Below the pieces are notes generated by a model. That model saw only the letters and a list, made by a program, of their open reading frames with translations, did not search any database and was not told where the DNA came from. Positions 1 through 64,000 of a stretch of 64,000 nt of DNA are shown piece after piece. The stretch is from Rhizomucor pusillus (lineage: Eukaryota > Mucoromycota > Mucoromycetes > Mucorales > Lichtheimiaceae): positions 27,584 to 91,583 of the forward strand of contig FWWN02000349.1 in NCBI GenBank assembly GCA_900175165.2. The letters run 5' to 3'. A program made the position numbers and the translations under genes. Position 1 is the stretch's first letter; each line of letters begins with the position of its first letter.

Positions 1-3000
1 GTGTTAACAGTGTTGTAGTCAACAAAAACGAAGGCAATTATGGCTTACCTCGTCGATATCCCAGGAAACCACAAATTCCCGTTCCAAAAGTTGTACCAAA
101 AATCGGAAGCGATCGTTGAATTCGTCTTCAATTACCTTGTCCTCTGTAAAGGACAAGTAGACTACAGCAAAGAAGGCATCCAGTAAAAATACATCGGTAA
201 TCTGTTTGTAACGTTAACTATTGTCTGGTTGCAATTATTCAATTAGGAGACTTGCCTGATTAGCGTAGTAAGAGAGAGTCATCACATTATCAGCGTGGTC
301 GTTTACTCGAATATTAGTGTCATCGGTGATTTCTTTGTTTTCTATGATAAGATTCTTGGCCTCGTCTAGGAGCCGGAAAGCATAAAAGATAACAGCATCC
401 GTATCTTCTCCATCTACACACGTAGAGAATTATTCGCAGCCCATCTTATCCTCAATGGTTGTCACTAATTTATCATGTTTACTTACCTTGCCAATCGACT
501 TGATATCCGCGCAACACAAGTTCTGTCTTGAGCCAAGTCGCCATGTCCTTAATTTTACCAAATGATACACCGCTGGTCGCTCTGCCGTATAAAATAACTG
601 CCGCAACCAAAGAAGCAGGCGATGCCACCAAAGCTTTGCGTTGGTTGATCTGGATTTCTCGAGTAATCTTTTCGACAAGTGTCGCTTCGTCACTGGGATC
701 TCTGAGGGATCCGCTGCTTGCTCTGTAAACTTCCTCCGCGGCTTCTTGTACACTGACCAGCGGACCAATACCGAACAAAACACGGCCGTGCTTGCGTACA
801 GCCTCGCCGCCTTCTAAAATCTTGTTTCTCTTATCCATCGCTTCGCTCGGTCGCATAATGCTTGCAGGCTGCGAAACGTTGCGTCGAGTGGGCTTTTGAT
901 CCAAAACATCGTCAAGAAGATACGGCAGTTCAGGGACATTTTCATACGTCATATTAATAGGTACGAATATCACGTCTCTGTGAACCTTGCGCGAAGTGCT
1001 GATGTTGCTATCCACACTCATAGTAGGACTGATAAGCGAATCAGGAGTGTCTGGTGTCGCGGGAGGACTATTCTCGAGACTCGCCACTCGGGAAACAATA
1101 GGAGTTCGCTGCTGGTTGGATTGAAGCGTCGACTCTATCACCATTTCGATCAGACCGTCGTGGTATGCTTCCTGGTATTTTCCAGTGCGGCTGCGAGATT
1201 TCTCGAGTCCTAGCGATAAGGCACCGTGCTCCCGAAGCAGGACCTGAGTGTATGCAGCCATCACGGCAGTGTTCAGAGGGGATCGTTTGCTCTTGTCACG
1301 TTTGATGTAGTATGCGCCGGCCAAACGGTAGATATCAGAGATGGGACCGAGTTGCACGAGACTCTCGTCGCAAGCGAATGCAGGTACAGGCAGGTGATAA
1401 CGGATGGCGACATACCAGACCAATAATGGATCAAGTACACTGCGGGTTACCGGCACATAGACAACACGCTTTCCAAGCATTGCAGTTCGGATCTAACGGA
1501 GATATATAATCCGGTTTACATCGCTGCTGTTACCAAGCCCTCCGTTCATCCTTACATTTCTTATACTGTCTTCATGAATGCGAATATTTTCAAACATGTC
1601 GTCAAATAGAGACTTTAGAAAATAACCTGCAAACCACACGAATGCCAGCTGTGTTCTTTCGCTCATGCGCGCAAGGATTTTCTAAAAACAAAAGTCAAAA
1701 ACTTTCTCCTTTTGCTTGTAATCGACTACGCTTACGATAGCTTCATTGACAGCTGTCTGCTTTTGCACGCCAGCATTCTTTGTAATCTATTATTATTTGC
1801 ACGATATAAGCATGTAACATTCATGTGATACAGTAAACTCGCTTAGATGCCAAACCTGATGAATAGCTTGGTTGACACGTTTATCGTTGAGCACGACAAC
1901 CTTGACACTCTCGTCGTTGCTACCGACTTTGCGTCGCCATTTTCCGAGCTGAGCTCTCTTGTCTTTATCTGCGTTGAGTATGGTACCGTCTTGGCACCAA
2001 TCATCTAGACTGTCATCCATATCGCGCAGCCAATCTTCTTCGTCCTGTTCGGTCCTGGAAGCATTGTTATCCAACACTGCTTTCACTTGTGCAACCATGC
2101 GTGCAGTTCGCGCCGCTACTTGGTCGTTGGAGAATACACCGCTCTGGGCTGGCGTGTCAATCAAACGATTGCTCTCGAATACTTGCAGTGCGCACATCCA
2201 GCTGGAAAGAGGCGACGGCAAGCGCAAGTCTGGTTCTTGGCATACATAGTAGTGGACACCGTAGCAAGCGTTCAAAAAGTAGTTATTCCAGAATGCATGA
2301 TCTACATCTTGTGGCACAAGGCTGTGCGGATCTAGCTGCGGCGTAGCTTGCAGTTGATATGACAGCTGAGCCGCATTTGTGTCACTGATGGTGATGTATT
2401 TGAGAGTTGACTTTGCTGTCAAGGACAGTTTCGTTGCTTTATCGATACATCGGCTGAGACGCTGAGAACTGCGTTTTCTGTTCCTTGCTTCGGCTATACT
2501 TGCGACACCGTTGCCACCACTCATGTAAGACGACGCTGCTGAGCGTAAAGAGTTCATCATCGTCTTTGCTCGAACAAGTCCTCCAGCGCCGCTGAGTGTT
2601 GATGCAAAGTACATTTGTGAGGTTGGTAAATTGATCGCCGTCGTCGTTGTCCAATATTGTCGTATTGGTTCATATGCTTGTTTCCAAACAAGACAACGTT
2701 TTGACGCCATTGTTACGTGATAGATGTAAGGAAACGTAGCTGTGCTTATCAACGATTTTGCATGTACAGACGTCCTTGATGATACATTCGTTCCAGATGA
2801 AGATCGTTGGAATGATATGTCTTCTGTTGATTTAGAGTCTCGGATAGGTGAAGATAAAGTTTCGACGGATCCTCCGCTCGATCGTTGTCGCTGGTGCTGG
2901 TGCTGGTGCTGTTGCTGTTGCTGTTGAAAACTGCTCTCGTCATATTCTGTGGGCACCGAAAAATCTTCCTTAGGCTCTACAATGGTAGCTGTGCAACCCA

Positions 3001-4417
3001 AAACCATTCTGACGGCATAGTCCACCGGTACGATATCTGCTGGTAAATCACCATCTCTAGAAGGAATCACTCGAATGCCTCGTCCGGTAAGCAAAATTGT
3101 TCCATTGGCTCCATTCACACCGTCAGCCTCAAATATACGTTTACGTTAAAATCATCAACTCTGTAAACGCACACATATTTTGTCACACACTTACCCATGC
3201 CATCAATGGCTCGGCGACACTTGGACCAATAGGGCTGAAACGCATGATGGCGACCGGATATTGTTGACCACCTGTCGATCGTTTTCGTTCTACTTCGCGA
3301 ATAAGCATATGCTCGGCCAAGGACTTGGATAGTAAATATGTATCTGGGTACAAGCTTTTGAGTTTATCAAATAAAGCCGATAGATCTAATCAAATAGATT
3401 CTTCAGTTTTAATCCAAGCAAACGGATTCAATCATACTCATACCATTCTCTTCAGCGCTTAGTATTTCATGCAAAATTTCTGATGGATCTTGGTTCAATG
3501 GAAGTAGTCTATCTTCGCATGCAAAACCGGAGAAGCTTTGCAGAGGCGACATGTGGATAAATGCGGAAAGTCTCATACATTCGTTGGCGATCTCCATTAA
3601 ATTCATTGTTCCTAGGACATTGGACTAGAAAATCCCACCAATTAATCCGCCGTGATATCAATCGTTTCATATGCATCCACGCTCACCTGAGTAGCTAAAT
3701 CAAGTCGCTCATTTCCGTCGACAACCGCGGCGCAGTGGAATATTACATTGGTTTCTAAGACGAGTAGTTTGCGGTCTTCCGTCGTGAGGCCGAGATCACG
3801 TTGCAATAGGTCGCCTTCTATTGGATGGATTTTATCTCTCATCGTTCTGTCAAACAAAGTGGGTCCCATAGATCGCCGAAGAGACACGAACGCCTACGTA
3901 CATCGTATTAATTAACGCGCTTTGGGAAATTTAGCAAGGTACTTGCCTTGTTGGCTAATATCTCCTCCTGAAGACGTTCTTGCACTGTAGTTCTCCCTCG
4001 CTGCTGAATAGGCCGCACCAAAATGAAAACTTTCTTGACGCCAATCATCAACAGCTTCCACAACAGTGCCTTGCCGACGAAACCCGTTGCTCCCGTTAAC
4101 AGCACTGTCTTGTCGTGATAAAACGTTTCCGGGTTTTCGAGCTGCTGTTCCGGAATATGTTGGGCCGTTTCCTCAGGCTCTATAGTTGACGTTTCGTCCA
4201 GTGCAGCTTCGTTAGTTTCAGGTGTTGACTGTTCCGGTGCGGGTACTTCGATAGTCTCTTCCTCAATCAAGTCATCTCGATCAAGCGCCTCCATGTCTTT
4301 CACAACGTCAAACACGGTTGGTGAGCCTGGTGGAGGGGGCGACGAAGGACTACCAATGCTGAGATTTGTGCTCTCATGATTTGGATCGGTTATCGATATG
4401 GTTGGTATTTCACTCAT
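1..4417 (-). CDS. Fatty acyl-CoA reductase / PlsB-GNPAT-type acyltransferase fusion (3' end outside window)
   Basis: Seen: nine exons (4417-3947, 3893-3687, 3624-3444, 3385-3195, 3127-1856, 1681-1556, 1492-487, 413-256, 201-49) join in frame to exactly 1,255 codons; a donor at 48 shows that the gene continues leftwards. The N-terminus is acidic and disordered. A male-sterility type NAD(P) domain follows, with TGATGFVG at about residues 108-115 and a YLLSK (YxxxK) active site at about 303-307. A Gln/His-rich linker comes next. From about residue 785 the protein resembles PlsB/GNPAT acyltransferases (GAYYIKRD, SRSRTGK, VPINMTYE). Known: the reductase makes fatty alcohol from acyl-CoA, and GNPAT acylates dihydroxyacetone phosphate; both feed ether-lipid synthesis. 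Odd: the HX4D catalytic motif reads TRSVLD (T832-D837), so the expected His is missing. The start at 4417 is preferred over an in-frame ATG at 4525. Two introns use GC donors (3946 and 255). Confidence 0.85.
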
Positions 4418-7400
4418 ACAATGTCGAAAGCGTGTTGTAGAAAGGCAGCAAAGGAGGGGCTCAGGAACCGAATTCCGACCATCCTTGCGGGCTTTGTCCT
4501 CACCTAGCCATCTCAGACCAAACACTCGTCAAAAGTTGAACGGATCAAGACTTTAGATATGGCCACCTCTGTTACTTCTTCTCTATTCATGTTTCTAAAT
4601 ACACTGCATATATCTATCTAAATTGTTGGATGCCTGCTCGTTTTCGATGCAAGAAATTATTTCAACAGTCTGCCCAACATTGCTTTGAACTTCCTTTTTG
4701 TTGAAACGTTTGAAATTGATGCTGGAATATTATAGTAAGGTTAAGATTGGATAACAAATAGGACTACACATAATACTCCAAAATTTATAAAATATTAGAT
4801 AAGAAACTGTTGACATTATATGAAAAAAAAAGAGGGCTGGGGAGGATCTAGAATAAGCTTGAGAGGATTTGCGCGGAGTGCTCAAATCCGAGAAACCAGA
4901 CTTTTTCGCTTGCCTTGAGACCATGGAACTTGCAATCCTTCTGGATCTAGACTTGGAATACGAGCAACGAAGTCCATACTTTTCTAGCATACAAGCTCTG
5001 ATTGTCTCGGGTTTGACGGTACGCGTGCGCATTGTACGAGATGCGCTCTTCGAGAAAATGCCCGGAGACGCGAAAGACGAACAGCGATCGGTGGCTGCGG
5101 TAACGACAAGCAGTGTCCACGGAGGAATCACTGAATGAAGGCTTATCCCCGGCTCAGGACAGAGCTTTAGCGGCCACATCATCTACACTGGATGGTTCGA
5201 TCTTACAGTGCACAAACTACCGGACCAACACAATCCTCGACCAGAACAGAAAGATGCACAAGGTATTCAAGGTATTGCTGGATCGACGACACAAACGCGG
5301 TTGCTACGATGACAGTGATGGCGGACAGGACGACGGAAACGAGGTGACGAACCGATTTGCTACGTCAATGTTGTTGGGCATGCCACTTACAACTCGAGCC
5401 TTGCCGAATCGTGTCTTGTGTGCGTAGTAAGACTCGCCGGCGTGCATTTTCATCCTCCAGACTTTGGAAGATACCTTGACTCTTCTAGACGCCTATCCGA
5501 AGTGGGACTCCACAATCCAATGTGTAACTTCTCAAGAAAGCTGGCGGCCTGGCAACCTTATCTTCGAACCAGGCTTCTTGCCCCAGGACAAGGTTATGCG
5601 GAGGAGTCGTGCCAAATCTTCGTCGGGATCTTGCCCCAAGACCAGTGATCACAGTCTCGAAACGCTGGAGGAAATTAAGGATGGTTGTGAACACCGGTTT
5701 GCTACTGCCTGCAATGTCGTAACCGTTTAATCGAGTCTTGGAGATCGACTTGTTCCGTTTCTTGCTAATTGTTACGAATTTTATCAGAAGCTGTCTGTTC
5801 TTCCCGCCGGAAGGAGAGATCTTGATAGGTAAGTGTTTGCTACAACAAATTCACCGAGAGAAATTTGATGTAGGCAGAGGATATGTTTCGAACAAAAAGC
5901 CGACTATGATATGTAAATAAACAACAATGGAAAACGAACTGTAAGCCGCCGAGATCCGGTTGTATTGGAATTTGTGTATATGGTTTGACTATCGAGGGAC
6001 ACTATATCTTATACATACTATCTGTGAAGACATTCTCATACTTGCCTTCATCGAGCAGTCGATTACTTCATTGAAATTAGAGTTCAGTCTGTCAGATATG
6101 ACGCTGACAATAAATCGAAGAGATGTTGATGTACTGACAAAACAAGAGGGTCAGAAGAGGATCTATTCTGGGACGAATTTTACTTAATCGTCTTTTTTGT
6201 CGGATGCGTACTAAATTCGGTTTAACGGTTTGCCATTAACTACATTGTTAGCCGTGCTATGTGATGCTGTAATGATACTATAAACAATTGCAAAAATGCA
6301 TAGGAATGCATCATAAAACAGACAAATGAAGTCCACAATGTGTGTCAGAGTGATGTAACTTGCTCTTTACTGGACTACACTCCCGTATTTTCGTTGCAGA
6401 GTTGGTAATGGAAAAGGGGAAAAAATCATGTCAGATCATGCATAATCATGGCCTTTCATTACTATCTTCTACATAATCGAACAGAGAAGTATCAACATGT
6501 ATGGTATGTATTTCGAAATATCAAGATCATCATCAACTACTGTCACGCGTACAAGCATACGTTCCTCCCTCCTATCCATATATCATCATAAAGAGGAATG
6601 TGATTCCAGTTTATTTGCAAGAAGGTCCTACATATCGCTTGCTGCTTATGAGTCATTGGAGAAAACAATTGTCAACCATTAAAAACTTGACACAGAATTT
6701 CCAAGACTTTTCGATTTGCTGCCAATGCTTTTTGCGCTGCTTCCCGCCGTGCGTGTTCGACACGAGTTTGTACTACAATGAAGCGGACTTCGCATAGCAG
6801 CTTCTTGATCTCCACACCAATCTCCATTGCAACATTATTGCCCGCGCGGCAACCAGTCATGAGCGGTATGCATTGAGCACTGCAACATTGCCGCGTGCCC
6901 GGATCTGCCGTAATGAGATGTGACCTCCTCGGTACGCATTAGCTTGCGAGATTCCAGCTTGTCGTGGTACGCTTACCGTTTCCTTCTTTAAAGGTACAAC
7001 CACCACATGATCTACGATATTGGATCCAAGTAGCACGATGATGATTTCGTGGCAAGGAAACCATACGAATCGACCAGAATTTGCAGAGAAGAACAGATGC
7101 AGTACTCTTCATTGATGACCTGATAAAGTCAACGGTCTGATCGGATACATAGTTTTCAAGAGGCATGCTTCGGACGATCGGACGCCAAGTAATGTGATGA
7201 AAAGGTCCAGCTTCATGCGAGATAAGAAAGGTAATATGCAGCAGCAGCATAATAATAATCTCTTTTTGTATTTCTACAAAGGCTGATTTCTGGTGCATTG
7301 CCTGCAAGCAATTTCAGCTATTATGGTTTATCTGGGCAGCTGTAAGAGTGACAGAATAACTGACTGATATCCGTCATCTTTAGCTTCTGGCATATTAGTT

Positions 7401-8780
7401 ACGAAAATTATCAGTAAGCTCGAGGCCACATGATACACGATAATAGATTCTCATAGTTACCACAACCCTCCGTTCCTTATTCCGATCCTCCTTCTTCAGC
7501 TTCTTCAGAAGAGTGACGTCCACCAGGTTATGACATGTATACATCATTGTTTCCCAATTTCTAACAACAGTGGCAGCCATACAGTGGATTCTACAGCACC
7601 CTTGTGGTGACAATGTTGTGACGTGCTGCAGGAGAGATCAGTACCGCTTCACCCTTGCCACCAAGCATTCTGTATCTCATATCATCAAGGAGAAGAGCAA
7701 TGAAGTACATCTGCTTAAGAGATGAAAATCCTCACAAATACTGAGATTACCAAGGCATTCAGTATACTGTATCTATAAATGTTCCACAGCAGGAATAAGC
7801 GGGAGAATGGGAAAATGAAGGAGAAGGTAGTACGTCATTGCAACTATACTTTTTCCTGAGGCTTCTAACAATAGTTCCACTCAGGAAATCTGGCAGCTCT
7901 GACCTTCCCGTTTCTTCCTCTTGCGCTTCCCATTTCCTACGCAGCAATGCATCATACAAGGTTTTTAATAGCTTGTAGCCTGAATTCTGCACTTTGGGAG
8001 ACTCACACTGAACCTTGCAGTGAAAAGATAAGAAGTTACCATTTCTTACATTCACGCCCATTACAGGTACTATCTTGCAAGAAACGACAAGTGCTCTTAT
8101 TACGATAATTGACGTGGATGAATATGAGCGGCTTTCGCAACACTATACAGAATTATACGCACGTGCTGCGTTATTTCCACTGAGTCGTAGCGCCCATATC
8201 TCTACACTCTCACAAAGCTTGTTCATTCCCAACAGTTTATATGATGATACACCACATTTCTGTACTGATGCAAACGATGCCTGAAATGGATTTTTTTGGA
8301 GAGTACGCAACAATCTCCTTTCGAGAATACATATGTTTATATCAGGATTTACAACGTAAACACGGTCTACAGACCAGAACCATTGGGATGACGTGACGAT
8401 GGACGATACAGTAGAAGAATTACACGTGTCACATTTTTCATGACGCATTAGAGAGTACAAGGTATAGTTAATGCCAAAGACTTTAGATTAGTTAAACTCA
8501 AACAAAAACCATTTGTTCATGTGTACCGGATGAAGAATACAGTATTAATACTGCTGTTAAGACACTGTATTAATAAGCTTTCGAAAGAAGTCTTTATGAA
8601 AAACAAAGCAACACTTGATACATTACGTATGCATCACAAGTTAGTAAGTTACAATTTATTGTTTTCTCTAATGTTTGTATCTACCATCAACAACTGAACC
8701 ACGCCCACGTCCGTAATGGTTCCAGCCTCTTGGCCTGAAGCGTAAAAAACATACGTCATCTCGTCCAACAATGGATTATG
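4418..8780. other. Gene-poor stretch with unrecognised ORF fragments
   Basis: No intact gene is recognised here. Block 4860-5730 has moderate-length plus-strand reading frames (4869-5138, 5113-5427, 5464-5730) in different phases that I cannot join by convincing introns or match to a family. Block 6670-8460 has short minus-strand fragments (6939-7307, 7395-7613, 7759-8061, 8143-8460) broken by stops. They may be decayed mobile-element or gene remnants, but no diagnostic motif was seen. The rest is AT-rich non-coding DNA. Confidence 0.4.
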
Positions 8781-9080
8781 CAGCTGTCTTGGATGTTCTC
8801 AGGTACCTCCTTGATGTGTACTCTTTTTTCTCACTCATGGCCTTGAAATCGATTCGAGTTTCCTTGGATAGTCTTCTTGGATATTCACCAAATAGCGTGC
8901 CGCTCCTGCTGTGTAGCCTCTTTTTTCGCTCTTGAACCTGCTATGGTATCAATTTCAGTTTCCTTGGATAGCCTTCTTGGAACCAAACAGGTAAAGTGTA
9001 GCCTTCGACGCGTCGTCTTGCTTGGTATTCACGGCCTTGCTACTAACCTCAGGCAGCTTCCTTGGATAGTCTTGTTCCCA
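8780..9080. repeat. Degenerate tandem repeats of ~100 bp
   Basis: A 23-base core reading gtttccttggatagtcttc followed by ttgg recurs with small changes at 8858-8880, 8958-8980 and 9057-9079, so the period is 99-100 bp. A weaker copy lies around 8790. On the minus strand the core can encode a QEDYPRKL-like peptide, and the frame 9296-8955 carries one such unit. Stops interrupt the frame in the older copies. This suggests a decayed protein-coding repeat, possibly part of the mobile element flanking the inverted repeat at 9216. Its function is unknown. Confidence 0.5.
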
Positions 9081-9215
9081 GCTCGGCTCCTTGTTCCTTG
9101 TATCCCCCTTTGGTTGCCAAAAGGTATCATCGTTATTTTCTTTTCCTCCGCTTGTGGCCCAAACGCGAGACCCATCCTGAAGATATTTTTTTGCTTTGAG
9201 AGAGGAAGGGGGAAG

Positions 9216-9473
9216 GAGGTCATCTAGAACCACATACACGACGATCCTCTCGTTAAAGTCCCCGCTCCGCAAGGCTACGCGGGTTTTTGAGAACATGGGC
9301 TAATCGCTCGATTGGTCTTGATACAATAATTATCTGTCTTCCAGAAAGATCCAGGAAATTTTATATAAATCTTTATTTCAAGCGATTAGCCCATGTTCTC
9401 AAAAACCCGCGTAGCCTTGCGGAGCGGGGACTTTAACGAGAGGATCGTCGTGTATGTGGCTCTAGATAACCTC
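9216..9473. repeat. Foldback element: 93-bp inverted repeat with 72-bp spacer
   Basis: Seen directly: arm 9216-9308 is the reverse complement of arm 9381-9473 with about two mismatches, near the outer ends. The spacer 9309-9380 is AT-rich. Each arm carries the same short frame beginning MFSKTRVALRSGDFNERIVV, on opposite strands. No clear target-site duplication flanks the arms. The near-identity of the arms implies a recent origin or ongoing gene conversion. It could be a foldback or MITE-like transposon, or an inverted duplication at the end of a larger element. It would form a very stable hairpin in RNA or single-stranded DNA. Confidence 0.85.
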
Positions 9474-10084
9474 ATAAGTTTCGGGCTGTTCGGAGGTTGA
9501 ATTCGAGCATTTCGACATCATCGAACAACCTGGAGGAGGCCATCCAGTTAACAACAATGCCAAACCGTCTCAGATTAGGGGCTTAGAGGAAATGTTACCT
9601 CTTTTGTTCGAGTTGTGCTTCTTGATTTTGATCATTAAGCTCGTTGTTTTTGTGTAGCACTTGATTTTCCTTGTTTTGCACCAGGGCCAGAGCACGGAGC
9701 GTTTTCGCTGACGATGTATGCAAGTCCAATTTCTAAATTTTTTGTGTGCCTCTGCATTTCTCACTTTATCTTCTCGTTTGCTCATGACCGAAGAGTGCGT
9801 ACTTTACTATATTTTCCTCTGTTGTTATATCTTTGCTATATTTATTAATTCTGCTCTATAAAATAGCCTCGATCATATATTTTAAAGTTCCGTAGCTGTT
9901 AGTTCCAATGCGTGCTCTACGATCAAATGGTAAGTTAAGCTTCAAAGTTCCGATTTCTGCTTTCTTGTGAAGAGGTGTAGTTGCTTGCAGAGATCCACTG
10001 TATATCGTCTGGTCCATTTCTGCTCAGTCAATGCTATGACGGTCGTAAAATGTCGAGAGTAAAGACGACAGCTTTAGTCATTCT
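9474..10084. other. Non-coding stretch, nothing recognised
   Basis: Short frames only (for example 9570-9785 on the minus strand), with no family resemblance and no RNA gene seen. It lies between the foldback element and retroelement relics, so it is probably part of the same repeat-derived tract. Confidence 0.3.
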
Positions 10085-10393
10085 TTACGAGGTTCCAATT
10101 GAGAATATTATCGATAGAAATGCGTGGTCTCTGCTCGCTCCTTCATCACACTGCAAGCGTTTGTCGACGGTCGGAAGCGTGGCTTTAGCATACCAATCAT
10201 CCAGTACATGCAAGTCTGGAGCATGCACTTGCTCTCTGTACGTATCCTTTGCGGCGGATTTAAGATAACATAGTTGAGCATGGCTAGCGATGATTTGGCC
10301 GAAGTGATATTTGTTCTCTAAACAAAGGTTTTTATTTACGACAAAAATTTCAGCTCCTGTATCTATGAGGCCGAGCCAGGTTTTATTCTGTAT
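10085..10393 (-). pseudogene. Retropepsin-like fragment of an LTR retroelement
   Basis: Reading the minus strand from 10393 gives WLGLIDTGAEIFVVNKN, which has the D-T/S-G active-site triad and the following hydrophobic pattern of retroviral-type aspartic proteases. About 100 codons stay open to a TAA at 10085-10087. No reverse transcriptase, RNase H or integrase motif was seen nearby, and no LTR pair was found. I read it as an isolated relic of a Gypsy-like polyprotein. A domesticated single-domain protease is possible but less likely, because no start codon or gene context is evident. Confidence 0.5.
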
Positions 10394-10587
10394 AAAAATG
10401 AGAGAATTTGCCCTGCAGATTGTCCCTCGGTTTCGAGCTCTGCAGTGGCTTTATCGAGTCCGTCCATAAATATCGCCCATTTGTTGATCTTATGTGTCAT
10501 CAGTGCCTTGAACCGGATTCTGAAACAATTCTCTTGCTTCAGAATCGTGTAGCAGCAAAGCGGGTTGGTGGATCAATGAGAGGTATG

Positions 10588-11160
10588 TCACTGGCATCGC
10601 TGGCTTTCTATTTCTGAACTGTTGCCGTTTCCGTTCGTGGAGCAGCACATGGTACACCGATCAGACGGATCGTCGTCAGTGTGAGGTTTACAGCCCATTG
10701 GACAAGCATCGTATTTGCGGCGTGCAACAGGATAACCATCCATGTGCCGGCGGCGCGAAGAATAATGTGACAGGAGTGCCGGTGCGCTTGGTGCAATCTT
10801 GCTGATGTATTTGTTCAGGAGCTTAATCAAGCCGTCGAACGCGTCTCTCGGCATCCCATGCTTCAGCACATAAGCATAAAGCTTAGTACTGAACTTCGCG
10901 TTATCATGCTCCTCAAGACCGTCTGCCCTGAAGTCTACGAGATAGATGGTTCATTCTCTTCGGCTGCTGGCACGAAATCAGAAGGCTCGAAGTCCTCGAC
11001 TCCATGATCACAAATCATCACGCCGTCTTTAAAGTCCATTTGAGAGCTTTTCGTCTGCGAGGTTGCCGTTCTCATCGTCGTGTTCCAGGTTCATCCACTC
11101 ATTATCGGTCGTCTCTGAAGTATGAACCAGCTGCTCCTCACATGGCAGAGGAACGGTTTC
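10588..11160 (-). pseudogene. Tnp2/CACTA-like transposase N-terminal relic
   Basis: Minus-strand translation of 10870-10588 contains YDACPMGCKP followed by RCTMC, a zinc-ribbon-like cysteine pattern found just before the catalytic part of Tnp2-type (CACTA/Plavaka) transposases. Upstream pieces (11160-10870) are acidic and need two frame changes to join. The catalytic domain is absent: downstream sequence shifts to the retropepsin-like fragment. It is therefore a decayed, truncated copy. Assignment to the Tnp2 family rests on the cysteine pattern and on memory of the family, so it is moderate at best. Confidence 0.4.
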
Positions 11161-11800
11161 AAATACCTGAAGATCGTTAGCATGTTTCTGACTATATCGT
11201 CGAGCAGTTTGTACTTACTCTACGAATGGCGGTCGGATGGGTACAAGTGATTGCCTCACTACTACGTGGTGAACTTCCCTTCGTGCCTTGCTTTGCTAAC
11301 TCCTCCGCTTACGACGTCGAATCGCTGGTGACAGTCAGGTCAAATGAAGAGTTCGTTGTTCTTTCTCGACATTCTCGAACTCGTGGAAATGAAGGCTACA
11401 CGCGCGCCCAGTTAATGCTAGATTAATTTCTCGGAGTATCCAAGGAAAGTCTTTTCACGTAACGAATATCACATAGTACACAAGAATTTACCTGAAGTAT
11501 TTAAGGATAGAGTGCAACTTGTTGGAATCCCTTGGAGTTCCTAAGGAACAAAATAGTTCAGCCGTGTACATTCCCTATGGTATTGGAATATTGCGAGAAT
11601 GGTTTAAAAACATATCGTATATGAGTAAAAGACGGATGAAAGGACCAAATCAAAAGCGAAATTTTATATTTGCGAAAAAGCGATTACAGCTATGTATTTA
11701 TAAAAATGGTATACAGTAGAAGAATGATACATGAATATCATAGTATAATATAAGACAGGATTGCAACAAACATGTCCTTTTAGGTGATGTATTCTTATTT
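11161..11800. other. Intergenic, nothing recognised
   Basis: AT-rich, with short plus-strand frames (11226-11426 and 11519-11719) lacking recognisable motifs. The right end is probably the 3' untranslated region of the potassium transporter that follows on the minus strand. Confidence 0.3.
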
Positions 11801-11807
11801 TTACAAT

Positions 11808-14338
11808 TCGTAAAGCATGCCGATTTGGATCATCTTGTCAACAGGAACTCCGTAAAGCGTTTGTCGATTCTCCATGCTGTTTCGTAGAAGCCAGGCATAA
11901 CATTCAATGATGACGCGCTTGATGATAAAAGTCCCGGGCTTGGAGGTAACGTTGACTGTATTTGTAAGGTAGACGATTCGTTGCTCCTTGGCTTTTTGTA
12001 ATTTGTCGGCTCGCTCAAACATTTCATCGGCTCGCAGCAACTCCTCGATGCGGTTTACAACGTATTCGTCGAGTTCGCTCTCAGATGGTGGTAAATCCTT
12101 GTATCCTTGACGCAAGATAATACGATAAGCCGAGCTGTTGGTGTTGTTTGTTGAAACAAAGCTATCATCGAGGAATACTATGCTGCGTTCTTCTGTTGGG
12201 ACGGTTGCGATGTTGACACTTCGACTGTGGCAAAAGATCACGACCGATGGTTCAACTTGCAGCACGCTGCGTAAATGTCTGTATGCTGTAGGGACGTCGA
12301 ATCCAGCTGGATCGAATACGATAAAGATACCATCCCATGGAGACAAGTTGGAAGTAGTAGGTCGCAAAATTACCATCGAATCACCAGACATGTCGATTTC
12401 CTCGCCGCGGACGTCCTGTTTGCGAAGCAAAGTTTCGTACGCCCATTGCTTGATAGTTCCGTAGCGCCAGATACCCATAAGTAAAGATAGGACTAGACCC
12501 ATAGCGATTGTAAACCACGCACCGTTGGGAACCTTGAGAAGCGACGAAGATAAATAAGCGCCGTCGATGAGACCAAAGAAGCAAAAGAAAGCAAGCGAAA
12601 GCAGGATATTCCAGCGCCAGACAATGATGGATACCAGCGTCGTAAAGATGGTCGTGACAAAGGTGCTCATGACCACGCAAGTTCCGTAGGCGTGTCCGAG
12701 AGCGACTGTATTTTGGAATCCTCCGGCAACAGCGACAGTAGCAATCATCAGAAGCCAGTTGGCCTCAGGGATATACACTTGACCTTGAAATTTATGCGAG
12801 GTGTGGACAATTTTGAGCTGAGGGATGTTGGAAAGATTTATCGCCTGGCTGAGAATCGAGAAGCATGCGGAAATCATAGCTTGAGACGCAACAATAGCAG
12901 CCAGTAGAGCCATCACGAAAGCGAACCAAAAAGCTGCAGGAGGGACGGATGCGAAGAAGGCGTTGCTCCATGCGGTACCAGTTGTGTCTTGAACCATGTA
13001 TGCAGCTTGGCCAAGGTAGGCAATCAAAAGGCACTGTATCGAGCATGTTAGATAAGGAGTATATGCGAGGGAATTTAAGTCGACTACTTACAGGATAGGC
13101 GAATCCAAGCCAAGATAAACGCACAGATGAAGCATGAAAATGTCCGAGATCCGCAAATAGTGCCTCGACACCAGTGATCGCAAGCAGAGTACCGCCCATC
13201 ATTTCCCAGCCTTGACGTCCGTGATGAGCGAACCAGTGATAAATCCAGTATGGCGAGAATGCTTGGAAGACAGATGCATCGTAGTAAACGAGGTTGTAAA
13301 CACCACAGGCGAGATTGAGCAAAAGCCAGATGACGACAATGGGTGCAAAGGTAACGGCGATCTTGGTTGTTCCAATAGGTTGAATGGCAAAAATAAGGAT
13401 TAGGATAACCTCAGATATGCCTGTACGCATAGCGTCTGTGATCTGAGGAGCGGCGACTTTAAGACCTTGGATAGCACCGATAACTGTTTTATGCATAAGA
13501 TGTCAGTTGTTGATCGTCATATGACGTTAATGTTTACGAAGAATGCACTTGCCCGTTTGCGCCGGTGTTAGAACACCATCCGCAAGCACCATACAAACAC
13601 CAATGATAGCAAGCAGACTGACCAGGTGCCTCAGGAGATTTGAATTTTCCAGCCAATTCCGGAAACTGCGGTTGATGGATCGTATATCGCCTGTCGGATG
13701 TCTGCTGAATCCGTGCCTGCTCACGCTGTTTGGATTACTCCAACTGATACGTGCCTGCGTAGAAGAGTGTTAGTCTCGGCAGGTTGTGTCATGTAATATT
13801 GCAACTTACGTAGCGAGCAAGTAACGAGTACAGCGCAAATGTGCCACCTTCACCGTTATCGCTCGCAGATAAGACAAAGACACAGTACTTGACAGTGACC
13901 ACCAGCGTCAGAGTCCAAATGATAATTGACAGGGATCCCAAGATATCTTCGCGTGTGGGCGTGGAGGTAAATGTGGAAGAGTATACGTACAATGGGGATG
14001 TTCCTATGTAACAGGATCATCGTCACAATCTGTTGCAGATACAACGGGTTGTCATGATTAATCTCACCAATATCACCGTAAATAACGCCTACTGATTGAT
14101 ACGCCAGATATAACATAATTGATTTGCTAATCACCTATCAATCACAAAAGAAATGATCGTTAGCAGGAGGTAAAGGGCGTATTACTTGAGATAATGGGTA
14201 ACTTGCAGGTCGAGAAGGGATATCGGTGTTCACGAGGACATCCTTCGACTTGCCAGTTTGCACCGAGTTGAACATGGTCTTGTCCTTGTACTTGATAGAA
14301 CTTTCTTGATCAATGTCAACAATATCCTTCTCCTTCAT
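11808..14338 (-). CDS. HAK/KUP-family potassium transporter
   Basis: Role: H+-coupled high-affinity K+ uptake across the plasma membrane. Seen: six exons starting at ATG 14338 (MKEKDI). The KUP signature [17 protein letters not shown] is created by splicing 14134-exon to the next exon. [16 protein letters not shown], about a dozen hydrophobic segments and the hydrophilic C-terminal domain typical of the family follow. The protein ends in GMLYEL, and the length (roughly 760 residues) fits fungal HAK proteins. The intron at 13552-13484 has a GC donor, required by the frame to give LTPAQTVIGAI. An upstream in-frame ATG exists at 14476 but adds an unlikely leader. The 510 bp upstream of 14338 separates it from the lectin gene on the same strand. 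This is a single-gene unit. Confidence 0.92.
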
Positions 14339-14848
14339 GGTATATCTGCTGTGCGTTCTTGGAAAGATATATATACACAACAGGACAATTGAAAAGGTAA
14401 GATAAAAAGCCAAAAAATGGGTGATCGTCATTGCTTTTATAGTATGTGCGTGTGCCGTTGGTTGGCTAGGCTTCATTTATCTTGGCAAGTGCATCCATAC
14501 GCACGCGTACAATACATATCCACAGCTCAAGGTTTCATCAGCACTGTCCAAATGCCTGGATTTCAGATACGGACTTGTTGATCCAGCAAACAGCAAAAAG
14601 TGCGCATCCGGAATAAGGAAGGAGCGCGTCTGTGTCACCGCAAAATGCCTCAAGCGCCAGATCGCGTTGTTGTTGTGGCTGCTTGAGTCGCTTTGCTCCA
14701 TACACTCCCCTGTCTTTGATATCTATACGCTAAAATCGCGCATGATACACAAGCCCTCTATTCATGGAAAAAAAGGAACAAAAGAAAGATATACTCCTGA
14801 CATATACAGATTCGTACACGCAGAAATCACGCATTTATGTTGAGTATC

Positions 14849-15623
14849 TTACAAAGCGTAGCTTGATGTGCTGAATGCATATTCCTCTGATCCATCGTCG
14901 TGGCTCGTTCCAGGCTCGTCGTGTGGTATTAAATCCCATAGTTGGTTCTCGTTGTCGGTGTACTTGCGTTCATACAACAACACGACCGTGCCCTCCTTCT
15001 GCCAGTTGCCCTTTACGAAAAATAATAAATTAATTTAACAATGCAAGCCACAGCTATCTCACTCTGTCTTTCTTAAACTTACTCGGATATCCAACACAAG
15101 GTTCGGATCAACCTGAGGATGTATGAAACCATCTTCTCGGTAGTACCATCGTTGGTTGTGCGCATCCTCGATCATTTTCCGTTTGTACTGGATCATTTGT
15201 TTGTCACTTGTTAGTTCGCCTGGAAAAACAGGAACATCAATACACAGTTCCTTGCATCTTTTAATAGATATCCTTTGCACGCACCTCCAGCAACGTCGAG
15301 TACTTGCGGGGGTAAAACGCAGCAAATGTTAAGAGTCGGTCGAAAATAAACAACGTTCCTTTAGCAAAAGCTTACCCAGTCCAGAGCATTTGTTTATGAT
15401 ATAACCATTGTCGTACATCCACAGCTGATTGTCGTAGTTTTGGGATTTCTTTGGCCACACAACAATCTTAGCAGTCGCCTGGAACAGTTCGTCAGCGCAA
15501 TGGGATTTCAGGAGGAGAAAAGGCGCCCCACGTTACCTTGAGCGAGTCGCCCTGCACATCAAGAACCATCTTGTGTGGGCATCGTGATTGAATGAAGAAC
15601 CAACCAGAGGGGAAGTTACTCAT
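14849..15623 (-). CDS. Ricin B-type (beta-trefoil) lectin domain protein
   Basis: Seen: ATG at 15623 opens MSNFPSGWFFIQS. Later exons give VLDVQGDS, IVVWPKK, DNQLWMYDNGYI, LDVAGG, QRWYYREDGFI and ENQLWDLIP, and a TAA lies at 14849-14851. The QxW/QLW repeats with VLDV loops are the ricin-B beta-trefoil signature. Small introns split the repeats (for example after LKAT's preceding AAG, after SGL, and inside the GGELT segment). No signal peptide is visible, so the protein is probably cytosolic or surface-associated by another route. It is a shorter paralogue of the gene at 62165-63779, sharing several intron positions and the FPSG opening, but without the proline-rich tail. The carbohydrate ligand is unknown. 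About 190 residues. Confidence 0.8.
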
Positions 15624-16098
15624 CTTATGCAGGAACCTCCTTGGTGCGTGTGCGGAAAACTGTCGATATTGACTCGCATTTTCGCCCTTTGAAACTCCAC
15701 ACTGACAGACATCCTGCTATCCTCAGCGCTTAGCACGCAAAAGAATCATATGAACATTGATGTATCTATTTTTTTCTGCTTAATATACCAGAGCAATCCG
15801 AAAGCTTCTTTGCTGCAAGTTTGACGGCATGCGTGAGGGATAAAGAATTACAACTGATATTGCCCCAAATGCAACCATCGAGAATCAAGAAAGACAAGTC
15901 ATTCAATCTAATTATGAATCTCTTACGTGCAAAAAGAAAAGGAAAACGAGAGAAATTTAAAGAAAAGACAATCTGGGAGGATGCAGCAATAGGGTGACGG
16001 TGGTAGAAAAAGAAGAAGAAAAGAAAAAAAACAAGAGACAGAGAGAGTGTGTATATATGTGCGTTTGCGAGGATGGGGGGATGGGGCGGACGAATCTT

Positions 16099-16888
16099 CT
16101 ACAGTATGATACACTTGCCCTTCTTTGATTTGCCTTCGGTTGCTTGGAGCTGTTCTTTGCGTGCCTTGATACTCCTCATGAGCATGGTGTATACTTCTTC
16201 AACGTTTTGCCGAGTCTTGGCTGAAGTCTCCAGATACGGGCATCCCCATTCCTGAGCAAGTTGCTGACCCTCCGCCGACGATACTTTACGCAGGTGAGCT
16301 AAATCCACCTTGTTGCCGACCAAGATGAATGGTATCTAAAAGCAAGCCCCCAGTTATTATTTATCAGTAAAACATCACACGTTTTGCTGCTCCTTTCTCC
16401 TTACCGAGTCGTCGTCCAGGACTCTCAGAATTTGGTCTCGAAATTCCTGCGTGTGCTCAAACGATTCATGCTCACACACTGAAAATACACACAGAAAACC
16501 TTCACCGGATCGATAATAGTTATCGCGGATCTAGAAGATCATCATCACCATCCAGGTTAAATAACTAAAACTGTTATTTTTGGCTTGCCTGCACAACTTA
16601 TGCATACATACCGCGGCATATTCTTCCTGTCCAGCTGTATCGAGGATATCTATCTGACATTCTTGACCATCCAGCATAACCTTCTTGCGATACGCTAAAG
16701 TTAAAGTCAGTGGAGCCACATCTTATTGATGTAAGCGATGAATACGTACAATCTGCCTTTGTTGGATCGTATTCTTCTACAAAGTCGCCGTACATATACT
16801 GCAACGTCAGAGCCGACTTGCCTACACCGCCAGAGCCGACCATAATGACTTTGTGGAGAGGCAGCGTCTGTTTGGACTTTTTGGTCAT
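16099..16888 (-). CDS. Ral-type Ras-family small GTPase
   Basis: Role: membrane-anchored GTP switch; animal Ral proteins control exocyst and membrane traffic. Seen: ATG at 16888 (MTKKSKQ). The P-loop is GSGGVGKS, and the effector region DPTKADSYRKK is formed across an intron. [30 protein letters not shown] and [13 protein letters not shown] follow, and the C-terminus is a CAAX box, CIIL, whose terminal Leu predicts geranylgeranylation. YRKK after the effector loop and RSGEGFL point to Ral rather than Ras or Rap. Four exons with consensus borders. Ascomycete yeasts lack an obvious Ral, so its presence supports an early-diverging fungus. The divergent neighbour at 17658 shares the 770-bp upstream region. 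Confidence 0.9.
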
Positions 16889-17560
16889 GATCAAGTGGTG
16901 TTAATCGGTGGAACTAGAGAGGGAAAAGGAAGGTGGGCAGGAAATTCGGCGATTGGAAGCATCACCTGCTGCTGAAAATTATTGATGGGCTGCTGTTGCT
17001 GGTGCTCAGAAGAGTAGTGTGTGATGATTCAGACAGAAGAGCTGGCAACCCGATCGATCAAGCTTGCTTTTTTTTTCTTCCTTTTGCTGTTGTCAGGGAT
17101 ACCGTATCATAATTTTTTTAATATCCACAGCACCTCTTACACATAGTCATAAATAAGGTATGCTTTTACAGCAATAAAACTCCATATTTGTCTCATAACC
17201 GCATCGATGATTTGCATGGACGTCTCGTAATTCTTTTTTGCATTCTGGGTGCAGGTGCCATCCAGCGTGATTTGGTGATACCACTCGTGGTAGTACGCAG
17301 TTTCAATTGACAACCGATCCACTCTACGAACTTTTCTGACTTGATTGGCTAATATAAGCTTTTGATCCTCAAAACCACCGGCTTTAATATATCCCACACG
17401 CACACCCCACCCACCCCGGTCGTGGATGGCAACGGCGGCCCACAAAGGACGGCAGATTATTGCTGCTGCTGCACGGGAGTGTAGCATCATCGGAGCCAAA
17501 GTGCCAATTTTCAGTTGAGTGTCACACAGGGAGCACAAGAAAAGCTTTTGCTTAAATTAG
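16889..17560. other. Divergent intergenic region between GTPase and wall-protein genes
   Basis: It holds the promoters of two divergent genes. A 133-codon minus-strand frame (17538-17137) has no recognisable motif and is treated as chance. Nothing else was recognised. Confidence 0.4.
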
Positions 17561-17657
17561 TTGCTGGCCCGCGTTATTTATATTCGAACACAAAATCCTT
17601 CCTTCTCTCTCTTCCTTTCTCTTCAATTCTTTCGCTCCTTTCACACTCATTACTACT
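17561..17657 (+). promoter_or_regulatory. Pyrimidine-rich 5' leader of the wall-protein gene
   Basis: A CT-rich tract (about 17598-17650) directly precedes ATG 17658, as is common in strongly expressed fungal genes. An AT-rich TTATTTATA element sits near 17573, about 80 bp upstream of the ATG. Inference only. Confidence 0.4.
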
Positions 17658-18459
17658 ATGAAGTTCTCTCTCACCGCCACTGCTCTTTTGTCCTTTGCTG
17701 CTTCCGCCTTTGCTCAATCCTCTGCTGCCAGCGGTGCTACTCCCAACGCTGGTGTTGCTGTCACTGCTCCTGGCCTTGGTGTAAGTTTTATCACCAATTG
17801 GTACCTAGGAGATGATTCCAGTTTCTAAAAAACCAATTGTAGGCTGTTTGGACTGCCGGCAAGGCCCAGACTGTTGCATGGTAAGGGATCAATTCAGTGT
17901 CTTGACCAATTCCCCCCTACCCTCTCGAGGCAGCTCACTCACACACACATGTACAATAGGACCGTCCAAGACAACTCTGTCCAGACCATCGATTCCATTG
18001 AATTGCGCAACGGTCTCTCTGCCAACTTGCACAAGATTGGCGTTATTGGTACCAACATCCCCGTTGCTCCCGGCTCTTGGACCTGGAACATTCCTTCCAC
18101 CGTCCAGAGCGATGGTTCCTGTAAGTATATTCTATCCCCGAATGCAGCAGCGTATTTTCCCAAATACTAACAATTGTTCTCTCTGATTAGATGTCCTCGT
18201 CCTTAACAGCAACAAGGGCTCTACCTACTCGCCCTACTTTACCATCATGGGCGCCGCCCCCAACTCTAACAGCAGCATGCTTCCCGAACCCACCGCTACC
18301 GGCGCCTCCGGTTCTGCTGGTGCCTCTGGCTCTGGCTCTGGCAGCGGCGCCTCGGCCTCCCAAACCAACTCTGAGAACTCTGCTTCCGCCTTGATGAACT
18401 CGGGCGTTGTTGCCGTTGCCGCCGGTGCTGTTGCCGGTGCTGCTGCTATCCTCTTCTAA
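17658..18459 (+). CDS. Kre9/Knh1-like Ser-Thr-rich GPI-anchored wall protein
   Basis: Seen: four exons (17658-17780, 17843-17880, 17960-18120, 18192-18459). The product starts with a signal peptide (MKFSLTATALLSFAASAFAQ). One beta-sandwich domain typical of Kre9/Knh1 proteins follows, with VWTAGKAQTVAW near its start and SYVLVLNS and YSPYFTIMG near its end. A Ser/Gly/Ala-rich stalk then leads to a hydrophobic tail (VVAVAAGAVAGAAAILF) that fits a GPI-attachment signal. Known: the family is associated with cell-wall beta-glucan assembly or surface coating. It sits beside the Ral GTPase on the opposite strand. Its paralogue at 23877-24514 lacks the GPI tail. The precise function is inferred from family only. 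Confidence 0.85.
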
Positions 18460-18665
18460 GGAAGCTGTGGCTCCTTTCCTTCTTTTCTTTTTCTCTTTTC
18501 TTACCTTAATTTCCTCCGTGTACATTCTAGAACGTAAAGTAATCTCATTACTCCACATTTTTTAACTCTTTTTTTATTTGTCAATTGAGACATAAAGCAT
18601 AACAATTTGTTTATTATGCTGTAAGGAAAATTGGTCCAGCTTATTAGTAGGGGTATCTCTGTTCT

Positions 18666-19561
18666 CTAAGAAGCCAAGTCAGGGTTGAGATCAAGGATCC
18701 AGAACGGATCGCCGCCCTGGTTGGCATCTTCACCACTCGTCGGCCGATCTGACGGCTGCTCTGCCTTGTTACCCCTTTCGTCCATCGAAGCTTCACTTGC
18801 AGAGCTTTCAACTATGCAACATATCGTCGTCAACAATCCAGCTGGGATATTTAAACGAAACCAAAAATATATGTATATATAAAAACTCACATTGTTCTTC
18901 TTGGTTTGGTGGTCGAGATCCGGCATACTGCCAGTACAGCAGTCCTCTTCTCATCCTTTCTTCATCCGGATACGGTTTTTCAAACCCAATCTTCATATCT
19001 CGGCTCATCAAGTCAAAGTTGGGTGGAGCCGATGTGTATTTGGATAACTTTGATGCATACGACAAGATATCCGCAAATTCGACGTTGGCTGGCCCACAGT
19101 GTTAGCGCAAAAACGAACACTTTAGAATAATGAATGATCTTTTTCTTACATTGCTCGGCATACTTGATTTTCTCGAGCTCCTTGGAAGCAACCGCCAGTT
19201 CCTGGTCGAGATCTTCACGCGTCTCGTTCAACTGCTCCACCATGCGAAGAAGTGCTTCCTGGTGCTTTTGGATCTCGTCTTGAACCCGTAAGATCTGCTT
19301 TTGCCGTGCTTGGTGCTCTTCAACTGGACGGTAGTTTCAGCATCCTGCGCATTTCCCTCACGTACATTTTCCTCTCTTACTTCTTGTCAGCGCTGCTTGC
19401 AGCTTGCGATCCGTGTCGCAAATCTGCCGCACAAGCACCTCTGCTTCCTTGTCGTCTGCATTGGCACTTTCTGCAATCGATGTTAACACTTGGAAGTAGC
19501 GATGGATATATGAAGAGTATTCTGTCAGGAGATCGTTGACTTGATCTCGCAAGGACTGCAT
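18666..19561 (-). CDS. MED4: Mediator complex subunit 4
   Basis: Role: subunit of the Mediator middle module, linking activators to RNA polymerase II in the nucleus. Seen: ATG at 19561 (MQSLRDQVNDLL). Long amphipathic helices rich in Glu, Gln and Lys form a predicted coiled coil. The MED4 signature ILSYASKLSKYTSAPP comes next, then PYPDEERMRRGLLYWQ, and an acidic tail ends at 18666. Four exons join with consensus borders, for example AGAA|GTAAGAG and CAAT|GTAAG. At about 230-240 residues the size fits the family. It lies tail-to-head with the Bax-inhibitor gene on the same strand, 226 bp apart. Confidence 0.88.
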
Positions 19562-19787
19562 GGTCGGCCAGAAACAGAGAGCGCTGTGGTACAAAACCAT
19601 CCAAACACAGACAAGAAAAAGCGACCGCAATCTTTAAGACAATGCTTCGGATAAGTCTGCTATGTATACAAATGACTGCAAACAGCTAGTTAACGCAGAT
19701 AATAAAGTGTTGTTCGGTTTATTGGGAAATTAGGAATATCTCCTAGTCGTATAGATTTCCAACAATTGAGCTACAAGATCCTTTTGC

Positions 19788-20807
19788 CTAATCACGCTGA
19801 GTAGCATTCAAGATCTGGAGGATGCGGATAAAGAGGTTGATAATATCCATGTACAGACTGGCAGAGGCCATAATGTAATCTTCAGGCGAATAGCGGTTGA
19901 AGATCAAGTAGGTATCAAAGATAATATAACCTGAAAAGATGATCACGCCACCAATCGCCAGTGCAAGCTGGAACCCTTCAGAGAACGGGAAGAAGAGTTG
20001 AACAAGGGATGCCAAAAGCAGTACACAAATGCCGCCGAATAAGCTGTCGAAGGTTTGGTGGGTTAGAGGTAAACACATGTACGAAAAAAAAAAAGCAACA
20101 CACATGTATACACTTACAAAGGCGCCATTCCACTGAAATCCCATTTAGATTGGAGTGTAAACATGGTCAGTCCAAAGAAGACGCCGAAAGTGATGATGAG
20201 CGCCTGCATTACAATCTTTTGATCATACAGCGTCACTGGGAGCAAAACGTTAATGCGACAAGAAACTCGCAAAATACTTGAATTATTTACCTATGGTACC
20301 CACGAGGTGGGACTCCATCAATGTAAAAAGCGCAAGCAAGCCATAATTCAATGGAGTTGATCGTGCCTTCCACATCAAAGCAAGCAGGACACCGATAGAG
20401 CCGAACATTGAAGTGTACAACAGCCAAGGGCTAGCACAATTGAGTTTACAATGCATCCTTTCTGCAAAAAGAGAGAAATGGACTTACTTTGTCTGGACGT
20501 ATTGCTTCACGGAGGCATTGTACATGTAAATTGCTGACATGACCACAGTTCCAAGAACTTGTGCTGTCAAGATTGAGTAGACCTTCCGTACAAATGCTAA
20601 GGTGTATTTATGTCAGCGGTCTATCCTTCCAATGTCTGCAAAAACAACAATCGTACCCATTCTGACTTCAAGCGGGCTATTAGCAACCGATTCCTTGTAG
20701 AGGTCATCACCGTCGTCGCCACCAAAGAGTGGTTGACGAGCTTCTTCTTCGTATGCTGGAGGAGGAGCCGGATATTGCTGTTGATACTGCTGTGCTCCGT
20801 ATGACAT
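19788..20807 (-). CDS. Bax inhibitor-1 / TMBIM family membrane protein
   Basis: Role: multi-pass ER or Golgi membrane protein linked to Ca2+ leak and cell-death control. Seen: ATG at 20807 starts a Tyr/Gln/Pro-rich cytosolic head (MSYGAQQYQQQYPAPPPAYE). FVRKVYSILTAQVLGT then begins the first membrane segment, and six or seven hydrophobic segments follow. They include the family motif around ALAIGGVIIFSGYIIFDTYL and the end SLYMDIINLFIRILQIL. The Pro/Tyr-rich head and the overall pattern resemble the Lifeguard/GAAP branch (yeast BXI1). Several small introns interrupt it. The 474 bp between 20807 and 21282 form a shared divergent promoter with the SLX9-like gene. Confidence 0.88.
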
Positions 20808-21281
20808 TGATTCAGTGAAAGAAACAAGTGCTGCTGCTTGCTGAGCGGGAATGCGTTGCGAGAAATTTCGGCTTCATGCAGCCCTGCTGCTGCGGTGATG
20901 TTGGCATGACAAATGTCAGATGTTATCTTTGTGTCTCTCGAAGATGCTAGATGAGTGTCTTCCAAAAAAGTTCTCTTCCTCTAACGGCTTTCAGTGGTTT
21001 GATACGTGAAATGATTGTCGTTTCTGAATGATTAACACGTCTTTTTTTTTGCAAAACGCAGAAAGTAGGATATATCAAAGAAGCCTACAGATTCTGAATT
21101 AAAAATGCTAGTCCAATGAGTCAAGCATAGTTTATACATCACCCTGCAACCTTCGGTTACGTTGATCGCAGGATAAGAACTTTTTGTGTACAAGCCCAAT
21201 ATCTTCAGTGGGCATTTTCTGACGATGAAAAACTCAGGCCTTGAACCTTTCTCTTGCCGACGCCCCTCCTCTTTGATAACT

Positions 21282-21888
21282 ATGCCGAAAGCAAAATGCT
21301 CACGAAAATCCAGAACAAACAAAATCCAAGCTGACAAGGTATGAATCTCTGTGCTTTTTGCTGCGTGCACGATTCAACTTACAGATCTAACCATGTTCTT
21401 GCCAAAAAGGTATCGTCAGCACCGGAGATCAGCAAAGATCAGAAAAGAAAGGAACGACACGACGCGTGGCTGGAGAGTAAGGATCGATCGACTTTGTCTG
21501 TAAAAACTGAACGATCGTAATTTAACCTTTATTTACGCCAGAACTCGATCATTCCTACAAGACCAAAAAGAAGCTGCAAAAACAGAAACGCACTCAACTG
21601 GCGGCCGACCTTTCCGATTTCAACGATATCTTGACAGCCATCCAGGACGAGCAGTCTGCAAAGGCAGCCGAGTCAGCAGAAGCAACTAAAGCAGCTCCTG
21701 TCAAATCATCAGACAAGTTTCGGTCAGAGAAAGCAAAGCGACGAGCAGAGTTGGCAGAGATGGGCCGGTTCCAAAAGGTGCTCAAACTTCCGGCTTTCCA
21801 GCAGAACCCGCTGGCTGCTATCCGACAACATGTTCAAAACACCTTTGGCAACAACAACAACAGCAACGCTGCCACTACTTCCTCGTAA
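21282..21888 (+). CDS. SLX9: SLX9-like ribosome biogenesis protein
   Basis: Role: small, basic nucleolar factor in 40S pre-ribosome processing and export. Seen: ATG 21282 opens MPKAKCSRKSRTNK. Exon 2 (ending at 21476) gives VSSAPEISKDQKRKERHDAW, and exon 3 starts at 21542 with a Lys-rich stretch. The diagnostic part is the C-terminus, where RFQKVLKLPAF is followed by NPLAAIRQHVQNTF, as in SLX9/FAM207A. Exon 2's acceptor is not the obvious cttacag (which would put a TAA in frame) but the next AG, after a CTAAC branch site, at the gccaaaaag just before 21412. This first intron is therefore the least certain part. The start is shared with a divergent TMBIM gene. About 150 residues. Confidence 0.65.
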
Positions 21889-22198
21889 CTTAGACAGTTT
21901 ATTTTTCCTCACTCATTCACCCTGCATTGAAAAGCTTTTACTCTACATCCCTGCTTTCTTTTTTCTTTATTTCTTTCTTCGAAACTGGCAATGTAACAGC
22001 CTCAGAAAGATGCTGGTCCCTTTTGGCCGCATATTGTAACAACATTTTTGCATAGTACTACTTGATTTAACAATGACAAGAGGTTCATCATCATCATCAT
22101 CATCCACCAGTCGCGATGTAGAAACAAGTTTTCAATCTCCTTTCCTCTGTTTAAAACTCCAGCCACCACAGAAGCAATGCTCCTTTCTTCTTTCCATC

Positions 22199-23448
22199 AT
22201 GTCAGCAAGATTTACCCGGCCGCTTGTGATAACAGGCACCTTGGAAGGCCAGATCCGTCATCGAAGGAAACTGTCAAAATACTTGTTTTTCATTGATGTG
22301 CTGGTCACAGATACCAATGAAAAGGAGCAAGGTGAGTGTGATATCTATGTACATTTTGCCTTTTAATTCACAATTCGTAAGTACTTTTTCGATGCGACGA
22401 CGGCAGCATGTCCATGGTTGACTTTAAGAACAATTACAAGGAAGCAAAGCTAGGAACATTCATCCGTGCCGAGATCGGTCTGCCAACAGATACGTCCGAG
22501 AATACCGACAAACCATACAAGGTGTGGCAGTCAAATGCACCGCTGGTTGTCGTGAAACCGTACACAGACAAGCAAATGTTCCATGCCGATCCGCCTCTCG
22601 GCAGCCATGGTCCCAAAGATATGCAGCGGCAGTGGGATGGAAGCTCGCGGTCAAAATCCGAACTGTTTTGCAAGTTCTGGATCAACCAGCGGGAATGCGT
22701 GCGACTACCGGACTGCCCGTTTCTTCATCCATCCGAAGAAGAGTACTACGACGCACGGAAGCAATGGATTGACGAACGACTGGCTGCGCGAAAGATCACG
22801 ACTCACAACCCGGATGATCCTCACACGTCCAAAAAATCGCATGCGCAGCGAGCCATGGTGTTTGCACAATGGATTCAACAGACGTACGGTGATGACGTTT
22901 TGCAAAATGGAAAGGGCCTGTTAGATATCGCTGGAGGCAAAGGCGAAGTCTCAATGTTCCTGAGCCACGGATACAATGTACCGTGCACGGTCGTCGAGCC
23001 CGAATTGCGACGGAAACCTCGCCACTGGGTAGGCCGGATACGTAGATTGACAAACAGAATGGTGCGCGGCGAGGATCCTGCCAGCACGACACCCGTATCA
23101 GATGAATGGCCGTTCGAAAGAGAACCTGTATACATGACAACGTATCTGGACGATGCATTTCTCAGAGACCATGCAGATATCATCGACAACTCAGCACTCT
23201 TGATAGGCTTGCACGCCGATCAAGCAACGGAACCTATAGTGGATACGGCGCTGAAACTCGGTAAATCGTTTGCTGTCATACCCTGCTGCGTGTTCTCGAA
23301 TGAATTTCCTGATAGACGACTTTTAAACGGCCAACCTGTTGCGACGACGGAGGATTTCATACAATATTTATGCGAAAAGGATACCCGGATACAGCGTGCA
23401 TTTCTCGGATTTGAAGGGAAGAACGTCGTTGTATATTTAAAAGTTTGA
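22199..23448 (+). CDS. CCCH zinc-finger SAM-dependent methyltransferase with N-terminal OB-like region
   Basis: Seen: exon 1 (22199-22331) and exon 2 (22382-23448) join so that KEQ continues into VLFRCDDGSMSMVDF. The N-terminal ~80 residues resemble an OB-fold (ITGTLEGQIRHRRKLSKYLF). A C-X8-C-X5-C-X3-H zinc finger follows (CKFWINQRECVRLPDCPFLH). A class-I methyltransferase motif (LLDIAGGKGEVSMFL) comes next, then HADQATE and VIPCCVFSNEFP. Known: CCCH fingers and OB folds bind RNA, so an RNA (perhaps tRNA) substrate is likely. The exact substrate is not determinable here. An upstream in-frame ATG at 22073 would add a low-complexity serine tract and is judged less likely. The protein is about 394 residues. 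Confidence 0.75.
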
Positions 23449-23876
23449 TGACCTGTATTTACCCCGCTATTACATATCATGTACAGTCATATATAAATGT
23501 TTCCTAGCATATTTGACCCAATGAACTTTTCACGCCAACGCCTACCCAATTTGGGTGCGTGAGCGAGCCATGGTGTAATTACAATTCAAGCTGGCAATGC
23601 CCTTAAAGAAAAACAACGAGCTAAAGTAATATCAGCACATACCCTTGAAATTACATCTAGATATCCTTTTTTGCGAATAGAAACAGGTCCGCCGCTAAGT
23701 TCCAATGCTACAGATATTGACATGTAGAAAGAAAAAATATATATTACGTGAGTAGCGAAAAAATATGATGACAAGCGCAGATCAACAAAGATGTATGTGC
23801 GTATTTACAAAGGACAGTGAGGGGTTATGTAGTTTACAGTGGCAGTGAAGTCTTGTCACGCTTCTTCTTTTTTTGT

Positions 23877-24514
23877 TTAGGATCGGGCCGCTATGATACG
23901 GAATTTCTGGGAAGCGTTTCCAGAATCGCCCATGAGGACAACGATGTATGAGTTCTTGGTCTCAAGATCCGCCGGCAAGGTTACAGTTTGTGCACCGCTG
24001 TTGAGCGGGAATCCTGATGCCAAATCCCAGTCTATGTAATATGTCAGTATTCGTTGCTTGCATTACCGCGCGCGTCGTGTGAGAAAACTTACAGAGATGC
24101 TCGTTGATAGAACCAGGTTCAAGATATCCAAGTTTGATAGCTCCACTGAAGCAAGAATTAGTATTCGTGTCCTTGCTGATATCATCACTACTATGATACT
24201 TACTTGATACCGTCTGGAATAGGCTCGCCCTCAATGGTCGTTTCCCTGCATAGCAGCAGCAATGAATCCACGCCGTAATTCAAATATAGTATTCTCTTCA
24301 TCTCTCAGCGCCTTACCACTTGACAGTGTAGGTTCCGCCTGCGCGCCACTTGGTGCTAGCATTGGGGACGGTTCTAGAGCAGCAACGGTGAGTAAACGGG
24401 ATCTTGCGCGATATTCCATGGGTCTTTTGCTTACATCTTTGGATTGTAAACAATAGCAGAGGCGAATGGAAGAATAGCAAAGACGATGCAGAGAAAGAGG
24501 AAGGAAGCCTTCAT
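23877..24514 (-). CDS. Secreted Kre9/Knh1-like protein without GPI tail
   Basis: Seen: ATG at 24514 opens a signal peptide (MKASFLFLCIVFAILPFASA). Exons then give VYNPKITVPNASTKWRAGG, TYTVKWETTIEGEPIPDGI, GAIKLGYLEPGSINEHL and DWDLA/YWDLASGFPLNSGAQ. The last exon ends with SYIVVLMGDSGNASQKFRII and TAA at 23877-23879. WRAGGTYTVKW and the NASQKFRI end match the Kre9/Knh1-type domain also seen at 17658. There is no Ser/Thr stalk or hydrophobic tail, so the mature protein should be soluble and secreted or loosely wall-bound. It is about 150 residues, in five exons. The intron with donor AAGAT|GTAAGC joins VYNPKI to TVPNAS. Confidence 0.75.
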
Positions 24515-24590
24515 TTTGTTTGGTTTTGATGTGGTGGAAAAAGAAGAAGTAAAGAGAATACTGAAGAAAAGCCCTGCTATAGACCGCCGC

Positions 24591-24600
24591 CCTTTTTATA
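24591..24600 (-). promoter_or_regulatory. TATA box of the Kre9-like gene
   Basis: Minus-strand TATAAAAAGG lies 77-86 bp upstream of ATG 24514. The distance and sequence fit a fungal TATA element. A dinucleotide CA tract follows immediately upstream. Confidence 0.6.
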
Positions 24601-24609
24601 CAAAGCTCT

Positions 24610-24634
24610 CCACACACACACACACACACACACA
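24610..24634. repeat. CA/TG dinucleotide microsatellite
   Basis: A short uninterrupted CA run lies just upstream of the TATA box of the Kre9-like gene. It is probably length-variable. Confidence 0.85.
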
Positions 24635-26040
24635 AAGTAACAAGTCCGGTCGCACTTTTTTTTACCAAATTCGTACGCTCTGCCCGCCCGGTTCTTTTGG
24701 TTTCCGTCCTCCCCTGCGCGCGTGACTCGGCAGGCTATTTTTACTGCAAACAAACGCCTGAAAATAACAACAAAGACAACAATGCCACTGCAAAGCTATA
24801 TACGACAACGAAAACAACAACAACAACAGGGAACGCTTTCCGGGCCATTCCGGTTCTGCTTGCTTGCTTGCTTCCTTGCTTGGCGCCCCACCTATTTCAA
24901 ATAACAACTGGTAGCGCAACGTTTTTCTTTTTTTTCTCACTCTGCTGATCTGCACCAAACCGGGTCGTGTGAGCCAAAGGGTTTTTATTTTAGCACTATT
25001 CTCCTCTTTTGTTGCAACGATGATGCAACAGCATCACGGAGCGTTCCGTATATGCGATGCACAGCAAGAAATAATAATTGCGTGCAGTACAGCAGATACT
25101 GTGAGCAATCGTGAAACCGTCAATCGGCGGGGTGACAGGATCAATACAGAATGGTACGCATGCAACATTGCTCGTTGACATGAATGCTGTTGCTTCCTCT
25201 CTAGAGCAGCAGAGCATAAAGACTAATATTTATCACTGACTATTCAGCTCTTCTTCTTTAGACAACAGAAGAAACAGTTTTGGCAGTTGAACCTGAAATT
25301 ATTCTATGCCCGATGAGCATGACCCGGTATGCATAAATTCACACATGCAGACTGCTGCTGCAGTGAGTACATGGTAGCTAGCAGGAGCAATGGTAGAAAT
25401 AACGATAATTATAGCAGACAACATATCATCAAAGTGTAACGGGATTAGAGCAAAGCCGGCTCTATGTTTCTATTTTGAATGACACATTTCTGGTCCTTGC
25501 CACGGCAACGATGAACATATGACAAGAAAGGTAAACATCGGGCTCATCAGACTGCTGCTGCAAGGCTGCACAGACAACAGAAGGAGAAGGAGGAGGAGGC
25601 TGTCTATAATTGGTGTTTTGACCGATCTTAGTAGATTTAGCTTCACGACCATGTCATCTGATCGTCCAAGTCGGTTCACCAACTGTGTATATCGTGATGC
25701 TATACGACAGCGACAGATTTGATTCTCCCCATTCGTAAGCGCTTTAGATGATGAAATAATTTCCATCATGCCTTTTCCCGCCTTTTCCTACGTTTTTCTT
25801 TAATTTGTCTATTCGTACGTATGGACCGGTATCAACCTGTTCTTCATCAGCAACGCGATTAGTCTGTTCGACAACGACCACTATCTGTCTGTCCGAAGCA
25901 AATCTCAACAGGACCACAAAAGAGAAGTAAAAAAGAAGAGAAACGAAGCGATATTTTCTTCATTTGGTATAACATTACTTATACAATGTGCAACAACAGC
26001 AACAACAACAGAGGGAAACATGTTTGGTTATGCTTATTGA
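24635..26040. other. Intergenic region, no gene recognised
   Basis: About 1.4 kb with simple-sequence patches (CAA-rich near 24770-24830, CAA/CAG near 25990) and no recognisable coding or RNA gene. Short frames (24969-25178, 25470-25769) lack family motifs. It separates the promoter of the Kre9-like gene from the 3' end of the questin-oxidase family gene. Confidence 0.4.
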
Positions 26041-27540
26041 TTACTCAGCCCAGGTTTCCTCGAATCCTGGACCGCTGCGGTCCCAGTGACCTTCCGTGTC
26101 AAGGCTTGCAATAGCAGTGTTTGTCCATGCTGGACCCATAGGCGTACCTGAGGCGTAGAGGATGTAGCCGAGGGCAAGGGCACGGACGACCTTGATCAGA
26201 TGCATTTCACTGACAAGCGCAAGGTCGATAATCTTGGTCCACGGGTTTTGAGGCCACTCTGCGACTTTGGACGATTTGTAGTTGAGAAGCTTGCTGATAT
26301 CTGTCAGGTTCGGACTGCCTGAAGTTACATAGTAGAAAACGGTGATTGCAAAGTGTGCCTGCAAGAGCGCGGCAGCTTCGTTCGCAGTAAGGTCAGACAG
26401 CATGCTGTGCAGCGAGTGGATTCCTGTGACCGCGTGAAGAAGGAAGAAGTCCATCTTGATTTTGTTATTTCCGCGGACACCTGCTCCTCCGTACAAGATC
26501 ATCGCAGCTTCATACAAATCCTTTGTTTTGGCCTGGATATCCTTGGGATCATCTAGAAATCACGTGGTTTGTCAGCAAAACAAGCTTTGTGTGACCACCC
26601 ACAGCTTCTTTTCCCAGGCTCTACGCACCTTGCACTTGCCACTTTTCAACGTAGATTCGCAGACGTTTCATGGCTTCCGTGTCGTCTCTCAGAGTATTGA
26701 ATCTGTTCGAATCCGTGTAGTTGACGACACCCTTTAAGTTTTGATCGTTTCTGATATCTTCAAGCAACGCCAACGCGGTGTTTTGCTGCTCTTTGTTGAC
26801 ACGTGTGCGATCGGAAGCATCAGAAGATAAACCGAGGGAATGGACGAGTTGGCTGGTGAGCTTGTCGGCTGACGATGCCGAGTCGATAACGCTGACATTT
26901 TCTTGAAGTGGAGCAAGATCCGGGATCAGCAGTTTGAAGTTGTCTTCAGTGCAAGCTGTGAGGGCCAAAGCTTCCGCGCAAATATCGGGCAAGTTAAACT
27001 CGAATGCATATCCCATATGAATCAACGGGTGGTACACGCCTCCCAGGAAACGAGCAAGCATGTCGCCGGAAAAGATAAATCGACGCACTGTCTCGACCAT
27101 ACCGTGAGCTGCTATTTCAGCCTTGAAGAATGCTAAATAGTCGCTGTACGCATCAAGATCTCCTAAGTGATCCTGGTAGTTGCTGCGATCCAGTTGGTGC
27201 TTTACCGGTTTGATCTGGCGCTGGTACGAGGAATGATCGTCGAAGATTCTTTGAAGTTGCTCAGTGTTGGCTCCCAAAGAATATGCGGTTAGGACGTGAT
27301 GGACAAAGTGGCTAAACAATATCTTCCGTTAACATCATCATTTTCGTCGACGCGTACCTTTTTCTTTACATACTTGTGGAAACCTCTGTCGTTGAAAAAT
27401 ATATTAAACTTTTCGTGATTCCGTTCCAAAAGCTCGGCAGTAAAGTCCTGAGCCTCAGCGGTGATGCCAGGCATCACAAACTTGTGATTGTTCTTCTTGG
27501 CAGGTACTGTAGGTGTAAAGTTGGAAGAGTCAGGGGACAT
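26041..27540 (-). CDS. Questin oxidase family protein
   Basis: Seen: ATG at 27540 (MSPDSSNFTPTVPAKK). Three exons (about 27540-27370, 27315-26625, 26550-26041) encode one domain with HFVHHVLTAYSLGA, GGVYHPLIHMGYAFEF, MDFFLLHAVTGIHSL and WPQNPWTKIIDLALVS. These His-containing blocks are characteristic of the questin oxidase family (AflY/HypE-type Baeyer-Villiger oxidation enzymes). Known: characterised ascomycete members act in polyketide pathways such as aflatoxin and geodin. Here no polyketide synthase or other biosynthetic gene is nearby, so a primary or stand-alone oxidation role is more likely. It stands alone, with a TATA element upstream at about 27594-27602. Confidence 0.82.
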
Positions 27541-27593
27541 TGTTGGCTTTGTGTGTATGAAGAAAAACAAGTGAACGAGCGATGGGTGAAAAC

Positions 27594-27602
27594 GCTTTAT
27601 AT
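27594..27602 (-). promoter_or_regulatory. TATA element of the questin-oxidase family gene
   Basis: Minus-strand ATATAAAGC lies 54-62 bp upstream of ATG 27540. This is consistent with a core promoter. Confidence 0.5.
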
Positions 27603-28125
27603 GTTAATTGGCAATTTCTCCCACAGACAGCAGCCATCATGCGTCATTATGCGTTCTGCTTACAACAGCAAGAGCAGGGACAAGGGAACGGGCAGTGTTT
27701 GACCGAGTATCCGCGCAGCATCATTCCGTCATGCAAGATGAAAAGCTCACTCCTCGACATTAATAAGCTCTTATTAGCCACAGTCATTGGCTAGTTTTGA
27801 CTGTGTAACGTTTCCCACTGGCTCGTCGGTCTTTATATCCGTCCGTCCGACAAACACCCTATTCCCTTTGAACGCATGAATCAACAATATCCAATACCAC
27901 GCATCCTGCTTGATGACTAACCAATTGATGAAACTACTACGCATCATTTGCTTTCCAGCGTTAAGATAAACTAACATACCGATTTTCTACTGTAGCTATG
28001 TATGAATCTATTACAACCAATTATAGACATGCGTCCCCGTGGAGGAAGAAACGGCAGCTGCAGATCGCCATTTGCGCAGCAGCGATGACGCGACGGTGCG
28101 TAATTATATGAATTCTTCAAGTGTA
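27603..28125. other. Intergenic, nothing recognised
   Basis: No coding or RNA feature was recognised between the questin-oxidase promoter and the F-box relic. Confidence 0.3.
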
Positions 28126-28260
28126 TTACACTGTTTCTTAAGAATTGCACCTATATCACCCAACAACTTTTTGCTGCCTTGGTGCTGCAATCTCGGCGTT
28201 TGTATATCAGCACTGGAGTTTCCTTGACAACACAGCGGAAGATGGAAGGACTCATGATCT
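28126..28260 (+). pseudogene. 3' relic of an F-box/LRR gene
   Basis: Seen: the stretch from about 28138 (gaattgcacctatatcaccc) through 28227 (gagtttccttgacaa) closely matches the 3' coding end of the F-box/LRR gene at 28741-30300 (around 30204-30305). The match covers the codons for ENCTGVTQ, the CCNL segment and the final FLDNA-like codons. Internal deletions and shifts break the frame. Only the last ~100 bp survive. It shows that another family member once lay immediately upstream. Confidence 0.6.
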
Positions 28261-28740
28261 CCAGCTAATGTAAAACGGTTTGCAGCATCAAACGCATTAT
28301 CTTGAAACCGTAGAGCTAAGAACACTAAATTAATTCGATGTTGCTTGTTTATGTGACCAGAAATTCTGTAGTCAAGTGTGCAAAGTATTCGTAAATTGTG
28401 ATTATAAGGTGTACCTATCATAATCCATGTCGATATCGGCCTACGTTCCGAGTGATGTGGTTGGTTTTGTTAATTCTCAGACAGAAATAGTGGGAAATTT
28501 TTTCTCTCTCTCCATCAGTGACCTACCTGCAAAGAAGGCATTCATTGCATTTTATTCGCATTCACAATGGATGGATATGTTAGTCGTATAAAAGATGGAC
28601 TGGGCATCTAGAGAAAACTGTGCCAGGCTGGTCGGATTGTCATATTCGCCTCTATCAAGTCGTACCTTTTTAGTCCCCTGTGCTACATCCTTGTGTTACA
28701 CAAAAAGTGGCGCTGTAGCAAAAATGGCTCTTCCAGCCAC
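28261..28740. other. Upstream region of the F-box/LRR gene
   Basis: AT-rich, with no recognisable feature. A GTATAAAAGATGG sequence near 28590 could be a TATA element, though it lies about 150 bp from the ATG. Confidence 0.3.
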
Positions 28741-30300
28741 ATGAGTTCAGGGCTCTCATCTCTTCCATCTTCCTTTTTATCGAAACCACATATCTTCATG
28801 CACGACAATTGCCGTGTGCTTAGACCACCAGCGATTGATTATACTCTGACATTACCGGACCATGTATTAGAAGGCATATTTGAAAAGCTTTCAGCGCAAG
28901 AGTGCTTCCGAGGACCTTGCAGAGTCTGTCGACGATGGAACAGCGTTATCAGTGCAAGCGGAAGGATATGGAAGCACGTTTGCCTGGAACGAGTTGCATA
29001 CGACAATTGCCCCTTACTCCAAAGAGACGGCGTGGCATCAAGAAGCGTCGAAAGCCTAGTCATCTGCAACAATCAAACAGCAGCCAACTGGGAATATATT
29101 TTTAAACGATTGGAAATGGCAGAGTGTCGTTGGATTAAGCATCTCAGTAAGCAACAAACAATGGAGCAGATCTTAAGACTCCTGAACCTGGCAGTAAACG
29201 CAAAAAATCTAGAATGCCAGAACCCTGATAGTAGCAGTGTCAGGACATACATCTCACCTTTCGTCTGCTGGCTTGGAGAAACTTTGAACACCTTGACGAT
29301 CGAGAATCCCACATCTTTCGATATCACAGAAACCTTATCTATAATTCTATCCAGCTGCAAAAACCTCACAGAACTTTTCATTTACGGTTCAAAGTTTCCT
29401 TGCGCTCCATCAGCAGAAAGCAACGATGCTTTTGATAAGCTCGGAACGCTAAAGCTCAAACGGCTAAAACTCGATTTATATTGCATGACTGTCCGACCAT
29501 TCATCAACTCGCTTTTCGCACACTGTCCGTTGTTGGAGGACATTCAGTTACAGGGACTTGCTGGGCCGATATATGCCGACGATATCCAAATATTCTACCG
29601 TTTCCCGCATTTACAATCTTTTACTTTAAACGTAAACCATCCTTACATAGATATCGCACATTGGCGCGGCAACGGCGACGACGACGACGATGGTAAACGG
29701 CCATGGAACTCTCTGCGCTTACGATTGCGTGATGCATTGAGAGACAACACTGTACAAACCATCCTTAGTTGCTGTCGCGACATCGAGACTTTGGATATTG
29801 TCCGTGATAACCATGATCCTACTATATTGTCGCTGGTGCCGCGATATTGCCGCAAGCTGCGGCATCTTGTACTGTCCGAGCAAATACCAGATGCATCGAC
29901 AATTAAGGAGACCGTATCGTTGTTGACAGAAAAACATCCTCTTCTTACGACCTTGGAACGGGTGACAATTAACAACTGTCACGTTGAAGGCTCGCGGTTG
30001 ATTTCTGCCATATCTCCGTTGCTGAACCTACCCTCTATGACCGGTTTTGGACTCAACAAGTCGATGTCAATTACAACTGCACAGATACATGCATTGCGTT
30101 CCTCGTCGATCGAGAACTTATACCTCATGGAAATGCAAATTGATGATGGCTGGATAGAGGCTCTTGAAGCCTGGGATAAACTGACTGGCTTGCATCTTGA
30201 GAATTGCACCGGTGTCACCCAAGACTTTATTGTTGCCCTGTTATCTTCTAGATGCTGCAATCTCAAACATTTATATATCAAGCCCTCGAATTTTCCTTGA
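28741..30300 (+). CDS. F-box / leucine-rich-repeat protein (C-terminus frameshifted)
   Basis: Role: probable substrate receptor of an SCF ubiquitin ligase. Seen: ATG 28741. The F-box is YTLTLPDHVLEGIFEKL and CRVCRRWNSVI. Irregular LRRs follow (CKNLTELFIYG, LKRLKLDLY, CPLLEDIQL, and NLYLMEMQIDDGWIEALEAW), then the family motif ENCTGVTQDFIVALL. By comparison with paralogues, 29147-29212 is probably a 66-nt intron (CATCTCA|GTAAGC ... ATCTAG) that happens to have no stop and keeps frame. At the 3' end one extra T in the run before 30298 turns FLDNA into FP-stop; the next frame still encodes the conserved tail up to about 30366. The protein therefore lacks the last ~25 residues that its relatives share. 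Confidence 0.85.
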   Translation: MSSGLSSLPSSFLSKPHIFMHDNCRVLRPPAIDYTLTLPDHVLEGIFEKLSAQECFRGPCRVCRRWNSVISASGRIWKHVCLERVAYDNCPLLQRDGVASRSVESLVICNNQTAANWEYIFKRLEMAECRWIKHLSKQQTMEQILRLLNLAVNAKNLECQNPDSSSVRTYISPFVCWLGETLNTLTIENPTSFDITETLSIILSSCKNLTELFIYGSKFPCAPSAESNDAFDKLGTLKLKRLKLDLYCMTVRPFINSLFAHCPLLEDIQLQGLAGPIYADDIQIFYRFPHLQSFTLNVNHPYIDIAHWRGNGDDDDDGKRPWNSLRLRLRDALRDNTVQTILSCCRDIETLDIVRDNHDPTILSLVPRYCRKLRHLVLSEQIPDASTIKETVSLLTEKHPLLTTLERVTINNCHVEGSRLISAISPLLNLPSMTGFGLNKSMSITTAQIHALRSSSIENLYLMEMQIDDGWIEALEAWDKLTGLHLENCTGVTQDFIVALLSSRCCNLKHLYIKPSNFP

Positions 30301-30642
30301 CAATGCGACGAAAACCTGGGCATACAAGGAACTATCAGCAAGAAGAGGAGGACCATTTGTAACATGTTAGTGAGTTTACCCTGAATGATTAACTTAGTAA
30401 CCACATTTTTGCCGGAATCTGTTCAGTTCATCCAACCATAGAAAATAAATTCTTAATTATTCTATAACCTTTAACGGTCTTTCAGCGGATGTTACAATGT
30501 AGACTTTGCGGCAGGAGTTAGGGATAAGCATCAAAAGAAACTTGACATATATTATTACCTGATGTCCGTTTACTACGCTTAAAAAACGGGCCGGCATGAA
30601 TTTGGAGTTGCTGGTCTTGAAAGTTCTTTTTTCCCTTCACTA

Positions 30643-32017
30643 ATGCGTCCAGACGAACACAAGGCAAAAGAATCACGGCGATACCAGGCACGAAAGAAGC
30701 AGCAAGGAGATGCCACCTCTGCCGAGGTTGCTGCACAGCGACGCGCGGCGGCAGCCAAGGCCCGCGACACTGGCACGAGCATTGCCGCCATCAAACGACG
30801 GAACGGCGAACTACCGTCACTTCAGCAGCCACGCGATGAGCAAGAAGCTGAATTGAGGGCACGATCAAGACAGTTTTCTCGACGGAAACTCGTTAGCAAC
30901 CAATACAGATACCAAGAAATGACCGAGCAAGGTAACAAAAAGAACACACACGACCGAATTATACATCCTGCTGTCAACAACTGATTCTCACCCTTTCAAA
31001 AACCTTGGCATATAGACGAAATGGAGCAGGACGCAGAAATGGGAGTTGATCGAGAGACAACAAACTTGGTTGCAATGCTAGAAAAGAATGGTATGGATAC
31101 CTCTCTTTTGAGTAAAGCAAAAACGCCGTTGAACTTGTGACTAAGATATATATATATAATAGATGACACGTCCGGATCAAATTATTTCAGATTCAAGGAA
31201 GAACAGGAATGGGACACGGAGCCGACCGACTTTGAACGACAAGATACATACAAGAATACATTCCAAGTGGATTTTGGCACTATGGAATCGGTGCTGCACA
31301 GCGCAGATACAACAGCACTTTTGGATTTAAGGGAGGAAGATAGCGAGCTGGTAAATAATTAAGATGGGCATCTACAAGGTTGTATCTAATTGACCGTGTC
31401 TTGTTCTCCCTTACCCAGATCGATGTGGCATTTCAGCAGGAACCTAGAGTGTTAGAGAAACCACTAGTACCCGCATTTTCAAAAAATAGCCGAGGATTGG
31501 TATTATTCAAGGGATCCGTGGTAACGGGTGTGGAGGCTGCGAAGCCAGAGCCGGACGGAATATGTGTTCAAAAGGATGGATCAGATCATCGTCCTTTTCA
31601 AAAAGCTGAAAAAATACCCAAGGACAAATATCAGGAGAACGAAGGTACAGTCAAGAGAACGTTCAAGATTGAGTGAAGAATGCGAATACTGACACGGTCC
31701 TGCCTAGATGACATTGATGAGCTGTTAGCGTTAGATTCTGCTCCCGTACAAAAGACAGCAACAGCTGAAAAACCGAAAGCTACTGCGAGTCAACCATCCA
31801 TACCTGCAAAAGGTGAGAGTGCGCAGAAACGATGGGCTGCTGCCAGAAGCGAACTTGACTGCTGACCATATTTATGATCTCATTATCAGCGCCGATTCCA
31901 AAACCTGGTACGATCAAACGACCATCAAGACCATTAGCGCAGCAACCAGCAGCAAAGCCGACCCCGTCATCAGTGGACAACGACGAAGCGTGGTTGGATG
32001 ACCTGCTAGAACAATGA
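30643..32017 (+). CDS. AVEN: AVEN-like protein
   Basis: Seen: ATG 30643 (MRPDEHKAKESRRYQARKKQ). A basic Ala/Arg-rich N-terminus leads to FSRRKLVSNQYRY, resembling the FSKRKIVSNWDRY block of animal Aven. Later exons give NYFRFKEEQEWDTEP and TFQVDFGTMESVL. A Glu-rich stretch, then DDIDELLALD, and a final NEAWLDDLLEQ-like end (DEAWLDDLLEQ, stop at 32015-32017) mirror Aven's LEDWLDSM end. Five or six exons with short introns. Known: Aven is an apoptosis and ATM-signalling regulator in animals that binds G-quadruplex RNA through an RGG region; the RGG box is not obvious here. The function in fungi is unknown, so the symbol reflects family only. Confidence 0.6.
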
Positions 32018-32949
32018 ATTAAAAAAGGCTGTGCGTTGGTCATGGTCCCGTGAAAACGATGATGCATGCTTTCTTTCCACGAGGATCCAATGAAATGAAC
32101 CGATGGCAACCGAGTCATCCTATTCCCGTGTATTTTTTGGTTGCACACGGACGGTCTGTGTTCTGAATTCTGTGCATCGTCGATCAGTAAAGTTTCACAA
32201 CCGAAACCTAAAAACGTCCTTGCACTGGCCCAGAACCTTGTCGAGCCGCAGTCAATAAGCGGGACAATAACCGACAACGATGAAGAGAAGGAATGGATTG
32301 TACTTGACTGGAAAAGAACAATGAAAAATTCTGATATCGACCATGTCGTCATCTGGTGCCAAATGGATCTCTAATGAACGGCCAATGGTCTATTCTTCCA
32401 ATAAGCTCTGTTTGACGCTGCTCTTTTAAAAGTCTAGAATAAGGATCCTTGCTTTCTGTTCGTCGCAGCATGTAAACCTTTGAGGAGGCTGACGCACATG
32501 CGTATGGAAAAATCACACGTCTGTTGTGATAGTCACTATCTGCTATACATGGCAGGTCACAGGGCAGTAAAAGGATCGACTGGTTGTAAAAGTCCAGAAC
32601 AACGCAGCAGCGAGGAAGATGGGTGGGGGTGAACAAGAAAGGCTTGGTCGACTCTTCTAGTCTTGAACTTGGTATATCGAGACACAGTGAGAAAAAGATT
32701 TTGCTTTAGCCGACGCCTTGTCCAAGTTCATTCCGGATTTGCCTAATTGTGGTAAACCGAAGTGGGATGCTCAAGCGGCTGCATGTGACTAGTATCACGG
32801 GGTGGTATTCCAAGTTACCACCAGCAGGACAACAAATAAAAAGGCACATACACAGAAAAGAGAATAGGCTCCCGGACCTGGGACCCTATTACTCTTCTTT
32901 CCTGGTCAAAGCGCAAAAAAAGAGACAAACGTTTTGGCGTGACAAGAGA
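32018..32949. other. Intergenic region
   Basis: A 77-codon plus-strand frame (32141-32374) with an EEKEWIVLDWKR segment is the only mildly coding-like piece; no start context, introns or family were recognised. Otherwise nothing was seen. Confidence 0.3.
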
Positions 32950-33438
32950 ATGAATCGCGCACCACGTTCCATCTCCCCGTACGTTCCTGTGGATGACAAC
33001 AACGACGACAAACCTGAGCAGCAGCAGCAGTATAATCGCCGTCGCCCTCAGCAACGATGCTGGTTCCGTATGCCACACGTTCTAATGCAATGGATATGGA
33101 CGCAGCGGCACAAGCGCTGGCTGAAGGATGCGCAGCTGTACTGGTGCTACCGACGTACGAACACTCAAGATCCATGGCAACCGTTCGAGGACAAGAACCA
33201 GCAAATATTGTGGCAAGCTTACTATCTCCCAACAAAACAGGAGCGTCAATTCCGCGACCGTGCGTTCCAGAACGGCAAGCAGCTCATACACGCAGTTGCC
33301 AAGGAGTTTGTTGCATTCAGCATTGAAGCCGGATGGACCGAACCTTTGGTGTATGACATTGGCGTGTGCCGTGCCACACCACCCAGAACGTTTTGGCGCC
33401 GGCTGCTCGGAAAGGATCCTGAGACTGTATATGTGTAA
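32950..33438 (+). CDS. Unknown protein with WWE-like segment
   Basis: Not recognised as a named gene. Seen: a single open frame starting at ATG 32950 (MNRAPRSISPYVPVDD); an upstream in-frame ATG at 32767 is possible. The protein is Trp/Tyr/Arg-rich, with QLYWCYRRTNTQDPWQPFED followed by QILWQAYY. This resembles the W-x-W ... PF ... Ω-rich pattern of WWE domains, or the N-terminal module of PA-preferring phospholipases A1. A QQQQQYNRRRPQQR tract precedes it. No catalytic motif, signal peptide or membrane segment was seen. Length is 162 residues from 32950. It is probably a small adaptor; the assignment to WWE is weak. Confidence 0.55.
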   Translation: MNRAPRSISPYVPVDDNNDDKPEQQQQYNRRRPQQRCWFRMPHVLMQWIWTQRHKRWLKDAQLYWCYRRTNTQDPWQPFEDKNQQILWQAYYLPTKQERQFRDRAFQNGKQLIHAVAKEFVAFSIEAGWTEPLVYDIGVCRATPPRTFWRRLLGKDPETVYV

Positions 33439-36345
33439 AAAAAAACCAATAACAAGGATGCCGCTGCGGGAGGGACATTGTAATCTATGAAAGAAAAAGT
33501 TCTAAGTTAACCTGATCCTATGAACATTGCATTTCAATGTATTCAATTTTGTATGTAAAACATTAAGAAAAAACTAAAGATATGTAGCAATAAAGATGAA
33601 AACACCTGGCTCGGTCGGTCGTTCGGCAAATACTGTAGATCATCAGAAGGATCTTGCAGAAAAGGATAAGGTATTTCTCGATTTCTATGGGAGAAGGGTA
33701 CTCCAGACGAAGCATCTTCTTTCACAAAAAAAAGAAAAGAAAAGGAGAAGAATATATCTGTATCGATTGAGATTCGATCGGACGGGGATGCGGACCAGAT
33801 CTCGTATTCACAGTAGGATACCTTGGATCTCGATCACCGTACTCCTCATCCTGTCAGTACCCTTCTGTGTGAACTCTGGATCTAGCAACAACGATGATGA
33901 TATTGGTATATGCAAATTTATTTAGCAAGGAAGATCTTGGTTACCACGGTCAATTTGTATGCGATGGCATCCATTGACAGCATCGTGTACGAAAAAACAT
34001 AGCCTGGGCCAGCTTGTGTGCTCTCCTTTACGTCGACATGTTGGGGGTTGGATCATCCAGTTTACTGATGTATGTACGAGCAACTGTCAAGAATTGCATC
34101 GGAACTAATCGGATTCCTGTTTCTGTGTGTTCCCTGCGTTTGGGCGACTGTCAAATGTTGATCGTCCACTGAGCAGCATGAAGCTGTCGTCTTTCTGTGC
34201 ATATTAGCGTTCCACATGGTAATTAAAAATGATGATGCCACATGCTGCATAATATATTTGAGCTTATTGACCCATGTGTCGCGTGTGTATTAATAACCTT
34301 AGATCTCCAACAGAAAGCTTGATCTATCTCGCTTGTTATTTTTTCCCCTTGCGCACCACTTATTTTACTATCCCCTGTTTCCTATTTCGTCTCCTCCTTC
34401 GGCACGGTTTCCGTTCACGGATGCCTAAATTCGTCAGGAGTGTCTGTTTAGAAGAAGGAGGGAGGGGATGCAATGCATAAGCATAGCAGTAAAAAAAAGC
34501 AAGAAGACGCATCCGCAGACAAAGGAAGTGTAGAGTCAGGAATCAAGCAAGACGGATGAAACTAGGGATGTTTGTGTGAGCAGCGTCTGTGATTTGCATA
34601 TTTATTTTACAACTTGGCAACTTGGTTTCTTCCGGTTAGCCACCACCCATCCTTCACGCAGAAGAAGCTCCTTATCCTAGTTCTTGAAGCTGCTTATGGT
34701 GTCTCGGCAGAATTTTTTTTACCACTCGCGTAGTAAGATTCTGGCAGCCAACAAGGAGAGAGATAGAGAGAGGACGTTTATCTACCCACAATGACAAATT
34801 ATTGGTTCCCTAAATGTACACAGACTACCACTGTGTGTGTATGAAACCTGATGTATGTCGCGTGTTACACACACACATTCAATTGTAATCCTGCGTTTGC
34901 AGCAGCTCGAGGTTGGTTCAAGAATAAAACCTGCTGTTGTATAAAAAATGAGGCCGTACATGTACATACACAACGCAGACAGCAAACAGTCCCGAAAGAA
35001 AAGAGCGAACCCGCATCTAGAATCACTCTCCCTTGATTCCAGACTTCCATAGCAGTATGTAAATTCTTCTTCTTGTTCCATCCCAATCCCTCGGATTATT
35101 TCTGTCAGACCACGTTGAAAGCGACCTACATTCAACCTTGATTTTAAGCATACATTTTGCTATATGTATTTAATCACGGACAAGGCTATGTTTTTGAATT
35201 ATTGTTAGAACAGTAACGTTAATATCATTAATGCTGCTGCGCTAAAATAGAGCAGAAACTTTCCTGATCTCAGGAGTGTATGTATGCTTGTGTTTACTTG
35301 GATCCAAGGATGGGGGTTTCGCTTACAATCTAATGTTGAGCCGACGACGTAGTCTGTGTATCGGCCAAAAACGTACATACATATAGCATTACCCCTAAGT
35401 GGTGATGGGCTACAAACTGGGCAAAGCATCGCACCAACACCACCACTACTACTACTAATACTACTACCGCTCCCCACTGCACTACCCCCCAAACACTCCC
35501 TATTTCCTCATTCTCGTCACCACGGGCATGGTTACAACTTGTTGTTCGTAGGCCGACCTTCAAACGCGAGAAAAAAAAAAAGACGTAAACTTTGTTGTTG
35601 TGTGAAATTTAGGGTCAAAGCAACGGAGATAAGCTAGCCAAGGCCGCGCGCACGTACAACATCTGTTACTATGCTAGTAACCTTTCAACTCTATGTAAAT
35701 ACCTTCCTCGCTCCGTCTCCTACATTCAAGTCACGCGTTACGTTGGTTACCCTTGGCAATGGGGTGGGATCAACATTGAGAGCTTATGCAGCAGCTGTAA
35801 ACTTAATGTACGTACATTAACATGTAGCTCGATGGAGCAAGAATTTACATACTCGAATGCATGATCTGTTGATAAAATAGGATTACTTTTTTATTCGTAA
35901 AACGATTATAATAAATAAATGGGAAAACTTAAAAGCATATACACGAGAAAGAAATTAAAAAACAGAAAAGCTTAATTAATACGCGACAATAGAGATGAGA
36001 TAAAAGTACTAGAAATACGCTCTCGGGGCCAGGCAAGGGTTGCAATTATAGCATGATGTATGTGGATGAGCATAAATAAAGGGGTGGCAGGCAGGAGCGA
36101 CATGGACAAAGAAACAAGTTGTAGAGAAAGAGAGCCTGTTTGTGAAAAAAAGGTTGTGTGTGTGTGTGAATATGTCATGCTATCGTGTTTTGTTGGATTG
36201 AACGTGCGTGCTGTGGAAGTTTGTCGCGCCTGCAGCGATAGTAACATAGAGCCAAACTTTTTCGTGCGTTCTGGATTGTGTACAAGGATGAATAGGCGCA
36301 TGTCAGAATACGAGTAAAAAGGGGGTTGTGGTTGGGGGAAGAGAA
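33439..36345. other. 2.9-kb stretch without a recognisable gene
   Basis: The only features are simple-sequence patches (for example ACC/ACT-rich 35440-35480, TG-rich near 36150) and scattered short frames (34782-35135, 34274-34480, 35972-36442) with no family motif or conserved splice structure. The left end is 3' UTR of the unknown protein; the right end lies downstream of the homeobox gene. It could hide a long non-coding RNA or a very long 3' UTR. Nothing in the sequence proves either. Confidence 0.45.
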
Positions 36346-36592
36346 TTAATGGAGAATGATGGAATCGATGGAGGTAGGACTCGGATATGCAGAAGACGAT
36401 GGAGTGGAGGGGAGTTGCAGCGGAGGTAGTGAGATATGGCAAGGTCGCGAAGAATACGTATCTTCGTGCGGTTTAGTACATGCGGGCGGGGACAGCGGCG
36501 GAGAGATGGGCGGAAGCAAGGTACTGCTACTTTGGGATGAAGGCGACGAGTGTACCTTGCAGTAACTTTGACAATGATGATTGTGATGATAA

Positions 36593-36629
<37 letters not shown>

Positions 36630-37128
36630 GCGGCCGTCTATCTTGCTGTTGTTGTTGTTGCTGCTGTTGCAGCTGTCTTTCCCGCGTACGCAAAGATTGA
36701 CGCTTGTTTTGGAACCAAATCTGAACTGCGCGAGGACTCATACCGAGCTGTTTACCAAGCTCGATGCGGAACTCGGTGGATGGAAAGTATGTTTGACTGA
36801 AAACATGGTTTAGGACAGAGAGTTGAGCTGGTGATGCGCGCTTGCGTTTTGCCTTGAGCGGTGTTTGCATATTGTATGTCGATCCGTAGTAAGAAGAGGA
36901 AGCGGAGGAAGTTTGTCGGTGATACGGCTCGTGACGTTGGTGATGATGCTGGTGATAATGGTGCTGGGAATACTTATCATGGGACTGATGCTTCTGAAAA
37001 GATGGACTGTAAGGAGCCGGTGTGGAAGGTGGTGAAACCAGGTTGCGAACTTCAAGGACAGATGATCGCGTACGAGGCGCGGTAGAATAAAGAAGATCAG
37101 AAAGTGGAGGCAAAGTGCAAGAGCGCAT
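36346..37128 (-). CDS. Homeodomain transcription factor (Yox1/Yhp1-like)
   Basis: Seen: an intronless 260-codon frame. The homeodomain sits at about residues 92-150: KRKRASPAQLSVLNHVF, then ELGKQLGMSPRAVQIWFQNK with the invariant W-F-x-N-x-R pattern (WFQNKRQSLR). The flanks are low complexity: His/Gln-rich before the domain, two polyglutamine runs after it (9 and 12 Gln), and a Pro/Ser-rich end (STLLPPISPPLSPP). Known: the FQNKRQ helix and SPxQLSxL pattern match fungal Yox1/Yhp1-type homeodomain repressors. Nuclear DNA-binding regulator; targets unknown. A TATA box lies upstream at 37201-37210. The poly-Gln codons form a CAA/CAG repeat that may vary in length. Confidence 0.85.
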
Positions 37129-37200
37129 TGTTTTTTTGTTCCAAAGCAGTAAAGAAATCGAAAAGTGGATGTAGAATGTCGGTTACTGTCAAGACATAGA

Positions 37201-37210
37201 CCTTTATATA
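37201..37210 (-). promoter_or_regulatory. TATA box of the homeobox gene
   Basis: Minus-strand TATATAAAGG lies 73-82 bp upstream of ATG 37128. Confidence 0.6.
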
Positions 37211-37504
37211 CCTGTCAAGACAAAAGCCGAAAGTAAACCCCCAAGGAAAATTGTTCTCCCCTTTTGCTATCTGCGTGTTGTCTGTAGTGATGTATTGCAG
37301 ATCTTTACAATCATTTGTGACCTATTGACAATCCCCTAAGCTTCATATAACATTAAGGAGTTCATCTGAGGCTGTCCAGTGAATTAAAAGTATTTGTGAG
37401 GAAAAAAAGAGAGTGTAGGGCAAATAGAGTGGAAATCAGGGGCGGAACGGGGTTCAAGAAATATGGCAAAGTACTCAGCAGCAACCAAGCACACACAGAC
37501 AATA

Positions 37505-38946
37505 CTACATATCCTCGGTCGACCATGCGTGGGCTTCGACTGCTCTTGCCTTGAGCTGATTCTGGCGCAGTAAGAATTGATCTTCGAAACCATTGGATCG
37601 GTCAACGCCATCCCATCGATAGCCCGGTGGTATCATGAAGCGATTCGGTTTCCAAGGCCCCTTGTACTTGGGTCTAGTCAATCCGCCTTTGCTGCCTTTA
37701 CTTCGATTCTGATCACAATATTCACGGGTTAATCATTTCATTCTCTCCTTTTCGGCATTATCAAACAAGACTTACAGTCAAGAACCCTGCAGCCGGATCG
37801 TTCCAGCGTTGTTGTTCTTTAAGTCCCTGATTATATTCTTCATCGTCTGCGTACCTTAAAAAGAAGCATATCAGTATTGGTCATCCCCAAAAATAGTCCA
37901 GTGCTCTAACTTTAGTGTCTCCGAGTTCATTCATATTCTGGCTCACGCCTTTCTCTCTCTCTCTGTGAGAGACTCTCTCTCACACACACTCTCACGCTCG
38001 CTCTCTCTCATTCTCTCTTTCTGTGTCTGTGTCTCTGTTTTTCGTTTGCTCCTCCCCTGCCCTAATAACTCCTTTTGGTTCAAACTTACCTAGCCAGTGG
38101 TTTGTGTTGTTCCTGCTCGAGCATTCGTTTGCGAGCTTCTTCTTCGCTGCGCTGAACAAGCCCCTTTCCCCATTCCATCCGCCTTTCCTCTCGTTCGATA
38201 GCTTCTCGGCGTTGTCTGGCCTCCTCAGCCCGTTTGATCTTTGGATCAATTTTACGTCCCGTCTCATCTCGGTACACCGTCTCCGCATGCTGCCCTGTCT
38301 CTCCTTTAAGCTTTTCTAGCATCTGCTTCTCCGCTTCTCGTGCCCGAGCTGCCTCTTGTTTGAGCTCTTCGCTCGTCAGCAACCCGGCCTTTTGTCCGCT
38401 CGACATTTTGGGTCCCGTATCATTACTACTACTCCTTTGTGTTGCTGTTGCTTTTGTTGTCGTTTTTGTCGTCGCTGCTACTGCTACTCTTGCTCTCGCT
38501 TCTGCTGCTCCTAGCGCACTTAGTGTCTCCTCATCCATATTCTCCATAACGAGCACAGGCTTTTCATCCTCTTCTTCCTCTTCTGGTTCTTCGACCTCTT
38601 CTTGCTTAGTTTGTTGTTCTCCTTGCCGAATCGTTTGCCAATTGTCAGTTCGCCCCCGGAACACTCCTCCCTGTACGATTTCTGTATCCTCTTTCGCCTT
38701 GGTGCTAGGTTCTTCCGCATCGATGTCCATCGGTGCTGACGGCCATCCACTGTCTTCGTCATCCACAATGCCAAGATTGCCTTTGCGGATCGATGTCTTT
38801 TCTTTCTTCTTTTTTTTCTTCTTTTTAGGTTCCTCGCTGCTGCTGCTGAGGTATTTGTTGAGGATATACTGCTTTGTTGCTTCATCGCCAGGCCCTCGTA
38901 CTAGATATTTGCGCCGAGCGATCTCGTCCCTTTCGGCTTGATTCAT
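37505..38946 (-). CDS. BUD13: Pre-mRNA splicing factor BUD13/CWC26
   Basis: Role: component of the RES complex in activated spliceosomes. Seen: the start is probably ATG 38946 ([15 protein letters not shown]), with an alternative in-frame ATG at 39003. Lys- and Glu-rich disordered sequence leads to [14 protein letters not shown] second block reads [17 protein letters not shown], then DPAAGFLT. The C-terminal family signature [12 protein letters not shown] appears here as [17 protein letters not shown] and ends in AWSTEDM with TAG at 37505-37507. Three exons. The first intron (38089-37855) is 235 bp, several times longer than its neighbours, and is filled with CT/GA repeats. The RES-binding C-terminus is complete, so the gene looks functional. 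Confidence 0.88.
37951..38039. repeat. CT/GA low-complexity tract inside a BUD13 intron
   Basis: A run of TCTCTC, GAGAGA, CACACA and GTGTCT units expands this intron. Opposed CT and GA stretches could fold into a short hairpin. Confidence 0.8.
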
Positions 38947-39003
38947 GGTGTGAACGATAGAGTCGTGCCACTGGAGCTGCTTTGCAGGAATCCAAAAGCG
39001 CAT

Positions 39004-39384
39004 TAATTCTCAGCCACTTGTCATTGACGCTCCTACGGCAACCTGCCATTATTTGCGAGGTTCTTCGTATCTAACGGTCAGAGATGTATTGCATTATATC
39101 CTGATAACTTTGCAGTGAAAGCAAGCATGAATTGCTTATTTATGAGCAAAGGGAGAATTGAAAAGTACCTCTCTTAGGAACGACGGCACTAGGAGTTATT
39201 GTTAGATAGTTTCTTGCACATAAAAGAATCATTGTAAGGTGAACGATTGCATGCCTGTTCACTTGTGATATACATTGTCGCTTTCAGTCATCTGGCATTT
39301 ATTGGAGATACGCTTACATATTATCCGCATTGACTTTTGCATGACAATTTTTTCAACTTCCTTCTTTTGATTTCCCCCCGCGTT
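39004..39384. other. Divergent promoter region between BUD13 and a hydrolase
   Basis: About 380 bp of AT-rich sequence between two divergent starts. No specific motif is claimed. Confidence 0.35.
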
Positions 39385-40376
39385 ATGCAAGAACTCAACG
39401 TTCAGCCGCACAAGTTTGAGACAAACAACGGCAAGGCTCCCGATCAGAGCAAATGCAAGCTCAAGTTTGATTACACGCCAAGCGCTGACAAGGTCAACTT
39501 TAATCTGCTGATTCTACTACACGGTCTGGGTAAGGATCGATCCTTATAACTTTTCGAAAACTACGCGATCTGACGCAAGACGAGGCAGGCGATACAAAGG
39601 GACCTTTCAGCAAACTTGGTCCAAAGCTCAACTTGCCGCAAACAGCGACGCTAGCGATCCAGGCGCCAGACCCGGTACCTTATCTAGAAGACAGTTATCA
39701 ATGGTTCCCGAGCTTCGATTTCCTCACAGGGGAATGTAAGGATGATGATAATGTTAGCGCTCCTCTTCCGGAACTAACATGCATTGGACTCTATCCTAGT
39801 ACTGACGCCAGCGCATCCAGAGCGCATGAAGGGCCTGATACGTACCAGAGAATACATGACCGAGTTGCTGCTCCACCTCACCAACGATTGTGGATTCGAC
39901 GCTTCGCGGATATTCCTGTTTGGATTCTCGCAAGGTGGCACGGTCGCGCTGGACACGGCGCTGTTTGGAGACATCCGGAACATTGGAGGTGTAGTGAGCA
40001 TCAGCGGATACTTGCTTGAAGAACAGCGAAACGACAAACCGAGAGGACAGGGTTACGACGGGTGTATTCTGATCACCCAGGGTGAAAAGGATTCGGTTGT
40101 CGGCAAGAAAGCCGATGCCGAGAAGAAGGTATAGAAGGAAGTTTTTTGCTGGGGAAGAACTTTGTTAACTTTATAAAATAGTTTCAAGTTGTCGAGAAAA
40201 TGTGTTCATCCAACGCTAAAGTGTCACAAGTATTTATTTCAAACAAGGAGCACACCATGCCCAACTCTCAAGCCGAGTGGCGCGTGATACACACGTTCTT
40301 TGCGGAGCATATGCCTAGAAGAAACCTAGAGCTTGAAAACATGGCAGACGTGTACCTCGTTTCCAATCCAAAATAG
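39385..40376 (+). CDS. Acyl-protein thioesterase / carboxylesterase-like alpha/beta hydrolase
   Basis: Seen: ATG 39385 (MQELNVQPHKFETN). Exons join to give LLILLHGLGDTKGPFSKLG, QAPDPVPYLEDSYQWFPSFD, LTPAHPERMKGLI, LFGFSQGGTVALDTALFG, CILITQGEKDSVVG and ISNKEHTMPNSQAEWRVI. The nucleophile elbow is GFSQGG. Candidate triad residues are that Ser, the Asp of GEKDSVV and the His of NKEHTMP. The oxyanion motif is HGLGD. All are present, so it should be active. Introns follow HGLG (39530 region), LTGE, and DAEKK. Known: this phospholipase/carboxylesterase family includes yeast YDL057W-like proteins and acyl-protein thioesterases; the substrate is not determinable. About 260 residues, with no signal peptide, so cytosolic. 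Confidence 0.82.
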
Positions 40377-40475
40377 AATATGTAGCTATAAAAATACTTG
40401 TGTTTGTATATATATATTTATATATGTGTGTTGTGATTTCAGAACTAATGTTACATGTAAAAAGATATATATCTT

Positions 40476-43400
40476 TTAGAGATATGTAAAGTAGCTATCA
40501 GAGATACTGTTTTTCAAAAGTAAAGGTGGTATGCAAATAAACGAGGCAAAGAACATAAAGACGAGGATGAAAATAGGTCCGTACACCAACGCAATGCGAC
40601 GTCGTCTCCGTCGTTGCTTTGTTGACAGCACCGATGGCCGGATTTGCTCTGATGGCCGTAACCAAAAGAGCATAAGTGAGTGGACACGATCCACACCGGG
40701 TATGAGCGTGATTGGGAACAAGACAAACAGGATAATATGCCCGAGGATGAAATCTGTGGTGAATACAGACATTTCGACGATCTTGCAGATATATTCCCGA
40801 GCAGCTTGGGGACCAAGCTAAGTATGTTACAGACAAACATTAGCAAAGCGAGAGACTAATGTATTTGTAGTCATCGTTTCTTTTTTGTTTTACCTTACTG
40901 CTTCGCCAACGACCTGTCCACCAGACCTGGTTAGTTGCATCGTGAGGCAGCTCGCGAGGCAGCAAGATAGCCACAACTGCCTTGAAGATAAACCGTTGCA
41001 AGACAAACATGGTGAGGAAACCAAGCACGGTCGATCGAAATGCAAAGTCTTCGAGCCACCAAAATGTTTCGAATGCGATCACCAGGCCCAATATGGCCAA
41101 ACCGTGTCCGGTCATGGAAATATACAGTCCAATCTGCTTTGAACAGCCAGCTGCAGCTAAGGTAATAGACAGGGCTTGGAGTAACAGGAGTACACATGCA
41201 TTCCAGGCAATAGGTTCCACGGTCAGGAACGCTACGCGACCGATTGCACCTGCAGGACCCAGTTCATCCTTAAGATCCCGGCTCTTGTAGAATACATAAC
41301 ATGCAGTGCAAAGACAGGCATGCAGCAACGGCGTAAGGATCTCGGAGGCGAAAATACTTGAGAGGCGTGCTCGGGGCGAAACAGCCGTCGGTTTACCGGT
41401 TTTGCTTCGTTTAACACCGGTGATACGGATTCGCGACTGTCTGCAAAACGTGATCCATGAATGAGAATATGATCGCCCGGCGTTCCCGCGTGCTAGCCAT
41501 CCAAGGAACTCGCGATAGTCGTTGATAAAGTCGCTCAGCACGAATTGATGTGGGTTGAAAATGAACGGCGAAATAACCAAAGAACCAACGGTTCCCCAAA
41601 AGTACAATAGATGAGGTATCCACAGAGTCAGTGTAACAAATAAAAGAATGAGCATCGTCCGTGCGCCGAAGTAAATACTGGGATTGGCAAACCGTGAATA
41701 CAATGTCGAAAACGGCAGACGAGCTGTTGCGAAACCTCGACCTGTTGCAATGTAGCGAGCACCGCCATAGCTCAGGTTGGATAACACCGAGTTGGCGTAG
41801 ATCTGGTTGACAAACACTTCAAATAGCGGGGAGAGTGACATGAACTGCTTGATGAGACGCTGAGTGCTCCGGAGAGTTCCTTTCTCAGTGAGTTCTTGCA
41901 AGAATAGCGGTAGAAATGCAATAAAGAACACCCAAAAGATAGCAGCTATGCATCGTTCGAGCCAGTCATACACTGGTGTCATGTTGAAGCAGTTACCGTT
42001 GCCGTAACGACAGCCTGGGAGCGACGTTGCCATCGTACCGACGAACATCATACAGAAGAGGAATAGCTGGACTGCGAATATGATCATGATATTGTTCATA
42101 TGGAATCCCGGATGTGCATAGTAAAATGTAAGGAAGCGGTCTAGAGGCAGCTGTGTGCCGAGGTAGTAATACTCACGCGAAAGCATCTGCTCTCCCATGC
42201 CCGTTCCAATCTTGGTCGTAAAGTTGAGAATAGAACAGAATCCAAGATCACGTCCTTTACCGCACTGAACGTATTCCGTGTGCTTGATGCGCCCGCCGCG
42301 AGACAGTGCGTTCATGCCCGCATAAATATCCTCATTGAGATGCAAACCACGCTGTGCCTTGCTGACACCGCCTCTTGTAGTCATATACACTGCGTTCAAG
42401 AAATCTGGATGTCCATAGTGCAACCGTCCGCCGGTCTTGGCCATGATCCGCTGAGTCAGGGTACCAAACGTCTGTTCTTTGCCGGCTGCAATGTCACCCA
42501 GGACGCCCACGTTCTCTGAGAAGATGTATTCTCTTGCACCCACAATTGCAACAGGGGCTTGCATTTGGGTTTTGGAAACATCGCTTTGCAATGCGTAAAT
42601 ATCCTTCAAATCGGGCGCTTGCTGCTGCTCGAATTCAGCAAACACGCTGCGCACCTTAAGACACTCTTCGAGATAGTTATCTTGATTGGCATCGACGAGC
42701 TGCAGATATTCACCGCGATAGAATATAATTGCATGGTTCTGGTTGTCTGATTTACCGTCGCCGAGGATCGGGTTACCAGGGAGCCGGATGCGGTATTTGG
42801 GTTTTCGTTTGTTGTTGGGAAGCTTCTCGCAACCTCCGTCGATGAGCACGGAGTAATACGTAGTTTCACCTCCTGACTCCTTGCTGGGCTCTTCTTCAAT
42901 GTATGCAATCTGGAGATGCGGAAACTCCTTGAGAATGGCTTCACAGTTCTCGTTCTCTTCTGGGGTGAATTTTGCATATCGCTGCATGGCAACCAGATAC
43001 CGAAACTTTTGATGCGCGATCCTATCCAGCAACTCTTCAGTGTACTTCATGTCGTAAAAGTCAGCTGCCATCTCTGGATGCTCAATGCGGTGTAGAATCT
43101 TTAGTGCGCGTGCATAGTTCATAAAACCTGACACGGTACGGTAGAGTGTCTGAGCACGCAAAGATGCCCACATCCGAGTGCGCATGGTATACTCTGGCTT
43201 GGAGGACTTGAAACCGATGCAGTAAAATGGCAGATCGTCTTTTGCCTGGATAAGCTTGTCCAGTGCCTGGTTTGAACCCTCTTCTTCCGCCAAGAACTTT
43301 GTATCTCGCACAAAGTTCTCCCACTCGGTGGGATGCAATTTCTTGAGATACTCCAACAATGTCACCCTTGTCGTGGAATCTTCCTCCCTAATGATCTCCC

Positions 43401-45759
43401 GCAGCGTCAATATCATCTTTTCGGCATAGTGCGGTGTGAACACGGTGAATGTTGGCATTTGCTGCACAGAACTGGGAAGTGGTATATCTGTCGATAAGCT
43501 CTGTGCAAAGAATGAGAGACGTCGCTCTGCTTCCGAATAGATTGGAAAACAATCTGTCTTTTTCGTCTTGCTCTTTGGATCGAAGAATGAGGGCGCCGTG
43601 ATTTCCCCAGGCTTATCCCCGTCAGCTGGGCGCCAGTGATACAGCATAGCTTGGAGATTGTTGTTGGAAAGCAGGTGCTCCCGATACATGGCAATAACAA
43701 CCGCGTTCCACAATTGGGAGCAAGCCATCCTGCGAACCGTTGTTGATCCGAGTTCTACAGTGGTCGCAAGTACTTTGGAATAGAGCTGACTGGGTACACG
43801 GGCAAACAGTGTTTTCCAGGATGTCATAATCGATATGCCCATCCGAAATGCCTGAGATACCGAGAACATGGTGTTCCAGACGACGTACCACAGATAAGTA
43901 TCCAGGAAGAAGAGCACAAACTCGACGGCAAACATGAGCACGCTCGTCGCTACAGGCATAAACATGCATAGCCATCGTCCCAGAACAGCGTCGTTGCTGC
44001 AGTTTCGCAGATGCATCGTACTCGCAGAGGCCAAGGCGTCTCGGAAAGACAAGGCTAGAAAGAAATAGGTCTCCAAGAACTTGCATACGAATACGCACGT
44101 CCACAGCATGATAGAAAGCGTGCGATCATCGCTGGTCATGCTAGGGAAGCTCGACGTAAACGTTTTGCAAGTTAAATGATGGCTCGACCGTCGACGGTGG
44201 AATAAACTGGCGGATGGCAGAACAGCCAGTATGACTGCAACGATGGCACCTAGCCCGACCTGGCAAGCACCGACTACAAGTGATACAAAGCTTGTCCTGT
44301 CGATCCATATGACATAAATTGAAGCAGCCACGTGGCACATGGCTAGCAATCCCAAAACGGCGATCCGTGTCAGTAAGATGCGTGCGTTGCTTGCTGATGC
44401 TGGTAGATACATGAATTCCGCGACGGTCGCTGCTGCCATCAATAGTACTGCTACAAGTCCTCCCAGGCCGATCACAGATAATTTAACTGGTCTCTCAGTT
44501 CTCTCATTGCGTATATACAAAAAGTCGACGTTGGCAGCCATGTAGTACCAAAATGTGGTTGCATGAATAATCCAAATACGGGAAAAATTGGTTAGCAAGT
44601 GTAGCCACGAGCGGGATTCGTAGAATGTCTTGTGGAATGCCGAGTGCCAGTCAACAAATGCAAGGTGGCTGTACCGTTCGTGTCTCCGTAAATCTTTTAG
44701 CAATCTGCCATCTTTGAGTCGAAGCTGCGCGATTGCCCGTTTATCCCAGAATAGTTGGTTGATATCGTCGTAGCCAATAATGGCATTGTGGTCTTTTTCT
44801 CTGCGAACATATTTGCCCTGAACGACTTCGTAAGACTGGTCGCGACAAAAGTTGTAAAGGGGTGTTATGATGTGATCGATGAAATATCCAGGCACTTGCT
44901 GTGTGGATAACGATGAACGCGAGTCTAACGTAAGGTATCCTCGATAGTCGTCTGCCAAGTGGAATATGAAGCACAAAAGCTCCGGTGCATAGCGCAGCAC
45001 CGCCGCTTCGCCCCAAATCAGCAAGTACAATGCAAGCTGTGCAACGCGCGTCCTATTGGACATCAATTCCATCCGCTCTCTCCACTCTCGCTTGGCTTCT
45101 TCCAAGAGCAAGCCCGTCGGTGTTTTTGGAGTCACTTGGCCGTCATCCAAATCTAAATGAGCAGTGAAGAACCACTTTCGGTAATTGGCGTGTTCTCCAC
45201 CAATGTAATCCGCGTGCAACGTCCACAATGCTTGCGTTTGCGACATGCGTGCAGATCGAGAGTCCAGCATGGTGAGCAAATGATCGAGCATGTTGCGCAT
45301 GTTATCACGCTGGAAGCCGAATTTCACTGCAAACTCTGCAAATATGCTTTGGATTTCGTTCACAGGAATGGGCGTATCAGGTGTGTCCCAGTTGGGATAT
45401 GCATTGTCGGTTCTGACGTATTCGCGACTGTGCCTCAGTGCCGAGTAGATGCTGCCTGCGGATGTGTGGCCATAAAGTTGTTCGTCGCCATCAGTTTGAA
45501 ATTCGGGAAATGGAACATCTGTCCAAATCGTTGCTAACTATTAGCACGAAAAATGGCCCGAAAAAACGCGAATGAAATTTTCAATGTGTATATTCGACAT
45601 TGTTACCTATGACGGGTCGTGCTGGCAGAGATGTTGTACGCGGTGTCGTGTTTGTGTTGTCATTACTATCAGTAGGTCTACGTGCGGGATGTCAGCAAGC
45701 AGGTACAGCAACGTTGGAACGAACAAATAAACACACTTTGCGTTGTTATGATGAGTCAT
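40476..45759 (-). CDS. FKS1: 1,3-beta-glucan synthase catalytic subunit
   Basis: Role: plasma-membrane UDP-glucose transferase making wall beta-1,3-glucan. Seen: the large exon (about 45533-40910) has the FKS1 N-terminal domain (MRNMLDHLLTMLDSR, HADYIGGEHANYRKWF). The cytosolic catalytic block includes DANQDNYLEECLKVRSVFAE, AKTGGRLHYGHPDFLN, EDIYAGMNALSRGGRI and MGEQMLSREYYYLG. Many membrane segments flank it. A short last exon ends at 40476. Two small 5' exons (45677-45607 and 45759-45737) are inferred from frame continuity. Total is about 1,700 residues, a little shorter than yeast Fks1. Echinocandin hot spot 1 reads FLALSFRDA and hot spot 2 DWLERCIAA, both diverged from yeast (FLTLSLRDP and DWIRRYTLS). 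Single-copy in this window. Confidence 0.93.
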
Positions 45760-46691
45760 TTCATATGTTTTGCAGCATCCGCTGCCTGTTTGATGACTGA
45801 TGAGCAAGTGGGAAAATGGGAATGCAAAGAGAAGAAAAGACTTTGTGAAGAGAATAAAAAGTTTCCGGATAGGAAGGATAATGAAATCCTTTGATACGAC
45901 GTGTTAACGCAAGAAGGTCAAGAATTTGTGCTCAGGGGTTGTCCTTTTTACTGGTGTCGTCGCGCTGCTGGGGAACAAGAAATTTAATAAGTCTCCCTTG
46001 TTTCAATGAACCACACTTTGCACTTGTCCTTTTTGTTCATCTATCTTTTCCCTGCACAAGCATTCCTTGAATTGTTCGTCGTCATCTTTGAAATTGATGG
46101 TTACTTTTCTTCTTCTTTTCCTGATATATCCAGCGATCGGCAAAAAAAAACAAAATCAGGCATGCAATCTCATCGCTTAAGTCAATTGTCAATCATTTCT
46201 ATGTATACTCACACACACCAGCGCCACATACAATTAGCATCCGCGACCAATTTTTATAAATGCAGGGAACAGTTCACTTATTCCCATGTGCTGGTAACTT
46301 GATTCTACCCACGCATACTACACTTGGAGACATCGAAAGCTTGGAAGAAACCATGCTCAACGTTGTCAAATTTTGGAGAATAATTAAAAATTGGGGACCC
46401 ACGCAGAACTCTTGAAGCATGTCAATACTAGAAATACATGAAGAATATACAAGACACCACAATTCAGAAAGATTCGCTATGTACTTTGTGAGGAAATGTA
46501 GATATGTGATACTTTAAATATACAGAGAAACGCTCCATCCATGTAAAGCTTCTTGTAGCCAAAACTGTACGCAGTGTATGCCAATGTACATCGAGAACTA
46601 TCGCGTAACTGCGTTGCAATGTAATTTTTAGCAAAAACAATTGGATCCATTTCTGCAATGCTAAGGGGGCCAGAAAGTTGACAATAATGTA
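45760..46691. other. Upstream region of FKS1
   Basis: AT-rich promoter-side sequence. Nothing else was recognised. Short minus-strand frames at 46274-46703 carry no family motif. Confidence 0.3.
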
Positions 46692-46790
46692 CACTTTTTC
46701 CAAAAATTAATGTCGTTGCAATTTGTCGTTTTGGTGTATAAATGTATTATAAAATTTCACAAAATGCGACATTACTTTTGGGAAAAAGTG
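46692..46790. mobile_element. MITE copy 1, CACTTTTTCC terminal inverted repeats, TA flanks
   Basis: A 99-bp element begins CACTTTTTCC and ends GGGAAAAAGTG; the ends are inverted repeats over about 24 bases with a few mismatches. TA lies on both sides, as expected for a Tc1/mariner-type TA target-site duplication. It has no coding capacity. A near-identical copy lies at 57931-58030. Confidence 0.8.
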
Positions 46791-47230
46791 TAAATTTACT
46801 TGGTGAATCCAATCGTTCAGTGTTACATATACGTAGTGATCTTCAGTCCACACCAGGAAAACTGTCGATCGCTGGGGATTGTAATAGAGACCGCGCAACA
46901 GTTTCTACGAATGTTGTCACCAGAGAAAACAATATTGAAATGCTTTGCTGGCAAACAAATAAAGGTACATAATAGAAGAGGCATTGTAAGATCAGAATTG
47001 TTGCTGCAAGGGGCACAAGACCAAATCGAGGAAAAATCGGATCAGGGGCAAGGTTACGAAAAAGTTCCTATTGTACATAAGCTTACCATGTTCAAATATC
47101 CAACCTATTGTTTCCTATTTTTGGCCCCTCAATAGACGCAGTACACAGTCAAGCGCCAACTAGTATCTGTACCAATTCAAAGTATTACCGCTTTTCGTAT
47201 GATTGAACCTTTGTTGTCGGAGGAAATTTG
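46791..47230. other. Intergenic, nothing recognised
   Basis: Contains the 3' flank of the F-box/LRR gene. A minus-strand frame at 46898-46707 overlaps the MITE and looks like chance. Confidence 0.3.
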
Positions 47231-48841
47231 CTAAAACGCTGCAAATGATCCTCCTCTTGCAGATAATTTCGCTTGTGCCCAGTTTCTTGTTGCATTGTCA
47301 AGGAAATACGAAGGTTCAACATATAAACGGTTGATACTGGAACATCCAGATAACAACCGAACGATAAAACCTTGGGTGACACCAGTGCAGTTCTCAAAAT
47401 GTATACTCGTCAACTTGTTCCAAGCTTCAAGCGCCTTTATCCAGTCATCATCATTGCCAATCCGCATTTCCGTGAGATATAGGTTCTCAATAGCCAAGTC
47501 GTGCAATGCATAGATATGCGCGCTTGTAAATGCCGACGACTTTTTCAGTCCAAGCGATTTGACTGAGGGCAGATTTATCACTGGCGATATGCAATAGTAA
47601 AGCCATGAGCATGCTACTTCCTCGCGAAATCCTGCAAGCGTCAACATCTCTAGAGGGGCTGTGTGTGGATCTTCCAACAATAATATCATCCCTCTAATAT
47701 TCGATACAAGTGCTGTCTCCTCGTACAATACCAGATGGCGAAGTTTGTGGAAATATCGTGGTATCAATGTTAGAACGGGATGAGATGTAGGTTCGCCGTC
47801 GAAAGCAAGGTTAGGTTTTGATATGTCAAGTGCAAGCTCCAAAGTTTCAATATCGCTGCAGTGCTTTAGAATGGGCAACAAATCGTTGCCGTGCAAAACG
47901 GTTCGCAAGCATATGCTCATCGCCTTCCACTCTTGATGACATGATGATGATAGTCCACGCCACTGCTCGACTTGGATGTCTCCAGACTGTAGCTCCAAAG
48001 TGTATGATCGTAACCGTGGAAAACGATGAAATATACTAATATCATAAGCGTCTTCATAAAACGAACAATCTATAAAGTGAATCTCCTCCAGTAGAGGACA
48101 GTGATCGAGAAGGAAATTGCAAACTCTTCTGAGGTGTGTGTCGTAAAGCTTGAGCGTCAGTCGTTTAAGTTTTAGGGCATCTACTTGTAATTGGTCCAGC
48201 GTTTCGCTCGAGAGATGAAGGCGAGACGTATCATAAATATGAAGTTCTGTGAGATTTTTGCAGCTGGATAGTATGATAGGCAGGACGATATCTGCGTTGA
48301 ATGGAACAGGGCCGCATATGTTTAGTGTGTTCACGGTATCGCCGAGCCAGCAAACAAAGGGCATGATATACTGGTCAGCGGGATCAAAAGGGTATCGAAA
48401 TTCTATATTTTTATTATTTCCAGCCAAAGCTTTTAGCCACTCTTTTGATCACTGCTTACCGAGATGTTTAATCTTACGACATTCTGCTTCTCGCAGCCAG
48501 TCAAACAGAAACTTCCAGTTGCCTGCTCGTGGCATCACCGCCAGACTTTCGAGATTCTTTGATGCCACGCTGTTTCTTTGGAATAGCGGACAACCTTTTA
48601 AAGCATATACGTTGCGCTTTACACAAAAGTGCTTCCATATTCTTCCGCTTGTTCTGATAAGACTGTTCCATCGTCGACATACTCTGCTAGGTGCCCGGAA
48701 ACAGTCTTGAACCGCGAGATTCTCAAACACGAGCTCTAACACATGGTTCGGTATTTTGATCGTATAATCAACTGCTGGAGTGACGCTTTTGTCGAACGCT
48801 TCGAGTGAAAGCTTTGCAAGCGCACAGCTGTTGATCTCCAT
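47231..48841 (-). CDS. F-box / leucine-rich-repeat protein
   Basis: Role: probable SCF ubiquitin-ligase substrate receptor. Seen: ATG 48841 (MEINSCALAKLSLEAFD). The F-box is YTIKIPNHVLELVFENL and CRVCRRWNSLI. A 57-nt intron at 48459-48403 (CATCTCG|GTAAGC ... AATATAG) must be removed, because it carries an in-frame TGA at 48449-48451. LRR-like repeats follow: CKNLTELHIYD, LKRLTLKLY, CPLLEEIHF, IENLYLTEMRIG. The conserved end is ENCTGVTQGFIVRLL and FLDNATRNWAQAKLSARGG. The frame is open to TAG at 47231-47233. It is the best-preserved member of the family here and a good reference for the broken ones. It is close in sequence to the pseudogene at 53793-55567, suggesting a recent local duplication. 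Confidence 0.85.
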
Positions 48842-49126
48842 CAAGATCTTTGAACAGAAAAGAAAAGAAAAAATGATAAACTCGCTCAGCGCGGCTGAAG
48901 TAGTCTTTTTTGCTGATGTGTAACAGATGATGTAGCACAAAAAAGAGTTGATTGATCAAAACCCAGCGCACAATGCAGGAATACACTCAGTATGCCATGT
49001 CAATCCAATAGCTGCATGCAAGCAAGAGGCGTCGAGCTAAAGATTTGTTTTTATTCTACGCCCATCCAGTTTAAAGCAGACAACTCTGCAAAAACTTATA
49101 GAGTTATAGTGTTTAAAGCATGTCCT

Positions 49127-50716
49127 TTAGAGTGCTACAAACGACCCTCCTCTTGCGGACAGCTGCGCCTGTATCCAATTTTCCGTCGCTTTGTCGAGGA
49201 AACTCGAAGCCTTGATATACAAACACTTGAGGCTGCAGCATCTAGATAACAGGGCCTTAACGAAGGTTTGGGTGACGCCTTTGCAATTCTCAAAATGCAA
49301 GGCAGTCAATTTATCCCAGCCTTCAAGCGCTCTTATCCAGTAATCATCGATGTGCATTTCTGTAAGAAATAGTTTTTCGATCGCCATGTCATTCAATTTA
49401 TAGATATGTGCACTCCTGAATGCTCGCGAGTTTTGGAGACCAAACGACGTGATGCAGGGCAAATTCAGTAACGGCACTAGGGCATAGACCAGCTGCGAAC
49501 CTTGCGTATCGCAATCAAATCCTTTAAGGGTCACTCGTTTCAACGTCTTCAGGTTCGAATCCTTCGCCGATAAGAACGATGCCGCACGTCTGAATACCCA
49601 TGCAGTGGCTAGTTTCTCGCTCAGTATAAGATGGCGAAGCTTAAAGTAATATCGTGGCACTAGTGTCAACACAGGTTGGACAGAGGAATCGCGGACAATA
49701 TTCAGAGTCTCGACATCGCGGTAACATTCCAATACTGTCGACTGGGTATTGGAATAAAGTATGTTATCCATGCGTAAGCGCAGTGAGTCCCATGGTAATC
49801 GAGAGTCAAAGGATGCTTTCTGTGTGCTTGTAACATTGCCGTCGCGCCAATGTGTGACTTCCAGGTGAGGAAACTTCACCTCTAGTTTGAATGATTGTAA
49901 ATGTGGGAAGCGATAAAATATTTCGATATTCTCAACATTTCGAACCTTGATGACTCCGTGTAACGCGATCTCCTCCAGCAAAGGGCAGTGATCCAAAAGG
50001 AAGTCGCAAAATGGTCGGATAGCTATGCTGGATACATCGAGCGTCAGCCGCTTGAGGTTTAGTATCCTTAGAACATCCAACATGTTGCTTGATTTTACGA
50101 TATAAGCGGAAGTTGAGTTATAAATATGGAGCTCTGTGAGACTTTTACAGCTGGATAAGATACTGCGCAGAACCGTTGGTGCATCGTAAGAAATGGGGCT
50201 ATCGATCGTTAATGTGCTGAACGTGGTGATCACTTTCTGGAAGGAGAATTCGGCCGGACGCTGTAGTACTATACAGATTTTCTCGGTCATACTCAAGGGT
50301 GCAATGGATAATATTGTCGATCTTTTACCTACCAAGATGCTTGATCCGGTAACACTACGCGTTTTTCAGTAGTTTAACAAGGTAGTTCCAATCAGCTATC
50401 AGCGGCAATGCAATAGTCAAACTTCTGATGCTGTTTGACGCTATGGTATCTCTTTGGAGTAATGAACAATTTGTCAAGGTATATACGCTGCGGTCCAGAA
50501 ATACGCGTTTCATACCCTTCCGCTTGTACGAAAGAGGTTGTTCCATCGTCAACATACTCTGCTAGGTTCCCGATGACATTCTTGCGCTGTAAGGTTTTGA
50601 AATACAAGTTCTATTACAGGATCCGGTATTTTGAGCGTATGATCAGTCGCTGAAGGCGAACTTTTGCCAGGTACTTGGGAAAAGAACTTTGCAAACGCAT
50701 GGCGAGGATCTTTCAT
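49127..50716 (-). pseudogene. F-box/LRR gene with nonsense mutations in the F-box part
   Basis: Seen: the LRR half (50335-49127) is a clean 402-codon frame with CKSLTELHIYN, LKRLTLDVS, CPLLEEIALHG, ENCKGVTQTFVKALL and the family end FLDKATENWIQAQLSARGG. Upstream, family comparison shows three problems in the F-box part (50716-50340): CRRW reads C-stop-RW near 50545, the Trp after GR(I/V) is TGA near 50510, and a TAG precedes IKHL near 50355. The intron position after IKHL is retained (TTG|GTAGGT). Either the gene is recently dead, or an LRR-only protein is made from an internal ATG. I favour a dead gene, but the long clean frame shows that decay is recent or selection persists. Confidence 0.7.
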
Positions 50717-52549
50717 AAAAACTGCCATTTGGAGTCAAGAGACAAAAGAAAAGGGCCCTCTGGCATCCGTGGCTGGAAGCCGTTTTCTGACTTGCAACTG
50801 CGCCATGTTTAGTGTAACGCATAAAATGGAGCTAAGTGATAAGCTTGTAATATCTAAGCAGAGGCATTGCCAAGACCAACGTAGCACATACTTTCTGAAA
50901 GATACTCTGGTAAAGATGGACTCGATATTGAGAAATGGAAGTCGTGTGATGGATGGCCCCTCGATATAGCCAAGTCATAAAATCTCGTGCTTCCTCCCGA
51001 TGTATAGAAAGCTTGTCGATGTCTGCAAGAGCTAGAAAGTTTACCAGTTATCAGGTTTGTAGTCAACCCTAATGCTAAGAGAGGGGACACCCACGCATAC
51101 CACGCGCACAGCCCTTGATCGAAGGGAGATAATAAGAGTAGGCGAAATTCGGACGAGGATGTTTATTTTGTAGTAGAACAAGGAGTTAACTGGTTTTGGA
51201 GAAAGAGAACTCTTGGAGATTGCCTGGATTGCGCAGCAAATCACATGAAAAAGAGCTATCTTGTCTTTATGAAAACTATTTTATTTACATGCTCATTCAT
51301 TTCTATCCTTATTTATGAGTGCCGTTTAGTTCACGTTGAGCAAGCCAACGATATATCCAAGAACCACCACGAGGAGGCGGCACGACCAGTTCCCAAAAAG
51401 TTGTGTGGTGGTTTATGTAGTATTTGCCATCCTTGTGCTGGGCTGACAGATGCTAGTCAAAAACCACAATCCAGTCTTGAACGCCTTGAATGCCTTGGAT
51501 GTCTTGAAAGCCCTAGGTTTGACTTGACCAACTTGCTAGGGCACCACCGAATGCCGCCTTTCTGATGCAGCCGCTATGCAGCAGCAGATCGTGGGAGGGG
51601 CAACAAGGAACCGCAGCCCTTTTTGTGTTCTGGGTATGGAGTGTTGAGAGGGAGACTCGACCTTACGGGAATTTCGCAACACGAAAAGATGCAATAAACC
51701 AACTCTCCGTCCTACAAGGACTCGTTTGACTGTCGCTGGCTCGCACACTTACGTGCCTTCCGGCGCCCTTACGGGGCCTTAGCAGCTCCTCGGGAGTTTC
51801 AAGCCCGTCCTATGGAAAACTACGGAGAATGCTCTGTGAGCTACTTGATTGGCTTGCTTGCTCTTGCCTTCTTGCGACATACGGGTTAGGTAGTCTTTTT
51901 TTCCTTGGTCGAAGCTGGGAAAAGACCATAAACCCCAGCGGGAGTGTGTGCCTCGGGAGTTCCTCGGGTCAATGATCTATAGAAGGAAAAAGAATTGGTG
52001 AGCCACACGATTGCAGCTCCCGTTGAATCCACAATTGACCGACTTGCGACGATCAGAGAGTGGAGAACCCCATGAAGAAATGCGAATTGAGGGAGTCGCA
52101 CCGTTCTCGTGATGCAAGAGCCAATCAAATTGGGGCGCGCAAAAATATTTCTTATTCACAAATGGAGGTGTCTTCGAGCATACATTTGTTGAGCAGGATT
52201 TCTGTGGCAGCAACTACCTCGTAGGCGCTTCTTTGTTAACCCCTGTGCATTGTAGTACTACTGATGCTAAGCTCCGTCTTATGCAAAACGCTGTTGTGGA
52301 ACAGTGACTGGCTCCGCCGACTCTTGCAAGATAACAGCAATGAGATGAAAATGTTACATGACAAGTATTCTAACAAAGTCATGAGCTGAAATGCTAAGAG
52401 CTTGACATTTCTGGATTGTACTTTTATTGATGCATGTGAAATTGTATTCTTTTCACAGAATGCACGGATCAATTCGCTGAAAGGATTATTTGGCCGCTCC
52501 TACTCAGCTTTTCCGAAAGACGCCTTCAAAATACATCAGTGGTTATTAA
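50717..52549. other. Repeat-like intergenic stretch of unknown origin
   Basis: Around 51540-52220 the base composition changes to GC-richer sequence with short direct repeats (CTCGGGAGTT at about 51792 and 51953). It has no recognised coding frame. It could be a solo LTR or other mobile-element relic, but no inverted termini, target duplication or second copy is visible in this window. The plus-strand frame 51245-51565 has a hydrophobic start and a Cys-rich part (KLCGGLCSICHPC) but no support as a gene. Confidence 0.35.
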
Positions 52550-53266
52550 TCAATATCTGTTTTTGAACATAATGATAAGATCTTTGGGTGCCGCGTTCTG
52601 AAAGTTCTTGAAATGAAGCTGATACTTATGTATCGAAACCTCAGGCAACATCCATTCGAATTTGCGCACTATGTATCGAAAGTCGTAAGTCGCCTGCTGG
52701 AACGAACTAGGGTTTTTACTCAGAAACTTACAGAACATAGACAGTGCAACGCGTTCTTCCGCGATGCTAAAGTTTATGTCGACGCATTGGCGTTCTCCGT
52801 TGCTAAAGGGCAGTCAAGCAAGACCCTTTCGCTGGTCGGGCTCGGCGCCTTCTTCAAACCGCTCAGGGATAAATTCGTCTGGATTGTCCCATATGTCTGG
52901 ATGACGTTGGATCGTCGATATATCAACGGTCACAGCTTTGTCTTTTGGAATGAATAGGTCTCCTGTGCACCGCCCTTCGGCTGTCGATAAACGAAGCTGG
53001 CGGGCGCAGGCGCAGATTCTAAAAACAACATTGGGATACATTGTATGAGACACCTCTAAACACCTCACAAACCTTTGTACTTACCTCCTCAAAAATTATA
53101 TCAATGTACTTGAGCTGCTTCAATTGCTCCAGTGTTGGTAGAACATCCTCGGGATTATCACCAAGCACTTTGATAACTTCGTCTCGGGCCGTTCTTTGTT
53201 TATCGAGGTATCTGGCCAAATAGTACAGAGCAAAAGTCAACGCGTTTGTCGTTGTTTCGTGACCTT
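52550..53266 (-). pseudogene. Cytochrome P450 C-terminal relic
   Basis: Seen: the minus strand from 53266 reads GHETTTNALTFALYYLARYL, the oxygen-binding I-helix AGxET/ETT block. Then come LPTLEQLKQLKYID, an intron, FIPKDKAVTVDISTIQRHP, FIPERFEEG and the haem loop LPFSNGERQCVD. Damage: the Trp before LPFSNG is TGA near 52831, and the Gly two residues after the haem-ligand Cys is Asp. The N-terminal half of a P450 is absent. TAA ends the frame at 52550. This is a truncated copy broken by a nonsense mutation; an intact donor copy presumably lies elsewhere in the genome. Confidence 0.75.
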
Positions 53267-53792
53267 TTATCTATTTAGATACTAATCTCACAGTTCCTCA
53301 TCGAGATGAGCAAATATGCGTATTCTTGGTTACCTGCCAAGAAGAAAATTGCCGAGTTACGCTAAACGGATGCAATACGATCAGCATCTGTCGAGCTAAA
53401 TCCTTACTAGATAATGTCTACTATATTCTTTGGATGTCAATGGCTTAATTTTAGAACAATAAGGCGAAGCGCTAAAATTTGAACTAATAAGTGTACATTG
53501 CCTGAAGGGCTGTTTCGGGCACTCTGTTGTCCCTCTGCCGCAACTTCTCTACTGTGCTTTCCTTCCTTTACACAGAATATGACAAAAGGCAATTCCTGAT
53601 GTTTTGATTGGGTAAAACCGTGAAGAGAAGTTCATCAAACCCTGTGCAATGCAAGTCATAGCATTTATTACAAAGAAACTGGTGCTAACCACATTCTAAT
53701 GCAGTATCCTTCGCAAAAAGTGTATATGCTGCTATTTAAAGCTGCTATCATACACCGAAAAATGCTACTAGAGAAGAGCATATTCACTAGAA
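53267..53792. other. Intergenic, nothing recognised
   Basis: AT-rich spacer between the P450 relic and the F-box/LRR pseudogene. No feature was recognised. Confidence 0.3.
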
Positions 53793-55567
53793 TCATACAA
53801 AAGATCCTCCTCTTGCAGACAATTTCGCTTGTGCCCAGTTTCTTGTTGCATTGTCCAGGTGATAGGAAGGCCTAATGTATAAACTTTTGAGACGAGGATA
53901 TATAGCTAGCAACCCAACGATAAAGTCTTGGGTGACACCAGTGCAGTTCTCAAAACGAATACTTGTCAACTTGACCCAGGATTCAAGCGTCTTTATCCAG
54001 TCGTCACCATCGTCGATCCGCATTTCTGTAAGACATAGATTTTCAATATCCAAGTCGTGCAATACTACATGCATATGCGCGCTTGTAAGTGCCGGCGACT
54101 TTCTCAGTCCAAGCGAGTTGAATGAGGGCAGATTTATCACTGGCGATATACAGCAGTAAAACCACGAGCATGCCAATTCAACGTGAAATCCTGCAAGAGT
54201 CAACATCTCCAGAGGCGCCATGTGCGGATACATCCACAAGGAAACTATTTCTCTAAATTTTCCATGCAAGCGCCGTCCCCTCGTACAGTACGAGATGGCG
54301 AAATTTTGTGGAAATAACGTGGCACCAGCGTTAGAACGGGATGAAATGCAGGTCCATCATAGAAATAAAGCTTAAGTTTCGGTATTTCGAACGCAAGCTC
54401 CAAAGTTTCGATATCGCCGCAGTGCTTTACTATGGGTAGTAGAAGGTAGCCGTACATAACGGTTTGCAAGTATATACGCATTGAATTCAACTCTTGATAA
54501 CAGGCTAATGCCAAGTTGTCACTTTCGAAGCAAGTACTCGCATCATTGGCATCTTGTGACCCGCGCCACTGTGCAATGTTATGTCTCCGAATTGTGGCAA
54601 CAATGTGTATAATCGTAACCGTGGAAAACGATGGAACATGGTAATATCGTAAGACTCATCATAAAACGAACTATCGATAAAGTGAATCACCTCCAGCAGA
54701 GGACAATGATCCAGAAAATAGTTGCAAACTCGTCTGAGGTGCTAGTTGTAAAGTCTGAGCGTCAGCCGCTTGAATTTCAGAGTATCTACTTGTAGTCTTT
54801 CCAACGATCCGAATCAGAAATTTGAGGTTCTGTGAGATTTCTGCAGCTGGATAGGGTCCTAGGCAGGAAAATGTCTGCAACATTGAATGCAACAGAACCG
54901 CGGATTCTTAACATATTCACGGTATCATCGAGCCAGCAGACAAACAGCAAGATATCCGCGGGATGAAAACGATATCGGAAGTTTATGTAGAAGAGCTTTA
55001 TTACTTCGAAGGGTTAGTCATCACCATTCTTCATCACTGCTTACCGAGATGTTTAATTTTACGACATCCTGATTCTTGCAGCCATTTAAAGAGATACCAG
55101 CAATCACCTGCTTCTGGTTCCACCGCCAGACTTTCCAAGGTCTTTGATGCCACACAGTCTCTTTGGAGCAACGGATAGCCTTTCAGAGCATATACGCTGC
55201 GCTTTACACAAAAGTGTTTCCACATTCTCGTGGATGTGCTGCGGATAATATTGTTCCATCGTCGACTTACTCTTTTAGGTGCTCCGAAACAGTCTGGCGC
55301 TCCAAGGTTTTCAAACAAAAGCTCTAATACATGATCTGGTATCTTCAATGTATAATCAGTTGCTGGAGAAGTATTCATCTCAAGCCGTTCGAGGGAAAGT
55401 TTGGCTAATGCAAGGCAAGTAAGTATCTTCCATAAAGGCTGCGGGTGGGAGTCAGAGAAGTAAGAAAATGGGAATGATAAAAAGACTTGATGCTTCTGGA
55501 AGTGACTAATAGATTGCGCCATGTTTGATGTGAAACATAATACTGTAGACAAGCTAGAATACTTCAC
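53793..55567 (-). pseudogene. F-box/LRR pseudogene, frameshifted in the LRR part
   Basis: Seen: the N-terminal exon is intact (55567-55034: YTLKIPDHVLELLFENL, CFGAPKRVSRRW, CRKIKHL). It has the family intron donor TCG|GTAAGCAG and a CTAAC branch site. After the intron the frame reads YRFHPADILLFVCWL and then runs into stops near LTEPQISD. Later pieces in different frames are 54690-54505 (MIHFIDSSFYDESYDITMF), 54514-54245 and 54269-53793 (with ENCTGVTQDFIVGLL and LDNATRNWAQAKLSARGG). At least three frame changes are needed. Its sequence is close to 47231-48841, and the last 70 bases are nearly identical, so duplication was recent. Confidence 0.8.
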
Positions 55568-55611
55568 AGACCGCGCAATGCTAGCACGAAAGATACATTA
55601 AACTAAAACCA

Positions 55612-57369
55612 TCATTTTGAGTACGTGGCATAGATGAAAGATCCTCCTCGATTTGACATGATCTCCTCCGCATAACATACAGTGTCTTGGTTTATAGGAA
55701 GTCGGTACCCTCGCAGAAGCAATGTCGATAAAGTTGGCAAGGAGCATATCAATTGTCGCAAAAACGCATCGGTTACACCAGAGCAGTCCGAGATTTCCAA
55801 GCTTTTCAAAGCTGTCAAAATTTCCAGCGCATCTAACCATTCGTCATCGAGACGCACATCGTGAAGAATCACATTTTCCAGTTCTGAATCCGTCAAAAAT
55901 GCAATGTGATCTCGAGTAATGATATTTTGGCAGTTCGTGATCTCGAGACTGTGGACGCTCGGCAAACTTACGAGGTCGACGAACCATGATCTTGAGTAGG
56001 CAGCGCGGCCGACAAGGTCAACAACTGATATCTTTTGCAGATAAGGCAGCGTTCCGTCCGCCCTTGCTTGCTTCGTCATATTGATTATATATCCGGACAA
56101 AACCGCGTATCCACCAATAGTCAAGTGACGAATTTTTGGCATATGTTGTGGTATAGGCCCATAGATATCGTACAATGTATCGTGGTATTTAAGTGCTTTT
56201 TCTGTCTTGTAGCGTGCATACAACTCGAGCTCTTCGACTTGCGAGCATTGCCTGAAAACATGGGACATTATTTCCTCGAGATGCTCCTGATAGTCGATCC
56301 TGATGCGCAAGGATTTCCATGATCTTTTGCCAAACTGAAGATAAGCTGGTATATGCGAGTAAGGTACTATGATCTCAGCATGTCTCGCTTCTTCGTCATC
56401 ATCATCGTCGTTGTGGTATTCCGTGACAATGCAGGTATCGCAAAGGTTCACGACAAACGTCTTGAGTTTCGGGAGTAACCGTCGACTAATTGCGTTCCAT
56501 TCTTCGGCTACCACCGGTCCGTCGTGGTCCTCCAAGATAAATTCTTCAAGCAGCGGACACAGAGGTAGAAGATGCTGGATGAGATTGCCGAGCCTAGATC
56601 GTCGTATCTCCAAGTGTAGGTGCGTCAATGCAAACTCTTGCTGCTCGGATATCCGTTCGTAAGAACTGACGGGATCGTGGAGATTTTGACGAGTTCCGTA
56701 TATCGACAGTGATTTGAGATTGCTGCAACTACTGAGGATCCGTGCCAAACTTGTATCCAGAAACATATCGACGCCAAACGCGACCTCCAGCGTCGTAAGC
56801 GACGGACCTAGCCAACAAATGAAATCGACTGCCAAGGGTGTCAATGTGAATGTGATGGGAAAGAACAGCTGCCGTTGTGGATCTCCTAGCAAACCTGCAT
56901 GCATAAATTTCGTTGTTAGTCTACAGCCACACCTCCAACCGAAAGATACATGTTTCCACTCCTTACTTAAGGATTCAATGTTACCGCAGCCTGCTTTTTG
57001 GAGCAAACATACAAGCAAGTCGAGATCTCCCGCACGATCGATCGTTAGTCGTCTCAGGTACTTGCCAACATCAAGTTCGCGTTTCAACAGCGGACAATCC
57101 ACTAATTCTTGGGCAGGGCGTAAGAACCATATCGTTTTCCACATCATCGGTGAGGTTTGGATGACGCTGTACCATCTCCAGCATACAGTTGATAAATTTA
57201 AACATTCGTATGCATTAAAATATTTGAAGATGAGCAGCAAAACATGGTCAGGTAATCGACGTGTTTGATCGAGACAAGGTCGTAGTTGCGGAGAAGGATC
57301 CAAGATCGGCGACAGCGACAGCATAGTATCACTGCCTGCATTGTTAGTGTTTGGATACAATAATGCCAT
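55612..57369 (-). CDS. F-box / leucine-rich-repeat protein, divergent member
   Basis: Role: probable SCF substrate receptor. Seen: ATG 57369 (MALLYPNTNN); a non-ATG extension reaches 57420. The F-box is RLPDHVLLLIFKYFNAYE and VCWRWYSVI. LRR-like blocks follow: CSNLKSLSIYG, CPLLEEFIL, CSQVEELELYA, IRHLTIGG, SLPSVHSLEITNC. The ending is SDCSGVTDAFLRQLI and MSNRGGSFIYATYSK. By comparison with its relatives, 56966-56895 is a 72-nt intron (TTA A|GTAAGG, CTAAC branch, GCATGCAG) that is divisible by three and lacks a stop, so both spliced and retained forms stay in frame. An acidic DDDDDEE run lies in a loop. It is the most diverged of the family, probably an old duplicate, and is intact. Confidence 0.85.
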   Translation of the reverse strand: MALLYPNTNNAGSDTMLSLSPILDPSPQLRPCLDQTRRLPDHVLLLIFKYFNAYECLNLSTVCWRWYSVIQTSPMMWKTIWFLRPAQELVDCPLLKRELDVGKYLRRLTIDRAGDLDLLVCLLQKAGCGNIESLSKEWKHVSFGWRCGCRLTTKFMHAGLLGDPQRQLFFPITFTLTPLAVDFICWLGPSLTTLEVAFGVDMFLDTSLARILSSCSNLKSLSIYGTRQNLHDPVSSYERISEQQEFALTHLHLEIRRSRLGNLIQHLLPLCPLLEEFILEDHDGPVVAEEWNAISRRLLPKLKTFVVNLCDTCIVTEYHNDDDDDEEARHAEIIVPYSHIPAYLQFGKRSWKSLRIRIDYQEHLEEIMSHVFRQCSQVEELELYARYKTEKALKYHDTLYDIYGPIPQHMPKIRHLTIGGYAVLSGYIINMTKQARADGTLPYLQKISVVDLVGRAAYSRSWFVDLVSLPSVHSLEITNCQNIITRDHIAFLTDSELENVILHDVRLDDEWLDALEILTALKSLEISDCSGVTDAFLRQLICSLPTLSTLLLRGYRLPINQDTVCYAEEIMSNRGGSFIYATYSK

Positions 57370-57930
57370 GAAAGGTTGCGACTGTGCGATAAGAAAAAGG
57401 AATGCAAGCAAAACTGGCAACGATGGACAGCAGAGAATCGCTTAATTCCCATGGCAGCAATGCATGTGACCTTGCAATTGGTTGAGTCGCCACCAACGAG
57501 AACATTTCAATTTCGCATAAATGATGAGCGTCTGTTGATGGTTGGACAGACAGTTGCCATAAAAGGGATTTCAAATTTTGCACCCCAAGTGAGAACGATA
57601 CACCTAGTCGTATGTTGTGCGTTGCTCCATCCGCGTTGATGACCCTTGTTCAATGTCAGCCACCGTAATTGACAGGATCAATGGCCAGAAAGGTCAAATA
57701 GTGAGCATTGTCGCGGACGAAGCGAGGAGTTGCTCCGTAGCAATTGATTGACAGTCGACTGCGCAACTGAGAATACAGTTGATCGGATTTAGATGCTTTG
57801 CGAAGCTAGTACGACCAAAACGAATCTGAGCAGAAGAGTCAAGCTTCTGAAAAGAAAAGATTATAGCGTCGCTTCATTGACTCGAAGTCTGTAACTTGTG
57901 CTACCGTCACTGCTCAGCATTCACAAAATA

Positions 57931-58030
57931 CACTTTTTCCAAAAATTAAATGTCGCTGCAATTTGCAGTTTTGTTGTATAAATGTATTATAAAATTTCAC
58001 AAAATGCGACATTACTTATGGGAAAAAGTG
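57931..58030. mobile_element. MITE copy 2
   Basis: A 100-bp sequence nearly identical to 46692-46790, with the same CACTTTTTCC ends. TA lies on the left; the right flank is GA, so the target duplication is incomplete here. It sits just beyond the F-box/LRR cluster, opposite copy 1. Confidence 0.8.
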
Positions 58031-58230
58031 GACTGATGTCGTTTATGAGGTAAGCACTGCCCGGTATAACAATCACCGTTGCACAACTTGCCACAGGAGG
58101 CGATCCAGGCGCTTACTTCGCCGCTGCTGAGCCAGATTGAACTCCAGCAACTTCTTTTTCATTTTTAAGCATCTCGTTCGGGGAACCGGATTCCACATCC
58201 TTTTTTTTTTTCTTCCCGCATATCTCTGCA

Positions 58231-60027
58231 ATGAAATCTACCTCTCTGACACTGTTAATACTTGGGTTTCTTGTCTCAAGTATGTGGACAATACAAAGAT
58301 ATTCTTTCTACCGTTTACTCATCTACTATTCAACAGATATCCCAGGCGCAATTGGTAAAGGCGGCGGAGGCGGCGGCCGCGGAGGTAAAAGAATGCCCTT
58401 TTTTCTTAGAGATGTAATCAATTCTGAGCAAACTTGTTTGTAGGAGGCGGCGGTGGAGGAAGTTCAGGCGGCGGCGCCAGAGGAGGAGGAACTTCTGGAG
58501 GTGGAGGAGGCTCCAGAGGCGGTGGTGGTGGCAGCTCGGGTGGCCGAAGTCCTGCCAATTCAGGTATGTATCTAGACTTGGATCAAGAGCAATATCCACG
58601 CATGAATGTTGACGCATAATATAGGAAATCCTGCCATGTCGCAACCGAGAAGTGGCCCTGTAAGCAACGCTGGCGGATATACTTTCCCAGCTGGTAGTCA
58701 AGGCTTCACAAAAGGTGGTTACGGAAGTTTCAATCAAGGAAAACCGCCGCAGTACGCTTCGACCCGATGTAAGTTGTCGTGAGTGACGCGCTCGATGACA
58801 TTGCTCTTATTGATGTGCTATTTTCGATTAGCTACGTATACCAACTATCCTTCAACTTACACAGGCGGATACGGCGTTGGCGGATACCGCGGTGGATGGT
58901 ACGGCACGTACAATCCAGCGCTTTTATACTGGGCCATCATCCCTTCGGCTTTCTACATTGGCTACTGGGGTGCGTACCATCGTTACAATTCTCAGACAGG
59001 TGCATACTACGCCCCTGTCTTATCCACTGGAGGCGAGGGTACCTCCAACGTTATTATCAACGGCACCGAGTATACCAGCGACGATGACAATTACCACTAT
59101 ACTTTCAACATGTCCACCAACAATGTCTACCCAATGGCGGATTACAGTTTCTTTGCTTCGTCCGATCCTTCGGCCAATCCTGCCGACTTTGCATATCGCC
59201 TCCTGTTTGCTAACGTGATCGAGTTTAACGACGCCAACAACAATGGTTTCTATGATAACGGCGAGCAAGTGCTCGCAGTGACGTCGCTTGCCAACTTGCC
59301 GTGGCAACCGCTTGCTGTTGCTAACAGAACTGCACCGAACAATGCCTCGCAAACATTTTTTGAAGTAACAACGATGGCATCGAATGTTACACGTAACAAC
59401 AATGCTTCCGATACCTCCTTCACTGCATACCTCACCTGGCGCTCTAGCAACCTTCAGATCAATGCAACAGATGGAGGTGTACCACTCCAGCCTAACTCTC
59501 TTTGGTACAACCTGTCACTTTCCGGATATCCTCTCCCGACGTCACCCAGCACCCGTCTCGCCATCGCCCAAGTCCTCAGCCTTTCAACCGATAACAACAT
59601 CGTGTTTGATGTTAATATGACCACGCCTGCCGATGTAGCAAGACAAATCAAGACAAACGAGACATACGGTCTTTCACTCGGTAACTATTCCAATGGCCGC
59701 CTCGAATACGAGCCGACCGTGAATATCACGGATGTCAGTCAGCCACCTAGCAACGCAGGCATCCCATCAGATTCTAACAGAAATGCCTGGATTTGGGGCA
59801 ACTCGTTTGATTCGCGACAGCAAAAGTTGCTGTACATCTCGATTCCATATCAAAACTCGACATCTCCAAAGCTAACCGGTTTTGGATTTTTGGACGTCGA
59901 TGTCATGAACGCCGCAGCCAGCGGTGCTGACACTCCCAGCAATCCGATTGCTAACATCGCAACGTCGTTGTCTGCAAAAGTAACGCTGGCTCTTGCGACC
60001 ACGGCCGGCTTCTTTATGCTTTTGTAA
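58231..60027 (+). CDS. Glycine-rich secreted or surface protein, unknown family
   Basis: No named family was recognised. Seen: ATG 58231 starts a signal peptide (MKSTSLTLLILGFLVS). Four short introns separate a Gly-rich region (GGGGGSSGGGARGGG type, about 58350-58560), a Gly/Ser/Gln/Tyr linker and a large exon to 60027. The large exon starts YTNYPSTYTGGYGVGG, has a membrane-like ALLYWAIIPSAFYIGYW segment and then a ~330-residue globular part. That part has many N-glycosylation sites (NGT, NMS, NAS, NVT, NNAS, NAT, NLS) and a Ca-loop-like NDANNNGFYDNGEQ. The end is hydrophobic (VTLALATTAGFFMLL), fitting a GPI signal or tail anchor. The first intron's frame is GTCTCAA|GTATGT. It is probably cell-wall or plasma-membrane exposed. 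The neighbour at 61066 shares the design. Confidence 0.7.
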
Positions 60028-60988
60028 CCGGGCAACGTTGAATTAGAAGAAAGGAAATGATCATGCAGCAACATTTACATATTTCAACTTGTATTTTACT
60101 GTATCTAATACTGTTATATACTCATTTACTCGCATCAAACGTAATAATATCAAATTTTACTTACAATATGTACGTACACTATTGGTGATGTCGTGTTGGT
60201 CGGCAGTAACTACAGAGTTTCGTCTCCTGATTTCCAAACTCGTTTGATCTGCGTAGGTATTCCCGAATACAGTCTGGCTCTATGAGCTATGAGTAGATTT
60301 TGACCCGTTGTTTCTTCATCACGTTCATACACTGCTTTCTAAATTTGACTTAACAAAGAACTTTGAGATCTTTCCATGTGGCTCGTTGATGATACACTAC
60401 CCGTTCTCATGTTTCGGTTTTGCGCCATGTACGACAAAAGTTTCATAGAATCCAAGGCATCTCCTATTACACTGCGCCTCGCTAGATTTCTGATTTTGTA
60501 TTAGATCTGTGGAATTAGATGCAGTGTGTTATCTTGCCGATCAAGTTTTTATATACACTGAATCCCTGGATCACGGCTGCTAGGTACACACTCGCACTCG
60601 ATCCTTATTTCTGTAACGATGGCATTGTCGATTTTCATCATGATACAGCTTCATTTGCGAGTATCAAGGCGCAGTAACGTTCCCGATCCTTGTTACGTGC
60701 GAGTCAACTGTACGTATGTGAGATGTACAACGCTTGTTGCACAACGTAATCCCAGGAACTAACAGTTCGATATTTACCTCTTTAGGGAATTACCAGAAGC
60801 TGCGCCAGCGATTTCATTTTGGCCGTGGCACAGCCTCAATTTCCGTGATCTTTTCACGAATTGGTTTTGTCAGAAAACGGTCCAATTTGTCAATCCAAAT
60901 CTATCTAAATCTAAAGAGGCAAGTACATGCCCGGATCTAGAGCGTGCGCGTGAAAAAGAACTGAGAGGGAGTGATGGAAAGGATCAAG
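60028..60988. other. Intergenic, nothing recognised
   Basis: No coding frame with family support was seen. The right end is the promoter of the next Gly-rich gene. Confidence 0.35.
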
Positions 60989-60997
60989 ATATAAAAG
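60989..60997 (+). promoter_or_regulatory. TATA element of the small Gly-rich gene
   Basis: The sequence atataaaag lies about 70-77 bp upstream of ATG 61066. Confidence 0.55.
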
Positions 60998-61065
60998 AAC
61001 AGGAACAGGTTGGATGTTTGATCCACATCTTTTCTACAGTTCACTTTGCATACCATCTTCAGGCA

Positions 61066-61566
61066 ATGAAGTTTGCTGGCCTTTTCAAACTGTTGACCTT
61101 CGCTTTGTTCGCGTCGTGTAAGTTTACACCACTATGTGGTCAACGATAGCTAGTATACAGGATCAGCGACTAACTGTCTTGCCGTAAATTAGTCGTTCTA
61201 GCTGACATTGACAAGACCGCGTACGGTGTAATCGAAGGCTCTGGCTTTGATCCCGTTATGCTCAAGGGTGGCCACGGTGGTGGCGGTAGCAGCGGCGGCG
61301 GCGACAGCGGAGGCAGCAGCAGTGGTGCGTAGTAGATATTGTCTTTCTAATTCTACTGATATCAATCTTCTAACGACATGCACAATGCAGGCGGATCCAG
61401 CAGCGGTGGCAGCTATGGTAGCGGAGGATCCCACAACGTTAACGCTACAGATTCTGCAGCACCTGCCTCTTTCACTGCCATGGAAGGTCTGGTGAAATTG
61501 CAAACGGTCTTGATTGCACTTAGCGTCATTGCCCTCGCACAGGACTTTTCTCGACGCATTCTGTAA
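61066..61566 (+). CDS. Small Gly/Ser-rich secreted protein with hydrophobic tail
   Basis: No family recognised. Seen: ATG 61066 opens a signal peptide (MKFAGLFKLLTFALFASFVL) that spans the first intron. DIDKTAYGVIEGSGFDPVML follows, then a Gly/Ser stretch split by a second intron, and NVNATDSAAPASF. The last part is a hydrophobic segment (LQTVLIALSVIALA) ending RRIL with TAA at 61564-61566. Exon junctions keep frame: TCG T|TC GTT, and AGT G|GC GGA. The layout of signal peptide, Gly-rich stalk and hydrophobic C-terminus mirrors 58231-60027 and suggests a GPI-anchored surface protein. About 120 residues. The plus-strand order and similarity of design make these two a possible pair from one surface-protein family. 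Confidence 0.7.
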
Positions 61567-62164
61567 CCTGTTAGTGTCCTTCTTTCCGAGCCACTGCTAT
61601 AGATACAGAGATCTTGTGCATATTTATAACTATCTCTACTGTAATTAAAGTATACTCTAAATAGTCCTAAGCTAAATAAATGTATTTTGATTTACTCCTC
61701 GAAAGCGATCTAATACTGTGATCTTGTTTGTTTAATACATATCATGAGATCAATTCTACCCATGACTCCAAATTCTACGTATTTACCTCTGATCATCGTT
61801 TAAGTTTTTGACCTGAAGTGACAAGTAGCGTGTTGTGTTTTTTGCACAAGATATTTACCGCGAAATCTTGTCTTCGTAGTTCGTAGTAGAAACCACTAAT
61901 GGCAACAAAAGGACTCTATATTACTGATTTAAAAAGGCAATGTTGTAATAAACTGAAGAAGGTAGCAAATAACCCGAAAGTTTCTTGCTATATCAAGCGA
62001 AAAGAAATACAGAGGTGCAGTCAAAAGTGGACAAGCAAGGGATGATCCAGTCAGTTGTCATGTGTGCTCCCTCAATCCGAGCGCGCCCGCGGAGAGAAGC
62101 TTTCATATCCAGTTCGGCCTGTGCACTGCAAAGCGCCGTTTATCCCCACCACCACTATCACGCT
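61567..62164. other. Intergenic, nothing recognised
   Basis: A spacer between the Gly-rich gene and the lectin gene. No feature was recognised. Confidence 0.3.
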
Positions 62165-63779
62165 ATGTTCCCGTCCGGGTACTTTTATATCATCTCGAGA
62201 AAGCATGGGTTCGCTCTCGATGTATACGATGGACAGACAAAGGCAAGCAAATCATCGTTGCAATTTTGGCCATCAAGTTACTAATGCACTGTGTAGACCG
62301 GCGCCAACATTATTGTGTGGCCACAAAAGTTCCAGGATTCAGACAATCAGTAAGTGAACGCGAAAGAAGAAACAGTGGGTAGTGTTGTGCAAAAAGGGAA
62401 AGGGATAAGGACGAACAGGGCAAACGGATTTGTGGTATCTTTAGCCGACACTCCTGGCTTATTACCCCCTCCTGACAGGTTGTGGACCTACGATAATGGA
62501 CGCATAGTCAATAAGAAATCAGGGCACGGTAAGTCTGTCAATGGAATTATAAGACAGTAGACAAAAGTATTACTGACATAGAATGGCATAGTGCTGGATG
62601 TTAGCTCAAGTACGTAACTATATTTCGAAAGCATCTCGGATAGGGCAATGGCTTAATTTCTTTGCCAGGTGCATTCAAAAAGGACAAGACAATCGTCCAG
62701 AATAAGAAGAAAGATAACCATCCGGCTCAAGAGGTTAGTATGATTCCTTGACCAAGCATGCGTTCTTGCTGACCGATTCTTCTTGGAATTTTAGTGGGGT
62801 TTTGAGAACGGATTCATTTACAACAAAGTCTATCCGACCATGGTTTTGGATATCAAGGTAGGAGCAGAAATTGTTTTTGAGAGAGAGAGAGAGTGAGGGG
62901 GCAGGAAGGAAAGAAAATACTGATGGACTGTAAACCATGCAGGGTGACAGCGACTCGGGTGGCGCTCAGGTTTTGCTTTACAACCGTAAAGATTCGGACA
63001 ACTTGAATCAACTATGGTACCTCGAACCTTACGACCAATTCGCGGCATCATTGAACCTCGCTGCAGATACTGGTCCTCTGCACAAGCAACCTAACTTTGG
63101 ACAGCCACGACTTGGATACGGTGCAGAGGTTGGTGTTCCTCCTGAACTGACGAAGCTTCCTGACAACATCAAAGTTGTGGGCGTAGGCGACAACGTTGCA
63201 CCAACACCTTCGACACCAGTGAATCCCCCAGCGCACGATAACTCTGAGTTGCCAGAGGCTTTGGCGGCTGCCGGTTACCAGGGATCTGCTACACATTCCG
63301 CTCCAGGTGCTCAGCCCGGCTACCCGCCACAGATGCCGCCACAGCACCAACAGCATCACGCGGCTGGCGCATACCCGCCTCCACCTGCACCGTCTAGCAA
63401 TTATCCACACTCTCCGCCAACTGGCCACTATCCACCGCCACCCTCTTCAGAAGGATATGGATCGCATCCACAGCACCAGGCAGCATCTCCTTATTCGCCT
63501 CCACCTAGCTCTGCGTATCCAGCCTCACCTCAAGGCCACATTGCAATGCCCCAGCCTGGCGCACCACCTAGCTATCCTCCTCATCATCATCCACAGCAAC
63601 CCTACGGCGGAGGATACCCGTCGCCGCAACCAAACCCTACGTTCCCACAACCTGGCTTCCCATCTCCTCAGCAGGGCGCCGGTGCTTATCCACCACCATC
63701 ACAGATGCCCATGCCAGGCACGCATCAGCTAAGCCAGTATCCACCTCCACCTAGCAATTATCCACCATATCCCCAATAA
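62165..63779 (+). CDS. Ricin B-type lectin with long proline-rich tail
   Basis: Seen: ATG 62165 (MFPSGYFYIISRKHGFALDV). Seven or so exons encode one ricin-B beta-trefoil domain: IIVWPQKFQDSDNQLWTYDN, VLDVSSSAFKKDKTIVQNK, WGFENGFIYNKVYPTMVLDI and NQLWYLEPY, with the QxW repeats intact. The last exon (62941-63779) adds about 245 residues rich in Pro, Tyr, Gly, Gln and His (PPPPSSEGYGSHPQHQ and the like), which should be disordered. The intron at 62243-62296 has a GC donor (ACAAAG|GCAAGC), and its position matches the GT intron after SLK in the paralogue at 14849-15623. No signal peptide. It may bind glycans through the lectin head while the tail self-associates. The ligand is unknown. Confidence 0.82.
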
Positions 63780-64000
63780 TTGTCTGGAATATAAATTCAA
63801 TGAAGGAAATCGCTATGCTTGCTTTTATGAGAAATCAATTATATTTATGCAGTCGTTTTATTCCTTTGCATTTTCTGGGTTGATACTGGGACCAGCAGAG
63901 TAATTATTGTGTTCACTTGTTTTCGATCAGTAGATAATGATACCTTAGAATGTAGCACGCAATTCAGACCTTAATACGTCGACAATGTGGGCATCCTGAA
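63780..64000. other. 3' flank of the lectin gene
   Basis: AT-rich sequence to the right edge, probably 3' UTR. Nothing else was seen. Confidence 0.3.

What the first reader, a model, noticed from the sequence alone, without database searches (positions are those of the whole stretch)
1400..1480. HX4D catalytic histidine of the acyltransferase is a threonine (TRSVLD)
In PlsB/GNPAT enzymes the motif reads H-R-S-x-x-D; here the frame gives V-T-R-S-V-L-D (Thr 832, Asp 837), and the EGTRS-like block reads EKSRS. The other blocks (GAYYIKRD, VPINMTYE) are kept. Either the domain is a pseudoenzyme or regulator of the reductase half, or a new catalytic arrangement has arisen.
Basis: partly seen in the sequence, partly recalled or inferred. 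Interest (0 to 1): 0.75.

Follow-up and report, generated by a model that had tools for sequence, protein, structure and literature searches.

The report
Fungal acyltransferase without catalytic histidine
A two-part lipid enzyme of a large group of fungi has lost the amino acid that normally makes its second half work, yet that half is still well preserved, so it has probably taken on a non-catalytic job.

The parts
3947..4417 (-). Exon 1 of the FAR-AT gene: Met start, acidic N-terminus, NAD(P)-binding TGATGFVGK of the reductase; GC donor
   Evidence: splice model; Pfam PF07993
3687..3893 (-). Exon 2 (reductase)
3444..3624 (-). Exon 3 (reductase)
3195..3385 (-). Exon 4 (reductase, holds the FAR active site DTYLLSK)
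1856..3127 (-). Exon 5 (end of reductase, linker, middle region)
1736..1786 (-). Exon 6 (51 bases; acceptor corrected by comparison with relatives)
1556..1681 (-). Exon 7 (start of the acyltransferase half)
487..1492 (-). Exon 8: acyltransferase core with all four motif positions, PF01553 and the start of PF19277
1445..1447 (-). Codon ACC, Thr849, in place of the catalytic His of HX4D
1430..1432 (-). Codon GAT, Asp854, the retained Asp of HX4D
1295..1318 (-). Motif II GAYYIKRD (Arg kept)
1187..1204 (-). Motif III EKSRSR in place of EGTRSR (Glu and Arg kept, Gly lost)
941..964 (-). Motif IV VPINMTYE
256..413 (-). Exon 9 (C-terminal region of the acyltransferase half); GC donor
49..201 (-). Exon 10; exons 11 and 12 lie outside the window at window-relative -11 to -526 and -619 to -933 (locus L011), ending ...RRISEAYNLRQ with no PTS1

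Best explanation
The gene encodes a fungal relative of FARAT, the fused fatty acyl-CoA reductase / DHAP acyltransferase that starts ether-lipid synthesis in protist peroxisomes. In the sampled Mucoromycota the acyltransferase half has lost its general-base His, most simply once, at the base of the clade (shown by alignment and tree, with the tree's limits), and the clade also lacks PTS1 (shown). The fold, the Asp and the acceptor-site Arg residues stayed (shown). It therefore most likely no longer transfers acyl chains to G3P or DHAP at a useful rate (inferred from published His mutants of relatives). It is kept by selection as a pseudo-acyltransferase that still binds acyl-CoA or a phosphorylated acceptor and positions, assembles or regulates the protein (inferred). 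The first glycerolipid acylation of this fungus is left to a separate Sct1/Gpt2-like acyltransferase (inferred; that family name is recalled).
Against: No assay and no ligand data. The column is not free: 103 of 109 carry Ser, Thr, Cys or Tyr, and group B is Ser or Cys in 41 of 41, so some chemistry there is not excluded. AT-core identity above FAR is also seen in His-bearing FARATs (2505 of 2771 pairs; 36 of 36 dictyostelid pairs), so it shows absence of relaxation, not a new function. The C-terminal part of the AT half is less conserved than FAR in groups B (60% and 71%) and C (43% and 49%). The absence of alkyl-DHAP synthase rests on one family search and one recalled motif in one draft genome.
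Confidence: 0.72

Rival explanations
1. New catalytic arrangement: the Ser (or Cys/Thr) at the His column followed by Lys, with the retained Asp, forms a Ser-Lys-Asp type site that does acyl transfer or acyl-CoA hydrolysis through an acyl-enzyme, at least in paralogue B.
For: Ser/Cys 41 of 41 in group B; Ser 93, Thr 5, Cys 3, Tyr 2 of 109 overall; the next residue is Arg in 76 of 76 non-fungal FARATs and Lys in 98 of 109 fungal ones. Asp and much of motifs II, III and IV are kept. Clade-specific invariant residues (provisional columns Trp849, Arg854, Asp865, Asp876; 108 of 108 each) lie near motifs I and II in sequence.
Against: Ala in 5 and Asn in 1 of 109; the Ala rows are five genera of group A (Circinella, Radiomyces, Backusella, Hesseltinella, Cokeromyces). 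Neighbouring Ser-Lys is not a dyad geometry that I know (recalled). In both models the residue sits in the loop between the strand and the helix that starts at the Asp.
Confidence: 0.1
2. The Asp alone, or another residue such as the widely kept His of the EHGAL segment, or the substrate's own phosphate, serves as base, so that a slow classical acyltransferase survives.
For: Asp 109 of 109 and acceptor-site Arg kept; His at provisional column 912 in 96 of 108 fungal rows.
Against: That His is Arg or Lys in 11 of 108 rows and lies at the end of a helix, eight residues before motif III. His mutants of related enzymes lose most or all activity (PMC4280512, passages).
Confidence: 0.1
3. The gene is a decaying pseudogene or the Thr is an assembly error.
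For: The key residue is missing; one draft genome.
Against: 12 open exons with GT/GC-AG borders; 74% identity to Zychaea over residues 755-1438 of the provisional model; His present in 0 of 109 FAR-ATs, and Thr shared with four relatives.
Confidence: 0.02

Closest known systems
FARAT (Dictyostelium fatA product; also reported for Tetrahymena)
   Same: Same order of domains, FAR then PlsB/DHAPAT-type AT with GPAT C-terminal region, in one chain. A profile of the fungal proteins finds P0126 (Dictyostelium discoideum, 1278 aa, ends SKL), which I take to be FARAT, at E 3.5e-132.
   Different: P0126 keeps PTHRSYID, EGKRSR and SKL, and the paper reports peroxisomal ether-lipid synthesis (PMC7375469, passages). 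The fungal clade lacks the His, the EGTRS Gly and PTS1.
Human GPAT1 (8e4y) / PlsB
   Different: No catalytic His; motif III Gly replaced; fused to a reductase.
GNPAT (DHAPAT), peroxisomal
   Same: The role that the AT half of canonical FARAT performs.
   Different: The review counts DHAPAT among HXXXXD enzymes and gives it a PTS1 (PMC4280512, passages); both features are missing here.

Membership tests
FARAT | FAR (PF07993) and PlsB-type AT (PF01553 + PF19277) fused in one chain | tested here: met
FARAT | HX4D catalytic His in the AT half | tested here: not met
   0 of 109 fungal, 76 of 76 non-fungal
FARAT | C-terminal PTS1 | tested here: not met
   Window protein ends NLRQ; 0 of 109 fungal, 42 strict or 64 loose of 76 non-fungal
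FARAT | FAR active site YxxxK | tested here: met
   DTYLLSK in the window protein; both residues in group A 36 of 42 with the site, group B 37 of 40, group C 0 of 15
FARAT | Peroxisomal DHAP acylation for ether lipids | not testable with these tools
   Indirect only: no alkyl-DHAP synthase seen in the genome
PlsB/GPAT/GNPAT acyltransferase | PlsB-type fold | tested here: met
   Models of P0016 and of window exon 8 match GPAT1
PlsB/GPAT/GNPAT acyltransferase | Motif I HXXXXD | tested here: not met
   Thr849
PlsB/GPAT/GNPAT acyltransferase | Motif II aromatic residue and Arg | tested here: met
   GAYYIKRD; Arg in 107 of 109
PlsB/GPAT/GNPAT acyltransferase | Motif III E-G-T-R-S | tested here: inconclusive
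   Glu (99) or Asp (9) and Arg (108) kept of 109; Gly replaced in all 108 rows with a residue
Pseudoenzyme | Catalytic residue lost throughout the sampled clade, fold kept | tested here: met
Pseudoenzyme | No catalytic activity | not testable with these tools
   Needs an assay

The most novel reading that the evidence does not exclude
The fungal FAR-ATs have replaced the His base with a Ser/Cys-Lys-Asp site and run an acyl-enzyme reaction, for example transfer to a fatty alcohol made by their own reductase half (wax esters) or acyl-CoA hydrolysis: a new chemistry on the PlsB fold, active in paralogue B and fading in the group A members that have Ala.
Probability: 0.08. Interest if true: 0.9.

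Novelty: new variant of a known kind. Interest (0 to 1): 0.6.

Why it matters
[quoted passage not shown] Here a fungal lineage keeps three paralogous groups of PlsB-type domains without it, well conserved and fused to a reductase. That is a natural case of one half of a two-part enzyme turned into a pseudoenzyme, together with absence of the peroxisomal address and apparently of the ether-lipid route. It means that these proteins should not be annotated as acyltransferases without an assay, and it makes directly testable what a dead acyltransferase is kept for.

Tried and rejected
Sequencing error, pseudogene, and Thr as a fixed new catalytic residue were rejected by comparison. A DNA pattern for the alkyl-DHAP synthase HHHG motif (motif recalled) gave one match, as did its reversed control, and the match lies in the wrong frame of another acyltransferase gene. 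One of the four PF02913 genes (C71) also matches alkyl-DHAP synthase structures, but far more weakly (E 1.7e-9) than D-2-hydroxyglutarate dehydrogenase (E 4e-46). The PF01553 search of the genome lists only its best candidates, did not list the C281 acyltransferase, and I did not identify its other loci; the claim of no other PlsB-type protein rests on PF19277 and on a search with P0126. Higher AT-core than FAR identity was considered as proof of a new role and rejected as such, because His-bearing FARATs show it too. A His-bearing fungal FARAT was looked for with a canonical-FARAT profile: among the 120 listed of 292 hits, many of them unnamed, I saw no named fungus with PF01553; the fungal row there, Entomophthora P0221, has none. 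Two rows of the fungal side keep His but have lost motif III (Massospora P0118, metagenomic P0132).

Papers: ten searches. Those aimed at this combination in fungi and at His-less acyltransferases (19) listed nothing that by title or abstract start reports it; I did not open those papers. One search gave no hit. I saw passages only of PMC7375469, PMC4280512, PMC8753187 (one irrelevant passage) and PMC13256971.

Rows dropped before counts: P0108 and P0109 (distant metagenomic acyltransferases with His, 22-23% identity) were not counted as fungal. P0111-P0115, P0118, P0132, P0139, P0140, P0141 and P0221 are in neither counted set. P0144-P0159 (an insect reductase and bacterial-type fusions) and P0213-P0220 and P0222-P0256 were not tabulated. 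Ten of the 107 database rows of the fungal set are unnamed archive or metagenome proteins (P0015, P0016, P0057, P0086, P0088-P0090, P0092, P0093, P0098), taken as Mucoromycota by similarity only; many of the 76 non-fungal rows are unnamed too. The database is clustered at 90% identity. One search scored only the 7993 candidates sharing most words; of 239 and 292 hits only the best 120 were visible.

Numbering: searches use provisional models or columns (Thr at 839); the corrected model adds 10 residues upstream (Thr849). In one search the labels of two Umbelopsis rows were wrong; one search replaces them by best BLAST match, and its group B appears to include Bifiguratus P0110, which the tree puts outside A, B and C with an open fork.

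Full report
What is there. The window is C183:27584-91583 of a 24.5 Mb draft genome in 353 contigs; its relatives point to a Mucoromycota fungus. The gene of the finding runs on the minus strand from window 4417 past the left edge of the window. I fetched the flank and built a splice model by hand, corrected by relatives at exon 6 and at the C-terminus: 12 exons, 1548 aa, one stop, borders GT-AG or (twice) GC-AG. No transcript data support it. The N-terminal part is a fatty acyl-CoA reductase (PF07993) and the C-terminal part a PlsB/GPAT-type acyltransferase (PF01553 and PF19277). The residue aligned with the catalytic His of human GPAT1 and of a PlsB-type enzyme is Thr849, codon ACC at 1447-1445.

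Is it real. Three protein searches gave the family. In one search, 109 proteins matched the acyltransferase region; 107 are FAR-ATs or pieces of them from Mucoromycota or unnamed sources (nearest Zychaea, 74%), and two are distant metagenomic acyltransferases. Counting the window protein, these 107 and Bifiguratus P0110, the His column is Ser 93, Thr 5, Ala 5, Cys 3, Tyr 2, Asn 1: His 0 of 109. The Asp is kept in 109 of 109, the motif III Arg in 108 of 109 (one gap), and the EGTRS Gly is replaced in all 108 rows with a residue. In 76 other FARATs taken (named ones: dictyostelids and other amoebozoa, oomycetes, ciliates, a dinoflagellate; many unnamed) His, the next Arg and the Asp are kept in 76 of 76. 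P0110 shows gaps at motifs II and III, perhaps a gene-model fault.

History. A tree of the acyltransferase half was made from 68 selected rows: 44 of the 109, 22 of the 76, and P0118 and P0132. Rooted by me on the non-fungal FARATs, the fungal proteins form groups A (window gene; support 93), B (97) and C (100), and His/non-His needs one change. The tool warns of long branches (P0132, P0118, P0110); the fork that separates P0118 and P0132, which keep His, from the rest has support 94, so the single loss is the simplest reading, not proof. Those two have lost motif III, and Conidiobolus P0141 has a degenerate acyltransferase half, so the half seems to have been inactivated by more than one route in early-diverging fungi. 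The window's genome carries a second FAR-AT of group B type on C52 that also lacks His (PESKTMLD).

Context. PTS1-like ends are found in 0 of 109 fungal proteins and in 42 (strict pattern) or 64 (loose pattern) of 76 non-fungal FARATs; 59 of 109 fungal proteins have a conserved RR[IV]SEAYNL-like tail near the end. Some fungal rows are fragments or doubtful gene models, which can hide an end. In this genome PF19277 is found only in the two FAR-AT loci, and the four PF02913 loci look like D-2-hydroxyglutarate or D-lactate dehydrogenases (two by eye), so no alkyl-DHAP synthase was seen. A separate acyltransferase gene with FPEGGSHD, which I recall as the Sct1/Gpt2 type, lies on C281. Two papers describe FARAT as the fused protist enzyme of peroxisomal ether-lipid synthesis (PMC7375469, passages; PMC13256971, passages); the second says that plants and fungi apparently lack ether lipids.

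Mechanism. A 2014 review (PMC4280512, passages) reports that H306G in E. coli GPAT markedly reduced Vmax without a significant change of Km, that H104A in AGPAT1 abolished activity, that the motif III Arg is required in AGPAT1 and mouse GPAT1, and assigns motifs II and III mainly to acceptor binding. Loss of the His with retention of Asp, Arg and fold is therefore best read as loss of turnover with possible retention of binding. What the pseudo-half does is inference: binding acyl-CoA or a phosphorylated acceptor as a sensor or tether, or holding the protein's architecture. Against a simple dead site, 103 of 109 rows have a hydroxyl or thiol residue, and group B has Ser or Cys in 41 of 41, with Lys (98) or Arg (11) next in all 109. 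Against a catalytic Ser, five group A genera have Ala.

Verdict. Real, present throughout the sampled clade, and a new variant of a known kind: a FARAT-like protein that fails the FARAT membership test on the catalytic His and on PTS1. It may still work like part of a FARAT (the reductase site is intact in the window protein). The function of the altered half remains to be tested.

Noticed in passing
window 3946-3941 and 255-250 (minus strand): Two of the 11 introns of this gene start with GC (AAG|GCAAGT and CAG|GCAAGT); the joined protein fits the family consensus across both joins.
   Followed up: partly
group C relatives (among P0083-P0106): The reductase half has lost its catalytic Tyr (14 His and 1 Gln of 15 with the site), so group C may be dead in both halves. 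Umbelopsis P0045 and P0054 also have His there.
   Followed up: partly
P0118 (Massospora), P0132, P0139, P0141 (Conidiobolus): Other fungal-type rows show a different decay: His kept with motif III destroyed, or the whole acyltransferase half degenerate.
   Followed up: partly
fungal clade, provisional columns 849, 854, 865, 875, 876, 893 and 1351: Trp, Arg, Asp, Ser, Asp, Arg (108 of 108 each) and a His (100 of 100) are invariant in the fungal rows but absent or rare in the other FARATs; they may mark a new ligand or contact site.
   Followed up: no
C-terminus of the fungal proteins: A conserved RR[IV]SEAYNL-like tail (59 of 109) stands where most other FARATs have a PTS1-like end.
   Followed up: no
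G000 C281 (locus L043): A separate acyltransferase gene with FPEGGSHD and an HANQFVD-like motif, which I recall as the Sct1/Gpt2 type; no domain search was run on it.
   Followed up: no
L011, window-relative about -1700 to -3300 (minus strand): The next gene downstream looks by eye like a YEATS-domain protein (frames); no domain search was run.
   Followed up: no
window 40843-45537 (-): 1,3-beta-glucan synthase (FKS1 type) in one open frame of 1565 aa.
   Followed up: no
window 11804-13087 (-), 36349-37182 (-), 38089-39009 (-), 28612-30297 (+), 55615-57441 (-): K+ transporter, homeodomain, Bud13 and two F-box genes by Pfam.
   Followed up: no
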